From: Rhodospirillaceae bacterium | GTDB taxonomy: Bacteria; Pseudomonadota; Alphaproteobacteria; Rhodospirillales; UBA2165 | Direction: 5' to 3' | Assembly: GCA_018649725.1 (NCBI GenBank) | Contig: JABIHH010000063.1 | Coordinates: forward strand, 186,001-250,000 | Length of the DNA stretch: 64,000 nt | In this document: positions 1 through 64,000 of the stretch, piece after piece | How the letters are laid out: every line of letters starts with the position of its first letter | How positions within the stretch are numbered: the stretch's first letter is position 1 | Translations under genes and position numbers: made by a program | The notes under the pieces: generated by a model | The model's database searches: none | What the model saw: the letters and a program-made list of their open reading frames with translations, nothing else | What the model was told of the DNA's origin: nothing

Positions 1-431
1 GGCGTACTTAGCATGACCAAATTTGCATCATAGAGACAGGCGTAAAAATCGGCGCGTTTGGTTTCCAGCACAACCAGGATGTTGCGCGCCTGGTTGCCCG
101 AAACTTGGCGCTCAGAGAGCGGTATCGCTGCCGCAAGGGCGTCAAAATTTGTGATGCCAATCAGGGGTAGGTTGCTGGCAAGGGCTAAGCTGCGCGCCGT
201 GGCCAAGCCAATTCGGATGCCGGTGAAGGCACCCGGACCAATGGTGACCGCGAGCAAGTCTAGATCCTGATAATCTAACTGCGCGTCGGCCAATGCGGCT
301 TCGATCATCGGCACCAGAACTTCAGCATGACCGCGCTCGAGCATGGCCTTGTTCTCGGCCAGAACTTCGGCCTTGCGCCAAACAGTGATGGCGCAGGAAG
401 ATGTCGCTGTATCAAAGGCCAAAACGGTCAT
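1..431 (-). CDS. tsaB: tRNA threonylcarbamoyladenosine biosynthesis protein TsaB (partial, 3' end off window)
   Basis: Minus-strand translation from ATG at 431: MTVLAFDTATSSCAITVWR...LLAVTIGPGAFTGIRIGLATARSLAL; TsaB-type N-terminus and GPGAFTGIRIGLATA motif. Open to the window edge. Confidence 0.9.
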   Translation of the reverse strand, partial: MTVLAFDTATSSCAITVWRKAEVLAENKAMLERGHAEVLVPMIEAALADAQLDYQDLDLLAVTIGPGAFTGIRIGLATARSLALASNLPLIGITNFDALAAAIPLSERQVSGNQARNILVVLETKRADFYACLYDANLVMLST

Positions 432-528
432 TGAAATCTGTTACTTTCAGCAATAGTGATGGTTTAATGATCCCTTAAACGTGTTTCTTATAGTATTAAC
501 ACCTGAAAATACAGAACCCAATTGAGGG

Positions 529-1107
529 ATGAAATCCGAAAAAGTCATGAGCCTTATTGAAATTTTACCCGAGACCCATGGTGTTGAGATCTCCATCGAG
601 TATGCCACGGCCAATAATTTCACTGACAAACCCGTCTATGGCCGAGCGGGTTGCTATCTTCACCCAGAAGCCGAGGAGCTTTTGCGCGTCGCTGTGGATC
701 TCGCCGGCAACTTATCTTTGAAGATCAAAATATTCGATGCCTTTCGACCTTCCGAGGCGCAATGGGTGCTTTGGAGCCATACACCAGATCCGGATTTTCT
801 CGCTGACCCCAAACGTGGCTCGCCCCATTCCAGAGGCGCAGCCGTCGATTTAACACTGATTGATGCAGGCGGACGCGAGTTGGAGATGGGCACACCATTT
901 GATGCCTTTACGCCCCTCTCGCATCATGGCAACCAAGGTGTCAGCGTTGAAGCCCAACGCAACCGCGCCTTGCTCATGGGGCTAATGACCACGGCGGGAT
1001 GGGATTTTTACCGCAATGAATGGTGGCATTATCAGCTCTTTGATGCGAGAAGACTTCCCGTATTTAGCGATTCAGTGTTAGATAAGCCAATGATGCCCCA
1101 AGAATAA
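529..1107 (+). CDS. D-alanyl-D-alanine dipeptidase (VanX/DdpX family, peptidase M15D)
   Basis: IFDAFRPSEAQWVLW, SPHSRGAAVDLTLID, GWDFYRNEWWHYQLF motifs. Start may be the internal Met at 547. Confidence 0.88.
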   Translation: MKSEKVMSLIEILPETHGVEISIEYATANNFTDKPVYGRAGCYLHPEAEELLRVAVDLAGNLSLKIKIFDAFRPSEAQWVLWSHTPDPDFLADPKRGSPHSRGAAVDLTLIDAGGRELEMGTPFDAFTPLSHHGNQGVSVEAQRNRALLMGLMTTAGWDFYRNEWWHYQLFDARRLPVFSDSVLDKPMMPQE

Positions 1108-1113
1108 CCATGA

Positions 1114-2172
1114 GTGGAAATTAAAACGAAAATGATTAAAGCAGATGGAAGTACTCTCATTAAGTCTCTGCTGTTGGGCAGTTTGGTTCTGAGCGCCTTG
1201 GGGGTTATCTCGACCCGCGCTGAGGCCAGAAGCTCTGCTGTTATTTTGATGTATCACCGCTTTGGCGAAACGGCATTTCCGTCGACGAATATCCGCCTCA
1301 AACAATTCGACAAACATATCGAAGAACTCTCAAACGGCACTTACACCGTCTGGCCGGTCACCAAAATTATTGCCGCCATTCGAAAGGGTGAGGATCTACC
1401 GGACCGGACCGTGGGCATTACCGTCGATGATGGCTTTCGCTCGGTCTACACAGAGGCCTGGCCCCGGCTCAAAAAGGCTGGGCTGCCTTTTACCGTCTTC
1501 GTGGCGACAGCGCCCATCAACCGTGGCTCCAACAATTATATGAGCTGGGATCAAATCAGAACGCTGAAAAAAGCCGGTGTCGAGATTGGCGCGCACACGG
1601 CGTCGCATAATCACATGCCGGCCTCCGATGCCGCCCGCAATGAGGCCGAACTTGAAAATTCCAATGCCCGCATGATCCAGGAAATCGGAGCCGCCCCCGT
1701 GCTGTTCGCCTATCCATTTGGCGAGGCCAGCCTGAAAGCCCAAAAACTGGTCCGCCAAAAGGGCTATAAAATGGCTTTTGGGCAGCATTCCGGCGTGGTC
1801 AACACCTCCACTGATTTCAATTATATTCCGAGATTTGCCCTCAATGAGAACTATGGCGATATCAATCGGCTGCGCCTCGTCTTAAACGCCCTGCCCTTGC
1901 CAGCCAACGACATCACCCCAGCCGATCCGTTGATTGCCAAAAACAATCCGCCCGATTTTGGCTTTACTGTCGCAGCGTCGGTTAAAAACCTGCATCGCCT
2001 CGCCTGTTTTTCGTCCAGTGAAGGCCGCGTGCGGGTCGAACGTTTGGGCCCCCGCATTGAAGTCCGCATGACCAACGCTTTCCCGAAAGGCCGCACAAGG
2101 ATCAACTGCACCCTGCCAGGTCCAGAAAACCGCTGGCATTGGTTCGGCACGCTTTTCGTGGTGCCCCAGTAG
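1114..2172 (+). CDS. polysaccharide deacetylase family protein (NodB homology domain)
   Basis: VILMYHRFGE, GITVDDGFRSVYTEAWPRLKKAGLPFTVFV, EIGAHTASHNHM, FAYPFGE motifs. GTG start at 1114 or ATG at 1132. Confidence 0.88.
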   Translation: MEIKTKMIKADGSTLIKSLLLGSLVLSALGVISTRAEARSSAVILMYHRFGETAFPSTNIRLKQFDKHIEELSNGTYTVWPVTKIIAAIRKGEDLPDRTVGITVDDGFRSVYTEAWPRLKKAGLPFTVFVATAPINRGSNNYMSWDQIRTLKKAGVEIGAHTASHNHMPASDAARNEAELENSNARMIQEIGAAPVLFAYPFGEASLKAQKLVRQKGYKMAFGQHSGVVNTSTDFNYIPRFALNENYGDINRLRLVLNALPLPANDITPADPLIAKNNPPDFGFTVAASVKNLHRLACFSSSEGRVRVERLGPRIEVRMTNAFPKGRTRINCTLPGPENRWHWFGTLFVVPQ

Positions 2173-2215
2173 GCACCCAAAAAGCTTGGAGTTCGGCACG
2201 CTTTTCGTGGTGCCC
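2142..2215 (+). repeat. 25-bp exact direct repeat, period 49 bp
   Basis: gttcggcacgcttttcgtggtgccc at 2142-2166 and again at 2191-2215, spanning the 3' end of the deacetylase gene. Confidence 0.95.
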
Positions 2216-2233
2216 TAAGAAATAATTGAAGGT

Positions 2234-3229
2234 TTAAATAACCGGCTGGCCGGAGAGGCTAACTGTCTTGCCGCCAAGGCGCGCTTTATCCAGATTTTGC
2301 AGCTGATTGCCGGTGATGATCGACTGAATGGTGCGCACATACTTATTACCGCGCTCAGAATAACTGCTGAGCGTGCGCGCCAATACGGTGCCCGCCAATT
2401 GTCGGTCTGCCTGTCGTAGGGCTTGGCGTTCCCGGCGGAAATGGCGATAGGCTTTATGGGTGTTTAAATTTCGCACATAAGCCCGCACTGCATCCAACAA
2501 AGATGTGAAAGCGCGTACGCGGTGGGCTTTGCCCGCATCGCGGTTTTTAGGAACCAAGGCCCCTTTTACGGCAAACGTCCATTGACCAAATAACGCATTG
2601 CCTTCGAGCGCAAAACGCGAGGTTCCCCAGCCACTTTCCTCTGCCGCTTGAGCCAAAGCGAGAGACGGCGGAATAATATCAGCCCGGCGGATCATCTCAG
2701 AAATGTTGTTTCGGGACACAGCGTAGCGCTCAGACACAGCAACCAACCATAGACGGTCAGCCGCGGCCAACTTACCGGTTTTGGCTTTTTCAGCTTTTAT
2801 CCGCAATAAGCGCTCGCGTTCTTTTAAGATGTCGTCATTGGCTTTTAAGACCAACGGCAAAACCGTCTTAAAGAAAATACGCTTACGTTCGGCAGGCACA
2901 CGAATATGCGGCATGTCTTGCGGCATATTGACGACAAAAACACGCGGCACCGACGCACCTTCGTCACGCACGGTCTCCAAATTATACTCAAGCGTGGAGA
3001 AGGTCTCGGACAAGGAGCCAACCGTCAGATGTTTAAGACGATCTTTTGTGACATTGCGATAGGATCGGTTCAAATCAGCTGATGCTGTTTCGAAATCCGA
3101 TTTAGCTGATGCAAAATTAGCTTTTGGGGATTGCGGCACAATCTCGTGCGGCATGCTCGACGCAATCGCCACCAAGGAAATCGTACAAAGGCCCATAAGG
3201 CCAATTATCGCCCGCTCAAAAGTCGTCAT
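2234..3229 (-). CDS. Bax-like glucosaminidase domain protein
   Basis: IIPPSLALAQAAEESGWGTSRFALEGNALFGQWTF glucosaminidase motif. ORF extends to 3418; the internal Met at 3229 is followed by a hydrophobic segment (MTTFERAIIGLMGLCTISLVAIA). Confidence 0.8.
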   Translation of the reverse strand: MTTFERAIIGLMGLCTISLVAIASSMPHEIVPQSPKANFASAKSDFETASADLNRSYRNVTKDRLKHLTVGSLSETFSTLEYNLETVRDEGASVPRVFVVNMPQDMPHIRVPAERKRIFFKTVLPLVLKANDDILKERERLLRIKAEKAKTGKLAAADRLWLVAVSERYAVSRNNISEMIRRADIIPPSLALAQAAEESGWGTSRFALEGNALFGQWTFAVKGALVPKNRDAGKAHRVRAFTSLLDAVRAYVRNLNTHKAYRHFRRERQALRQADRQLAGTVLARTLSSYSERGNKYVRTIQSIITGNQLQNLDKARLGGKTVSLSGQPVI

Positions 3230-3571
3230 TTTAGGATTAACCGCTCCAATAAACTCACCAAAACTCCCATTTCCAGCACCCCTCTCAATTTTCTCGTGAG
3301 ATGCTAAAAATTTTTCGCAGTAATTGGTCTTTGCGACTCTATTGCGAAACCCTGGCCGGTGCCGGAGTGTACCCAAAATCGCCCGTCTGGAGCCAGTCGT
3401 TTTTTTAGTTTTTTTCATAAGCGAATTTTATACTTCCAGGGCAACAGGTTAGTCACGATCGTTAGTCTCTTAGGTGAACTTGGGAAAATACTAGTGTGCC
3501 AAAATGGCAACAGTTTGGCGCGAATCGGGCAGCTCTGCCCAAATTCAAAACACACCTTTTTTTCAATAAAT

Positions 3572-4570
3572 TTAAGGCCGCAGGAACCCGACGGTGTCAA
3601 AGACTTCAGCCAAAATCGGATCGGCAATCGCTTTAGCGCGATCAGAGCCGTCTTTCAAAACACCGTCGAGATAGCCGGGATCCGCCACCAATCTCGCCAT
3701 CTCATCGCCGATCGGACCGAGCACAGACACGGCGACATCCGTCAGCGCTGCTTTAAAGGTAGAGAATTGCTGACCTTCGAATTCAGTACACACATCGGCA
3801 ATGGTTTTATCTGAAAGCGCGGCATAAATGCCCATCAAATTGGCAGCCTCCGGACGCCCTTCAAGGCCTTTGGGATCGCCTGGTAGAAGATCCTGATCTG
3901 ACGTCGCTTTCTTGATTTTGCGGGCGATCTCGTCTGCGCCATCTGTCATGTTAATGCGTGAGTTTGGCGAAGGATCAGACTTACTCATCTTTTTTGAGCC
4001 GTCTTTGAGAGACATAACCCGTGTCGCTTCACCAAAAATCAACGGTTCCGGCAAAGGAAATAAATCCACGTCATAATCATTGTTGAACTTCTGGGCGATG
4101 TCGCGAGCGAGTTCCAAATGCTGCTTCTGGTCTTCGCCGACCGGCACATGGGTTGCCTTATAAAGCAAAATATCCGCGGCCATCAAATTTGGATAAACAT
4201 AGAGACCCGCAGAAGCATTTTCTTTATGGCTGCCGGCTTTATCTTTAAATTGGGTCATCCGGTTGAGCCAACCCAAACGTGCGACACAATTGAAGACCCA
4301 AGCGAGCTCAGCATGCGCCGGCACAGCACTTTGGTTAAAAATCACATTGTTTTTTGGATCAAGCCCAGACGCGATCAAGCCCGCTGTCACTTCGCGGGTG
4401 CTCGGCGCCAAATTTGCAGGGTCTTGCCAGAGGGTGATCGCATGCAAATCGACGATGCAATAGATGCATTCGTAATCATTTTGCAGAGCAACCCAGTTGC
4501 GCAAAGCGCCCAGGTAATTGCCCAGTTGAAGATCTCCAGTCGGCTGTATGCCTGAAAAAATACGGCTCAT
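3572..4570 (-). CDS. trpS: tryptophanyl-tRNA synthetase
   Basis: [18 protein letters not shown] and KKMSKS class I synthetase motifs. Confidence 0.97.
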
Positions 4571-4673
4571 ATCGATATTCCGCCAAATAAATTAATTGGT
4601 TAATTTGAAGTCGGGTGTTATGGCGAGGTCTGGCCCCCAGGTCAACCCCCAGGTCAGTCCTCAATCAAGCGGC

Positions 4674-6215
4674 TTAGCGGCGCAAAACACGGCGAATGTC
4701 GTCACGATTTGCCGCCCCGGTCACCAGGGATAACACACCATATATAATAAGGCCGCCAATGACTAAAACAGCGACGGCGAGAATCTTGCTGGTCAAGCCA
4801 TCGGCTAACAGATTTACCAAGGCGCCAGCGCCATAAAAAACCGCCGCCCCCATCGCGAGGCTGGCCAGCACCATGCGCGGCAAACGGCCAAGAATTCTGG
4901 CATCCAATACGAGATGACCACGGCGGTGCAAGACAAAGCCTAAAATCAATGCATTGCACCAAGCCGAAACAGCTGTTGCCGCCGCAATACCCAAATGCAG
5001 GAACGGGCCCATCAAGGCAAGATTAAGCACAAGATTTACCGCCAGAGCAAAGACCGCGATTTTGACCGGCGTCGCGGTATCTTCTCTAGCAAAAAAGCCG
5101 GGCGCCAGTGCCTTGACCAATACATAGGCCGGCAGACCGGTGGCATAAATGCTAAGCGCACCCGCCGTGGCTTTGACCGAAGTGGCATCAAAGGCGCCCC
5201 GCTCAAACAACACCGAGACAATCGGCTCGGCAATGACCACTAGGGCAACGGCAGCGGGTAAAGTCAGAAACAGCGAGAACTCAATGGCGCGATTTTGGCT
5301 GCTCATCGCAGCGGCCTCATCCTCGGCACCAAGCTGGCGCGACATCAGTGGCAGCAGGGCGGTGCCCACCGCTACACCAACGACACCCAAAGGCAACTGA
5401 TTGACGCGATCGGCAAAGAACAGATACGAGATCGAGCCCGCCGGCAACAGCGAGGCGATGATGGTGTCGATCAGCAGGCTCACCTGATACACCCCGGCAC
5501 CGATGGCGACGGGTAAAATACGGCGGATCATTTTCCGCACATTTGGCGTCAGGCGCGGGCGGACCAAGCGCAGCCAGATGCCAGACCGGCCACAATGCAT
5601 CAACAGCCAGAAAAATTGCACCATGCCGGCAATGGAAACACCCCAGGCCAGCGCATGGGCCGGGGTTTCGGTTGCGCCAGCCAATAAGGTAAGGGCACCA
5701 ATCAGGCAGATATTGAGTAAGATCGGTGTCGCGGCGGCGGCGGCAAATTTGCCGAGCGAGTTCAAAACACCGGACATCAATGAGGCCAGTGAAATAAACA
5801 AAAGATACGGAAACGTAATTCGGGTCAGTAAGACAGCCAGATTAAACTGCTCAGGGTTATCGGCAAAACCCGGCGCAAAGCCCAGCATGACATAGGGCAT
5901 GGCAATTTGGATAAGCACGACAAAGATCAGCACCGACCAAAGTAGCACCGCCAAGGCTTGCTCGGCAAAAACTTGCGCTGCCCGCTTGCCGTCACTTTCC
6001 AAGAGCCCGGCAAATTGCGGCACAAAAGCCGCATTAAACGCCCCTTCTGCAAAGAGGCGGCGAAAAAGATTGGGAAACTTGAAGGCGACAAAAAACACAT
6101 CTGCCAACATGCCGGTACCGAGAAACGCCGCGATTAGAATATCGCGGATAAAGCCCAAGATCCGGCTCAATAATGTAAAGCCGCCAACAGTCGCTATGGA
6201 GCGTAGAAGTGCCAT
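4674..6215 (-). CDS. murJ: lipid II flippase MurJ/MviN
   Basis: Multi-TM protein, ...GFTLLSRILGFIRDILIAAFLGTG...FPNLFRRLFAEGAFNAAFVP; MviN/MurJ signature. Confidence 0.96.
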   Translation of the reverse strand: MALLRSIATVGGFTLLSRILGFIRDILIAAFLGTGMLADVFFVAFKFPNLFRRLFAEGAFNAAFVPQFAGLLESDGKRAAQVFAEQALAVLLWSVLIFVVLIQIAMPYVMLGFAPGFADNPEQFNLAVLLTRITFPYLLFISLASLMSGVLNSLGKFAAAAATPILLNICLIGALTLLAGATETPAHALAWGVSIAGMVQFFWLLMHCGRSGIWLRLVRPRLTPNVRKMIRRILPVAIGAGVYQVSLLIDTIIASLLPAGSISYLFFADRVNQLPLGVVGVAVGTALLPLMSRQLGAEDEAAAMSSQNRAIEFSLFLTLPAAVALVVIAEPIVSVLFERGAFDATSVKATAGALSIYATGLPAYVLVKALAPGFFAREDTATPVKIAVFALAVNLVLNLALMGPFLHLGIAAATAVSAWCNALILGFVLHRRGHLVLDARILGRLPRMVLASLAMGAAVFYGAGALVNLLADGLTSKILAVAVLVIGGLIIYGVLSLVTGAANRDDIRRVLRR

Positions 6216-6455
6216 GGTGAAGGTCTAGTGCATACTGGTTAAAGAAAGGAAAATGTGATGAAGACCGGCTCCCAAATTATGCCGCTTTCCCATTTTTAGT
6301 TGAGCGGATTCCTCCCTGGTAAACTCACAAACGATTACCTGAATTGCCGTGGCGTTTCCCAAATTCCGGAACCGGTCCTCAAGAATTTATTATCAACATA
6401 AATTGGGCGAGATTATGGCGGAGGCAAAAATGACCGTCTCGACACCCCCCCCACC

Positions 6456-6546
6456 GTCACCCCGGACTTGATCCGGGGTCCAGTCTTTAATTATACGCTA
6501 ATGGAAAGTTGCTCTTCTGGATCCCGGATCAAGTCCGGGATGACAG
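6456..6546. repeat. dispersed palindromic intergenic repeat, copy A
   Basis: gtcaccccggacttgatccggggtccagtc...ttctggatcccggatcaagtccgggatgaca; related copies at 34.1, 48.5 and 49.6 kb. Confidence 0.8.
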
Positions 6547-6557
6547 CGAAAACGTCC

Positions 6558-9317
6558 TTACTCCGCGGCTTCAATCTCTTTCTCTTCATCCGGCTCAACG
6601 ACCTTGAGGAGTTCGCGGCGGATGTGGTCGAGTTTGGAGTCGCCTTTGATTTTAAGGCCGAAGATGTCTTTGACATAGAAAGCATCAACAACATGGGCGC
6701 CGTAGGTTGTGATATGCGCTGAGGTGATTTTAAGGCCGAGCGCATTTAGCGCGGTCGTCACATCGTAGAGAAAGCCAACACGGTCACGTCCATTTACTTC
6801 AATCACCGTATCGGTCGAGCTTGCGTTATTGTCAACCAAGATACGCGGCGCGACATTGAATAATTCCTCTTTTTTCATCAGGCCACTCTTAGCTGCTTTG
6901 GCCAATTCCTGATCGAGATAAAGCTTACCGGCCAAGGTCTCGTCGATACGGGTGCGCAGACGATCCAGCTGGCGGGGCTGATTATAGGCTTGGTTATTGA
7001 TATCCAGGATCGAGAAACTATCCATCACCATCCCATCCGACATGGTGACGATTTTAGCATCCATGATGGTGGCGCCGGAAAGCGCAACAGCGCCCGCGAT
7101 CTGAGAAAAAATACCCGGATGATCCGGCGTGTAAACAGTGAGCTCGGTATATTCAAATTCATCATCAATGCGAATATCGATATGCAGGCTCTCATCATTA
7201 GCTTTGGCCGCGCGAACAATTTCTGCGTGACGCTGATGGACATCGGTGCCATAGGCCAGCCAATAGGCCGGATAGCCGGTCGAGATAAACTCTTCTTTTT
7301 CCGCGTCATCCCAGCTGGTCAGGGCGTCACGCAAATCTCCTTTGGCGTATTCAATGCGGGCACCCCGGTTGTCGGCCACCATGTCGCCAGACATCGTCTC
7401 AAGCGCGCGTTGATAGAGACCGCGCAACAGACCTGACTTCCAGGCATTCCAGGTCTTTGGCCCAACGGCCCGAATATCAACAACGGTGAGAACCGCCAGC
7501 AGGCGCAGACGCTCAACCGATTTTACCGAGGCGACAAAGTCCTTGATGGTTTTTGGATCATCGATGTCGCGCTTGAAGGCGATGTCACTCATCATCAGAT
7601 GATTGAGCACCAGCCAGGAGACGGTTTCGGTTTCCTCAGCGCTCAGGCCAAAGCGCGGGCAAATTTCTTTGGCCAGTTCAGCGCCAAGTTCAGAATGATC
7701 ACCGCCTCGGCCTTTGGCAATATCATGCAGCAAGACAGCAACATAAAGCGCGCGTCTTGACTGAACTTCCGCGACCGCCTGGCTGGCATTGGGCATGTCA
7801 TCAGCGTAGGAGCCGTCTTCTACCCGGGATAAAATTCCAATGGCGCGAATGGTGTGCTCATCGACCGTATAGGTGTGATACATGTCGTATTGCATCTGGG
7901 CGACAACCCGGCCGAAATCAGGAATAAACTTACCCAACACATCCGCCTCGTTCATCCGCCGCAGTGCAATTTCCGGATCTTTTTTAGAAGTCAGTATTTC
8001 AATGAACATCCGATTGGCGTCAGGATCATCTCTGATATCTTTATCGATCAGTTTGAGATTGCGGGAAATCCGCCTCAGTGCTTCTGGGTGAATATCCAGG
8101 TCGTGCTTCTGCGCCTCATAAAAGACCCGGATCATTTTTATCGGATCGTCTCTAAATCCTCGCTTGCCCTCAACCATGATTCGGCCGTGATCATCGACGA
8201 AACCGTCCATCTTAGCCCGTCGGCGAAGACCCGGTAGGCGGAAAAAGGTGCGTTTTTTTTGTTGGTCTTCGAGCACCGCACACAGCACACGGGTCAAATC
8301 GCCAACATCTTTGGCCATCAGAAAATAATGCTTCATAAACCGCTCAACCCCGGACGAGCCTGGACGGTCGTTATATTCCATCTTCTCGCCAACCGCTTTT
8401 TGCACATCGAAAGAGACGCGCTCTTCGGCCCGGTTGGTTAGATAATGAATGTGGCAGCGCACCGTCCACAGGAAATCACAGGCCTTGCGATAGCGCGACA
8501 CATCTTGCTTGGTGAAGACTTTTAGCGGCACCAGTTCCTCAACTTCTTCAACGCCGTAAAGATACCGGGCCAGCCAATATAGCGTCTGCAAATCACGCAA
8601 ACCGCCCTTACCCTCTTTGACATTGGGCTCGACCACATAGCGGGTATCACCCATCCGCTCGTGGCGATCATCGCGCTCTTGCAGCTTGGCCTCGACGAAA
8701 TTGGGGCCGCTGCCGGCGACAACGTCATCTTGGTAGCGCTTGGTCAGCTCGCCAAAAAGGGCTTGGTCACCCCATAACCATCTGGCATCCAATATCGCCG
8801 TCCGAATAGTAAGATCTTGCTTAGAGAGCCGGATTGCATCATCGACCGAGCGCGTCGAGTGCCCCACCTTCAGCCCCATATCCCAGAGCATGTAGAGCAT
8901 AAATTCGATGATTTGCTCGCTATAAGGGGTCTCTTTATAAGGAATGACGAACATCAGGTCGACATCGGAAAATGGCGCCAGCTCCCCTCGGCCATACCCG
9001 CCGACCGCAACAATGCTGAGCTGCTCGGATGTCGTCCGATTGCCGGCCGGATAAGCGCGCGTGGTCGCGAGATCGTAAATAATCCGCACCAATTGATCGA
9101 TTAGAAATGAATTGCCGTGTACAACATCGCTGCCCTTGCCATCTTTTTCAAAGCGCTTTTGCACTTCGGCTTTGCCGTTTTGCAGCGCCTCTTTTAAGAC
9201 AGCGACCAAATCCTGGCGCTTCATCGACTCGTAAGCTTTCTCACCCAGCACAGCATCAAGCTGCTCAACCACGGCGAGGCGGTCGATAATTTTGCGCTGT
9301 TGCTTAATTTGAGTCAT
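6558..9317 (-). CDS. glnD: [protein-PII] uridylyltransferase / uridylyl-removing enzyme
   Basis: Nucleotidyltransferase GGYGRGELAPFSDVDLMFV, HD domain LLHDIAKGRGGDHSELGA, two C-terminal ACT domains. Confidence 0.97.
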   Translation of the reverse strand: MTQIKQQRKIIDRLAVVEQLDAVLGEKAYESMKRQDLVAVLKEALQNGKAEVQKRFEKDGKGSDVVHGNSFLIDQLVRIIYDLATTRAYPAGNRTTSEQLSIVAVGGYGRGELAPFSDVDLMFVIPYKETPYSEQIIEFMLYMLWDMGLKVGHSTRSVDDAIRLSKQDLTIRTAILDARWLWGDQALFGELTKRYQDDVVAGSGPNFVEAKLQERDDRHERMGDTRYVVEPNVKEGKGGLRDLQTLYWLARYLYGVEEVEELVPLKVFTKQDVSRYRKACDFLWTVRCHIHYLTNRAEERVSFDVQKAVGEKMEYNDRPGSSGVERFMKHYFLMAKDVGDLTRVLCAVLEDQQKKRTFFRLPGLRRRAKMDGFVDDHGRIMVEGKRGFRDDPIKMIRVFYEAQKHDLDIHPEALRRISRNLKLIDKDIRDDPDANRMFIEILTSKKDPEIALRRMNEADVLGKFIPDFGRVVAQMQYDMYHTYTVDEHTIRAIGILSRVEDGSYADDMPNASQAVAEVQSRRALYVAVLLHDIAKGRGGDHSELGAELAKEICPRFGLSAEETETVSWLVLNHLMMSDIAFKRDIDDPKTIKDFVASVKSVERLRLLAVLTVVDIRAVGPKTWNAWKSGLLRGLYQRALETMSGDMVADNRGARIEYAKGDLRDALTSWDDAEKEEFISTGYPAYWLAYGTDVHQRHAEIVRAAKANDESLHIDIRIDDEFEYTELTVYTPDHPGIFSQIAGAVALSGATIMDAKIVTMSDGMVMDSFSILDINNQAYNQPRQLDRLRTRIDETLAGKLYLDQELAKAAKSGLMKKEELFNVAPRILVDNNASSTDTVIEVNGRDRVGFLYDVTTALNALGLKITSAHITTYGAHVVDAFYVKDIFGLKIKGDSKLDHIRRELLKVVEPDEEKEIEAAE

Positions 9318-9422
9318 TAAAATCTATCTCTTAAAGCGTTCAAGAAAAGCCAATATAGATTATAAATGGGTGTCTTTCGAGCGCAAGGTTTGTGAAAGAG
9401 AAGATGGATCCGCCTATCCAGC

Positions 9423-12137
9423 TTAGTCCCGCAATTTCTTGAGTTTATAAATCAGCTCCAGCGCTTCTTTCGGGCTAAGCTCATCGGGCAGGATCGTGTC
9501 CATCTCTTGCTCAAGGGCGGAAATTATAGGCGCCGCATTCTTTGGCGTTTTTGGACCAGCGGCAAAGAGCGGAAGATCGTCGGCGAGCCGCGTCACGGCC
9601 CCCGCTTGATCACCCTCCTCCAAGGCGGCCAACACTTCTTCGGCGCGGGCTACCACAGCGCCCGGCAAGCCCGCCAATTGACCGACATGAATGCCGTAGG
9701 AGCGATCGGCGGCACCATTTGCGACCTCGTGCAAGAAGACAACTTTGCCCTGCCATTCTTTGACCCGCATGGTGTGACAGGTCAGGCTTTCGAGCTTGGC
9801 CGCGAGATTGGTGAGCTCGTGGTAATGGGTGGCAAACAGCGCGCGGGATTTATTAACCTCGTGGAGATGCTCAACCACGGCCCAGGCGATGGAGAGCCCA
9901 TCGAAGGTCGCCGTGCCGCGGCCGATCTCATCTAAGATAACAAAGCTGCGTTCGGTCGCTTGGGCGAGGATGGCGGCGGTCTCTACCATCTCGACCATGA
10001 AGGTGGAGCGCCCCCGCGCCAAATCATCTGCCGCACCAACGCGAGAGAACAAGCGGTCCACGACGCCGAGATGAACTTGCTCTGCCGGCACAAAGGCGCC
10101 CATTTGAGCGAGCACCGTGATCAGCGCATTTTGCCTCAAAAAAGTAGATTTACCCGCCATGTTTGGCCCGGTTAGCAACCACAGCTGGCTGCCATCACCG
10201 CCGGAAACACCAAGATTGCAATCATTGGCAACAAAACTGCCCGACCCTTCGAGGCTGGGATCACGCGCGAGCGCAACCTCAACAACCGGATGACGGCCAC
10301 CGACAATGTCGAAGCTCAAACTGTCATCAATTGAGGGGCGGCAATAATGCTGATCAACCGCGAGGCTCGCCAATGCGCTTGCCACATCAAGGCGGGCCAG
10401 GGCAGACGCGGCGAGCGCAATGTCATCCGCTTGATTAGCCACCTCGCCAACCAGGGCGTCATAAAGTTCCAATTCCATGGCGAGCGCTTTATCTGCAGCA
10501 CTGGCGATCCTGCCTTCAAGCTCACCCAACTCGACCGTGGTATAGCGCACAGCATTTTTCATGGTCTGGCGGTGGATGAAAATATCTTCCGGCCCCGCCG
10601 GCATGGTTTCGGCGTGACGAGCCGAAACTTCAATAAAATAGCCCAGCACATTATTATGTTTGATCTTGAGGTTCTGAACGCCAGCTGCTTTTACATAGTT
10701 TTCCTGCAAGCCCGCGATCAGTCGACGGCTCTCGTCACGCAAGCCTCGCAACTCATCAAATGCTGGCGCATAACCCTCAGCGATAAAGCCGCCGTCTCTG
10801 GCATAAAGCGGCAGCTCAACTTCTAGTGCTTCGGTCAATTTCAGCACCAGCTCGCCATGGGCACCAAAATCATCCAGTGCGTTGTCGATTCCAACCGGCA
10901 ATTGCGCGCCATCTAAAATCTCTCTGATATCCGCTGTCCGTGCGAGACCGTCGCGGATCGCGGCCAGGTCACGCGGGCCACCCCGGGCCAAGGTCAGGCG
11001 GGACAGGGCGCGCTCGATATCGGGCACTTGGCGCAGCGCTTCACCGAGGTTCCCGCGCAGATTATCGTCGTCAAAAAAATGCTGAACCATATCGAGGCGC
11101 TGATTGATTGCCGCTGCATCGGTCAGCGGTGCCGAGATATGGGCTGCCAAAAGCCGCCCTCCAGCACCAGTCAATGTCTGATCAATGATTGCAAGCAGGC
11201 TGCCCTTACGCTCGCCGTTGAGGGTTTGAATGAGTTCGAGATTGCGCCGGGTCGCCGCATCAATCTCCATCACGGCCCCTTGCGCGAGACGCTTTGGCGG
11301 CGCGATCCGGGGCAGCTGGCCCTGCTGGGTTAGTTCAACATAATCGATCAGTGCGCCCCCTGCTGAGAGCTCAGCACGTGAAAACGGGCCATAGGCGTCC
11401 AGCGTTTTGACTTCAAATAGGGCCTGCAATCGCAAATCGCCATTGGTGGAATCGAACCGGCTGGCCGGCAATGAGGACATTTTTTCCCAATAGGGCTGGA
11501 ACACATCGGCGAGATCTTCACGCGCAACCAGACGGTCTGAAACCAGCACTTCGCCCGGATCAAGCCGGGCCAAAGCCGCTGCGATGGTGTTTTCTGAAAG
11601 CGGCTGCATCTGCAAATCACCGGTCGACATGTCGAGCCAAGCCAGGCCATAGCCGCCTTGTGCTTCGGCGAGGGCCGCCAGAAAATTATTGCGCTTGCTG
11701 TCGAGCAGGGTGTCTTCGGTCAAAGTGCCGGGCGTGATCGTGCGGACAACTTCGCGTCTGACGACAGATTTAGAGCCCCGCTTTTTTGCTTCCGCCGGAT
11801 TTTCGGTCTGCTCACAAACCGCGACCTTGAAGCCTTGCCTGATCAGCCGCGATAAATAGTTTTCGTGAGAATGCACCGGCACGCCGCACATCGAAATATC
11901 TTCGCCCAAATGCTTGCCGCGTTTGGTCAGCGTGATGTCGAGGGCGGCGGCAGCCTGGACGGCATCGTCAAAAAACAGCTCGTAAAAATCACCCATCCGA
12001 TAGAACAACAAACAGTCAGGGTTTTCCCGCTTAATGGCCAAGTACTGCACCATCATCGGCGTCACACCTTTGTCCGGTACTTTTGCCGATTGTTCTGGGG
12101 CAGCCGGTTCAGCCTTTTGATCTGGGGCAGGTTCCAT
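9423..12137 (-). CDS. mutS: DNA mismatch repair protein MutS
   Basis: [34 protein letters not shown], Walker [37 protein letters not shown]. Confidence 0.98.
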
Positions 12138-12248
12138 CTTGGATTTCTTAATCTTTCTTGCGGTCTTTCGTCAAGTTTCTACTTTCGTTTTACCACGATA
12201 GTGACCAGACAACAGCCTCTAATTAGACCTGCTTTTAAATCCGCCAAA

Positions 12249-12266
12249 CTGTCATAAAACTGTCAT
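12249..12266 (+). promoter_or_regulatory. Pho box (PhoB-binding site) upstream of PiT transporter
   Basis: CTGTCATAAAACTGTCAT, two 7-mers with 11-bp period; full match to the E. coli consensus CTGTCATAWAWCTGTMAY; ~80 bp upstream of the ATG at 12347. Confidence 0.8.
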
Positions 12267-12346
12267 ATAAATAGTGTAGAAATTTGGCGAAGATTCATAG
12301 TTAACTTTAACACCATTCTCTAAATAAATATGTTGGATTAAGCCAT

Positions 12347-13879
12347 ATGGCAAAACGAACTATTCTCGATAAAGATTTAAAACGTATCGTCCAGCTGGAA
12401 AAAGCGACAGCAACGGTTGGACAGAGTAAAATCAATTTGGGCCTTAGTGTCCTCTTCCTCATCGGCGTCCTTATTTTTGCAGCCTTCCAGACCACCGGCC
12501 TTGAAGGTAGTGCCGTCCTAATCGCCGCCGCCATTATCGGCGGCTATATGGCCTTAAACATTGGTGCCAATGATGTCGCCAATAATGTCGGCCCGGCGGT
12601 TGGCTCGAAGGCCATCACCCTGCTGGGCGCGCTGTTGATCGCCGCTTTTTTTGAAGCGGCCGGCGCGATTATCGCCGGCGGCGATGTTGTGACGACGATT
12701 TCGAAAAACATCATCGATCCAAATGTAATCTCTGATAAAGATACGTTCATCTGGGCCATGATGGCAGCGCTTCTAGCAGCCGCCATTTGGGTCAATATCG
12801 CGACTTATGTCGGCGCGCCCGTCTCGACCACCCACGCTGTCGTTGGTGGTGTGCTGGGCGCAGGTGTCGCCGCTGCCGGTGTCGCTGCTGTTAACTGGCC
12901 GGTTATGGCTAAAATTGCCGCCAGCTGGATCATATCGCCTGTGCTCGGCGGGCTGATTGCCGCTGGCTTTTTAGGTTTTGCCAAATTTTTCATTCTCTAT
13001 CAGGAAGACAAATTGACGGCTGCCCGCAAATGGGTGCCGGTTCTGGTCGCCATTCTCGCCTGTGCTTTCTCAGTCTATTTGGTGATGAAAGGTCTAAAGC
13101 GCGTCTGGAAGCCGGACCCGACGATGATCGGCCTCATCGCCGTCGGCGCTTTTGCCATCGCCTATGCTTTGGTTCGCCCCGCCGTCGCCAAAGCTGCCGC
13201 CTCAATGCCAAACAAACGCAAATCCGTCAGCGATCTCTTTACCATTCCGCTGATCTGTGCGGCAGCGCTTTTGAGCTTTGCCCACGGTGCCAATGATGTT
13301 GCCAATGCAGTTGGCCCACTGGCCGCAATCGTGAGTGCCGTGACCGCGGGCACGGTGGCCGCCAAGGTAACCCTGCCGATCTGGGTGCTGATTGTTGGTG
13401 CGATCGGAATTTCCATCGGCCTGATGCTTTATGGTCCTAAAGTGATCGAGATTGTCGGTGAGAAAATCACCAAGCTCAATCGGGTGCGGGCTTTTTGTGT
13501 CGCGCTCTCGGCGGCGATCACCGTGATTATCGCCTCGACCTTGGGCCTGCCCGTGAGCTCAACCCATATCGCCGTCGGCGGTGTGTTTGGGGTCGGGTTC
13601 TTGCGCGAATATCTCGCCAATAAAAAGAAGCCGCTCGCCGCGGCAATTATCTATAGCGAGAGTTCAGGTGGGCCGGTTGACTGGCAGCAAGTCAGTGCTG
13701 ATGGCGAGGCTGCTCCCGCGAGCACAGCGATCAGTCCGAAAAAAGAAGCCAAAGCGGCAAAACGCAAACTTGTCCGGCGCCGTCATCTGATGACGATTAT
13801 TGCCGCTTGGGTGATAACCGTGCCTGCCGCCGCGATACTGTCTGGCGTGATCTTTATGATTTTGCGAGAGCTGTTCTAA
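12347..13879 (+). CDS. inorganic phosphate transporter, PiT family
   Basis: Duplicated GANDVANNVGPAVGSKA / GANDVANAVGPLAA signatures in a multi-TM protein. Confidence 0.93.
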   Translation: MAKRTILDKDLKRIVQLEKATATVGQSKINLGLSVLFLIGVLIFAAFQTTGLEGSAVLIAAAIIGGYMALNIGANDVANNVGPAVGSKAITLLGALLIAAFFEAAGAIIAGGDVVTTISKNIIDPNVISDKDTFIWAMMAALLAAAIWVNIATYVGAPVSTTHAVVGGVLGAGVAAAGVAAVNWPVMAKIAASWIISPVLGGLIAAGFLGFAKFFILYQEDKLTAARKWVPVLVAILACAFSVYLVMKGLKRVWKPDPTMIGLIAVGAFAIAYALVRPAVAKAAASMPNKRKSVSDLFTIPLICAAALLSFAHGANDVANAVGPLAAIVSAVTAGTVAAKVTLPIWVLIVGAIGISIGLMLYGPKVIEIVGEKITKLNRVRAFCVALSAAITVIIASTLGLPVSSTHIAVGGVFGVGFLREYLANKKKPLAAAIIYSESSGGPVDWQQVSADGEAAPASTAISPKKEAKAAKRKLVRRRHLMTIIAAWVITVPAAAILSGVIFMILRELF

Positions 13880-14025
13880 AAGTTTGGGTTATGCCCGCCG
13901 AAAATGTCGCCCCGAATACTATTGAGATGGCGCTCATGAATAAAAGACATGCGCCGCATTTCAGGTTGTTCCTAGAAAGGCAACAGGTTTAATAAGATGG
14001 GCGGAACCTGTTAAGCCCCACCCTC

Positions 14026-15141
14026 TCAATCTAAAGCATCCGACGGCTGCACATATTCCAAACCGAGATCATGGGCCACCGCCTCATAGGTCACGTGGCC
14101 TTTGTGAATATTGAGCCCATTTAAAAGATGCGGGTTTTCCTTTAAGGCTTGGACATAGCCCTTATCGGCGAGCTCCAAAACAAAAGGCAGGGTCGCATTA
14201 TTGAGCGCCCGGGCTGAAGTGCGCGCCACAGCCCCCGGCATATTGGTGACGCAATAATGCACAACGTCATCAACGACATAGGTTGGGTCTGCGTGGGTTG
14301 TCGGGCGCGAGGTCTCAAAACAGCCGCCCTGATCAATGGCCACATCGACAACGACAGAGCCTTTTTGCATCTTTTTGATCATATCTTCGGTCACCAATCT
14401 CGGCGCCGCAGCCCCGGGTATGAGCACCGCGCCAATAACCAGATCGGCATTGATGACATGTTGCTCGATCGATTCCATCGTTGCGTAGATTGTGTTGAGG
14501 GTCGCGCCGAACTGCATATCGAGCTCATTTAGCCGGGGCAGATATTTGTCGATCACCGTTACGGAGGCTTCCAGCCCCATCGCCATCCGAGCCGCATTGG
14601 TGCCGACAACACCGCCGCCTAAAACGACAACTTTAGCGACCGGCACACCCGGCACACCGCCCAATAAAATACCCTTACCGCCCTGCTCGCGCTCCAGACA
14701 ATGGGCGCCAACTTGGATCGACATGCGGCCGGCCACTTCGCTCATCGGGGCTAAAAGCGGCAAGCCACCCCGGTCATCGGTCACGGTTTCATAGGCAATC
14801 GCGACTGAGCCCGTATCGACCAGGCCCTGTGTTTGCTCGGGCTCGGCAGCCAAATGGAGATAGGTGAACAGCACTTGATCAGGCTTAAGCAGGGAAATTT
14901 CGGAAGGCTGCGGCTCTTTGACCTTAACCACCATTTCTGCCGCATCAAAGATCGCCGCGGCGTCGGGTAGAATTTCCGCCCCCACCGCTTCATAGTCGCT
15001 ATCGGCAAAACCAACGCCCGCACCCGCACTGGTTTCGACCGCGACCGCATGACCCTTATGGGTGAGTTCACGCACACTCGCCGGCACCAGGCCGACGCGA
15101 TATTCATGAACTTTGATCTCTTTCGGTACACCGATCCGCAT
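14026..15141 (-). CDS. ald: alanine dehydrogenase
   Basis: MRIGVPKEIKVHEYRVGLVP..., VVVLGGGVVGTNAARMAMGLEASVTVID Rossmann motif. Confidence 0.96.
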   Translation of the reverse strand: MRIGVPKEIKVHEYRVGLVPASVRELTHKGHAVAVETSAGAGVGFADSDYEAVGAEILPDAAAIFDAAEMVVKVKEPQPSEISLLKPDQVLFTYLHLAAEPEQTQGLVDTGSVAIAYETVTDDRGGLPLLAPMSEVAGRMSIQVGAHCLEREQGGKGILLGGVPGVPVAKVVVLGGGVVGTNAARMAMGLEASVTVIDKYLPRLNELDMQFGATLNTIYATMESIEQHVINADLVIGAVLIPGAAAPRLVTEDMIKKMQKGSVVVDVAIDQGGCFETSRPTTHADPTYVVDDVVHYCVTNMPGAVARTSARALNNATLPFVLELADKGYVQALKENPHLLNGLNIHKGHVTYEAVAHDLGLEYVQPSDALD

Positions 15142-15274
15142 GACATGCTCCTTATCTTTGCGCTCTATATAAACATAAGTATTTTCTTTCGCGCAATACC
15201 TTGATAACGGTCAAAGCGCCCGGCCCGGCTAAAGAGTTTGCTAATGTGCCGGGCTGTGCTACCCAGTCTCTATT

Positions 15275-16306
15275 ATGTCAGCAGATGAGTCACCCAATTC
15301 CATACTGGTTTATGTTGGCCTCGACCGGGTTGGCGATAGCCTGTTAAAGCTGCCCTTTGTCAGAGGGTTACGCCAAGCCTACCCAGATGCTCATATCACC
15401 TGGCTCGCCGGTAAAGACACCAGCGTCTATGCCAGCATCATGGCGCCCGTGGTCAACGGATTGATCGATGAAGTGATTGAACATCCGGGCGCTGTCGACG
15501 GCAAACGGGGCGGCATCGGCTTATCGCCAAAAGAGTTATTACGTCGCCCGTTAGGTGGCCAGGCTTTTGATTTGGTGATCGATACCCAAAAAGTCGCCAT
15601 CGCCACGCTGATCCTGTTTCGTATACGCCACAAAAAATTTGTCTCGCCCTTTGGTAATTTTATTCTGTCGTCAAAAAAACCGCCTAAGGATTATAAATTT
15701 CCAAAGCTTATGCAGCGCCAGATGTTGGATTTGTTGGAAATTACCACCGGCCAAAGTTTTCCAACTCCGTTCCAGTTAGAGATCGATCTCGATCCAATTT
15801 TGATCGAAGCCGCTCGGGCAGCCCTACCCGACGGGCCAAGCTATATCGGTCTGTCGCCGGGTGCGGGGGGGTTGCCGAAGTGCTGGCCATTGGAAAAATT
15901 TATTGAGCTTGCTCGACAACAAGTATCGCTGGGCCGCCAGCCGGTATTTATTCTGGGTCCGCAAGAACTCGATTGGCATAAAGAGATTGCGGCGGCTGTG
16001 CCGGAAGCCCTGTTCCCGTTGCAGGACAAGGGTCTCGGAGCCGTGCATAAATTTGCGCCGGCGCTCACCATGGCGCTGGCCCAGCGATTGGCGCTCGCGG
16101 TTTCAAACGATTCCGGTACCGGGCATATGTTTGCGACCGGCGGTGCCAAGCTCATCTCGCTGTTTGGCCGCACCGTGCCGGAAAAATTCACCCCAATGGC
16201 AGCCAGTCTTACGATTATTCGGGCGCAAGATTACGGCGGCCGGGAAATGCATTTTATTCCGGTTGAGACTGTCGCCGAGGCTATTGAGGCTGTGCTGGCA
16301 GGCTAA
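15275..16306 (+). CDS. glycosyltransferase family 9 (heptosyltransferase-like) protein
   Basis: VGDSLLKLPFVRGLRQAYPDAHITWLAG..., SPGAGGLPKCWPLEKFIELA, SNDSGTGHM motifs of GT9. Confidence 0.85.
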   Translation: MSADESPNSILVYVGLDRVGDSLLKLPFVRGLRQAYPDAHITWLAGKDTSVYASIMAPVVNGLIDEVIEHPGAVDGKRGGIGLSPKELLRRPLGGQAFDLVIDTQKVAIATLILFRIRHKKFVSPFGNFILSSKKPPKDYKFPKLMQRQMLDLLEITTGQSFPTPFQLEIDLDPILIEAARAALPDGPSYIGLSPGAGGLPKCWPLEKFIELARQQVSLGRQPVFILGPQELDWHKEIAAAVPEALFPLQDKGLGAVHKFAPALTMALAQRLALAVSNDSGTGHMFATGGAKLISLFGRTVPEKFTPMAASLTIIRAQDYGGREMHFIPVETVAEAIEAVLAG

Positions 16307-17612
16307 GGCGCTTCATTAAATAAATCAGCAAAAGCAATCCGGGCAGCGCCGCCAAAGTAGTGAGCGAAAAGAACACCGGCCAGCTCACTTGATCAGCAAC
16401 CCAGCCCGACCCTGCCGTCATTACCGTTCTTGAAAACGCCATAAAAGATGTCAGCAGCGCATATTGCGTCGCCGTGTAGGCGATGTTGCAGAGGCTCGAG
16501 AGATAGGCAACAAACGCGACGGTGCCCATGGAAGTCGTGAAATTCTCAATGGCGATCGTGACCGCCAACATTTCCGGGCTATAGCCGACCCAGGCCTGAA
16601 CAATGAAAACCAAATTCGAGGCGGCCATCAAAACACCGCTGATCAACAGCCCTCGCATCAAACCAATTTTGGCCAGCAACAGACCACCGAACAGACCGCC
16701 AATAATGATCGGCGGAAAGCCGACAAGCTTGGCGATGGTGCCGATCTCGGTGTTCGAGAATCCAAGCTCGAGAAAAAACGGGATTTTCATCACCGTCAAA
16801 ACGGCATCACCAAATTTATAGAGCAGAATAAACAAGATGATGAGCAGCCAGTTCGGTCGGGTGAGAAACTCAATAAACGGGCAAAAAACCGAGCCATAGA
16901 GCCACGCTCCGGCGCGCGCAATTTTTTCCGGCAGATGGCCGTTGCGTTCAAGGAAGTCTTCCGCTTGGGCCTCCAGGGCCTGTGCCTCATCCGAAATCGG
17001 CGTTGCCGGCTCGGGGTTCAAGAGTATGGCGATGATGCCGATGAAAACCGTCATTGCCAAACCAAAGAACACCACCGGCCAGGAGACCAAATCAGCAAAG
17101 ATGAGTGCCACTGCCGCCCCGCCCCAGGATGACAATCGCCAACCATTGATCGCGAGCGCGGCCCCGGCGGCCAATTGGTCTTCTGCCAAAATCTCTACCC
17201 GATACGCATCTATAACAATGTCCTGGCTCGCCGAAGCAAAGGAAACCGCCAAAGCAAAAGCCGCTGTCCACCACAGCGCTTGCGTCGGATCGGTAAGACC
17301 GAGTTTAATGATAGCCGCGATCAACACGATCTGAGTTACCAAAACCCAGCCTCGCCTTCGACCAAAAACGCGGGTCACCAAAGGTAGTGGCACCCGATCC
17401 ATGATCGGTGCCCAGAGAAATTTAAGCGCATAAGGTAAGCTCACCAAAGCAAAGAGGCCGATGGTTGTTTTATCGACACCCGAGCCCGCCAGCCATGCCG
17501 TCATCGGCTCGGCCAACACACCAAAGGGCAAGCCGCTTGAAAAGCCTAAAAACAGCATCGCCAAGACCCGGCGGTCGAGATAAACTTTCGCCGCCTCTGA
17601 CCAATTCATCAT
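16281..17612 (-). CDS. MFS transporter, AmpG-like (muropeptide permease family)
   Basis: LFLGFSSGLPFGVLAEPMTAWLAGSGVDKTTIGLFALVSLPYALKFLWAPIMDRVPLP; 12-TM character. Confidence 0.88.
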   Translation of the reverse strand: MMNWSEAAKVYLDRRVLAMLFLGFSSGLPFGVLAEPMTAWLAGSGVDKTTIGLFALVSLPYALKFLWAPIMDRVPLPLVTRVFGRRRGWVLVTQIVLIAAIIKLGLTDPTQALWWTAAFALAVSFASASQDIVIDAYRVEILAEDQLAAGAALAINGWRLSSWGGAAVALIFADLVSWPVVFFGLAMTVFIGIIAILLNPEPATPISDEAQALEAQAEDFLERNGHLPEKIARAGAWLYGSVFCPFIEFLTRPNWLLIILFILLYKFGDAVLTVMKIPFFLELGFSNTEIGTIAKLVGFPPIIIGGLFGGLLLAKIGLMRGLLISGVLMAASNLVFIVQAWVGYSPEMLAVTIAIENFTTSMGTVAFVAYLSSLCNIAYTATQYALLTSFMAFSRTVMTAGSGWVADQVSWPVFFSLTTLAALPGLLLLIYLMKRLSLPAQPQ

Positions 17613-18688
17613 CCGGCCAACAACTCATCGATGGTCTTTAAAATATCAGAAATATCGAGCCGGGCCACGCAGGGAAACCGTCCCGCCTCCGGCGGTAAAG
17701 GGCAACTGCCGAGACAGCCTTCGCATTCCATTGAATGATAGACAAAGCGCACATTGTCCGGCGTGATTTCCGCTGCGTAGGGCGTGATCTCATTGACATA
17801 GGCCGCACTGGCGAGACACAGGGTCGGCGCACCGAGCGCCGCCGCCAGATGCATCGCCGCGGTATCAACCGAGACCACGAGCCGGGCGCGTTTGAGTTTC
17901 GGCGCAAGATCCTCAAACAAAGAATTATCGAAACTCACACCCGGCACATTCGCCAAGGAGACATATTCCGGATTGGTCTCAAGATCATTTGGTGCCGAGG
18001 CGACGACAAAATCATAGTCCCCTTTGAGATGTTCCATGATGGTCAAAAAAACTTCAGGCGGTGACTGCTTCTCTTTGACGGCAGAAAACGGTACCAAAAA
18101 CACGGTTGGCCGGGGATAGTCTTCGGCGGGCTTAACGCGATCTTCCGGCAGGTGGACTTTAGGGGCAGGCTCCTTTCGCCCGGTCAGCCAGTCGGCAAAA
18201 CCCGCCCAGCGTAAAACCTTATCGCGGTGTATCGGTCCACTGTCATAGAGGCGGCTGTAGAGGGCCCGGTTTTTCTGTAACGCCATGTCATATTTCGGCC
18301 AGCTTCGAGGCTCCATCGCAACCGCGCCCCCGGCCTCGCACGCTTTTATAATCGCTTCATCAAGTTTGGGATGGCGAAGAAAATCCGTGCTGATGACGGC
18401 GCGGTAATTTGCCTCATAAACCTGGTCGGTGATCTCTTTGCGGTAAGATTTGGACTTGCGAAAGGCGGTGTAGTCAATCGGCAGAATGTTGATTTTTTCA
18501 TCAAACAAAAAAGCCATTTTGAGAGATTCTCGGGGCAAGGCCAAGGTGACGCCCTCGCCTGGCTCAGCCAGATCGGCAAAGCGGTCAATGACCAGTGACA
18601 ACAAGATCGTGTCACCCAAACCGCCTGACGAGAATAGAATGATCCCGGAAGGTTTCTGCTCACGCTGTTTTTTTCCAAACCAACTCAT
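17609..18688 (-). CDS. glycosyltransferase family 9 protein
   Basis: GGLGDTILLSLVIDRFADL..., VSVDTAAMHLAAALGAPTLCLA; C-terminal CEGCLGSCP...PCV. Confidence 0.8.
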   Translation of the reverse strand: MSWFGKKQREQKPSGIILFSSGGLGDTILLSLVIDRFADLAEPGEGVTLALPRESLKMAFLFDEKINILPIDYTAFRKSKSYRKEITDQVYEANYRAVISTDFLRHPKLDEAIIKACEAGGAVAMEPRSWPKYDMALQKNRALYSRLYDSGPIHRDKVLRWAGFADWLTGRKEPAPKVHLPEDRVKPAEDYPRPTVFLVPFSAVKEKQSPPEVFLTIMEHLKGDYDFVVASAPNDLETNPEYVSLANVPGVSFDNSLFEDLAPKLKRARLVVSVDTAAMHLAAALGAPTLCLASAAYVNEITPYAAEITPDNVRFVYHSMECEGCLGSCPLPPEAGRFPCVARLDISDILKTIDELLAG

Positions 18689-18711
18689 CGGCTTTAACTA
18701 ATCTAATAAAG

Positions 18712-19941
18712 TTAATTAATTGATAGAGTTTTCTCTCGAAGTAACTCTTCGGCAAATTGCCACACGGCACCGACTTCAACGGCGCTGACGCAAGGAAAAA
18801 CCTCAAATTTTGTCTGCCTCTTTGGGCAGCGCCAAAAACAGTGATAACAGGGCATTTCTTCAAAGGCGAATTTAACGAATTCGGGACAGATTTCTTCTGG
18901 GTAGGGCACAAAACTGCCAAAATGTCCGCCGCCGACAATCACCACGGTCGGCGTCTGCAAGGCAATCGACAAATGTGCTGGGCCGGTATCATTGCTGATC
19001 ACCAAGGCTGCATGATTGAGGACGTCTAAAAGTTCCGGCACGCTGGTTTTACCAATGAGATCAATAATCCGCTCCTCATCACCAAAGCGTTTGCGATGAT
19101 CACCTGCACGTTCTCCCGGGCCGCCGACAATCACCACGCGGTAGCCTGCCGCTATCAATTTTTCGGCGATATCGAGATAACTTTCGAACGGCCAACGGCG
19201 ACCATATTCATTGCTGCCGGGATTGAGCACAACATAGGGCGCACCTTCAGGGAGGGGCGGGGCTTGATCACGCCAAGTTATCTCAGGCGACTGCGGTGAA
19301 ATTTCCTGGTCGGTAAATTCCGATAGAAACCGGTAATGGCGGATAATCTCATGGGTCGGATAAGGACCGGTATCGACGACTTGATCAATTTGGCTCAGAT
19401 AATAAGTGAACTCGGTGCGGGTCGGCTCATTGATGAAGGGCAGCGAGGCGATTGATTGCGGGGCGTTTGCCATCCAAACCAGACTATCGGCCATCATGGC
19501 GCGGCGCAGGTAAGAATCACAAATTGTTATTTTGGGCGCGATCTGGCGTACCGACAGACCGATTTTAAAACGATAGATCGGCTGGCGGGCAAAAGCATGT
19601 TCGTCAATCACCAGCAAGCGATAGCCATCAAATATTTCAGCCGCGATCGGCCCCCAGCTTTCGCAGCCCAGCACCGTAATGTCCGATTTCTCAACATCGA
19701 AAGCGGCGGCATATTCATCAAGCGTGCGGCGAAACAAAATCATATCGCCAATGCCATCCATGCGAATAACCAAGACGCCCTTTGGGCGTTTGAGCACCGG
19801 CCAATGTCGGACGATCAGATCAAAAAGACGAAACAACCACCAGCGTCGACGCATACCCGCCGGCAAAACCCGCCAAAACCAAGAGGTTGCGAATAAATGT
19901 CCGCCAACTTTCTGTCCGGCAACTTTAGGTTCCGCAAGCAT
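18712..19941 (-). CDS. glycosyltransferase family 9 protein
   Basis: RMDGIGDMILFRRTLDEYA, LNPGSNEYGRRWPFESYLDIAEKL, ISNDTGPAHLSIAL; C-terminal CYHCFWRCP...PCV. Confidence 0.87.
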   Translation of the reverse strand: MLAEPKVAGQKVGGHLFATSWFWRVLPAGMRRRWWLFRLFDLIVRHWPVLKRPKGVLVIRMDGIGDMILFRRTLDEYAAAFDVEKSDITVLGCESWGPIAAEIFDGYRLLVIDEHAFARQPIYRFKIGLSVRQIAPKITICDSYLRRAMMADSLVWMANAPQSIASLPFINEPTRTEFTYYLSQIDQVVDTGPYPTHEIIRHYRFLSEFTDQEISPQSPEITWRDQAPPLPEGAPYVVLNPGSNEYGRRWPFESYLDIAEKLIAAGYRVVIVGGPGERAGDHRKRFGDEERIIDLIGKTSVPELLDVLNHAALVISNDTGPAHLSIALQTPTVVIVGGGHFGSFVPYPEEICPEFVKFAFEEMPCYHCFWRCPKRQTKFEVFPCVSAVEVGAVWQFAEELLREKTLSIN

Positions 19942-19944
19942 TGA

Positions 19945-20937
19945 TTACTTTAGCTTCTCGGCGAGCACCGCTTTGAGATCGCTTTCCGCGCGCGCACCAT
20001 AATGAGAAATAATCTCGGCCGCCAAAATACCGCCAATGCGTCCACAAGTGGCGAGGTCCCTGCCTTGGGTCAGACCGTACAGAAAGCCAGCGGCATAAGA
20101 GTCGCCCGCGCCCGTTGTATCAACGACGTGCTCAACTTTTTCGGCATCCAGCACATGTACCTCATCGCCGGCAACAACGACCGAGCCTTGTGAACTTCTG
20201 GTCAGAGCGACGATTTCGCAATTGCCCCTGACCTGCTGAAGTGCTTCATCAAAACCATCGACCTGATAAAGCGATTTAATTTCGTCTTCATTGGCAAATA
20301 AAATATTTACATGGTTCTCAACGAGATCGCAAAATTCATCCCGGTAGCGATCAACACAAAACGGATCCGAAAGACTGAGCGCTACCTGCCGGCCTGATTG
20401 TTCGGCGATTTTAGCTGCCTTCACAAAGGCCTCTTTGGCGCGCGGCGGATCATACAAATAGCCTTCCAAATACAGCACCTTGGACGCACCAATAATCTGA
20501 TCATCGACATCTTCGGGGCCAAGATCAACGCAGGCGCCGAGGAAAGTCTGCATGGTTCGCTCGGCATCCGGTGTGACGCATATCAAACACCGTGCCGTCG
20601 GTGCGCCATTTTCATCCGGCGCGGTCTCAAAGGAGACACCCGCGGCCCGAATATCATGGGTAAAAACTTCGCCCAGCTGATCCTTGCAGACCTTGCCGAT
20701 AAATGCGCCCGCGCCGCCAAGCGAAGCTATGCCGGCAATCGTGTTGGCCGCCGAGCCGCCCGACATTTCAACGCCCGAGCCCATCAGCCCATATATATTT
20801 TCTGCCGTTTCAGCGTCGATGATTGTCATCGCTCCTTTGGCAAGGCCATGTTCTTCTAAGAAGGCATCTTCGGCGTGGGCCAAAACATCGACGATCGCAT
20901 TGCCAATACCAACTACATCAAATTTAGGATCACTCAT
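19945..20937 (-). CDS. PfkB-family sugar/nucleoside kinase (adenosine kinase-like)
   Basis: VVGIGNAIVDVLAHAED..., SGGSAANTIAGIASLGG, DTTGAGDSYAAGFLYGL. Confidence 0.93.
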   Translation of the reverse strand: MSDPKFDVVGIGNAIVDVLAHAEDAFLEEHGLAKGAMTIIDAETAENIYGLMGSGVEMSGGSAANTIAGIASLGGAGAFIGKVCKDQLGEVFTHDIRAAGVSFETAPDENGAPTARCLICVTPDAERTMQTFLGACVDLGPEDVDDQIIGASKVLYLEGYLYDPPRAKEAFVKAAKIAEQSGRQVALSLSDPFCVDRYRDEFCDLVENHVNILFANEDEIKSLYQVDGFDEALQQVRGNCEIVALTRSSQGSVVVAGDEVHVLDAEKVEHVVDTTGAGDSYAAGFLYGLTQGRDLATCGRIGGILAAEIISHYGARAESDLKAVLAEKLK

Positions 20938-21058
20938 TTAATTTTTTCGCCTTATCAATTAGGGTGCGCAGAAGTTGGCAGTATAGCTTCGCTCTCAGGC
21001 GCTTCAAGTGGTCCTGCCAAATTAGCTGTCCGCCCTCTTGTAGTCTTCGGCAAACCCC

Positions 21059-21090
21059 GATAAATAGAGGGATAAATAGAGTGATAAACT
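21059..21090 (+). repeat. 12-bp tandem repeat (about 2.7 units) upstream of EI24-like gene
   Basis: gataaatagagg / gataaatagagt / gataaact. Confidence 0.8.
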
Positions 21091-21136
21091 TAAAGCAGCG
21101 CCTTATGATTTGGCGATATATTGGAACAGCTTCTTG

Positions 21137-21850
21137 ATGATTTCTGCCTTCTCTCTTGCTTTCGGACAACTCTCCGATAAATCTTTCCGCAAAGTCGTCT
21201 GGATTGGAATTATCGGCTCCTTGTCGATCTTTTTCATCGTCTGGCTGGTCATTGCCTATGCCCTGTTTCAAACCGATCTCTTTTCAACCGGCTGGGTGTT
21301 TGGATTTTTTGACTGGATCGTCGAAAAGCTATCCGATATTTTCGGCAGTATTCTGGTAATGATCGCAACCTGGTTTCTGTTTCCGGCCGTGGTGACATTG
21401 ATTGTCAGTTTTTTTCTCGAACAGGCCGCCCTGGCTGTTGAAAGTAAGCATTATCCCGACTTACCGGCAACGCGCGGCCAGGGTTTAAGCGAAATTCTTA
21501 AAATAACGCTTAAGTTTACCGGCCTCTCGATCCTGCTGAATATTTTGGCGCTGCCGATTTATCTGGTGTTCTTTTTCTTAGGGCCGCTCAATCTTTTTGT
21601 CTTCTACGCGCTGAACGGGTATCTTCTCGGCAGGGAATATTTTGAACTTATTGCGCATCGGCGCATGGAGCCTTTACAGGCCCTGCATTTGCGCCGCGCC
21701 TTTCAGGGGCAAATGTTCCTGGCCGGGGTCATTATCACCTTTTTGATGACGATTCCGGTGGTAAACTTGTTAGCGCCGGTTATCGCGACCGCTACGATGG
21801 TGCATTTGGTACAAGGATGGCGCAATAGATTAGACGCAGTGAAGAGATAA
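21137..21850 (+). CDS. EI24/CysZ-like domain multi-TM protein
   Basis: MISAFSLAFGQLSDKSFRKVVW...NGYLLGREYFELIAHRRM; EI24-like topology. ORF track starts at 21110; the internal Met is at 21137. Confidence 0.75.
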   Translation: MISAFSLAFGQLSDKSFRKVVWIGIIGSLSIFFIVWLVIAYALFQTDLFSTGWVFGFFDWIVEKLSDIFGSILVMIATWFLFPAVVTLIVSFFLEQAALAVESKHYPDLPATRGQGLSEILKITLKFTGLSILLNILALPIYLVFFFLGPLNLFVFYALNGYLLGREYFELIAHRRMEPLQALHLRRAFQGQMFLAGVIITFLMTIPVVNLLAPVIATATMVHLVQGWRNRLDAVKR

Positions 21851-21903
21851 ACAGAACGATTAGCTTTAATGTTTGGCCCCTTAGTTTTACCCTGGGACTT
21901 ATT

Positions 21904-21978
21904 ATGGGAATCACTATCAGCTTGTTTGGGATAATTGCCAAAAAATTGATTGGAAATGACAATGTTTGGAAAAAATAA
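21904..21978 (+). CDS. candidate small membrane peptide overlapping bactofilin start (24 aa)
   Basis: MGITISLFGIIAKKLIGNDNVWKK*; the same frame is open and hydrophobic further upstream (SFTLGLIMGITISLFGIIA). No clear Shine-Dalgarno. Confidence 0.2.
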   Translation: MGITISLFGIIAKKLIGNDNVWKK

Positions 21979-22570
21979 AAATACGGACAACGGCGCAAAA
22001 GGTGAGAGCAACAGCCCATCAACGGGCAGCGGCGGCGATAACCAAGACAACAAGAATATCTCCGCACCACCGCTGAAACCTTTCTCCAAGAAAGGCTCAC
22101 ATGGCCCAAGCAAAAATTCCGGTGCGCCTTTCCGGCCGGAAATTCCCGGCGGTCCAAAACGCTCAGAACATATGTTGTCATTGGATGATGAGGCAAACCG
22201 CCTCACGGTAGGCCGAAACATCTGCCTCAACGGTGAGATTACAGCCTGTGAAAAACTTGTCGTCGACGGCCGGGTTGAGGCCACTTTAACCGATGCGCAC
22301 ACCATCGAAGTATCACCAAGCGGATATTTCAAAGGTAATGCTGATGTCATGGAAGCTGAAATCAGTGGTAAATTCGAAGGCACCCTCGTCGCCAAGGATC
22401 TATTGACCATTCATAAAGATGGCAAAATTGACGGCTCGGTGCGCTATGGTCGTATTGTTATCGAGGCGGGCGGCCAAATTTCCGGCGATATGGCCTCATT
22501 GAACGAAGACGATGGCGACACGGATGAACATTCTGGAGAGGCTGCCTCTGAGACTAGCAGCTCCAGCTAA
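21962..22570 (+). CDS. bactofilin-family polymer-forming protein
   Basis: NRLTVGRNICLNGEITACEKLVVDGRVEATLTDAHTIEVSPSGYFKGNADVMEAEISGKFEGTLVAKDLLTIHKDGKIDGSVRYGRIVIEAGGQISGD beta-helical core. Confidence 0.92.
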   Translation: MFGKNKNTDNGAKGESNSPSTGSGGDNQDNKNISAPPLKPFSKKGSHGPSKNSGAPFRPEIPGGPKRSEHMLSLDDEANRLTVGRNICLNGEITACEKLVVDGRVEATLTDAHTIEVSPSGYFKGNADVMEAEISGKFEGTLVAKDLLTIHKDGKIDGSVRYGRIVIEAGGQISGDMASLNEDDGDTDEHSGEAASETSSSS

Positions 22571-22581
22571 AGGGGGAAACT

Positions 22582-23883
22582 TTGGCCAGAAGAATGCTGC
22601 CCGTCCTATCACACGTGTTATTTCGTGGGGCATCTAATATAACGTCAAAACTGGCCGTCATCACAGTCGTTCTGTTTCTCAGCGCCTGTGCATTTGATCC
22701 CTCAACAATTATTCGCTCACCCCGAACGCCCGAGGCGGTGGATGCCACCAATAACGATGAGGCTCCGGCGGGTGAGACCAAGCAAGAAGCTAAAGAAGGC
22801 GATGAGGTGCCCCCCGAAATTGCCGAGGCGGTTAAAAAACCTGAACAAGTGGCCACTGTCGAAATTGACCTGACAAATTTTAAAGAGCGCTTGCTGGGTT
22901 TGGAAGGCGATGAAATCAATGAGCTTTTGGGCAAACCAAAATTCGAGCGCGACGAGCCACCCGCCAAAATCTGGCAATTCCAAAGCAATGTCTGCTTTGT
23001 CGATTTGTTTTTATTCACCGAAGACGGAAAGCTAACGGTTGACCATGTCGAAATTCGCGGCAAGAAGGTTGAGAAAGTAGATGAGAAGGCCTGCTTCGCC
23101 AGCATCTTAAAAGCGGCCAATGGCGGCGAAGGCAAACCCGCCCCGGTCGGGCCTCTGCAACCCGCGCCGGGCGCCGTAAAAGTTGCCCCCGTTTCAAAAT
23201 CAGTGGAAGAAGATAGTGGCGAAGAAATTGCTCCGCCCTCGCTGATTAAGGAAGAGCCGGAGGACAGTGGCGAAGAGCCCGAGGTGCCGGCTTTCGGTGA
23301 GGAAGATCCGCCCTCAGATACACCTTCTGATCAACCAAAGGAAAAAAAAGCTCTAGACGAGGACCCTGAGCTTCCGGCCTTCGGTACCGAAGATCCACCC
23401 GCGGAGCCGGCGCAAGATCCAGACCAAGATCCAACAAATGGAAAAGGCGCGAAAGAGGAAGAGATTGAAGTACCGGCCTTCGGCGAGGAAGACCCGCCCG
23501 CAACAACCGGGGGTGAAAAGGCCCCGGCAAAAGCGCCCAAAGAACCCGCTCAAAGTGAAGAAGACGAGCCTGAAGTTGAATTTCAACTCTCCCCGGCACC
23601 AGGCAAATCTCCAGAGCCGAAAGCAGAACCAAAAGTTGTAGATGAGCCGGAAGCAGAACCTGAATCAGAGCCTGAACCAGAAGCGGAGCCGGAGCCTGAA
23701 CCTGAGCCGGAGAAGGCAGCGCCTATTTCTGACGTTGAATCGGATCGCGATCCGCTGGAAAGCGACGGCGAGGAAAAAGATTTGGCGGATGACAATAAAA
23801 CCGAAAGCGATGAATTACCAAATGCGCCGAAACTCGGCACCACCCAGACCGAAGACGATCTGCTGGAAGATCCCGCACCTTAA
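22582..23883 (+). CDS. hypothetical lipoprotein with long Glu/Pro-rich repetitive tail
   Basis: Lipobox-like LSACAF; folded region LLGLEGDEINELLGKPKFERDEPPAKIWQFQSNVCFVDLFLFTEDG; tail with three PAFGxEDPP units and an EP-rich run. Confidence 0.75.
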   Translation: MARRMLPVLSHVLFRGASNITSKLAVITVVLFLSACAFDPSTIIRSPRTPEAVDATNNDEAPAGETKQEAKEGDEVPPEIAEAVKKPEQVATVEIDLTNFKERLLGLEGDEINELLGKPKFERDEPPAKIWQFQSNVCFVDLFLFTEDGKLTVDHVEIRGKKVEKVDEKACFASILKAANGGEGKPAPVGPLQPAPGAVKVAPVSKSVEEDSGEEIAPPSLIKEEPEDSGEEPEVPAFGEEDPPSDTPSDQPKEKKALDEDPELPAFGTEDPPAEPAQDPDQDPTNGKGAKEEEIEVPAFGEEDPPATTGGEKAPAKAPKEPAQSEEDEPEVEFQLSPAPGKSPEPKAEPKVVDEPEAEPESEPEPEAEPEPEPEPEKAAPISDVESDRDPLESDGEEKDLADDNKTESDELPNAPKLGTTQTEDDLLEDPAP

Positions 23884-23892
23884 ATCGGGCGC

Positions 23893-24534
23893 TCAGCCAT
23901 CCAGCGTGGTTTTACCTTTAAAAGCGCACTGCTCTTTAACAACGCAAACCGGACAGTCGGGCTTTCGGGCCTTACAGACATAGCGCCCGTGCAAAATCAG
24001 CCAATGATGGGCATGACGCATAAATTCAGCTGGTGTGGCTTTTTCTAATTTTTTCTCGACCTCTAGCGGCGTTTTACCGGGTGCTAGGCCGGTGCGATTG
24101 CCGAGACGGAAGAGATGAGTGTCGACCGCAATGGTCGGCTGGCCAAAAGCAATATTGAGCACAACATTGGCCGTCTTGCGGCCAACACCAGCCAGCTTTT
24201 GCAATTCGTCCCGAGTTTCAGGAATTTTGCCGTTATAGTCATCTAGGAGCATGTGGCTGAGCTTGATGACGTTTTTAGCTTTGGCATTATAAAGCCCGAT
24301 GGTCTTGATGTAATCTTTCAGCTTGGCCTCGCCGAGCTCGACCATTTTTTGAGGCGTCTTCACAACCTTAAACAACGGCCGGGTCGCTTTATTGACACCG
24401 ACATCAGTTGCTTGCGCCGACAGCACCACAGCCACCAAAAGCGTATAATTATTCACATAATGCAGCTCACCTTTAGGCTCCGGATTTTGCTTTTCAAGAT
24501 TGCTGTAAAAGGCGTGAATTTTTTCTTTTTTCAT
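23893..24534 (-). CDS. nth: endonuclease III
   Basis: VVLSAQATDVGVNKATRPLF, LAGVGRKTANVVLNIAFG, VDTHLFRLGNRTGLA, C-terminal Fe-S CKARKPDCPVCVVKEQC. Confidence 0.97.
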   Translation of the reverse strand: MKKEKIHAFYSNLEKQNPEPKGELHYVNNYTLLVAVVLSAQATDVGVNKATRPLFKVVKTPQKMVELGEAKLKDYIKTIGLYNAKAKNVIKLSHMLLDDYNGKIPETRDELQKLAGVGRKTANVVLNIAFGQPTIAVDTHLFRLGNRTGLAPGKTPLEVEKKLEKATPAEFMRHAHHWLILHGRYVCKARKPDCPVCVVKEQCAFKGKTTLDG

Positions 24535-24594
24535 TTTTCTATATTTTCAGGCTATTCTAGTGCTGTCAAAGGGAACAAAATAAAAAGGGCCGGG

Positions 24595-25089
24595 ATGCTC
24601 GAAATAACCAACCACAAGACCTATCGACCGGAAGACGTCTTTCTTGAAATCGTCATGCGGCCAAGCACGATGGCTGATCTCGGCACCGTTAAGTGGATTT
24701 TGGGCGGCATTGCTTTTGTCTGTCTCAGCCTGGGTCTGGCTTTTTGGGCGATTGGTGCGGGGCCGGTTATGCCATTTATGGTTATTGAGGTCGCCTTGCT
24801 TTTTGCAGCTTATCGATTTGGAGTTAACCAGGGCCGCAAAATGGAAGTTTTGTCACTAAGTGAAAATGAGCTCATTGTGCGAAAAATTGGCCGCAGCCGA
24901 GAAGCCATAAGGATGCAGCCCTACTGGAGCACAATTGATCTCTCGCAAGAGCCTGGCCAACACATGCAGCTCCATCTCAGATCAAAGGGGTATTATATCG
25001 AAGTGGGATCGCTTTTAGCGCCCATTGAGCGCCAACAATTAGCCGACGCCCTTGGCCCCGCTTTGCAAAAAATAAAGGGCGCTATTTAA
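24595..25089 (+). CDS. DUF2244 domain-containing membrane protein
   Basis: ATG at 24595: MLEITNHKTYRPEDVFLEIVMRPSTMADLGTVKWILGG...; two TM helices and DUF2244-like tail. The longer 24253 ORF reads antisense through nth. Confidence 0.75.
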   Translation: MLEITNHKTYRPEDVFLEIVMRPSTMADLGTVKWILGGIAFVCLSLGLAFWAIGAGPVMPFMVIEVALLFAAYRFGVNQGRKMEVLSLSENELIVRKIGRSREAIRMQPYWSTIDLSQEPGQHMQLHLRSKGYYIEVGSLLAPIERQQLADALGPALQKIKGAI

Positions 25090-25882
25090 AGCCCAACACA
25101 TCAAGCATGTCATAAAGACCTGGAGCTTGACCTTCGGTCCAGCTTGCTGCCCGAACCGCACCTTTGGAAAAAATGCCGCGCGACGCCGCTTTATGGACAA
25201 GCTCAACCCGCTCGCTGTCACCGGCATAGACGACCGTGTGCTCACCCACGACTTCACCGCCGCGCAAAGAAGTGAAGCCGATATCGCCTTTATTGCGGGC
25301 ACCCGTGATGCCATCCCGGCCCCGGGCCGAAACATCATCCAGCTTGACACCCCGGCCTTTGGCCGCTGCCTCACCGAGGCCGATGGCGGTGCCAGACGGT
25401 GCGTCGACTTTATGCTTGTGATGCATCTCCATGATCTCGATATCGTAGTCATCATCGAGAATACCGGAGAGTTGCTCGGTCAGCGCAAACAGCACATTGA
25501 CGCCGATTGAGAAATTCATCGCTTTAACAATGGTGATATCTTTTGCCGCAGCTTCTATCAACGCTAGGCCATCGGCATCATGACCGGTGGTGCCTAAAAT
25601 AAGCGCGGTGTTGTGCGTCTTAGCCAACTCAAGATGATGGGGCGTTGCCACGGGGAGCGTAAAATCAATGATCACATCGGCGGCGGCAAACAAGGCCGCC
25701 GCATCTTCAGAGATTTCTAAGCCACAAGCCGAAAGACCTGCATGAGCTGCAACATCGCTGCCCAATGCGGGATTGCCCGGCCCTTCTGTGCCGCCCGTCA
25801 ATTCGCAGCCATCTGTATTGGTCACTTCCTGGACCAGCATCTGGCCCATGCGTCCGGCGCAGCCGACAATTCCGATTTTCAT
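25082..25882 (-). CDS. dapB: 4-hydroxy-tetrahydrodipicolinate reductase
   Basis: MKIGIVGCAGRMGQMLVQEV, IMEMHHKHKVDAPSGTAIGLGEA. Confidence 0.97.
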   Translation of the reverse strand: MKIGIVGCAGRMGQMLVQEVTNTDGCELTGGTEGPGNPALGSDVAAHAGLSACGLEISEDAAALFAAADVIIDFTLPVATPHHLELAKTHNTALILGTTGHDADGLALIEAAAKDITIVKAMNFSIGVNVLFALTEQLSGILDDDYDIEIMEMHHKHKVDAPSGTAIGLGEAAAKGRGVKLDDVSARGRDGITGARNKGDIGFTSLRGGEVVGEHTVVYAGDSERVELVHKAASRGIFSKGAVRAASWTEGQAPGLYDMLDVLGFK

Positions 25883-25905
25883 CTAGGCCCCCTATTTCAG
25901 CCTGC

Positions 25906-27054
25906 TTAGTCTTTAAGGTCTTCCCACAAATCTTTGACTTTAGTGAAAAAGCCATCGGATTCCGGATTATTCTGCTCCGCTCCGCCTTCAGATTCAAATT
26001 CTTTTAACAATTCTTTTTGCTTTTTCGACAAATTCACCGGTGTTTCAACCGAGGCCTGGACAAACATATCGCCGCGTTCTTTCGAGCGCAGGACCGACAT
26101 GCCTTTGCTTTTGAGCCTAAACTGGTGACCCGATTGAGTGCCGGTTGGAATGGTTATTCGGGCGCGCCCGCCATCGACGGTTGGCACTTCAATATGCCCG
26201 CCAAGCGCCGCTGTGGTCAGCGGGATTGGCACGGCGCAATAAATATTGGCGCTGTCGCGTTGGAAAATATGATGCGGCGAAACGGAAATGAAAATATAGA
26301 GATCGCCGGAAGGCGCGCCATTGAGCCCCGCTTCACCTTCGCCTGAAAGCCGGATCCGTGTGCCGTCTTCAACGCCAGCTGGAATGGTAACCGAGAGGGT
26401 TTTTTCCTGATGCACCCGACCCGAGCCGCTGCAATTCGAGCACGCGTCTTTGATAAATTTACCGGCGCCCTGACAAGTTGGGCAGGCCCGCTCTATTGTG
26501 AAAAAGCCTTGCTGAGCGCGCACTTTACCATGGCCGTTACAGGCTGGACAGGTATCGGGCGCCACGCCGCCATCGGTGCCAATACCGTGGCAGTCGTCAC
26601 AAGAGACCGAGGTCGGCACGCGGATATTGGTTTTATTGCCTTTAAAGGCTTCGGTGATGGAGATCTCCATATTATAGCGAAGATCAGAGCCGCGGCTCGA
26701 TCCTTGGCGACCCCCTCGGCCACCGCCGCCCATAAAGTCACCGAACATGTCTTCGAAAATATCGGCAAAACCCGCACCGCCAAAGCCGCCCTGGCCGCCC
26801 TGGCCGCCAAAGCCACCGGGACCGCCTTGCTCGAACGCAGCATGGCCAAAGCGATCATAAGCCGCGCGCTTTTCCTCATCGGACAGCACGTCATTAGCCT
26901 CATTGACTTCTTTGAAACTTTTCTCGGCTTCAGGATTGTCTGCATTGCGATCGGGATGATATTTCATCGCCATTTTTCGATAGGCTTTTTTTATGTCATC
27001 CTGAGACGCATTTCGATCAACGCCGAGCGTGGTATAATAATCTTCTTTCGCCAT
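25906..27054 (-). CDS. dnaJ: chaperone DnaJ
   Basis: J-domain [37 protein letters not shown], Gly-rich linker, CxxCxG zinc motifs. Confidence 0.98.
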
Positions 27055-27133
27055 TAGGCGGACCCCACCTTGAATATGTCATGAGCGTTTCCACAAGCTT
27101 TATGGAGAACGCCCATCACATTTATCCTAAAGA

Positions 27134-29140
27134 CTAGCTGTCTTTCTTTTCACTGTCTTTGTTTTCGCTGTCTTTGTTTTCAGGATCGACCTCTTCAAAT
27201 TCAGCGTCGACAATGGTTTCATCGGCAGCTTCCGCACCGGCGTCTCCGCCTGCATCCGCGCCCATGCCCGCAGCCATATTGTTTGGATCAAAGCCTTCCA
27301 TACCTTCCGGCATTTCTCCGCCTTCTTCCTGGCTGGCTTTATACATTGCCTCACCAAGTTTCATAGCTGCTTCCATCAAAGCATCAGACTTTTCTTTAAT
27401 CTCTTCACCTTTGGCTTCTTCATTGGCCAGCACGTCTTTAACAACGGTGACGGCTGCTTCGATCTCTGCTTTTTCTTCTTCAGAAATCTTATCGCCATAT
27501 TCGCTCAGATTTTTTTCTGTCGAATGAACCAAAGAATCTGCCTGGTTGCGGGCTTCGACCATTTCCTTGCGTTCTTTATCTTCATCGGCATGCGCTTCAG
27601 CGTCCTGAACCATGCCGTCAATATCTGCATCGGAAAGACCGCCTGAGGCTTGGATGCGAATTTGTTGCTCCTTGCCGGTTGCTTTGTCTTTTGCCGAAAC
27701 ATTAACGATACCATTGGCATCAATATCAAATGTCACTTCGATTTGCGGCATACCGCGTGGGCTCGGCGGAATACCAACGAGATCAAACTGGCCAAGCAAT
27801 TTGTTATCGGCGGCCATTTCACGCTCACCTTGGAACACCCGAATGGTCACCGCGCCCTGGTTATCCTCAGCAGTTGAGAAGACCTGACTTTTGCGGGTCG
27901 GGATTGTGGTGTTGCGATCGATCAGGCGGGTAAACACGCCGCCCAGAGTTTCGATACCAAGAGACAATGGCGTCACATCCAAGAGCAACACATCTTTAAC
28001 ATCGCCTTGCAGTACGCCGCCTTGAATGGCGGCACCAAGGGCAACCACTTCATCTGGGTTCACGCCCTGATGAGGCTCTTTACCAAAGAACTCCTGAACG
28101 ATTTCCTGAACCTTCGGCATCCGGGTCATACCACCGACCAAGATCACTTCGTCGATCTCACCGGCAGAAATACCGGCATCTTTCAAAGCCGCCTTACAAG
28201 GTGCAATCGTGCGCTCGATCAATTTCTCGACCAAGGCTTCCAATTTTGCCCGCGTCAATTTGATGTTAAGGTGTTTCGGGCCGGATTGATCAGCTGTCAC
28301 AAACGGCAAATTCACTTCCGTTTGCATCGTGCTTGAAAGCTCAACTTTGGCTTTCTCAGCGCCCTCTTTCAGACGTTGCAGTGCCAGGCGATCTTCGCGC
28401 AGATCAACGCCCTGCTCTTTTTTAAACTCGTCAGCAAGATAATCGATGATGCATTGGTCAAAGTCCTCACCGCCCAGGAACGTATCACCATTGGTCGATT
28501 TCACTTCGAACACGCCATCGCCAATTTCAAGGACGGAGACGTCAAAGGTACCGCCGCCTAAGTCATAAACAACGATAGTGCCGTTTTGATTTTTATCGAG
28601 GCCATAAGCCAGCGCCGCAGCGGTCGGCTCGTTGATAATACGGAGCACTTCAAGGCCGGCAATCTTACCGGCGTCTTTGGTGGCCTGGCGTTGGGAGTCA
28701 TTAAAATAAGCCGGAACTGTGATGACGGCTTGGGTGACATCTTCACCGAGATAAGTTTCGGCGGTCTCTTTCATTTTTTGCAGAATGAAGGCAGAGATCT
28801 GGCTCGGGCTATATTTTTCATCTTTAGCTTCAACCCAGGCATCGCCATTATCACCCGAGACAATATGATATGGCACCAGGCCTTTATCTTTCTCGGTCAG
28901 CGGATCGTCGAAGCGGCGACCGATCAAACGCTTAATAGCAAAAAGGGTATCTACAGGATTGGTAACAGCTTGGCGCTTGGCCGGTTGTCCAACCAGTCGC
29001 TCACCGCCATCGGCAAAGGCGACCATGGAAGGTGTCGTACGTGTACCTTCCGAGTTTTCGATTACTTTCGCATCAGAGCCTTCCATTAAGGCAATGCAAG
29101 AGTTTGTCGTACCTAAATCAATTCCAATTACTTTACTCAT
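27134..29140 (-). CDS. dnaK: chaperone DnaK (Hsp70)
   Basis: [21 protein letters not shown]..., [23 protein letters not shown]. Confidence 0.99.
27137..27181 (-). repeat. 3 x 15-bp tandem repeat at 3' end of dnaK
   Basis: gctgtctttcttttc/actgtctttgttttc/gctgtctttgttttc on the + strand, encoding [15 protein letters not shown]. Confidence 0.95.
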
Positions 29141-29265
29141 TTTTTCTGTCCTCTCAATTTAGCAACAGAACCCAGCGGCCCGAAATCGTTTTGGCACCGC
29201 CCGGGTCAGGGTGGTTAGGGGGAGTTAAAATTCGCTGAAAAAATCAATCAGCCTCTTTGAGCGTT

Positions 29266-29294
29266 ATATAAGCCGCCTCTTATTCACCTGCAAC
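29266..29294 (-). promoter_or_regulatory. possible heat-shock (RpoH-type) promoter upstream of dnaK
   Basis: Minus strand GTTG-N18-CTTATAT; CTTATAT resembles the alphaproteobacterial sigma-32 -10 element; the -35 match is imperfect. Confidence 0.25.
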
Positions 29295-29359
29295 CACTCA
29301 AATCGATTATTTTCCTAAAAAAGTGGGGAAAAAGCGGGTAATTCGACAACAATTTACAG

Positions 29360-30184
29360 TTAAAGCTCCGTATCCAACTTTGAGTCACCGCCATCGGCTT
29401 CCTGATCGGCGGCATCGGATTGTTTTTCATAGGCCGAAGAGCTGTCATTCGCGGCTTTTTCTTGCGGCGCTTCGGCGGCAGCTTCTTCAGCTGATTCTTC
29501 ATTGGCTTCCATTTTAGGGCCACCTTTGGCAACACCGACCATGGCCGGGCGCAGCAGACGATCATGCAGCACATAACCCTTTTGCATTTCCTGCATAACC
29601 ATGCCGGCAGGCTGTTCAGGGTCTTCGATTTCAAACATCGCTTGGTGGAAATTGTGATCAAATTTTTGGCCAATGGACTCGATGATTTTAATGTTAAATT
29701 GCTCGAAGGAATTCATCAGCTCTTTATCGGTCATTTCAATACCGACATAGAGATTGTTGAGTTCTTCACTTTCCTGGCGCGCTTCTTCGCTGACGCTTCC
29801 CAAAGCACGCGTCAAATTGTCTGCGACGGAAACGATCTGGCGGGCGAAATTGGTGATCGCGTATTTCGACATATCGGCTTTGTCGCGCTCGGTACGGCGG
29901 CGGAGGTTCTCGCCCTCGGCCAAAGTGCGCAACAGCTGATCTTTTAAGGCCGCCACTTCCGATTCCAATTCTTCATAGGTCGGCGGACTATCTTCATCAC
30001 CAGGACCTGCGTCACCGGCGTCACCGGCCTCGTCAGAGCTCTCGGCATCCGCTTCTGAAGCATCTTCAGCAGCGGATGCTTTTTCTAGCTCCGCCTGGAT
30101 CTCTTCTGGAAGTTCTTCTTCAGTAATTTCATCTTCCGGAAGCTCTTCAGGAAAATCTTCATCAGCAATCATATTCATCGTCAT
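29360..30184 (-). CDS. grpE: nucleotide exchange factor GrpE
   Basis: DQLLRTLAEGENLRRRTERDKADMSKYAITNFARQIVSVADNLTRAL; GMVMQEMQKGYVLHDRLLRPAMVGVAKG. Confidence 0.96.
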   Translation of the reverse strand: MTMNMIADEDFPEELPEDEITEEELPEEIQAELEKASAAEDASEADAESSDEAGDAGDAGPGDEDSPPTYEELESEVAALKDQLLRTLAEGENLRRRTERDKADMSKYAITNFARQIVSVADNLTRALGSVSEEARQESEELNNLYVGIEMTDKELMNSFEQFNIKIIESIGQKFDHNFHQAMFEIEDPEQPAGMVMQEMQKGYVLHDRLLRPAMVGVAKGGPKMEANEESAEEAAAEAPQEKAANDSSSAYEKQSDAADQEADGGDSKLDTEL

Positions 30185-30244
30185 CTTGGTCTTAAATCCT
30201 CAATTATATTTATTTAAGTCTGGTATAAAATCTAGCGAATAGAC

Positions 30245-31312
30245 TCAGCCCATAATTTTGCCAATTAGCTTCGCCGTATAATCCACCATCGGAATAATAC
30301 GGGCATAATTCATACGGGTCGGGCCGATAATACCGATTGCTCCAACAAGCTGGCTGGAGCTGGAATGATAGGGCGCGACAATAAACGAACAACCCGAGAG
30401 ATTAAACAACTCATTATCAGCACCGATAAAAATCTGGACGCCCTCTGCCGTGTCGGCGAGTTCTAGGAGTTTCAGCATGGTCTCGTCGGTTTCCAAAGCT
30501 GAGAACAGGCTGCGAATATGTTCGAGATCAGCCATCGCGTTAACGTCCTCGAGTAAATTTGCCTGACCCCGAACGATCAACGTGCCCGGCACTGTGCCGG
30601 CATTTCCTTCGCCCGCCCAGGTGGCAAGCCCCGCCTCAACGACTTTGGCCGATAAATTATTCAGCTCGACCCGACTTTGCTCGATCTCAGAATGGATCAA
30701 CATACGCGCTTCGGCGAGCGTGCGTCCGACCAATTTGGCCGTAAGATAATTTGTTGCCTCAACAAAGGCCGAGGCCGGAATATCACGCGGCACTTCCAAA
30801 ATGCGGTTTTCAACAACCCCTTCGGCGGTGACCATCACCACCAAGGCGCGGCCCGGTGATAGATTAATAAACTCGATATGCTTCAGCGCTGCTTCGGTGG
30901 TCGGTGCCAAAACCAGACCGGCGCAATTAGAAAGGCCGGATAATGTTGAGCCCGCCTCTTCCAATAAACTTTCGATACTTTTGCCGGAACCAGCCAAGCG
31001 GCTTTCCAAATCATCACGCTCATCAGAAGAGAGATTGCCGACTTCCAGCAATCCATCGACGAACATCCGAAGACCAATATCTGTCGGCAGCCGACCGGCC
31101 GATGTATGCGGCGCAAATAACAGGCCGGAATCTTCAAGGTCCGCCATGACGTTACGGATCGTCGCCGGTGATAAATTAGTCGAGAGTTGCTGGCTCAGCG
31201 AGCGCGAGCCGATCGGCTCGCCAGTCTCGACATAAGACTCGACAATCTTCATAAATATTTCGCGGCTGCGATCGTTCAACTCGGATATTACGGGTCGCTT
31301 GCTATCCATCAT
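30245..31312 (-). CDS. hrcA: heat-inducible transcription repressor HrcA
   Basis: LNDRSREIFMKIVESYVETGEPIGSRSLSQQL...SPATIRNVMADLEDSGLL; IGIIGPTRMNYARIIPMVDYTAKLI. Confidence 0.97.
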   Translation of the reverse strand: MMDSKRPVISELNDRSREIFMKIVESYVETGEPIGSRSLSQQLSTNLSPATIRNVMADLEDSGLLFAPHTSAGRLPTDIGLRMFVDGLLEVGNLSSDERDDLESRLAGSGKSIESLLEEAGSTLSGLSNCAGLVLAPTTEAALKHIEFINLSPGRALVVMVTAEGVVENRILEVPRDIPASAFVEATNYLTAKLVGRTLAEARMLIHSEIEQSRVELNNLSAKVVEAGLATWAGEGNAGTVPGTLIVRGQANLLEDVNAMADLEHIRSLFSALETDETMLKLLELADTAEGVQIFIGADNELFNLSGCSFIVAPYHSSSSQLVGAIGIIGPTRMNYARIIPMVDYTAKLIGKIMG

Positions 31313-31491
31313 TCCATAAGCTTATCGGTTAAGGTGCGCGGAATGTAGGTAGGCGCGTCGCTTACGTCAACGATTCCCCCCAAATAAATTAAAGATAACT
31401 CACAATATGCCAAATTATTATTGTTCTAGACGATCTCAATCGGCTTCGGTAGGTTGCCGCAATCGAATAAATCCAACCTAGGAAAAAATTT

Positions 31492-32208
31492 ATGCGCCCT
31501 TCCGGTAGAACGCCTGATCAAATGCGGGATGTCATCATCGAGCCCAATTTCAATAAACACGCTGAAGGCTCCTGCCTGATAAAATTCGGCGATACCCATG
31601 TTATTTGTACCGCCTCCGTAGAAGACCGTGTGCCGCCCTGGCTCCGCGACAAAGGCCATGGCTGGGTCACGGCTGAATACGGCATGCTGCCAAGATCTAC
31701 GGGATCCCGCACCAACCGGGAGGCAGCCCGCGGCGGCCAAGGCGGGCGCACCCACGAAATCCAGCGCCTGATCGGACGCTCGCTTCGCGCCATTACTGAT
31801 CTGGAAGCGCTCGGCGAAATGCAGGTGCGCGTCGATTGCGACGTCATTCAAGCCGATGGCGGCACCCGGACAGCCTCGATTACCGGCGGCTATGTCGCGC
31901 TGCACTTGGCGTGTCAAAACATGATCGATCTCGGCCTGATGAATAAAATCCCACTGATTGGCCAAATGGCGGCTGTTTCCTGCGGTATTTACGAGGGCAC
32001 AGCCGTGCTGGATCTCGATTATCCCGAAGACAGTGCGGCCGCCGCCGATAGCAATTTTGTTCTCACCGATAAAGCTGACATCATTGAGGTTCAAAGCACG
32101 GCAGAAGACAAACCTTATTCCGAGGCTCATTTCATTGAAATGCTGACTTTGGCAAAAAAAGGCGTCGCGGAATTGATCGAAACACAGAAAACGGCGCTGG
32201 GAATTTAG
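31492..32208 (+). CDS. rph: ribonuclease PH
   Basis: [65 protein letters not shown]. Confidence 0.98.
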
Positions 32209-32222
32209 GGGGGATTTACGAT

Positions 32223-32326
32223 ACCCCCCACCCTAACCCTCCCCCTCAAGGAGGGAGGGGACTATTGTTGAAGCGAATTAGATCCAATCCCCCTCCCCCT
32301 TGGGGGGGGAGGGAGGGGTGGGGGTG
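32223..32326. repeat. C-rich/G-rich composite inverted repeat between rph and rdgB
   Basis: accccccaccctaaccctccccctcaaggagggagggg ... ccccctcccccttgggggggagggaggggtgggggt. Confidence 0.75.
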
Positions 32327-32359
32327 CCCCTAAAACGCACCCGGTTACAGGAACAATAG

Positions 32360-32968
32360 ATGCCACGAAAATTCACCGAGAAAAAACTGGTCATTGCCAG
32401 TCATAACCCCGGAAAGGTTTTTGAAATCAATGACTTACTCCAAGATTTTGGCGTCGAGGTGGTCTCTGCCGGCGATCTTGGACTACCAGAGCCGATTGAA
32501 GATGGCCTGACATTTGTCGCAAATGCGGAAATAAAAGCCCGGGCGGCGACGGAAGGGTCGGGCCTACCCGCTTTGGCTGATGATTCTGGACTTGTTGTCC
32601 CCCTATTGGACGGTGATCCTGGCATCTATTCGGCGAGATGGGCGGAACCAGGCAAAGATTTCGATCTAGCAATGAAAAAAATTCGTGATGCCATTGTTGC
32701 CAAAGGTAAAAACCCAGAGGGCCAGAACGCTTATTTTGCCTGCGCTTTGAGCCTTTGTTGGCCAAATGGAGAGATTGAAACTCTCGAAGGCACGGTGCAC
32801 GGCACCCTCACCTTTCCGCCCAAAGGCAAAAAAGGTTTCGGATACGATCCAATATTTGTTCCGATTAATTATCAATTAACCTTTGGCGAGATGGACCAGA
32901 CGGAAAAACACCGAATAAGCCATCGTGCCGATGCTTTTCAAAAACTTGTAAATGCTTGTTTTAAATAG
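32360..32968 (+). CDS. rdgB: RdgB/HAM1 family non-canonical purine NTP pyrophosphatase
   Basis: KKLVIASHNPGKVFEINDLL, LPALADDSGLVVPLLDGDPGIYSARWAEPG, GFGYDPIFVP. Confidence 0.97.
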   Translation: MPRKFTEKKLVIASHNPGKVFEINDLLQDFGVEVVSAGDLGLPEPIEDGLTFVANAEIKARAATEGSGLPALADDSGLVVPLLDGDPGIYSARWAEPGKDFDLAMKKIRDAIVAKGKNPEGQNAYFACALSLCWPNGEIETLEGTVHGTLTFPPKGKKGFGYDPIFVPINYQLTFGEMDQTEKHRISHRADAFQKLVNACFK

Positions 32969-32974
32969 GTAAAT

Positions 32975-34120
32975 ATGAACATCGCACCCGCATTCGGCAT
33001 CTACATTCATTGGCCCTTCTGCGCCAAGAAATGCCCTTATTGCGATTTCAACAGCCATGTCCAAGACAACATTGACCAAGATATTTGGCTTAATGCCTAT
33101 CTCAATGAGCTGAGACATTACGCTAACGAAACATCGGAACGTCTTGTAACCAGTGTTTTTTTTGGCGGCGGCACACCAAGCTTGATGGCGCCACGCGTTA
33201 TCGAAGCGATATTGGCAGAAATCCAGCGGCTTTGGCCGTGTTCCGATACCATCGAAATTACGGCGGAAGCCAACCCCTCCTCGTCTGAGATCCAACAATT
33301 TCAAGATTTTCGCCAGGCTGGCATTAATCGGCTATCAATTGGCGTCCAAAGCTTCAATGATCCGGCGTTGCGCTTTCTGGGCCGCCGCCATGATGCCGGT
33401 GAGGCAAAAAAGGCGATTGAGGCCGCAACCACAGTTTTCGAGCGCTTTTCCTTTGATCTGATTTACGCCCTGCCGGGCCAAACCCCGGATATTTGGCAAA
33501 AAGAGCTGAAAGAGGCTCTGAGCCTAGCGGGCGGTCACTTATCGCTTTATCAGCTCACCATTGAGCCCGGCACCGAATTTCATAAAGCGCGCGTCGAAGC
33601 CGCTGATGAAGAAATCGGTAGTACGCTCTTCGAAATAACGCAAGAATTGATGACCGAAGCCGGTCTACCGGCGTATGAGATCTCCAATCATGCCAAACCC
33701 AGCCAAGAGAGCCGCCATAATCTGGTTTATTGGCGGGGACAGGACTATCTCGGCATTGGACCCGGCGCGCATGGGCGTTTAACGGGTAATTACCAAACCG
33801 AAATGATGCATAATTACCGGGAACCCAACAAATGGCTAGAACGCGTCGCCTCACATGGCTTTGGCCAACAAAAACGCACTGTGCTTAGCGCAGAAGAGCG
33901 CCGCGATGAGATTATTTTGATGAGTTTACGGCTGCAAGAAGGTCTGAGTAGCGCACATTTTAAGGCTCTAACCGGCCTCAATCTTGCCGATCAGCTTGAT
34001 CCCGATCGGCTAAATGCCCTGGAAAATGAGGGATTTCTCTCATTTAATGACAATATTTTAAAAGCCACGCCAGAGGGTCGCCAACGCCTGAACGCCGTTC
34101 TAGCGCATCTTTTGGCTTAG
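32975..34120 (+). CDS. hemW: radical SAM heme chaperone HemW
   Basis: GIYIHWPFCAKKCPYCDFNSH, FFGGGTPSLM, RLSIGVQSFNDPALRFLGRRHD. Confidence 0.95.
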   Translation: MNIAPAFGIYIHWPFCAKKCPYCDFNSHVQDNIDQDIWLNAYLNELRHYANETSERLVTSVFFGGGTPSLMAPRVIEAILAEIQRLWPCSDTIEITAEANPSSSEIQQFQDFRQAGINRLSIGVQSFNDPALRFLGRRHDAGEAKKAIEAATTVFERFSFDLIYALPGQTPDIWQKELKEALSLAGGHLSLYQLTIEPGTEFHKARVEAADEEIGSTLFEITQELMTEAGLPAYEISNHAKPSQESRHNLVYWRGQDYLGIGPGAHGRLTGNYQTEMMHNYREPNKWLERVASHGFGQQKRTVLSAEERRDEIILMSLRLQEGLSSAHFKALTGLNLADQLDPDRLNALENEGFLSFNDNILKATPEGRQRLNAVLAHLLA

Positions 34121-34121
34121 A

Positions 34122-34205
34122 ACTCTGGATTCTGACTAGCGTCAGAATGACGGAATGGTTGCCCTAAAATTCAAGGTCATCCTGAACTTGTTCAGGAACC
34201 AGAAG
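34122..34205. repeat. dispersed palindromic intergenic repeat, copy C
   Basis: ctctggattctgactagcgtcagaatgacgg ... aggtcatcctgaacttgttcaggaaccag. Confidence 0.75.
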
Positions 34206-34230
34206 AATTACAGGCTGTTCCTGGGGGAAT

Positions 34231-35730
34231 CTAGTTAGCTCCGCCTTCGAAACTTCTCGGGGCGCGGCTGACGGTTTTGGTATCGCGTTCGCGTACTTGT
34301 AAGACCGAGAGGCCCCGCTCAGCAACGCCTTCGGGCAAAAACCGGAAGATCCCATCGCGGCCCATAAAGCCTTGCGGAGCGGTGATCTCAGAGATATCGA
34401 ACACAGTTTTTGTCGCCTTTTCGCCGCCCTCTTCGCCCCCCGCCTCATTTTTGCTTTCACTTTGGGCAAAAACCGCGGCAAGCGCTGTCGCATCATAGGC
34501 CAACGTCGCCAAACGCGGCGGATACTTGCCATATATGGCTTTGTACTGGCGCATGAATTCAAGCCGTTCGCGGGCCGCCGGGGCGGCGAACCAGCCGCCA
34601 ACCAAAGCAGGTTCTGCGCCAATTCCAGGCGCATCCCATTGGCCGGTTCCGAGCATGCGAATTTTTTTAGGATCAATATCGTAATACGGCAGCAGCGCGG
34701 CTATAGATTGCAGCCTTTTGCCGCCATCGGCGATCAATAGAGCCTCAAACGATACGTCCCCTAAGGTTTGCAGGTTTTCCAGCCGCTTGAGCGCTTGTTT
34801 TGCGACCTCATCATCACGTTCACTGAGCAAACGCCGCTCTTGCAGCAACGCTTGCCTGCGGGCGTCATAGTTTGCCAAATTTTTGATGATCGGGGCAAAA
34901 TCCTCAACATACGGGTCATAAAACGCTTGCTCGCTAACTTCTGCACCCAAACCCTCAGCGGTTTGCTTCAGCGCATCAGCGATGGTTACGCCATAATCAT
35001 TGTCTGGCGCCAAGACCGCAAAACGTCGAACGCCCCGCTGGATCGCAAAGGTGACAACGCGCTGAACCTGTTCACTTGGTAGAAATCCCATGGTAAAGAT
35101 GCCGTCGCCGGCAATCGTGCGATCATTGGAAAAAGCGATGACTTTAATCCCGGCGGCGCGTGCTGCCGGCGTTACCGCCTCAACCGAGCCGGCAAAAAGC
35201 GGCCCCAAAATCAGTGATGCCCCATCGCCAATCGCCAAGGCCGCCGCATCGGCGGCGCCGTTCGCTGTGCCTTGGGTATCTTGCGGCAAAAGCTCGAATT
35301 GTTTATCGGCAAAATGAAACAGCGCTAATTGGGCAGCATTTAGCATCGCCTGGCCTAATTTTGCATGTTGGCCCGATAGCGGCAGCAAAATCGCTACCCT
35401 CGGCACATCCGGATTAAGCGGCGGGGCAGGGGGGGCCGTAAAGCGTTTTTCGTCGAGCGGCTTTCTATCTATTTCGGGGGATTCGTTTTCCAGCGGCGGC
35501 GGCGCAGCCGGGTTGGTCACCGGCGGTGCTATTGTACCCTGTTGAGACGTTGATAATTGCGCGACCTGAGAAGACGCCGGAGAAGAGGCTTGTAACTCGC
35601 CCTGGCTATTGTTCAACTGCTGTTCAACACAGGCGCCCAAACTCGGCACCAACAACAACAAGGCAATCAAAGATTGCCGAGACGACATCGCCGCAGATAT
35701 TTTAGGTGAATAAATTTTACGGAAATACAT
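34231..35730 (-). CDS. penicillin-binding protein activator (LppC/LpoA-like periplasmic-binding lipoprotein)
   Basis: Lipobox-like LGACVE; RVAILLPLSGQHAKLGQAMLNAAQLALFHF...; rsmI/yraN neighbourhood. Confidence 0.87.
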   Translation of the reverse strand: MYFRKIYSPKISAAMSSRQSLIALLLLVPSLGACVEQQLNNSQGELQASSPASSQVAQLSTSQQGTIAPPVTNPAAPPPLENESPEIDRKPLDEKRFTAPPAPPLNPDVPRVAILLPLSGQHAKLGQAMLNAAQLALFHFADKQFELLPQDTQGTANGAADAAALAIGDGASLILGPLFAGSVEAVTPAARAAGIKVIAFSNDRTIAGDGIFTMGFLPSEQVQRVVTFAIQRGVRRFAVLAPDNDYGVTIADALKQTAEGLGAEVSEQAFYDPYVEDFAPIIKNLANYDARRQALLQERRLLSERDDEVAKQALKRLENLQTLGDVSFEALLIADGGKRLQSIAALLPYYDIDPKKIRMLGTGQWDAPGIGAEPALVGGWFAAPAARERLEFMRQYKAIYGKYPPRLATLAYDATALAAVFAQSESKNEAGGEEGGEKATKTVFDISEITAPQGFMGRDGIFRFLPEGVAERGLSVLQVRERDTKTVSRAPRSFEGGAN

Positions 35731-35794
35731 TTTTTAAAACTAACGAAGCCGCCTTAAGAAGTAAACTATGGAAAATATTCGAGGTGTCAGCTAA

Positions 35795-36658
35795 ATGAAT
35801 TCCACCTTAAGACCCGGCCTTTATCTAGTAGCAACGCCGATCGGAAATCTGCAGGATTTAAGCCTGCGCGCGCATGAAATTTTAAGCAATGCGGAAGTCA
35901 TTGCCTGCGAAGATACGCGGGTCACCGGAAAATTGCTCTCTAGGCACACAATAGACAGACCTATGAAAGCGTATCATGAACATAATGCCGCGCAGGCCAG
36001 GCCGGGTTTGTTAAAGATTTTGGAAGAGGGCGGTGCGGTTGCCCTGGTCTCAGATGCGGGCACTCCGGCGATCTCGGATCCGGGCTTTCGCCTGGTTAAT
36101 GACTGCATAGAGCGGGGGTTTGATGTAACCGCAGCCCCCGGTGCAAACGCCGCTATTACCGGCCTGATTTTGTCCGGCCTACCGACCGACCGGTTTATGT
36201 TTGCAGGCTTTCTGCCCAATAAAACAACCGGCCGCAAGAAAGAGCTGGCAGAGCTGGCAAGCATTCCAGCAACCTTGATATTTTACGAATCCGCCAAACG
36301 TCTGGCCGCCGCCCTCGAAGATATGGCCGAGCAACTCGGCGACCGGCCGGCCTGCGTTGCCCGCGAGCTCACCAAACTCCACGAAGAAATGCGCCGCGGC
36401 TCTCTAGTTGAGCTTGCCGGGCACTACCAACAAGCAGGCGCGCCAAAAGGCGAGATCGTCATCGTTGTCGGCCCCCCTCTCAAAGCGGCGCCCTTGAGCG
36501 AAGATGAAATTGAGGCGCTGATTTTAGCCCGGCTTGAAAACAAATCCGTCCGCGATGCCGCGCAAGAGATTGCCCTGGAAACCGGTCTGCCCAAGCGCCA
36601 GATTTATGCGCGGGCCTTGGATATTTCTAAAGGCCAGAAGAAAGGCCAAGCTTCATGA
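35795..36658 (+). CDS. rsmI: 16S rRNA (cytidine1402-2'-O)-methyltransferase
   Basis: LYLVATPIGNLQDLSLRAHEIL...ACEDTRVTGKLL..., ALVSDAGTPAISDPGFRLV. Confidence 0.97.
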   Translation: MNSTLRPGLYLVATPIGNLQDLSLRAHEILSNAEVIACEDTRVTGKLLSRHTIDRPMKAYHEHNAAQARPGLLKILEEGGAVALVSDAGTPAISDPGFRLVNDCIERGFDVTAAPGANAAITGLILSGLPTDRFMFAGFLPNKTTGRKKELAELASIPATLIFYESAKRLAAALEDMAEQLGDRPACVARELTKLHEEMRRGSLVELAGHYQQAGAPKGEIVIVVGPPLKAAPLSEDEIEALILARLENKSVRDAAQEIALETGLPKRQIYARALDISKGQKKGQAS

Positions 36659-37005
36659 AACGGGCAAACTTTGGCGCGATTGCCGAACACATCGCGGCAG
36701 GGCTCTTACGCCTGAAAGGCTATCGCATAATGGCGCGCCAATTGCGTCCGCTGAGAGGAAGCGGGGCCGGTGAGATCGACATCATCGCCCGGCGGGGGCA
36801 CACATTAGCTTTTGTTGAGGTCAAGGCGCGGGCCGATTACGCCCAAGCCCTTGAAGCATTAAGCCCTCATCAGCAAGGTCGGTTACAGCGGGCCGCGCTC
36901 GCTTATATTGCTCAACACCCAGGCTTTTCGACATTTAATTTACGCTTTGATCTCATTGCCATTGCGCCCTGGCAGTGGCCGCGCCATATTCAAAATGCCT
37001 GGTGA
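36655..37005 (+). CDS. yraN: YraN family (UPF0102) protein
   Basis: EHIAAGLLRLKGYRIMARQLRPLRGSGAGEIDIIARRGHTLAFVEVKARADY. Confidence 0.93.
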   Translation: MKRANFGAIAEHIAAGLLRLKGYRIMARQLRPLRGSGAGEIDIIARRGHTLAFVEVKARADYAQALEALSPHQQGRLQRAALAYIAQHPGFSTFNLRFDLIAIAPWQWPRHIQNAW

Positions 37006-37106
37006 AATAAATGGTAAACCAGTTGGTGATATCTGAGTTGTGAATTAGTTTCCCGTTAGTAAAATAACGCTATACTTATTTTTTTGAACGATAAGGACTT
37101 TCCGTT

Positions 37107-37694
37107 ATGAACCGCTTATTTACTGCTCCCGTTTTGCTTATCACCTCGCTCTTGGCAATGTCTTCGATATTGTCAGGTTGCACGGCGGTGGTTGGCGCTG
37201 GCGCAACAGTCGGCGTTGCCGCCGTTCAGGAGCGGGGTCTCAAGGGCCGAGCCAGTGATCTTAAAATCGAAGCTTTGGTCTTGGAAAAATTCGTCAAAGC
37301 CGGGTTTAAAGTAGCTGCCACAATTGGCGCTGAAGTTTATGAAGGCCGCGTGCTGCTAACGGGTGCCAGCAAGGATACTAAAATCACCGATCAGGCGGTG
37401 AAGCTTACCTGGCAGGTCGACGGCGTCAAAGAAGTCCTCAATGAAATTCAGATCGGTGCAGAATCTGGGATTTCAGATATTGCCCAAGATTCCTGGATCA
37501 CCGCGCAGCTAAAATCCAAAATGACCTTTGATCAGGAAATCCTCTCGATCAATTATGTCGTTGAAACGGTCAACCGGACGGTCTATTTGATCGGCATCGG
37601 CCAAAATAAGGCAGAGCTTGATCGCGTTAAACAACACGCCGCGCAAGTGAAGTTTGTCCGCAATGTCATCAGCCATGTGCGGGTTAAGAAATAG
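37107..37694 (+). CDS. BON-domain lipoprotein (DolP/OsmY-like)
   Basis: Lipobox LSGCTA; two BON-like repeats (VLLTGAS...VDGVKEVLNEI; VYLIGIG...VKFVRNVISHV). Confidence 0.87.
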   Translation: MNRLFTAPVLLITSLLAMSSILSGCTAVVGAGATVGVAAVQERGLKGRASDLKIEALVLEKFVKAGFKVAATIGAEVYEGRVLLTGASKDTKITDQAVKLTWQVDGVKEVLNEIQIGAESGISDIAQDSWITAQLKSKMTFDQEILSINYVVETVNRTVYLIGIGQNKAELDRVKQHAAQVKFVRNVISHVRVKK

Positions 37695-37732
37695 CGTTTA
37701 AAATAATAGACTGAATTCACGAGAGAAAATCT

Positions 37733-38677
37733 ATGAGCCTTACCGTCGCCATTCAAATGGATCCGATCGATGCGATTGACATCTCCGCCGATAGCACCTT
37801 CGTCATGGCGCTCGAAGCCCAAGACCGAGGTCATGCGCTTTATCATTATTTGCCGCAGGATTTAGCACTGACAAATGGCAAGGTAGTGGCCGGTGCCAAA
37901 CCGCTTGAAGTGAGACGCGAGGAGGGCAATCACTTTACTTTGGGAAGCCAGGAATGGCTCGATCTCAGCTCGGTCGATGTCGTCTTGATGCGCCAGGACC
38001 CGCCTTTCGATATGGCCTATATCACCGCGACCCATCTGCTCGAACATGTTCACCCGGAAACCCTGGTCGTCAACGACCCGGCCCAGGTTCGCAATGCGCC
38101 GGAGAAATTATTTGTGACTCATTTCCCGGACCTCATGCCACCGACTTTAATCACGACCAACCAAGAACAAATTCTGGCATTTCGGGAAGAACATCAGGAC
38201 ATCATCGTCAAACCATTGTTCGGTAATGGCGGGGCAGGGGTATTTCATATCACTCCCGGCGATGAAAATTTAAACTCACTGCTCGAAATGTTCACCGAAC
38301 TTTACCGCGAACCCATCATTGTGCAGCGCTACGAGCCTGCTGTCAGAGCCGGCGACAAACGCATTATTTTAATCGACGGCAAAGCTGCCGGGGCGCTGAA
38401 CCGGGTTCCGGCCGAAGGCGAGTCGCGCTCCAACCTCCATGTCGGCGGCACCGCCAAGCAAAGCATGCTGACCAAACGCGAAGAAGAAATCTGTGAAGCC
38501 ATCGGCCCAACACTGAAAGAACGCGGACTTATTTTTGTCGGCATCGATGTCATCGGCGACTACATGACCGAGATCAACGTCACGTCGCCAACCTGCCTGC
38601 AGGAGATTAATCACTTTGACGGCGTTAAGCTCGAAACCGATATCTGGGACGCAATTGAATCCAAACTAGGCGGATAG
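37733..38677 (+). CDS. gshB: glutathione synthetase
   Basis: [61 protein letters not shown]-grasp FGNGGAGVF. Confidence 0.97.
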
Positions 38678-38698
38678 AGGGTTAAAAAAATTTTCCCC

Positions 38699-39523
38699 TC
38701 AGACCGGACCACTGATTTTCCAGCCCCCGGCGACGGATGCGTCTTCAACCGCGTCAAATCCTAATATTTCGACAGCATAGCGCAGCATCAGCCCTTTGCG
38801 CGCGCCTTTGAAATGCAGAACGCCTGGCTCGGCGGCGACCATAAAGATCGGTTTATTTTCAGCGTCCAAAGGCAAACTATAATTCCACTGCTCTGTCGGC
38901 CACAGCCGATAATTAAGATCGTCTTTTGTCTGATCTATAACTGCCGGACTGGCCTCGGAATAATCCGGGTCATCCAACAGCGCTGCAATTGCCATCTGAT
39001 CGCCGTACCATTCCTGAAACTCTGGACCATAGCTTTTGACCCGTTCAACCGCGCGATCAAAATATCGGCTGATCACGGCCGGGCGGGAGGGATCGACAAA
39101 AATGACGCCTGAGTTAAAGGGATGGAGTGCGGGGTCGTCAGTATAGGTAAGGCCAATATCAAATTCGCCATCAAATAGATCGAAGGGATCTTTTTGCACC
39201 AGCAGATCAACATCAATGAGTACGGTGGCTTCCTGAAATAAATCTGATGCAAAATAGGCCTGCCAGCATTCCACCTCTTCCACCATCAGGCGCTCAAAAC
39301 ATTCTTTTTGAGAGCGCGTCGTGTTATGCCTAAAAACCTGATCACAATCTAATCCGTCTGGGACATCCGAAGAGGTATTGGTCAATAAATGAATTTCTGC
39401 GGCGGGGCAGGTTCGCCGGATGGTTGCTGCCATGATCTGAAAAAACGCCCAATAGGTTTGGGCCGTCCCTTCATTAGGCGGCGTTAAATGAAAACAGGCA
39501 AAGGCGGGAGCGGAAGCAGGCAT
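38699..39523 (-). CDS. hypothetical protein, putative nucleotide-sugar glycosyltransferase-like
   Basis: ATVLIDVDLLVQKDPFDLFDGEFDIGLTYTDDPALHPFNSGVIFV; DxD-type GT-A feature and N-S-G-V context. Confidence 0.5.
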   Translation of the reverse strand: MPASAPAFACFHLTPPNEGTAQTYWAFFQIMAATIRRTCPAAEIHLLTNTSSDVPDGLDCDQVFRHNTTRSQKECFERLMVEEVECWQAYFASDLFQEATVLIDVDLLVQKDPFDLFDGEFDIGLTYTDDPALHPFNSGVIFVDPSRPAVISRYFDRAVERVKSYGPEFQEWYGDQMAIAALLDDPDYSEASPAVIDQTKDDLNYRLWPTEQWNYSLPLDAENKPIFMVAAEPGVLHFKGARKGLMLRYAVEILGFDAVEDASVAGGWKISGPV

Positions 39524-39667
39524 AGGTATTTATAAACCAAATTTGATCGCGAAGAAGAATTTATTGTAGCGCCCCGCCCGCCTCAGGGCCATTGAATTTA
39601 CTTCAATGCTGATGCAATCTGAGCCCAGGTTAAGCTGTATCAATCACACCACCGGATCAAAAACCAA

Positions 39668-40393
39668 ATGGCTCTGCTCAAACATCAATTGGAAATACTT
39701 GCCGAGATAACCAAGAGCCGCGATGAGCCGCTCAAAATGCTCTCCTTTGGTTATCCAGACTTGTTGGTCGAGAGCAGTGTTATTGAAAAGCTGTTTGGCC
39801 CGGCAGTGACGGGCCACTTTCAGACCCGGGAAGATTCTACTGAGATTTTAAATTGGCATGGCTTTTCCGATCGCCTTTCTGAGGTTATTGACAGCGATCA
39901 CTTTTTCTCGGCTATCAACGTTGAAGTGGTCTATGTCGATATTGTAAAATCCCGAAATGTCGAGCGCCTCGTCGATCTAAATGAGCCTTTGCCAGACGAC
40001 TTAATCGGGCAATTCGATTTCGTCCTGGATCCCGGTACGATTGAACATTGCTGCAATATCGGTCAGGCCCTGAAAAATATCGCGGCCGCCCTCAAACCGG
40101 ATGGCCGGGTGTGCCATTCGAGCCCGCTATCGATGTTCAATCATGGTTTTTACAATATTAACCCAACCCTATTTGTTGATTTTTATGGTCAAAACAATTT
40201 TGAAATAGAATTTTTAGCCGCCACCACCGGTGATCGTTTTCAGCCAAACTTAATTTCAGTCCCAGAAACCGAGCGCTTCACCATTGACCCTGAAGCCTCA
40301 ACACTTTTTGTCGCCAGACGAAATGAAATCTCGCCACTCATTTGGCCAATCCAGTCAAAATATCTGCAAAACCCAACTTTAAAATCTGAATAA
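39668..40393 (+). CDS. hypothetical protein, putative class I SAM methyltransferase
   Basis: FDFVLDPGTIEHCCNIGQALKNIAAALKPDGRVCHSSPLSMFNHGFYNINPTLFVDFY; methyltransferase-like post-core, weak motif I. Confidence 0.5.
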   Translation: MALLKHQLEILAEITKSRDEPLKMLSFGYPDLLVESSVIEKLFGPAVTGHFQTREDSTEILNWHGFSDRLSEVIDSDHFFSAINVEVVYVDIVKSRNVERLVDLNEPLPDDLIGQFDFVLDPGTIEHCCNIGQALKNIAAALKPDGRVCHSSPLSMFNHGFYNINPTLFVDFYGQNNFEIEFLAATTGDRFQPNLISVPETERFTIDPEASTLFVARRNEISPLIWPIQSKYLQNPTLKSE

Positions 40394-40443
40394 TTTATTC
40401 AGGCTTTCAGAAAAACCACCTCTGGCCCCGCCATAACACTGGC

Positions 40444-41979
40444 ATGGTTGCACGTGTAAACACAGTTGCGTTTCAGGGCGTCGATGTTCTCTCAATCGAT
40501 GTTCAGGTTCAAATGGCGTCTGGTATCCCGGCTTTTTCGGTCGTGGGTTTGCCGGATAAAGCTGTTGCCGAAAGCCGGGAGCGGGTGCGCTCGGCGTTGA
40601 GCGCGCTGGGTCTGGCGCTGCCACCACGGCGTATTACCGTCAATTTATCACCCGCCGATCTTGCCAAGGAAGGCAGTCATTTTGATCTGCCGATTGCGCT
40701 TGGCCTATTGGCGACAATGGATGTGATCTCAAGAGAAAATATCGAAGGCTTCGTCGCTTTGGGCGAGCTTGCTTTGGACGGCGCGATCAGCCCGGTCGCG
40801 GGCGTGCTGCCGGCGGCCATTCACGCCAACGCCTTGGGGCTCGGCCTAATTTGTCCGGCCAGCCAGGGCGGCGAGGCGGCTTGGGCCGGTGAGGTTCAAG
40901 TGCTGGCGCCCGAAACCTTGCTGGGGTTGATCAATCATTTCAAAGGCAGGTCTATACTCGCGGCCCCGGAGCCAAAATTGATGGAAGACCTCATAAGTTA
41001 TCCGGATATGGCGGACATTAAAGGCCAGGAAAGTGCCAAACGCGCCCTCGAAGTGGCAGCAGCAGGCGGCCATAATATGTTGATGGTGGGACCGCCCGGC
41101 TCTGGCAAATCTATGTTGGCGAGCCGCTTACCAGGAATTTTACCGCCGCTCGATCCAACAGAAGCATTGGCCGTTAGTATGATCCACTCGGTCGCCGGTG
41201 AGCTTAAAAATGGCGGGCTTTTGAAAACCCGGCCTTACCGGGATCCGCATCACTCCGCTTCGATGCCAAGCCTGGTCGGCGGCGGTCTCAAGGTAAAACC
41301 CGGCGAAATTTCTCTCGCCCATCACGGCGTCCTCTTCCTGGACGAGTTGCCGGAGTTCCAGCGCGCCGCCCTGGAGGCGCTCCGCCAACCCTTGGAGACC
41401 GGGCAAACCTCCATTGCCCGCGCCAACGCACATGTCACCTATCCGGCGCGTTTTCAACTCATTGCCGCGATGAACCCGTGTCGCTGCGGCTATCTTGGCG
41501 ATCCCTATCAGACCTGTAATCGAGCGCCCAAATGCGGCGCAGATTATCAGGGTAAAATTTCGGGCCCGATGTTTGACCGCATTGATCTTCACGTCGATGT
41601 GCCCGCCGTCAGCCCAGCTGATTTAAGCCAGCCGGCGGCGTCCGAAAATTCTGCCGAGATCGCCAAGCGCGTTGCGGCGGCCCGGATTATTCAGCGTGTG
41701 CGCTTTCAAAATTTAGGTGAGGACAAACTTCGCACCAATGCCGAGGCGGATGGAAACTTACTGGAGGAGATTGCTGCCCCCTCGAAGGAAGGCCGGTCCT
41801 TGCTTAGCGAGGCAACAGAAAAAATGCGCCTGACCGCCCGAGGCTATCACCGCATTCTTAAGGTCGCCCGCACCCTTGCCGATCTGGATGCCCGAGAAAA
41901 AATCACCCGGGTCCACGTCGCCGAAGCGCTCGCCTATCGGCGCATTGTGCCGGGACGGCAATTGGAGATAATTAATTAA
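40444..41979 (+). CDS. comM: YifB/ComM family Mg-chelatase-like AAA+ ATPase
   Basis: GMPAFSVVGLP-type N-terminus, Walker A GPPGSGKSMLASRLPGILPPL, FRDPHHSAS-like YRDPHHSASMPSLVGGG. Confidence 0.95.
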   Translation: MVARVNTVAFQGVDVLSIDVQVQMASGIPAFSVVGLPDKAVAESRERVRSALSALGLALPPRRITVNLSPADLAKEGSHFDLPIALGLLATMDVISRENIEGFVALGELALDGAISPVAGVLPAAIHANALGLGLICPASQGGEAAWAGEVQVLAPETLLGLINHFKGRSILAAPEPKLMEDLISYPDMADIKGQESAKRALEVAAAGGHNMLMVGPPGSGKSMLASRLPGILPPLDPTEALAVSMIHSVAGELKNGGLLKTRPYRDPHHSASMPSLVGGGLKVKPGEISLAHHGVLFLDELPEFQRAALEALRQPLETGQTSIARANAHVTYPARFQLIAAMNPCRCGYLGDPYQTCNRAPKCGADYQGKISGPMFDRIDLHVDVPAVSPADLSQPAASENSAEIAKRVAAARIIQRVRFQNLGEDKLRTNAEADGNLLEEIAAPSKEGRSLLSEATEKMRLTARGYHRILKVARTLADLDAREKITRVHVAEALAYRRIVPGRQLEIIN

Positions 41980-41990
41980 GGAGTGAAGTT

Positions 41991-42371
41991 TTAAGTATCT
42001 GTGCCTGAGCTGCGCACGACTTCGGTAAGTTGAATGGCAAGTTTGTCTTCGACAACGACGACTTCACCGCGGGCGACCAATTCGCGCTCGGCTCGAATAT
42101 CGACCGGCTCACCAATCAGGCGGTCGAGCTCGACGACGGCACCCCGGCCTAATTGCAGGATCTGACTAACCTTGAGCTCAGCTGTACCCAGCACTGCAAC
42201 AATATCGATATCAACACCATGCACCGCCGCATCTTCAAGCGCACCCATGGCCTCGCCAATGGTCTGCGGCTCACTAGTGACAGGTGCCGGTTCTGCAGCC
42301 TGGTCTAGGGCCTGTTCTGGGGCCTGCTCTGGAGCGTCGTCTTCTACCGCTGGTAAATCTTCATCAGCCAT
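41991..42371 (-). CDS. FliN-like (SpoA domain) flagellar motor switch family protein
   Basis: VDIDIVAVLGTAELKVSQILQLGRGAVVELDRLIGEPVDIRAERELVARGEVVVVEDKLAIQLTEVV; FliN SpoA domain after an acidic/Ala-Pro N-terminus. Confidence 0.85.
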   Translation of the reverse strand: MADEDLPAVEDDAPEQAPEQALDQAAEPAPVTSEPQTIGEAMGALEDAAVHGVDIDIVAVLGTAELKVSQILQLGRGAVVELDRLIGEPVDIRAERELVARGEVVVVEDKLAIQLTEVVRSSGTDT

Positions 42372-42472
42372 TTTACGTCTTCAGTCACCACATTTTCTCA
42401 GGCGTCATTATACCTGAATTTTAATTAGGAGGATATTCTTACAATCGAGTGGTTAGAGAGTGGTTAACAGGC

Positions 42473-42838
42473 CTAGCCGGTGGTTTTGAGCATCGGGCCC
42501 AATTTTTTACCGCCAAAGAGGTGAATATGGAGATGCGGGACCTCCTGCATGCCGTCTTCACCGATATTAGCCAAAATTCGATAACCCGGCGAGGCGAGCT
42601 CTAGCTGCCGGGCGGTATTGCCGACAGCGCGCATAAATCCGGCGATTTCTGCGTCACTGGCCGAGGTGGTAAAGTCATCCATCGAAACATAGGCCCCTCT
42701 AGGGATCACCAGCACATGGATCGGCGCCTGCGGATTTATATCCTCAAAGGCCAAAGCGTGTTCATCTTCATAGATTTTATCGCACGGAATTTCACCGCGT
42801 AAGATTTTTGCAAAAATATTTTCGGTATCATACGCCAT
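42473..42838 (-). CDS. HIT family protein (HinT-like)
   Basis: HLHIHLFGGKKL histidine triad; IFAKILRGEIPCDKIYEDEHALAFEDINPQAPIHVLVIPR. Confidence 0.95.
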   Translation of the reverse strand: MAYDTENIFAKILRGEIPCDKIYEDEHALAFEDINPQAPIHVLVIPRGAYVSMDDFTTSASDAEIAGFMRAVGNTARQLELASPGYRILANIGEDGMQEVPHLHIHLFGGKKLGPMLKTTG

Positions 42839-42839
42839 C

Positions 42840-43166
42840 TTAAGATCCCCTCAAATTCTTTTCGTCAATGCCAGAGGTGCCTTCGCGTTTTTCGAGCTCG
42901 GCCCAGACGTCTTCCGGCTTGATACCGGCCTCGGCCCACAAAACCAAAAGGTGATAAAGCAGATCAGCGCTTTCTGCGGTAACATTTTTTGGATCGCTCA
43001 ACGCCGCGGTAATGGTCTCAACCGCTTCTTCACCAACTTTACGGGAAATCTCTGCCATGCCGGCGTCAAACAGCTTGGCCGTATAGGAGGAAGACGCGTC
43101 TGCCCCTTTGCGGCTTTCAATAACTGCAAAAAGACGCTCTAAAACTTCACTATTTTCATTTGTCAT
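42840..43166 (-). CDS. hisE: phosphoribosyl-ATP diphosphatase
   Basis: LERLFAVIESRKGADASSSYTAKLFDAGMAEISRKVGEEAVETITAAL; ESADLLYHLLVLWAEAGI. Confidence 0.96.
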   Translation of the reverse strand: MTNENSEVLERLFAVIESRKGADASSSYTAKLFDAGMAEISRKVGEEAVETITAALSDPKNVTAESADLLYHLLVLWAEAGIKPEDVWAELEKREGTSGIDEKNLRGS

Positions 43167-43927
43167 CAGTGATCCATTCGTACAGCGACCCCAGCGGCAG
43201 CCATAAATTCTTTGGTTTCCTGAATACTATAGGTCCCGAAGTGAAAAATCGAGGCCGCAAGCACAGCGCTTGCATGACCTTCCGTGACACCTTCAACCAT
43301 ATGGTCGAGCGTGCCAACACCGCCAGAGGCAATCACCGGGATCGGCACCGCATCCGCAATTGCGCGGGTCAGTTCGATATCAAAACCGGATTTCGTGCCA
43401 TCTTTATCCATCGAGGTTAGGAGAATTTCACCGGCGCCGTAGTCGGCCATGCGCTCAGCCCAAGAGATCGCTTCAATCCCGGTTTCCTTGCGGCCGCCAT
43501 GGGTGAAGATTTCAAAGCGGTCCTGATTTCTTTTCGCATCAACCGCCACCACAATACATTGACTGCCAAACTTAAGCGCGGCTTCTTTAACAAACTCAGG
43601 ATTGTGAATGGCCGCCGTATTGATCGCGACCTTATCAGCCCCGGCGAGTAAGAGTTTCCGAATATCTTCAACGGCTCTGACGCCGCCGCCGACCGTCACC
43701 GGCATAAAACATTGTTCGGCCGTCCGAGCTACCACATCAAAAATGGTTTCGCGGTCATCACTGCTGGCGGTGATGTCCAAAAAGGTCAGCTCATCCGCGC
43801 CCGCCGCATCATAGATTTTGGCCTGCTCAACCGGATCCCCGGCATCGACCAGATCGACAAAATTGACGCCTTTGACAACGCGGCCGTTATCAACATCGAG
43901 ACAAGGGATGATGCGGGTTTTAAGCAT
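43166..43927 (-). CDS. hisF: imidazole glycerol phosphate synthase subunit HisF
   Basis: [55 protein letters not shown]. Confidence 0.97.
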
Positions 43928-44666
43928 TGTTTCCCCCCAAATTTCCTTGCAGTAAAGCGACAGCCGAGGCGGGATCAATCGCGCCGTCATAAACCGCCCG
44001 ACCCGAGATCGCACCCTCAAGCAAATCACCGCCCGCTTGTTGCAACGCTTCAAGATCTTCCATCGAGGAGACACCGCCGGAGGCAATAACCGGTATCGAG
44101 ATCGCTTTTGCCAGAGCGATCGTTGCCGCCGTATTGGGTCCGGTCATTAAGCCGTCCCGATCAATATCGGTATAGATCAGCGCCGAGACCCCAGCGTCTT
44201 CAAATTTTTGCGCAAGATCGAGGGCGGTCAGCTCAGAAACTTCTGCCCAGCCTTCAACGGCCACAAAGCCGCCCTTGGCATCGATACCAACGGCCACTTG
44301 GCCAGGAAACTCTTTGCAGGCTTGGCGAACGAGATCGGGGTCTTTCAGCGCGACAGTGCCTAAGATCACGCGGCTGACGCCTTTCTCCAGCCACATGGCA
44401 ATGGTGTCCAAATTACGAATGCCGCCGCCGAGCTCGATCTTCATATCAGTCGCCGCTAAAATGCCATCGACGGCAGCGCCATTTACGGGCTTGCCTTCGA
44501 AGGCGCCGTTGAGATCAACACAATGCAGCCAGGTGCAGCCAGCATCCTGAAACAGCTTGGCTTGCGCTGCGGGATCGTCGCCAAAGACGGTTGCCTGATC
44601 CATCTCACCTCTGAGCAAGCGGACGCATTGGCCGTCCTTCAAATCAATCGCCGGAAAGAAAATCAT
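43920..44666 (-). CDS. hisA: ProFAR isomerase HisA
   Basis: [32 protein letters not shown]...; [12 protein letters not shown]. Confidence 0.97.
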
Positions 44667-45304
44667 GTCAGCTCTCCCGACCACTTTAAAAAATTCTCAA
44701 TAAACGCCAAACCAAAGTGCTGGCTTTTTTCCGGGTGGAATTGCGTACCGATCATATTATCGCGCCCGATCATAGCCGTGACCGCCCCACCATACTCCAC
44801 TTCCGCCAACACCTGATCTGAATTAGTGGCAGCAAAATGATAGGAGTGGACAAAATAGGCATGCACACCGGCCTCAAAGCCTGCCAATACAGGGTGGGCG
44901 TCTTGTTCAAACTGCAACGCGTTCCAGCCCATATGCGGAATTTTTAAACTTGTGTCGCTGGGCTTAATCTCAACGACATCGCCGGAAATCCAGTTAAAGC
45001 CAGACGTCTCACCGTGCTCCAAACCGCGCGTCGCCACTAATTGCATGCCGACACAGATGCCCAAAAACGGTTTTTTATTTTGGGTGACTTGTTCGGCTAG
45101 CGCCTCGATCATGCCCGGCACAGCTTCGAGACCTGCCTTACAGTCAGCAAACGCGCCCACACCCGGCAGCACAATATGGCTCGCTGAGCCAAGTTCTGCC
45201 GGATCATTGGTGACGACAACATCTTCCATGCTCGCATGCTCAAACGCCTTCGCGACAGAGCGCAAATTACCTGAACCATAATCAATGATAACTGTTTTTG
45301 CCAT
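44663..45304 (-). CDS. hisH: imidazole glycerol phosphate synthase subunit HisH
   Basis: [55 protein letters not shown]. Confidence 0.97.
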
Positions 45305-45706
45305 CTACCACGGCCCGCCGGCACGATTGGTCGGGGTAGGGGAGGCAGTGGGGGCCGCCATCAAAAACCGGGCAATCGCAGTTTCTTTATTATTGGCCAC
45401 CAAAACCGCACTTTCTTCAAAGCCCCGCTTGGTAAGCTTGCGCCGCCTAAGATCATTTGCTGTCCAGCCGATGATCAAAGCCAGGGCAAAGGATGCGGTC
45501 GATGTTACGAACTCATTACCGCCGGCGGTCGTTAAAATCCAACCGAGCACGATATTAGCCGCGACAAATCCCACCGCCCAAAACCACAAGCGGTGCCAGA
45601 GCGCCCAGAGCGGCGAGACAAAAAAGGCCGGCCAGCTGAAACCCTCTTTAACGGGCACAACTTCAGTCGTCGGATCTTTGGGCTGATGAAGGGTATAAAT
45701 GCGCAT
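45305..45706 (-). CDS. DUF2628 domain-containing membrane protein
   Basis: EGFSWPAFFVSPLWALWHRLWFWAVGFVAANIVLG; DUF2628-like; located between hisB and hisH. Confidence 0.8.
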   Translation of the reverse strand: MRIYTLHQPKDPTTEVVPVKEGFSWPAFFVSPLWALWHRLWFWAVGFVAANIVLGWILTTAGGNEFVTSTASFALALIIGWTANDLRRRKLTKRGFEESAVLVANNKETAIARFLMAAPTASPTPTNRAGGPW

Positions 45707-45718
45707 GATCGAAACTAA

Positions 45719-46348
45719 CTATTTATTATCTGACAAAGTGCCTTTGGTCGACGGCACGCTATCGGCAGCCCGCGCATCAATCGTCACCGCTTGGCGCAGG
45801 GCACGGGCCAGCGCTTTATACGAAGACTCAATAATATGGTGATTGTTTTCACCATAGAAGTTCTCGACATGCAGAGTTAGGCCCGCAGCTTGCGCAAAGG
45901 CCTGAAACCATTCACGAAACAACTCGGTATCGAAATCACCAACTTTCGGACGCGAAAAGCCAACTTTCCAAACCAGATAAGGCCGGTTCGAGCAATCAAC
46001 CACAGCCCGGGTCAGCGCTTCATCCAACGGACACAAAGCAGAGCCGTAGCGGGTAATGCCAGCCCGGTCACCCAGTGCTTGCTTAACCGCTTCGCCAATC
46101 GCAATGCCGCAATCTTCTGTCGTGTGGTGGCCGTCAATGTGGAGGTCGCCTTTAGCTTGGACATCAAGGTCCATCAGGCTGTGACGAGACAGCTGCTCCA
46201 ACATGTGATCGAGAAAGCCGATCCCAGTTGAAACATTGTAAACGCCCGTGCCGTCGAGATTGACGGTCACGCTGATTTGCGTTTCCTTTGTATTGCGCTC
46301 TACGCTAGCGGTTCTCGCTGACGAGCCCATTTTACGTACTCCACTCAA
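45719..46348 (-). CDS. hisB: imidazoleglycerol-phosphate dehydratase
   Basis: [58 protein letters not shown]. Start possibly the internal Met at 46330. Confidence 0.97.
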
Positions 46349-46490
46349 ATACTTAATTAAAGTCGCGCTCTTGTAACAGGAACAAGTGAAATTTACCAGT
46401 GGATAAAGGGGAATTCATTGACGGAAGCCGTTTTTAAAACTACATCCCCTCTTAAGGTTTAAAAGATAAATCCACCAGAAGGAAAATTTA

Positions 46491-47018
46491 ATGACGACCA
46501 TTTTATGCATTCGCAAAGACAATGAGGTCGTGGTGGCCGGCGACGGTCAGGTCAGCATGGGCGATACTGTCGTTAAAGCCAATGCGATGAAAGTGCGCCG
46601 CCTGCATAATGGCTCGGTCATTACGGGCTTTGCCGGCGCGACCGCCGATGCCTTTACATTGTTTGAGCGCTTGGAAGCCAAGTTGGAACAACATCCAGGC
46701 CAACTTACCCGCGCCTGCGTTGAGCTTGCCAAAGACTGGCGGACGGATCGCTATCTCAGGCGTCTTGAAGCCATGATGGCGGTGGCGGATGAAAAAGTTT
46801 CGCTGATCGTTTCTGGCACGGGCGATGTGCTCGAGCCCGAAGACAGCTTGATCGGTATCGGCTCCGGCGGCAATTATGCCCTCTCTGCCGCCCGCGCTTT
46901 GCTGGACCGCGACGATATGAGCGCCGAAGACATCGCTCGGCGCGCTCTGGAAATCGCTGCCGGTATTTGCGTCTATACCAATGACAACATCATCGTAGAA
47001 AAGCTCGAAATCAAATGA
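46491..47018 (+). CDS. hslV: ATP-dependent protease subunit HslV
   Basis: [38 protein letters not shown]...[17 protein letters not shown]. Confidence 0.97.
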
Positions 47019-48394
47019 CCAATATTCCTTCCTCGGAAAACTCCGAAGCCAAAACGCCTGTGAAGTCAGAGGTAAAAACCCAAACGTCGAGCTTTTCGCC
47101 GCGCGAGATTGTCTCGGAGCTTGACCGCTATATCATCGGCCAGAATGATGCCAAGCGCGCCGTCGCCGTGGCCCTTAGAAATCGCTGGCGGCGTCAGCAA
47201 TTGGATGATGATTTACGCGAAGAGGTTTTGCCAAAAAATATTCTCATGATGGGACCGACCGGTGTCGGTAAAACCGAGATTGCCCGCCGGCTTGCCAAGC
47301 TTGCCCAAGCCCCCTTCATGAAAATTGAGGCCACGAAGTTTACCGAAGTCGGTTATGTCGGCCGGGACGTTGAATCGATCGTCCGCGATCTGATGGAAAC
47401 AGCCATTCATGAAACCCGGGAACGCCTGCGCAAACAAGTCATCGCCAAAGCGGAAATCCTCGCCGAGGAACGCGTGCTGGATGCCTTGGTCGGCGAAAGT
47501 GCCAGCCAGGACACCCGCCAGAAATTCCGCAAGATGCTGCGCGAAGGTGAGCTAGACGATAAAGAGATCGAGATTGAAGTCGTCGAGAGCAGCATGGGCA
47601 GCATGCCAAGCTTTGATATCCCCGGCATGCCCGGCGCGCAAATGGGTATGCTCAATATCGGCGATATGATGGGCAAAGCCTTTGGCCAGCAAACCACGCC
47701 AAAGCGCATGAGCGTTCAAGACTCCTACGAAATACTGATGGATGAAGAAAGCGACAAACTGCTCGACGAAGACCTCGTCGTCAAAGAGGCCGCTGACAAT
47801 GTCGAAAATAACGGCATCGTCTTCATCGATGAGTTCGACAAGATCACGGCGCGCGCTGATGCCCATGGCGGCGATGTCAGCCGGGAAGGCGTGCAGCGCG
47901 ATCTGTTACCCCTAATCGAAGGCACCACGGTGTCGACCAAATACGGCATGATCAAAACCGATCATATTTTATTCATTGCCTCCGGTGCCTTTCATCTCGC
48001 CAAGCCATCTGATCTTTTGCCCGAACTACAAGGCCGCTTGCCGATCCGGGTTGAGCTCCGCGCGCTCACCGAAGAAGATTTCGTCCGCATTCTAACCGAG
48101 CCCGAAGCCAGCCTGATCAAACAATATGTCGCGCTGATGGGCACGGAAGAGGTTACCCTCAACTTCACCGACGACGCCATTCAAGAGCTCGCCAAACTCG
48201 CCGCCGAGATCAACTCGGTCGTCGAAAACATCGGTGCCAGACGTCTTCATACGGTGATGGAAAAACTCCTCGAAGAGATCAGCTTCACCGCCACCGACCG
48301 CGGCGGCGAAACCATCGAGATTAACGCCGAGCTCGTCAAAGAACGCGTCGGCGATCTCGTCAAAGGCGGCGATCTCTCTAAGTTTATTTTATAG
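47015..48394 (+). CDS. hslU: ATP-dependent protease ATPase subunit HslU
   Basis: [59 protein letters not shown]. Confidence 0.98.
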
Positions 48395-48417
48395 TCACTG
48401 GGGGTCACTTCCACCAA

Positions 48418-48447
48418 CCCTCCCCCATCAAAGGGGGAGGGCTTTTT
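48418..48447 (+). terminator. Rho-independent terminator-like hairpin after hslU
   Basis: ccctccccc-atcaaa-gggggaggg followed by cttttt; 9-bp perfect stem. Confidence 0.55.
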
Positions 48448-48507
48448 GGGTTGAGGTGTCGGAAAAAGCGGGCGTGAATTTTAGAAGACGCCGAGTTAGT
48501 TCACCTG

Positions 48508-48591
48508 CGTCATACCCGGACTTGATCCGGGTATCCACCTTCCCTCCAACAAAGATAGCTGGATACGCGGGTCAAGCCCGCGCATGACGGG
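48508..48591. repeat. dispersed palindromic intergenic repeat, copy B
   Basis: gtcatacccggacttgatccgggtatccacc ... ggatacgcgggtcaagcccgcgcatgacg. Confidence 0.8.
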
Positions 48592-48637
48592 GTTGGGAAG
48601 GGGACATGACAACCCTCTTTCAATGTCCCCTATTTTT

Positions 48638-49498
48638 CTACATGCTGCCCTTTTTCTGCAGCCAGGCCGCCATACCTTTGACATTAGTGGCGCGGAAGAA
48701 TTTGTAGCCGTCCCAGTTTTTGTACTCGGACATGGTTACGGACTTGACCAAATCACCCGCCGATTTACCGGCTTTGAGACCCGCCGCAACGCGAGAGCGC
48801 AGGGTTTCGATATAGACTCGGAAAGTTTTCAAGTGTCCGTGATTGCCGACACCGCCATGGCCAGGGATTAGTGTTTTAAACTTAAGCGCCTCGGCGGTTT
48901 TGATTTGCTTGATCAAGCCGTCGATATCGGTGCGCGGAAAATTACGAAACGGCAGGCGGTTCTTTGAAGCGAGATCAACGATAAAAGCAACGTTTTCCGG
49001 CCGCACAACCGTGGCAATTAGATCCGTGCCGTGACCGATGCCGAGATATTTCAGCTCAAAAGTTTTGCCGCCAATGCGAAAAATTAGCTCGTCTTTGAAC
49101 GTCGTCGTTGGCCAACCCGTCCTCGCCTTACCGGCCAAAACCTGAGCCCGCACGCCTTCTTGGGCGATCACCTCAACGCCTTTGCCCCATTCTTCACCGC
49201 CGGTGTTGTGGTCACCATGGCTGTGGGAATAAATCGCGTGGGTGACAGGTTTATTGAAGCGTTTTTTAATCTCTGCTCTGAGCCACTTCACCATATCGGA
49301 ATTGATCGGGTCGGTGACAACCACCCCATCTTTGGTTTCAACCGCCATGCCGAAATGAAAATTATTCTGGTAGCGATAGATGTCGCCGGTGACTTTAACA
49401 AAGGATCGCTTGGGCGCTTTTTTCTGAGCGTTAGCGTCGGACGAAATCCCCAAAACAAAAACTGAGAATAACAAAATACTAAAAATACGACGAACCAT
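48638..49498 (-). CDS. secreted metallo-beta-lactamase-fold hydrolase
   Basis: Signal-peptide-like N-terminus (MVRRIFSILLFSVFVLGISSDANAQ) and THAIYSHSHGDHNTGG metal-binding motif. Confidence 0.85.
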   Translation of the reverse strand: MVRRIFSILLFSVFVLGISSDANAQKKAPKRSFVKVTGDIYRYQNNFHFGMAVETKDGVVVTDPINSDMVKWLRAEIKKRFNKPVTHAIYSHSHGDHNTGGEEWGKGVEVIAQEGVRAQVLAGKARTGWPTTTFKDELIFRIGGKTFELKYLGIGHGTDLIATVVRPENVAFIVDLASKNRLPFRNFPRTDIDGLIKQIKTAEALKFKTLIPGHGGVGNHGHLKTFRVYIETLRSRVAAGLKAGKSAGDLVKSVTMSEYKNWDGYKFFRATNVKGMAAWLQKKGSM

Positions 49499-49626
49499 GA
49501 TTTTTCTCCCGATGTTGATTTAATAATCGCGCATCAATTCATGGGATATGGCTCACGGTCAAATCAACTATCTGTTAGGGGAGGTAGAGAGCATTAAGTA
49601 TCATTCTCTTTTTTCAACACCCCACT

Positions 49627-49716
49627 CGTCACCCTGAACTTGTTCAGGGTCCAGTCCTTCACTTTAATTACGACGCCACGGCCCTCTGGATTCTGACTGC
49701 GTCAGAATGACGATGA
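49627..49716. repeat. dispersed palindromic intergenic repeat, copy D
   Basis: gtcaccctgaacttgttcagggtccagtcc ... ctctggattctgactgcgtcagaatgacga. Confidence 0.8.
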
Positions 49717-49737
49717 GGGGGTAAATATTCATGGCCG

Positions 49738-50100
49738 CTATTCATTTTCATCGAAGCCCATCTCGGCCAGGATGCGGGTGATGGTGGCTTCGTCGAGTTC
49801 ATGGATGTGTTTGGCCATGAGATTGGCCAGCAAGGTCGCCTTGGGATCAAGGCCGGCGGTATCAACTGGCACCCGGGGATGCGAGAGTTGCGCAAGCTCT
49901 TTCAGGTCATCGACCTCATCCCAAATCAGCTCAAAGTAATTGGCGATCTGCATGACAAAGCCGGGGCCCGGGCGGCCCCGATTGCCATGCTCGAGCGCGG
50001 AAAGATAGGCAGAGGAGACGTGCAGGTCTTCCGCCATTTGCTTGAGCTGGATATTTTTAGCGGCGCGGAGTTCGCGCACCCGTTTACCGAAGGGGGTCAT
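49738..50100 (-). CDS. XRE-family HTH transcriptional regulator
   Basis: FGKRVRELRAAKNIQLKQMAEDLHVSSAYLSALEHGNRGRPGPGFVMQIANYF. Confidence 0.88.
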   Translation of the reverse strand: MTPFGKRVRELRAAKNIQLKQMAEDLHVSSAYLSALEHGNRGRPGPGFVMQIANYFELIWDEVDDLKELAQLSHPRVPVDTAGLDPKATLLANLMAKHIHELDEATITRILAEMGFDENE

Positions 50101-50687
50101 TGGGCAACACCTGCGCGTTTTCTTTTGAGCAACACATAGAGCGCACCGGTGCCACCATCGGCTTGGGTGGCATGATTAAAAGAAAGGATGTGGCCGCGAT
50201 TAGGTTCTTCGTTGAGCCAGCGCGGGACCATTTCTCTTAAAATACCTATTTGGCGTTCTTCTCCGTCTAACCTAAGACCTTTGCCGGTAATCACCAAGAC
50301 GCAGCGTTTGCCGGCACTTGCCGAACCGGCGATAAAACCATTAAGCGCGCGGTGGGCTTCATCCTGGCGGTGACCGTGGAGATCGAGCCGGGCCTCGATC
50401 TGCATCTGGCCGCGCTTTAATCGCTGGGCCGAGCGCTTATCAAGTCCCGGCGTGTCGCCATGGCTAAGAGTTGGTTGATCGGATTTTTTTTGCACCGGTG
50501 CGGCCTTCAGATGCGCATTGGGCGACCGTTTGATCGCCGGATTTGTTTTAGGGACCTGGTGCTTGAGATCTTTTTTTATTTTACGGCCGGGTAGGGGGTC
50601 GACGTCACGGAAAGCGGCGGCCAAAAGGTCTGCATCATCAATGTCGTTTTTTGGTTCATTTTTAGGTTTTTTGTCTTTTGGGCTCAT
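50097..50687 (-). CDS. Smr/MutS2 C-terminal domain protein
   Basis: ARLDLHGHRQDEAHRALNGFIAGSASAGKRCVLVITGKGLR...; LDLHG and TGKG Smr motifs. Confidence 0.92.
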   Translation of the reverse strand: MSPKDKKPKNEPKNDIDDADLLAAAFRDVDPLPGRKIKKDLKHQVPKTNPAIKRSPNAHLKAAPVQKKSDQPTLSHGDTPGLDKRSAQRLKRGQMQIEARLDLHGHRQDEAHRALNGFIAGSASAGKRCVLVITGKGLRLDGEERQIGILREMVPRWLNEEPNRGHILSFNHATQADGGTGALYVLLKRKRAGVAQ

Positions 50688-50690
50688 CGC

Positions 50691-51374
50691 CTAAACCTCA
50701 TCAACAATAATGATGTGGAGACGACGGGGGCCGTGAATGCCGAGCTGGATTTTTTGCTCAATATCGCCGGTCCGCGACGGGCCGGTAATCCAATTGACCA
50801 CCCGGGGCATCGCACCAGATTTTTCATCCCTGACACGCTGCCAGCTCGTCTCGTAATCGCCGGTGATGCGCGAGCGCGGCAACAGCACGACATGGGTCTC
50901 GGGTAAAAAATTAAGGCTGGTCGGATTTTCCGCACCAGCATGTAAAACCAGCGTGCCGGTCTCGGCGATACCGGCAAAAGCGACCGCGAGGCCGACCGGA
51001 TCAGCTTCTTCGGCAATGCCGGTCTTGCGCACCAGCGTCGGCTGCTGAGCCCAGTCGATATTTTCTAACAATGGGTCGGCGCTGCTTTTCACTTCGCTCG
51101 GTAAATTCTGACGTGAAAGATAGGTCGCCAGCGCCGCCGGAAGATCGTTTAAGCTGTCGATCCGATCCGTGGTGGTTGAGACTTCTTCAGCCCAATCTTG
51201 AAACATCTGCACCTGTTCGTCGCCCGGAACCTGTGCGCGCGCCGGAATAATATTTTCCGGCGGGGTTTGAAGGCGCGCAGTTGCCACAGCCTGACGTTCG
51301 GCTTTATCACCACCGAGGGCGCTGCTAATTTTATTTAATATGCTGTCTCGGGCTGTCATTTGCGCTCCTTCCAC
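50691..51374 (-). CDS. lutC: LUD-domain lactate utilization protein LutC-like
   Basis: GLAVAFAGIAETGTLVLHAGAENPTSLNFLPETHVVLLPRSRITGDYE; downstream of lutB and lutA. Confidence 0.9.
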   Translation of the reverse strand: MEGAQMTARDSILNKISSALGGDKAERQAVATARLQTPPENIIPARAQVPGDEQVQMFQDWAEEVSTTTDRIDSLNDLPAALATYLSRQNLPSEVKSSADPLLENIDWAQQPTLVRKTGIAEEADPVGLAVAFAGIAETGTLVLHAGAENPTSLNFLPETHVVLLPRSRITGDYETSWQRVRDEKSGAMPRVVNWITGPSRTGDIEQKIQLGIHGPRRLHIIIVDEV

Positions 51375-52777
51375 AACTGATGGAAGGTCTTGCCCTCAGG
51401 TGCCGGGAAATTGCGGTTCTCGGTCCAGCCTTTCAGCGTCGGGATGGATTTAAGATGGCCGTGCTTTTTCGCCCACCAGGCCAGCAGCCGCATTTTTGGA
51501 TTTGCCAGAAAATTATAAAGGGCCGGGCGCTTGGCAAACATCGCCCAATATTTAAGTCCCCATTTGGTCATCCAATCGCTGAGATCGCGGGCATAAACCT
51601 GATCCCGCCAGCGCCGGAGCAGCGTCGGCAGCGGAATACGCACCGGGCACACTTCTTCGCATTTACCGCAGAGCGTCGAGGCTTGCGGCAAATGCGCTGC
51701 CTCATCCAAGCCCATCAGGCCCGGCGTTAATACGGCGCCCATCGGCCCCGGATAGACCCAGCCATAGGCGTGGCCGCCGACGGCGTTATAAACCGGGCAA
51801 TGGTTCATACACGCCCCACAGCGAATGCAACGCAGCATTTCAGAAAAATCGCCGGCCAGCATCTCGGTGCGGCCATTGTCGACAATGACAACGTGGTATT
51901 CCTCCGGGCCATCAAGATCAGTGGCCCGGCGGGGACCGGTTGAAAATGTTGTGTAGGAGGAAATTTCCTGGCCCGTCGCAGACCGGGCTAAGACCCGAAG
52001 CAAAGTCGTAACGTCTTCGAGGGTCGGTACGACTTTTTCGATGCTGGCCAGAGCGATGTGAACTTTGGGCAGGGTCTGGGTCAGGTCGCCATTGCCTTCA
52101 TTGGTCACAATGACGCTGGAGCCGGTTTCGGCAATTAGAAAATTGGCGCCCGTAATCCCAACATCGGCTTGGATAAATTTATCCCTGAGCATGGCCCGCG
52201 CCTCGGCCAGCAAATCATCCGCATCTTCCAAAGAACGGTCGGCGTCCAATTCCGTATGAGTTTCTTTGAACGCATCGGCGACCTGTTCTTTGGAAACATG
52301 GGTCGCCGGTGCGATGATATGGCTCGGCATCTCGCCCCGGAGCTGAATGATATATTCACCGAGATCGGTTTCGATCGGCTCAATGCCGTTTTCTTCCAAA
52401 TACTCATTAATGCCGATTTCTTCGCCGATCATCGTCTTGCCTTTGGTGACGGTCTTGGCATCGGCGTTTTGGCAAATCTCCAGGATGATCTTACGCGCCT
52501 CCACTTCATCCATTGCCCAATGAACCTGGCCGCCACTGGCTTCAACATTTTGCTGATAGATTTCGAGATAGACATCAAGATGTTCGATGGTATGGGTTTT
52601 GATATCACGCGCCTGGTCCCGCAGCGCTTCAAATTCGGCCAGGCGTTCACTGGCAATTCTTCGGTTACGAACAAAACCGTTTTTAATATTCGCCAGCGCA
52701 TTTTGCAGCTGCTCGTCAGCCAAGGCTTCTTTGACATTGGCTTTAAAGTTGGGCGAGGTGGAGGGCACGACACTCAT
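51356..52777 (-). CDS. lutB: LutB-like iron-sulfur protein (LUD plus ferredoxin domains)
   Basis: GNGDLTQTLPKVHIALASIEKVVPTLED; CIRCGACMNHCPVY and CGKCEEVCPVRIPLP Fe-S motifs. Confidence 0.95.
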   Translation of the reverse strand: MSVVPSTSPNFKANVKEALADEQLQNALANIKNGFVRNRRIASERLAEFEALRDQARDIKTHTIEHLDVYLEIYQQNVEASGGQVHWAMDEVEARKIILEICQNADAKTVTKGKTMIGEEIGINEYLEENGIEPIETDLGEYIIQLRGEMPSHIIAPATHVSKEQVADAFKETHTELDADRSLEDADDLLAEARAMLRDKFIQADVGITGANFLIAETGSSVIVTNEGNGDLTQTLPKVHIALASIEKVVPTLEDVTTLLRVLARSATGQEISSYTTFSTGPRRATDLDGPEEYHVVIVDNGRTEMLAGDFSEMLRCIRCGACMNHCPVYNAVGGHAYGWVYPGPMGAVLTPGLMGLDEAAHLPQASTLCGKCEEVCPVRIPLPTLLRRWRDQVYARDLSDWMTKWGLKYWAMFAKRPALYNFLANPKMRLLAWWAKKHGHLKSIPTLKGWTENRNFPAPEGKTFHQLWKERK

Positions 52778-53568
52778 TATTCCGGCTCGCCGATGGCCGG
52801 GCCATCGGTCATACCAGCCAGCACTTCAGCGACATGGCGGACTTTTAAATTGCTGGCCTGGCCTTCGTCTTTTTGACGGCTGAGTTTGCCTTGAATATTC
52901 ATCAAGCAGCCAAGATCGCCGCCAACCACCAGCTCGGCATCGGTTTTGCCAAGCGCCGCGATACTTTTTTTCACCATGTGGTCGGAGATATCTGAATACT
53001 TCACACAAAACGTGCCGCCGAAACCGCAACAAGTCTCAGCCTCTTCATATTCCTCCAGCGCGACACCGGCCACTTCTGACAATAATTGGCGGGGTTGAGA
53101 TTTAATGCCGAGTTCTCGCAAGCCCGCGCAGGAATCGTGATAGGTCACCTTGGCCTCAAGACGGCTTTCAAGTTCTTCAACATTCATCACGTCGACTAAA
53201 AATGATGTCAGCTCATAGGTTTTTTTGGCCAGATTAAAAATCCGGGCCGTCATCTCAAGATCATCGGCGAAAAGTCGCGGATAGTGTTCTTTAATCATGC
53301 CCGCGCAAGAACCAGACGGCGCGACAACATAGTCAAAGTTTTCAAACTCATCGACCACGAGGCGCGCAATGTCTTTGGCATTGTTGGTGTCGCCTGAATT
53401 ATAGGCCGGTTGGCCGCAACAAGTCTGGCTCTCCGGTACCGATATTTGACACCCAGCCTCTTCAAGCAGCTTAACCGCTGCAAAGCCCACACTCGGCCGC
53501 ATAAGATCTACGAGGCAGGTAACGAAAAGGCCTACTTTTGGACCGCTTGAGTGGGTTATATCGCTCAT
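52777..53568 (-). CDS. lutA: LutA-like (Fe-S)-binding protein (CCG domains)
   Basis: VGLFVTCLVDLMRPSVGFAAVKLLEEAGCQISVPESQTCCGQPAYNSG; TYHDSCAGLRELGI; ETCCGFGGTFCVK. Met at 53568 (ORF to 53655). Confidence 0.95.
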   Translation of the reverse strand: MSDITHSSGPKVGLFVTCLVDLMRPSVGFAAVKLLEEAGCQISVPESQTCCGQPAYNSGDTNNAKDIARLVVDEFENFDYVVAPSGSCAGMIKEHYPRLFADDLEMTARIFNLAKKTYELTSFLVDVMNVEELESRLEAKVTYHDSCAGLRELGIKSQPRQLLSEVAGVALEEYEEAETCCGFGGTFCVKYSDISDHMVKKSIAALGKTDAELVVGGDLGCLMNIQGKLSRQKDEGQASNLKVRHVAEVLAGMTDGPAIGEPE

Positions 53569-53774
53569 AAAACCAAAATACCGATTAACCGAAATAAAGT
53601 AAAGTGCGTTACCGGGTTTGAGAGTCGAAAAAGCCAAAGAAAGAACGATCACCAAAGAGAATACAGAGGAAGAGATACGGAAAACCCCTTCAAATTAGGG
53701 CAGTTCAGGCCTGAGAAGGTGGCTTTTTTGAATCGTTCAAGGGTTAAAAAAACAGTTGGTTTCGGTATAGGCGG

Positions 53775-53853
53775 AGAATGTCCGCTATTGGATGCAAAGC
53801 AGACGCTTTTTCAATGGTGATAAAACGTCCGCTAATAGCCAAGAACGGACACT
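53775..53853. repeat. tgtccgctattgg-type repeat cluster (left of accessory patch)
   Basis: aatgtccgctattggatgcaaagcagacgctttt and adjacent cgtccgctaatagccaagaacggacact. Confidence 0.65.
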
Positions 53854-53973
53854 AGCTCTCTGGCATGCCGTCTTTATGTAGCGCGACGACGAAAGTATTC
53901 AAATACCGGCCCTCCATCAGATAATCAATTCAGTGATTGGTCGATGTTGTCGGTAAGGCGGTCGTATCGGAAA

Positions 53974-54792
53974 CTAAAATTTCATAAGGTCTTCGCCGAT
54001 GGTGAGCGGCCCGTCGAAATCCCGTGAGATTGTTGAATGTATATTTTCCGGAATGGTTTGAGGGTTCATGTGCGTAACAACAAGCTCCTTAACCCCTGCG
54101 TCCCGGCCGATAAGCCCAAGCTGTTCTGGCTGGGTGTGGGCCAACTCAATGTGGTGGGTATCGATTTGTCCACTGCCATGCTCCTTTGACCATGTGTTGG
54201 CTTCGGTACACTCGTGAACGAGCAAATCAACTCCGCTTGCGTGCTTGATCAGATTGTCGCACGGCCGGGTATCCCCTGAGAAAACAATACTGTGGTCTTT
54301 GATATCAAATCGATAGCCAAAGGGTTGTTCCAGCGGAAAGTGTTCGACGTCAAAAGCGCTGACTTTAAATCCATCTTCGTCCAACGCCTGGCCTTCCGAG
54401 ATATGGTGCACAACCACATTCGGCATTTCTCGAGCGACTTTGCGGATGGACATACGCATTCTCAAATCTGGCTCCAGAATTTCTAGGATGAGATTGATCA
54501 TACGTTGCAATCCCTCTGCCCCAAAAACATGTAATGGGCGGTCGTCACCCAATATCCAACGGCTGATTAAAAAATGTCCAAGGTCTATAAAGTGATCTGA
54601 ATGCAAATGCGACAGAAATAGATGATGAATGTCGCCAGGCGAATGACCGGCTTCCACCAAACGCCGGACCACGCCCGATCCGCATTCGACTAAGATTTTG
54701 GTATCCCCAGCTTGAACCATATATCCAGGTCCAGCGCGTTTTGGATTTGGGAAGGGTAATCCCGTTCCTAACAAGGTGATTTCAAGTGCCAT
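53974..54792 (-). CDS. MBL-fold metallohydrolase (ribonuclease Z-like)
   Basis: MALEITLLGTGLPFPNPKRAGPGYMVQAGD..., HLFLSHLHSDHFIDLGHF, VFSGDTRPCDNLI. Confidence 0.87.
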   Translation of the reverse strand: MALEITLLGTGLPFPNPKRAGPGYMVQAGDTKILVECGSGVVRRLVEAGHSPGDIHHLFLSHLHSDHFIDLGHFLISRWILGDDRPLHVFGAEGLQRMINLILEILEPDLRMRMSIRKVAREMPNVVVHHISEGQALDEDGFKVSAFDVEHFPLEQPFGYRFDIKDHSIVFSGDTRPCDNLIKHASGVDLLVHECTEANTWSKEHGSGQIDTHHIELAHTQPEQLGLIGRDAGVKELVVTHMNPQTIPENIHSTISRDFDGPLTIGEDLMKF

Positions 54793-54813
54793 ATTTACAT
54801 CCAATCAAATTTC

Positions 54814-55012
54814 TTATTCAGCAGCGGCAACAATTTCACCACCGTCCTGGAAAATTTTTTTCGAGCGTCGGTTTCCGTTAGACGCGCTGCAAAAAAATAT
54901 GTTCGCTCAGCAATTTCTCAGCCAAATCCGTATTGCGGTTAATTGCCGCCTGATGAAGCGCTTCAGGTTCTTCCTTTCTAATATCGACGCCAAAGACAAG
55001 TATAGTTATGTT
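54814..55012 (-). pseudogene. start-less remnant resembling the C-terminal part of a GntR/FCD-type regulator
   Basis: Stop-to-stop minus-strand frame with no Met: NITILVFGVDIRKEEPEALHQAAINRNTDLAEKLLSEHIFFCSASNGNRRSKKIFQDGGEIVAAAE*. The EALHQAAINRNTDLAEKLLSEHI segment fits the FCD terminal helix pattern. Confidence 0.4.
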
Positions 55013-55150
55013 CTAAAAAAATATCCACAGCAACCTAAATATTATAAATAATAAAAAAATATCCATATTTTTATTGAATATGGAATTTACAATTGGTATT
55101 ATATTTTCATTCAGACAATGGCATCCCATTCATCGGATAGGGAGGACACA

Positions 55151-55876
55151 ATGGCATTTCGCGTTCTAATATCCTTCGTTATCAGTTTTCTCGCTCTATA
55201 TGGCTTATTACGCCCCGCGCAAGCGGAAGATACGATTGTTCTGTCAACACACATGATTAAAGACTCATATAACTTTAATACGACAAAGGTAATCATGGCC
55301 GAGGCTTTTCGACGTGTCGGAATAAAAATGACGCTAAGGCCTACCCCAGGAAACCGAGCCCTTCATGAGGCTGAAACAGGAATAACAGATGGTGATGTCC
55401 ATCGGATCTATAGAATTTTGGAAATAAAAAAACTGAAAAACCTGATCAGAGTTCCTGAAACCCAACAAACGATTAGTACTTATGCTTGGTCAAAGACGAT
55501 TACAAAGCTCGATAATGGTTGGGACAGCCTAAAAGATCTTCATGTCGGCGTATATCTAGGTTCAGCCCTTTTAAACCAGCTTGCAAATAAATACGCAAAG
55601 AGGGTTTCAAGCGTGGGAACAACAGAGAAAATGTTTCGAATGCTTAATGCAGGACGGTTTGATTTGGCGATTTCCGCACCATCCGGCGCAGTCCATTTAA
55701 AGTCCCCTAAATATGCCAGTAGTGGGATCCGCAGACTTGAGCCGTCACTAAGATCGTTTCCAGTTTATACCTATCTCCATAAAAAACATGCGAATTTGGT
55801 GCCACTGGTCGCTGGAGCGCTGCATATGATGAAGCTTGATGGCACTTATGAGCGTTTATTAAATAGCGTAAATTAA
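55151..55876 (+). CDS. periplasmic solute-binding protein (transporter substrate-binding domain, PBP2-like)
   Basis: Signal peptide MAFRVLISFVISFLALYGLLRPAQAED; MAEAFRRVGIKMTLRPTPGNRALHEAETGITDGDVHRI; KMFRMLNAGRFDLAI. ORF track starts at 55118. Confidence 0.72.
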   Translation: MAFRVLISFVISFLALYGLLRPAQAEDTIVLSTHMIKDSYNFNTTKVIMAEAFRRVGIKMTLRPTPGNRALHEAETGITDGDVHRIYRILEIKKLKNLIRVPETQQTISTYAWSKTITKLDNGWDSLKDLHVGVYLGSALLNQLANKYAKRVSSVGTTEKMFRMLNAGRFDLAISAPSGAVHLKSPKYASSGIRRLEPSLRSFPVYTYLHKKHANLVPLVAGALHMMKLDGTYERLLNSVN

Positions 55877-55991
55877 GTTAGGTTGATGACTCCCATACGA
55901 ATTGTATTTGCTGAGACTGGGTATCGCCGAACGAAATGGGCATTGGCCTGATGGTGATCAAGTTGCTGGTAGATCGGATGACTGGAAGCCC

Positions 55992-56020
55992 AATGTCCGT
56001 TATTGAGAGCAAAGCAGACT
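55992..56020 (+). repeat. tgtccgttattg-type repeat (right of accessory patch)
   Basis: aatgtccgttattgagagcaaagcagact; imperfect direct repeat of 53776 onward. Confidence 0.65.
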
Positions 56021-56123
56021 CCTTTAGACCTTCGCCGAAACCACCGGGTTTCCGTAAATAGGTTTTAATCCTTCCTCTGTATCCTCTGTGGTAATCATTC
56101 CTCGAAAGAAGAAGGGAAATTCA

Positions 56124-57305
56124 CTAGCGAACCGAGCGCGGTAGGAGAATATAAAGCTGGCCGGGTTGCTTCATCTGACCGGCGGCTTCGCGCGCCTGGG
56201 GACCAGCGCCCCAGAAAAAATCGCCTCTGACCGGGCCGACAATCGCGCCTCCGGTATCTTGAGAAATCATCAAGCGCTGGAGGGGGCGGTTGGTCACGGG
56301 GTTGGAAGTTGCGAGCCACATCGGCGCGCCCATGGGCAGAAATTTACGGTCCACCGCCAAGGAACGGCCCGGCGTTAGCGCCACGCCCGCTGCACCAATC
56401 GGGCCAGCTAAATTTCCTTTAAGCTCCCGGAAAAAAACGTAAGACTTATTTTTGTTCATCAAGGCGCGCGCCTGGCCTGGATTGCGTTCCAGCCAAGCAC
56501 GGATGGTTTGCAGGGAAATATTTTCTTTTGAGATCGCACCGCTTTTGACCAGATCCCGGCCAATAGCGAAATAAGGCTGGCCGTTGCGCCCGGCATAGCC
56601 GACCCGCACCACCTCGCCGCTATCGAGCAGCACCCGGCCCGAGCCTTGAATATGGAGGAAAAACGCATCGATTGCATTATCGACCCAAAGCAATTCCAGC
56701 CCCTTGCCCTTAAGCGCGCCTTGATCAATCGATGCCCGATTGGCGTAAGGCACCAAACGTTGGCCTTTGAGCCGGCCGGCAACTTCCCGGCCCTTCCAGT
56801 CTTTTCTGAACTGGCCCAAATTAGCCGAGACCAAATCCAGCGGGCGGCGATAAAGCGCGACATTATATTTCGGCGACGGGCGGCGGGCGCCTCTGAGTTG
56901 CGGCTCGTAATAACCGGTGAAAAGGCCGTCGCGCTTGCCGCCATCACTTAGCTGATAGGGATTAAACCAGCTTTCAAAAAAGCGTCGGGCATTATCTTGC
57001 GAAATCCTGGCACCAAATTCGGCGGCCGACCGGCAAATCCGCTGCCAATGGCCGATGGTGCCGGCAAAACCATCCCTACCCAACTGACGCCGGGCAGGCT
57101 GCTTGTTGATTTTAGTACAAGACCGCAAAAAGGTGCCAAAGGCCTGGGCGTGATTGTCATCTTGCCAGCCCGGCAATTGTTGAAAATTGAGGGAGGTCAG
57201 CTGCAAGCTTGGCTGGGCTGGAACCTTTGGTCCGGGCGGCGTGGCGATCTGGCCACAACCAGCAAGGAGTAACAAAAAGAGAAAAAGGGGCCCGCGCTTA
57301 GTCAA
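56124..57305 (-). CDS. mltA: membrane-bound lytic murein transglycosylase A
   Basis: LFTGYYEPQLRGAR, FFLHIQGSGRVLLDSGEVVRVGYAGRNGQPYFAIGRDL, MISQDTGGAIVGPVRGDFFWGAG. Confidence 0.95.
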   Translation of the reverse strand: MTKRGPLFLFLLLLAGCGQIATPPGPKVPAQPSLQLTSLNFQQLPGWQDDNHAQAFGTFLRSCTKINKQPARRQLGRDGFAGTIGHWQRICRSAAEFGARISQDNARRFFESWFNPYQLSDGGKRDGLFTGYYEPQLRGARRPSPKYNVALYRRPLDLVSANLGQFRKDWKGREVAGRLKGQRLVPYANRASIDQGALKGKGLELLWVDNAIDAFFLHIQGSGRVLLDSGEVVRVGYAGRNGQPYFAIGRDLVKSGAISKENISLQTIRAWLERNPGQARALMNKNKSYVFFRELKGNLAGPIGAAGVALTPGRSLAVDRKFLPMGAPMWLATSNPVTNRPLQRLMISQDTGGAIVGPVRGDFFWGAGPQAREAAGQMKQPGQLYILLPRSVR

Positions 57306-57311
57306 AGTCGC

Positions 57312-58010
57312 TTAGTCTAGACTGCGGGTTGCAACCAATTGCCAGTTTGGATCATTGGATTTGGTGTCTCTGGCAAAGGTCCAGATATCTGTGACTTCGG
57401 AGATATGATCTGCATCGCCGTCAACCACCTCGCCCTCGGCATCCCGGGTCACGTTGACCTGCTCAGAGATAATTTTCACGGTAACATTGGCAACCGAGTC
57501 GGCCATATAGGCTTCGATCATCTCACCATTGACGATCCTGACAAGGGTATTTTCAAGCGTTTGGTTCTCCGCCTCACGGCTCCGGATCGCTTGCAGGAAG
57601 TTATTGTAAACTTCGTTGTTCAAGAGCGATTCCAGAAGAACCGTATCGCCTTCTGCAAAAGCCTGAATGATCATTTCAAAGGCCGTGCGTGCGCCAACCA
57701 AAAATTCTGTGCGGTCAAAATCAGGCGCGGCATTTCTAATTTGGTTGATACCGATATCGAGCGGCGTTTCAGGTTCCTGCTCGATCTCTTCTTCAGCATC
57801 GTCATTTTCGGCAACACCCTGGTTTGGCAGGGAAATAACATTATCGCCATTTTCGCTCTGCGGATCGGCAGAAAATTGGTCAGGTTGATTACGCTGTGGC
57901 GGCTCACCGGAATCTTTGTGGCGTCCTAACACAGACCGCAGGCGCAAAATCAAAAACGCCGCAATCATCGCGAACAAAATAATGTCTATAAATTGGAAGC
58001 CTTCGCCCAT
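57312..58010 (-). CDS. Tim44/TimA-like domain protein
   Basis: FIDIILFAMIAAFLILRLRSVLGRHKD...; C-terminal Tim44-like domain; mltA-tim44-fxsA-secB context. Confidence 0.9.
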   Translation of the reverse strand: MGEGFQFIDIILFAMIAAFLILRLRSVLGRHKDSGEPPQRNQPDQFSADPQSENGDNVISLPNQGVAENDDAEEEIEQEPETPLDIGINQIRNAAPDFDRTEFLVGARTAFEMIIQAFAEGDTVLLESLLNNEVYNNFLQAIRSREAENQTLENTLVRIVNGEMIEAYMADSVANVTVKIISEQVNVTRDAEGEVVDGDADHISEVTDIWTFARDTKSNDPNWQLVATRSLD

Positions 58011-58246
58011 AATTTTTTCTCAGCCTGAAATTCAAGTCCTCAATCTAACTTGAGGGCTTGCATTGGTCCAGTCACAGCTTAGTTAAGTATCTCTAACAAA
58101 ACACCACAACCGCAACTATACATTAACATCTGTTAGATTAGATAGGCTGTTTGAGGCAAAAGCACAAGTTGTCGCCGTAAATATATATTGTTTCATCTTT
58201 TGGTTTCTGCGTTCGAATAATCGTAAAATGGGCTATACATAAATCC

Positions 58247-58756
58247 ATGGGTTACATTCTTTTTATACTTTTCATCGGCATTCCGATCATAGAGATCTCC
58301 GTTTTTATTTCGGTCGGCGAGATAATCGGCTTGTGGCCGACCCTTGCAACTATTCTTATCACAGCGATTATCGGCTCGGCATTGTTGCGTGCCCAAGGCT
58401 TGGCGACGTTGTTCCGCGCCCAGGAACATTTAAACCAAGGCCGTTTTCCATTGGAAGAAATTTTTGACGGGCTTTGTCTGGTAATCGCTGGTGCTTTCTT
58501 ATTGACGCCCGGATTTGTCACCGATGGTGTTGGCTTTTTGCTCTTTTTTCCACCCTTTCGGTATTTTTTAAAAAAAGCCGTCGGCGCCATGCTGGTTGCA
58601 CGAGGCGGCATACATGTTTATACGAGCGGCAATGGACCTGAACAGACGCGTTCTGACGGCTCAATTATCAATGGCGAATTTGAAGAAATTGACCCTCAAG
58701 AACAGCCGCCGAAGCAAGAAGATACGGATAAACACCCAATTAGACGAATTGATTAG
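58247..58756 (+). CDS. fxsA: FxsA family membrane protein
   Basis: YILFILFIGIPIIEISVFISVGEIIGLWPTLATILITAIIGSALLRAQGL. Confidence 0.9.
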   Translation: MGYILFILFIGIPIIEISVFISVGEIIGLWPTLATILITAIIGSALLRAQGLATLFRAQEHLNQGRFPLEEIFDGLCLVIAGAFLLTPGFVTDGVGFLLFFPPFRYFLKKAVGAMLVARGGIHVYTSGNGPEQTRSDGSIINGEFEEIDPQEQPPKQEDTDKHPIRRID

Positions 58757-58769
58757 AGGAATTTTTTAA

Positions 58770-59330
58770 ATGGCAGATGAAGAGAACGAAAACCCGGTAC
58801 CGGAAGAACGCTTTACCGACGCACCAGAAGGCCAAGAAGGCGTGCCCGGAAATGGCGCCGATGGCGATGCGACAGAAGCCCCGGCTTTGGTCATCAATGG
58901 CCAGTATATTAAAGATTTTTCCTTCGAAGCACCAAATACACCGGAAATTTTTAATTTGCTGCAAAGCGAGATGCCAAATATCCAGGTTGATATTGATGTC
59001 CAAGGTGAAGGCAAAGGCGACAATTTGTTTGAAGTTGTCCTCAAAGTTCGCGCTGAAGCCAATGTTAAAGAAGAAATGGCTTATATTTGTGAGCTCTCTT
59101 ACGCCGGCCTGTTCTCGATCAATGTGCCGCCAGAGCATCTCGGGCCCGTATTGTTGATCGAATGCCCCCTGATCCTGTTCCCATTCTTGCGCCGGATCAT
59201 GGCCGATACGACCGGCGATGGCGGATTTGCACCGCTGATGCTGTCCCCGATCGACTTTGCATCACTCTATCAGCAGCGCGTCCAACAAGCTCAAGCAGCG
59301 GCTGACGCGGAAAGTGCCAACGACGCTTAA
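58770..59330 (+). CDS. secB: protein-export chaperone SecB
   Basis: QYIKDFSFEAPNTPEIF, VEECPLILFPFLRR-like LIECPLILFPFLRRIMADTTGDGGFAPLMLSPIDFASLY. Confidence 0.97.
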   Translation: MADEENENPVPEERFTDAPEGQEGVPGNGADGDATEAPALVINGQYIKDFSFEAPNTPEIFNLLQSEMPNIQVDIDVQGEGKGDNLFEVVLKVRAEANVKEEMAYICELSYAGLFSINVPPEHLGPVLLIECPLILFPFLRRIMADTTGDGGFAPLMLSPIDFASLYQQRVQQAQAAADAESANDA

Positions 59331-59355
59331 GTCTTATTTCAATATAGTAATAAAG

Positions 59356-59386
59356 ACGGCTCGCAGAAATGCAGGCCGTTTTTTTT
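59356..59386 (+). terminator. Rho-independent terminator-like hairpin after secB
   Basis: acggc...gccgt stem followed by an 8-T run between convergent secB and dnaQ. Confidence 0.5.
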
Positions 59387-60056
59387 ATGACGTCCAGAGC
59401 GGATCTTTGATTTTTTCCAAAAAAGCAGCATGGGCGGCTTGTTCCGCTTCGCTGGCTGCATGGGGGCGGGGGTCTCGGCGCTGGCTTTCGATGGCGGCAA
59501 TGGTTTCACCGGCCTTGTCTTGCGCCAGTTCAAATCCTTGTTGGCGACCACCGATAAGTTCAAGATAAACCTCGGCCAGCAATTCGGCATCCAACAGCGC
59601 GCCGTGGAGCGTCCGGCTGGTATTATCAATTTCAAACCGTCGGCAAAGCGCATCCAAACTGGCGGGGGCGCCGGGGAATTTTTCACGGGCCATGCGCACT
59701 GTATCGATTGAGCGCGACATCGGCAGAGTTTCGAGACCTAAATGGCCGAGCTCAGCATTAATAAAGCGCATATCGAATTCAGCATTATGAATAACCAGCG
59801 GCGTGTCATCGCCGATGAACTCCAAAAACGCCTCCATGACATCCGCCATCACCGGAAAATCACTTAAAAATTCTTCGCTGAGACCATGGACACCAAAAGC
59901 TTCATCCGGCATGTCACGTTCCGGATTGATATATTGATGGTAGTTATTGCCGGTCGCGACATGATTGACCAATTCAATGCAGCCGATTTCAACAATGCGG
60001 TCGCCGTCATTTTGGCGAAAGCCGGTGGTTTCGGTATCGAGCACAATTTCACGCAT
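59385..60056 (-). CDS. dnaQ: DNA polymerase III epsilon subunit
   Basis: MREIVLDTETTGFRQNDGDRIVEIGCIELVNH; VIHNAEFDMRFINAEL; LHGALLDAELLAEVYLEL. Confidence 0.97.
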   Translation of the reverse strand: MREIVLDTETTGFRQNDGDRIVEIGCIELVNHVATGNNYHQYINPERDMPDEAFGVHGLSEEFLSDFPVMADVMEAFLEFIGDDTPLVIHNAEFDMRFINAELGHLGLETLPMSRSIDTVRMAREKFPGAPASLDALCRRFEIDNTSRTLHGALLDAELLAEVYLELIGGRQQGFELAQDKAGETIAAIESQRRDPRPHAASEAEQAAHAAFLEKIKDPLWTS

Positions 60057-60688
60057 TATTTAGGCTGCCTAATTTGTTTGAGCGGCCAGTTGCGGCCGGG
60101 TTGGTTTTGCACAATGGTAATAATGTTTCGAATACACAATAAACTGTGATTGCGGCCCATGCTAGTTTGAATAAGAAAATCAGCGCGTTTTCTTTTTTCT
60201 GAATCCGGCATTTGACTTTCAAGCACTTGAGCGAGGCGGTCCTCTGTCATGCCCGGACGGGAGAGAACGCGGATTTTTTGTAAATATTTCGGCGCTGTAA
60301 CAACGGCAACACCATCACAGATTTGATCGGTGCCGACCTCAAACAACAGCGGTACGTCCAAAACAACTATTTTCTCGTGGCGCTTGGCTGCTTGGCGTAG
60401 ATATTCATATTGCACGCCGCGCACCATCGGATGAAGAATGGCTTCAAGCGTGGCCAGGGCGGCTTTATCATCAAAAACTTTCGGGCCCAACGCTGACCGG
60501 TCCACTTGACCATCTTTCACCACACCTGGAAAAGCCTCGCCAACGGCTGCAACTGCTTTGCCGCCGGGCCCCGTTAGGTGATGGACCGTCGCATCCGCAT
60601 CATAGACCGAGACACCAAAATGCCGGAACGCCTGGGCTGCCGTCGTCTTGCCCATCCCGATCGAGCCTGTCAGGCCGAGAATATACAT
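60056..60688 (-). CDS. coaE: dephospho-CoA kinase
   Basis: MYILGLTGSIGMGKTTAAQAFRHFGVSVYDADATVHHL. Confidence 0.97.
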   Translation of the reverse strand: MYILGLTGSIGMGKTTAAQAFRHFGVSVYDADATVHHLTGPGGKAVAAVGEAFPGVVKDGQVDRSALGPKVFDDKAALATLEAILHPMVRGVQYEYLRQAAKRHEKIVVLDVPLLFEVGTDQICDGVAVVTAPKYLQKIRVLSRPGMTEDRLAQVLESQMPDSEKRKRADFLIQTSMGRNHSLLCIRNIITIVQNQPGRNWPLKQIRQPK

Positions 60689-61531
60689 TCAGACCCCCAT
60701 CGCTTTTAGGACGTGCTGACGTAAATCTTCACCGACCTCCGGCTCAATGCCAAACCAGGCGGCAAAACCGGGCCGCGCCTGATGCAAGAGCATACCCAGA
60801 CCATCAACGGTTGGATTGCCGCGTGCTCGAGCATTTTTTAATAATGCCGTTTCAAGCGGCGTGTAGACGATATCCGTGACGGTCGCGGTCGTCGGTAAAT
60901 GGCTGAGATCAAGCTCCAAGGCGACCTGGCCTTTCATGCCGAGGCTGGTGGTGTTCACCAAAGTCTGGACTTCGGCCAAAATGTCCGCCCGATCGTCCCA
61001 GGCAAACACTTTAACAGGAGAGCCAAATTCTTGAGCAAGGTCATCAGCCCGCTCTTTGGTGCGATTAAGCAATCTGATTTCAGGCGCGCCGGCTTCTTGT
61101 AGCGCCACCAGGATCGCCCGGGCTGCACCACCCGCACCCAGCACAATTGCGGGCCCAGAACTTGCCTGCCAGTTTGGCTGATGATCTTTGAGATTTTCCA
61201 GAAACCCGAAGCCATCGGTATTGCTGCCGAGAAGCGAGCCATCCTTTTGCACAACAACCGTATTAACCGCGCCAACACGGGCGGCAATGTCATCCACCTG
61301 ATCGACAATTTTTAAAGTCGCCTCTTTGTGCGGCAAGGTCACATTGGTGCCCCGGCGTCCTTGCTCTCCAAGGCCCCGCAAATAGCCATCAAGATTTTCC
61401 GGCTCGACCGCAAAGGGCAGATACTCGCCATCAATTTTATACTGATCCAGCCAAAAGCCGTGCAGATGCGGCGATAAAGAATGCTCGATAGGCCAGCCGA
61501 TAACGCCAGCTTTTAGAGAGACCCCGCTCAT
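60689..61531 (-). CDS. aroE: shikimate dehydrogenase
   Basis: AGVIGWPIEHSLSPHLHGFWL, GTNVTLPHKEATLKIVDQ, VLGAGGAARAILVALQEAG. Confidence 0.97.
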   Translation of the reverse strand: MSGVSLKAGVIGWPIEHSLSPHLHGFWLDQYKIDGEYLPFAVEPENLDGYLRGLGEQGRRGTNVTLPHKEATLKIVDQVDDIAARVGAVNTVVVQKDGSLLGSNTDGFGFLENLKDHQPNWQASSGPAIVLGAGGAARAILVALQEAGAPEIRLLNRTKERADDLAQEFGSPVKVFAWDDRADILAEVQTLVNTTSLGMKGQVALELDLSHLPTTATVTDIVYTPLETALLKNARARGNPTVDGLGMLLHQARPGFAAWFGIEPEVGEDLRQHVLKAMGV

Positions 61532-62133
61532 GTTTCCATCAATCCCTGACCGCGCAGAAATTCCAGCAACGGCAAAAGCGGCAGACCCAGCACGGTGAAG
61601 AAATCGCCTTCGACATGGCTGAAAAGCTGCGCGCCGATATCTTCCAGGCGATAGGCACCGACGGAAGCCAGCACGTCATCGCCTGCTTTATCCAAATAGC
61701 TTTTGATAAAATCATCACTGAGGTCACGCATCGTCAAACGCACATCCGCCGTGACCTGCCACATAATTTCGCCGCCATGGATAACTGTGGCAGCGGTAAT
61801 AAGCCGGTGTAGTTTTCCGCGCAGGCTTTCCAAATGCTGCACCGCGCCGGCGCGACCGACGGGTTTGTCAAAAAGCTGGCCGTCACATTCGAGGATTTGA
61901 TCGGCGCCGATCACTAATGCCTCTGGATGATGGGCAGAAACCGCTTGGGCTTTGGCAATAGCGAGCTCCAGCGCGACATCTTCGACAGATTTTTCACTTG
62001 AGCCTGCTTTGATGGCGTCTTCATCGACGTTTGAGACCACAATCTCAAAATTGACGCCGGCATTGCTCAGCATGCGGCTCCGAACTTTACTGGCCGAGGC
62101 TAAGATAAGGGGGTGTGACGTTGCTTCCATCAA
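61528..62133 (-). CDS. maf: Maf family nucleotide pyrophosphatase
   Basis: LILASASKVRSRMLSNAGVNFEIVVSNVDE; VIGADQILECDGQLFDKP. Confidence 0.95.
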   Translation of the reverse strand: MMEATSHPLILASASKVRSRMLSNAGVNFEIVVSNVDEDAIKAGSSEKSVEDVALELAIAKAQAVSAHHPEALVIGADQILECDGQLFDKPVGRAGAVQHLESLRGKLHRLITAATVIHGGEIMWQVTADVRLTMRDLSDDFIKSYLDKAGDDVLASVGAYRLEDIGAQLFSHVEGDFFTVLGLPLLPLLEFLRGQGLMET

Positions 62134-62136
62134 ACT

Positions 62137-62958
62137 CTATCCGGCCTTCTGATCCACATATTGGGCATGAAGTTGGAGAATGGCAGCCGCCGTCTCTTCG
62201 ATGCTGCGCCGGGTCACGTCTAGAATTTCCCATTTTTGCTGCGCATAAAGCCGCTTGGCATAATTGACCTCTTCGGCAACCTGATCGGGATCGGCATAAG
62301 TTGTCTCTTCGCTTTCAGCCAACATGCGTAATCGGGAACGGCGGATCTGGACCAGAGTGCGGGTGTCTTTTATCAAGCCGACGACCAGTGGCTTTTGCAA
62401 CTCGAAAACCTCTTCCGGTAATTCATGGCCAAGCACAATCGGTATATTCGCGGCCTTAATGCCGCGATTGGCCAAATAGATACAGGTCGGCGTTTTCGAC
62501 GTCCGGGAGACACCGAGGATAACCACATCCGCCGCCTCCAAATTCCACGTTGCCTGCCCATCGTCGTGGGTCATGGCATAGTCCATCGCCGAGATACGAT
62601 TAAAATAGTCGTCATCCAAAGTGTGTTGGCGGCCAGGCTGGGCATGGCCCTCTTCGTTTAGATAATTTCCAAAGGCCGACATGATTGGTTGCAGCACCGA
62701 AACACAGGGAACTTTCAAGCGCCGACAGGCGGTCTGTAGCTGGGCAATGATTTCGGTATTCACCAAGGTGTAGAGCACGAAGCCGGGACGTTCCTCAATA
62801 TCTGCGATGACATCTTCGATCTGACGCTGCGAGCGAACCAAATTCCAGATGTGTTCCACCGGCTGGGTGTGTTCAAATTGAACAAGACAAGCCCGGGCTA
62901 CAGATTCCACTGTTTCACCCGTTGCATCGGATATTAAATAGAGATGGAACTCAGGCAT
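62137..62958 (-). CDS. ppsR: pyruvate,water/phosphate dikinase regulatory protein (DUF299 kinase/pyrophosphorylase)
   Basis: FHLYLISDATGETVESVARACLVQFE; VVILGVSRTSKTPTCIYLANRGIKAANIPIV. Confidence 0.95.
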   Translation of the reverse strand: MPEFHLYLISDATGETVESVARACLVQFEHTQPVEHIWNLVRSQRQIEDVIADIEERPGFVLYTLVNTEIIAQLQTACRRLKVPCVSVLQPIMSAFGNYLNEEGHAQPGRQHTLDDDYFNRISAMDYAMTHDDGQATWNLEAADVVILGVSRTSKTPTCIYLANRGIKAANIPIVLGHELPEEVFELQKPLVVGLIKDTRTLVQIRRSRLRMLAESEETTYADPDQVAEEVNYAKRLYAQQKWEILDVTRRSIEETAAAILQLHAQYVDQKAG

Positions 62959-63467
62959 GTGTTTTTAATTTTCCCCTCAACCCCCATTTTGTGGGACTTT
63001 TTAAGCTCAATCCAGGTATAACTTCGGCGTATCAAAATAGGATAAATACTGGATAAGTCGGCACTAATTCAATTCTATAAAATTTCATTCAAAACCAAAC
63101 ACGTATCATCAATCAGTTTTACTAAACGTATAACCCTAACCTAATCGGGTTAATCAAAATGACAACCAAAATTGAACCCGCTTTATCCCCAATTTTAACA
63201 CCGGAGATTATTTTTAATCTCCCAATCTAGGCCAAGAGTTGCGCGCTTTAGAACATTTATCCCACACTTATTCAATTTTGATCCCAACTTCTCTGCAGAA
63301 AAAAATTCCCGGCGTTTTTTCTGGATAAGTTGAGGATAAGAAATAATCCCCTGCTTTCACACTACAACTACAACAACAACCTTTTTACTATATATATATA
63401 ATATAGTAGTACCTCTCGTGGATAACTTCACGAGATCATAATCTTACTAGAGAGAAAACCAGTTCAT
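62959..63467. other. oriC: probable chromosomal replication origin (oriC)
   Basis: ~0.5 kb AT-rich intergenic region between divergent ppsR and hemE. DnaA-box-like 9-mers: TTATCCCCA (63183-63191 +), TTATCCAGA (63320-63328 -), TTATCCTCA (63331-63339 -), TTATCCACG (63417-63425 -). AT-rich tatatatatataatata at ~63388-63406. Confidence 0.85.
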
Positions 63468-64000
63468 ATGACGACCAAGTCTTCAGAAAATATCACTGGC
63501 CAAAAAAAAATGCTGCAGGTTCTCAGGGGCGAAAAATCTGAGACCCCTCCTTTATGGCTCATGCGACAGGCCGGCAGACACTTGAAAGAGTATCTCAAAA
63601 TCAGATCAAAGGCGAAAAATTTCTTAGATTTTTGCTACACACCTGATCTCTCTGTCGAAGCCACCCTACAGCCCATTAGACGATATGGTTTCGATGCTGC
63701 GATTTTATTTTCAGATATCTTGGTTATTCCAGACGCTCTTGGTCAGCAAGTGGACTTTGTGCCAGGTACCGGACCCGTCTTAGAAGCAATCTCGTCGGCT
63801 AAAGAACTTGAAGTTTTAAAAGCAGATCGTCTACATGATCACTTGGCACCGGTTTATGAAGCAATCGGACGTATTCGCCAAGAATTGAGCGAGCATCACT
63901 CTCAAACCACACTTATAGGCTTCGCCGGTGCACCGTGGACTGTTGCGACCTATGTTGTTGAGGGGGGAGGCAGCAAGGATTATCAAAAGACGCGCAAATG
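63468..64000 (+). CDS. hemE: uroporphyrinogen decarboxylase (partial, 3' end off window)
   Basis: ATG at 63468: MTTKSSENITGQKKMLQVLRGEKSETPPLWLMRQAGRHLKEYLKIRSKAKNFLDFCYTPDLSVEATLQPIRRYGFDAAILFSDILVIPDALG. Confidence 0.97.
   Translation, partial: MTTKSSENITGQKKMLQVLRGEKSETPPLWLMRQAGRHLKEYLKIRSKAKNFLDFCYTPDLSVEATLQPIRRYGFDAAILFSDILVIPDALGQQVDFVPGTGPVLEAISSAKELEVLKADRLHDHLAPVYEAIGRIRQELSEHHSQTTLIGFAGAPWTVATYVVEGGGSKDYQKTRK

Follow-up and report, generated by a model that had tools for sequence, protein, structure and literature searches.

The window analysed here comprises 64,000 nt (positions 186001-250000 of contig C64, 297,718 bp) from a 3.69-Mb draft genome consisting of 89 contigs. Close to its right end two genes, ppsR and hemE, point away from each other across a gap of 509 bp with 64.8% AT (C64:248959-249467). 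An initial annotation had described an AT-rich, non-coding region of ~510 bp between divergent genes, which is accurate, and had taken it for a probable replication origin, a proposal now supported by GC skew, parS sites, gene order, an excess of DnaA boxes and the conservation of the divergent pair. The features are as follows, with positions in the window unless marked C64; conservation in the genus refers to an alignment of five species.

62137-62958, minus strand: ppsR (Kinase-PPPase, DUF299/COG1806; PF03618, E=1.9e-94), the left boundary
62959-63467, no strand: almost certain oriC, intergenic between divergent ppsR and hemE (gap analysis and order-wide comparison)
63048-63056, minus strand: weak DnaA box ACTGGATAA / TTATCCAGT, core GGATAA kept in 5/5 species of the genus
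63136-63180, no strand: block strongly kept in the genus alignment, with CCTAACCTAATC and a TTAACC half-site on the minus strand
63183-63191, plus strand: DnaA box TTATCCCCA whose position 7 is C, like that of weak ATP-DnaA (W) boxes, core kept in 5/5
63257-63266, plus strand: 10-mer TTATCCCACA, not kept in the genus
63320-63328, minus strand: DnaA box TCTGGATAA / TTATCCAGA, one mismatch, core kept in 5/5
63331-63339, minus strand: DnaA box TGAGGATAA / TTATCCTCA, one mismatch, kept in 5/5, 2 bp from the 63320 box
63344-63352, plus strand: W-box-like TAATCCCCT, its core recurring class-wide beside hemE, where its distance to the array hardly varies
63353-63361, plus strand: degenerate trio-proximal box GCTTTCACA (5/9), aligned by eye
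63362-63379, minus strand (the trio strand): triplet array, CTA CAA CTA CAA CAA CAA on the plus strand, a putative single-stranded DnaA-binding element
63382-63411, no strand: AT-rich putative DNA unwinding element (DUE), no 30-mer in the 297,718-bp contig being less stable
63417-63425, minus strand: DnaA box CGTGGATAA / TTATCCACG, one mismatch, on the hemE side, not kept in the genus
63468-64000, plus strand: hemE (uroporphyrinogen decarboxylase; PF01208, E=5.3e-117), the right boundary, continuing past the window end and complete in L015
C64:145894-147327 (L010:5894-7327), minus strand: dnaA

The gap is almost certainly the single oriC of this uncultured marine alphaproteobacterium of the Rhodospirillales type. 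The origins of Caulobacter and Rickettsia have hemE and COG1806 as boundary genes (PMC1914354), and the gap lies between the same two genes in the same arrangement as in Caulobacter crescentus Cori and Rickettsia prowazekii oriC, the comparison being one of features. Common to all are weak DnaA boxes, a C at position 7 of W-box-like sites and ~40 bp of AT-rich sequence; the high AT content and the putative unwinding region agree with an origin of the hemE type. The divergent ppsR-hemE pair is present in all 50 members of the order with readable flanks, where the gap measures 309-684 bp, and the class sample shows it in 61 members, the greater part. As a hemE-type origin it is an orthologue of those in Caulobacter and Rickettsia; its location is ordinary for Alphaproteobacteria and adds one more origin of this type.

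The cumulative GC skew of C64 falls almost steadily to a minimum at 256272, ~7 kb to the right of the gap; beyond it the rise is weak. The contig extends only 48 kb past the gap, which leaves a short right arm to support this change, and the skew was therefore also sampled in two better assembled relatives. In G015, of the same family, 40 stretches were taken, one of them all N: the skew is negative in 23/23 samples left of the gap, including one between dnaA (1.336 Mb) and the gap, and positive in every readable sample at or right of it. It passes from -0.050 at 1.36-1.38 Mb to +0.008 at 1.426-1.446 Mb, with ppsR-hemE at 1.437 Mb. In G039, a closed one-contig chromosome from the same order, the sampled minimum adjoins hemE/ppsR at 3.42 Mb, ~410 kb from dnaA (position ~350), and a single sample to the right of the gap turns slightly negative again. 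The skew check proposed in the initial annotation thus finds the switch of a hemE-type origin near the gap in its own contig, in part, and at ppsR-hemE in the sampled chromosomes of both relatives.

Three perfect parS sites (TGTTTCACGTGAAACA) lie 10.5-12.7 kb right of the gap, at C64:259940, 262021 and 262098. In Caulobacter parS is found within ~10-13 kb of the origin, a similar distance. The genes to the right follow the classic order hemE-hemH-hemJ-rho-...-mnmE-mnmG-rsmG-parA-parB, with the parS sites among mnmE-mnmG-rsmG-parA-parB (hemH, hemJ, mnmG, rsmG, parA and parB were identified by ORF reading, not by family scan). Since skew, parS, gene order and the divergent ppsR-hemE pair of the relatives agree, the location of oriC may be regarded as settled as far as sequence allows.

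DnaA boxes are present in the gap above chance, as in other hemE-type origins. The four 9-mers one mismatch from TTATCCACA that had been annotated are all there, with the strands given, as are the 10-mer TTATCCCACA and the weaker box at 63048-63056. A first-order Markov model predicts 0.19 boxes with no more than one mismatch, whereas the gap has four, a count reached in 0/2000 simulations; of TTATCC/GGATAA hexamers it predicts 0.51 and the gap has seven, again reached in 0/2000 first-order simulations, and no other 509-bp stretch of the contig has so high a hexamer density. The C at position 7 of the 63183 box is characteristic of W boxes, the weak ATP-DnaA boxes (PMC8235120). The 10-mer at 63257-63266 is probably non-functional as such. 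A block of ~45 bp at 63136-63180 (GTATAAYCCTAACCTAATC..TTAA.CAA.ATGACAA) is better conserved in the genus than most of the DnaA boxes. Two other members of the genus (L056 of G004 and L064 of G007) have ppsR-hemE gaps of 19-23% GC that contain no TTATCC hexamer and keep both the triplet array and TAATCCYC; in these the DnaA boxes decay faster than the array.

Unlike the Caulobacter and Rickettsia origins, the gap is without a CtrA site, an IHF consensus or the Caulobacter G-box. By the consensus sequences of PMC1914354 neither CtrA (TTAA-N7-TTAA) nor IHF sites are found in it, although degenerate forms could be present; also absent from the gap are TTAACCAT, GANTC and the G-box TGATCCACA. The initial annotation had called the arrangement of boxes divergent. 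This is right, but the divergence that matters lies in the missing CtrA consensus sites and in a triplet array and not in mismatches within the boxes.

The most conserved part of the gap lies beside hemE and consists of two minus-strand boxes, TAATCCCC, a spacer, an array of CNA triplets and an AT tract. The series of box, W-box, array and AT tract spans 63331-63411; its best conserved member, the triplet array, is missing from the initial annotation. At 8/9 positions TAATCCCC agrees with KMRTCCCSM, the pattern of weak ATP-DnaA (W) boxes in Caulobacter (cited in PMC8235120). Where the window has the degenerate box 63353-63361, other Alphaproteobacteria often carry TTATCCACA, as judged by eye. 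On the minus strand the array reads 5'-TTG TTG TTG TAG TTG TAG-3', and the instability of the AT tract next to it was computed from nearest-neighbour energies. Scored out of 7 in the last 180 bp before hemE, with the C and A of each triplet fixed (C-N-A), the array reaches 7/7 on the hemE side in 42 of 50 members of the order, and in 0/50 both in the remainder of their gaps and on the opposite strand. In the wider class 19/61 reach 7/7 and 46/61 at least 6/7, chance alone giving roughly 4-47% for the 6/7 cases. The 6-bp core of the W-box and the array are 14-15 nt apart in 29 of 36 members of the order. A gene-blind scan for TAATCCYC-N8-16-CAACAACAACWAC across 84,980 species returned 39 stretches. 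In 24 the pattern precedes hemE by 85-131 bp, on the strand of hemE and always with a spacer of 13-16; among the 15 without a hemE match, 13 stretches bear names of unrelated groups, one is an alphaproteobacterial contig end of 375 bp and one is from a bacterium.

The array is quite probably the element through which DnaA engages single-stranded DNA in the unwinding region, whether akin to the DnaA-trios of Bacillus subtilis or to the TTGT motifs of Escherichia coli. Its order of box, short GC-containing spacer, 3-nt repeats and AT tract is that of the B. subtilis basal unwinding system (BUS; boxes plus DnaA-trios, 3'-GAT-5'), and its repeats are on the trio-bearing strand, two of the six triplets being TAG. 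Unlike in B. subtilis, the other four are TTG, so that fewer than three consecutive 3'-NAN-5' occur, the proximal boxes are more degenerate and DnaA carries Tyr at the position of Asn187. Tandem trinucleotides also form a single-stranded DNA binding module in the eTrio of Thermotoga maritima, (TAG)3 (PMC10316083). The window likewise has three or more in tandem, mostly TTG and with Tyr in DnaA, unlike the pure TAG and the Asn of T. maritima.

The middle base of the triplets has changed within the class. Many other Alphaproteobacteria keep CTA triplets, which are TAG on the trio strand, and some (e.g. L107) show exactly box-GGGTA-CTACTACTAC, while the family of the window has mostly CAA, that is TTG. 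Arrays of CAA type also occur in Sneathiella, a cultured relative (L270/L283). Counts of the middle base of CNA give 85 A and 15 T for the family; elsewhere in the order they give 31 A, 46 T and 10 C, and for the class sample 22 A, 37 T and 20 C. For A versus T the family differs from the rest of the order with Fisher p 5e-10, kinship ignored. The change to CAA loses the middle adenine of the trio and creates an E. coli-like TTGT. In place, strand and 3-nt period the array corresponds to the canonical TAG trios of other Alphaproteobacteria and may be described as a TTG-type variant of the DnaA-trio with a middle base that is mostly T; of the two kinships the one with trios is somewhat favoured. 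Taken as a whole, the locus is probably best explained as a hemE-type origin with this variant as its unwinding element. To the extent searched, such a trio/ssDUE variant is undescribed, but it may have been described earlier, e.g. in the supplementary tables of PMC8287927.

The formal BUS rule asks for a box with at most two mismatches and, no more than 16 bp from it, three or more 3'-NAN-5' trios in succession (PMC8287927). It fails at the conserved array, where NAN triplets occur singly and the nearest plus-strand box has three mismatches. The rule does match at 63183 on the plus strand (TTATTTTTAATC), in a stretch that is not conserved in the genus, and shuffled gaps of the genus match in 37%. 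Over all groups 13-37% of shuffled gaps match, depending on the group, so the rule is weakly informative and was rejected; its match falls where the gap is not conserved and is close to chance expectation. A trio reading of the array leftward from box 63417 was also rejected, this box being too far away and not conserved.

From the observed location, skew, synteny, parS sites, conservation, spacing and helix instability we infer a DnaA occupancy, a choice of strand and an order of steps as follows. DnaA would first bind the weak boxes at 63048, 63183 and 63320/63331 and, with ATP, extend through the W-box at 63344 and the degenerate box at 63353 into the duplex beside hemE. It would then bind the array (63362-63379) by its minus strand in single-stranded form, and while DnaA holds this TTG strand the adjoining AT tract, 63382-63411, would open and the helicase be loaded.

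Asn187 of B. subtilis DnaA contacts the middle adenine of the trio, and T as the middle base impairs initiation there (PMC10721633); TTG trios should therefore work poorly unless DnaA differs. The residue aligned with Asn187 is Tyr218 in DnaA of the window organism, and none of the 61 alphaproteobacterial DnaA proteins examined has Asn: there are 57 Tyr, three Phe and one His, whereas by alignment B. subtilis and T. maritima, both users of TAG, have Asn. The base-capture site of DnaA is thus aromatic or His across the class (61/61). Asn187 has given way to other residues throughout the class, even in members that keep TAG trios, so the fit between DnaA and array is permissive and not one-to-one. 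The equivalent of Ile190, a residue for single-stranded DNA binding in B. subtilis (PMC8287927), is Val221, and Val occurs here in 21/21 members of the family compared with 5/30 in the rest of the order, where Ile prevails (25/30). The association of Val with TTG is probably one evolutionary event, shared by the whole clade. Tentatively, a lineage-wide recoding of the DnaA-trio from TAG to TTG may have occurred in the family and been tolerated, or read, through Tyr in place of Asn together with Val. If this is so, alphaproteobacterial origins would be a natural link between the trios of Bacillus type and the TTGT motifs of E. coli type.

What gives the array its weight is that trios and TTGT are regarded as two distinct modes in which DnaA holds single-stranded DNA. 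The origins of the class span CTA to CAA in one frame and go with another contact residue, and this makes a single, drifting code testable. Automatic trio finders demand a middle adenine and can miss or misplace the unwinding site in these genomes.

Because the array supplies four TTGT, the main rival is an origin at the same place in which DnaA is folded back from its boxes onto overlapping TTGT of the T-rich strand, as in E. coli, where TTGT/TTATT are the motifs of ssDUE recruitment (PMC10316083, PMC8235120). The trio strand, GGTTGTTGTTGTAGTTGTAG, does have these four in 63362-63381, flanking the boxes as at E. coli oriC. They stand in a regular 3-nt array and not as scattered motifs, the boundary genes are other than those of E. 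coli, and no IHF consensus is present, the gap containing no WATCAANNNNTTR that could lie between the DUE-proximal box and the other boxes. The Val found throughout the family at the Ile190 position would suit this mechanism, being also the E. coli residue (V211), but the second ssDUE residue, R245 in E. coli, appears to be Ala in the DnaA of this organism. With the strict 3-nt phase, a distance to the W-box that hardly varies and the CTA-type arrays in other families all arguing for common descent with trios, the fold-back mechanism is unlikely, and the variant trio is preferred.

The array could also serve the transcription of hemE, or be mere low-complexity DNA near an AT tract. An origin in which array and AT tract are mainly promoter and leader of hemE, CAA-rich and unstructured, would account for TATAAT at 63397-63402, inside the AT tract and a possible -10 of hemE, and for the array preceding hemE by 48-97 bp in the family without any change of strand. 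The distance to the hemE start varies widely, however, while that to the DnaA W-box is near-fixed, and the array is coupled to the least stable 30-mer of the contig. This explanation is distinctly improbable beside that of a trio-like element held by DnaA.

A different start of replication, whether dnaA (C64:146 kb) or a cluster of DnaA boxes near C64:121 kb, can be practically dismissed: the cluster has the stronger boxes, three of them perfect TGTGGATAA, and is kept in part of the genus and family, but the skew rules out both candidates, remaining negative on either side of each in C64 and turning at hemE, not dnaA, in G015 and G039, and parS adjoins hemE and neither of them. The cluster (C64 ~121214-121409; L009:1214-1409) is outside the window, in one other stretch of the contig, which holds five boxes (C64 ~120.9-121.7 kb), some of them in contiguous 9-bp tandem. 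It sits between a dCTP-deaminase-like gene and a DeoC/LsrF-type aldolase gene, and is kept in several members of the genus and partly in other genera of the family, without a turn of the skew. It could be a DnaA titration site or a DnaA-controlled promoter.
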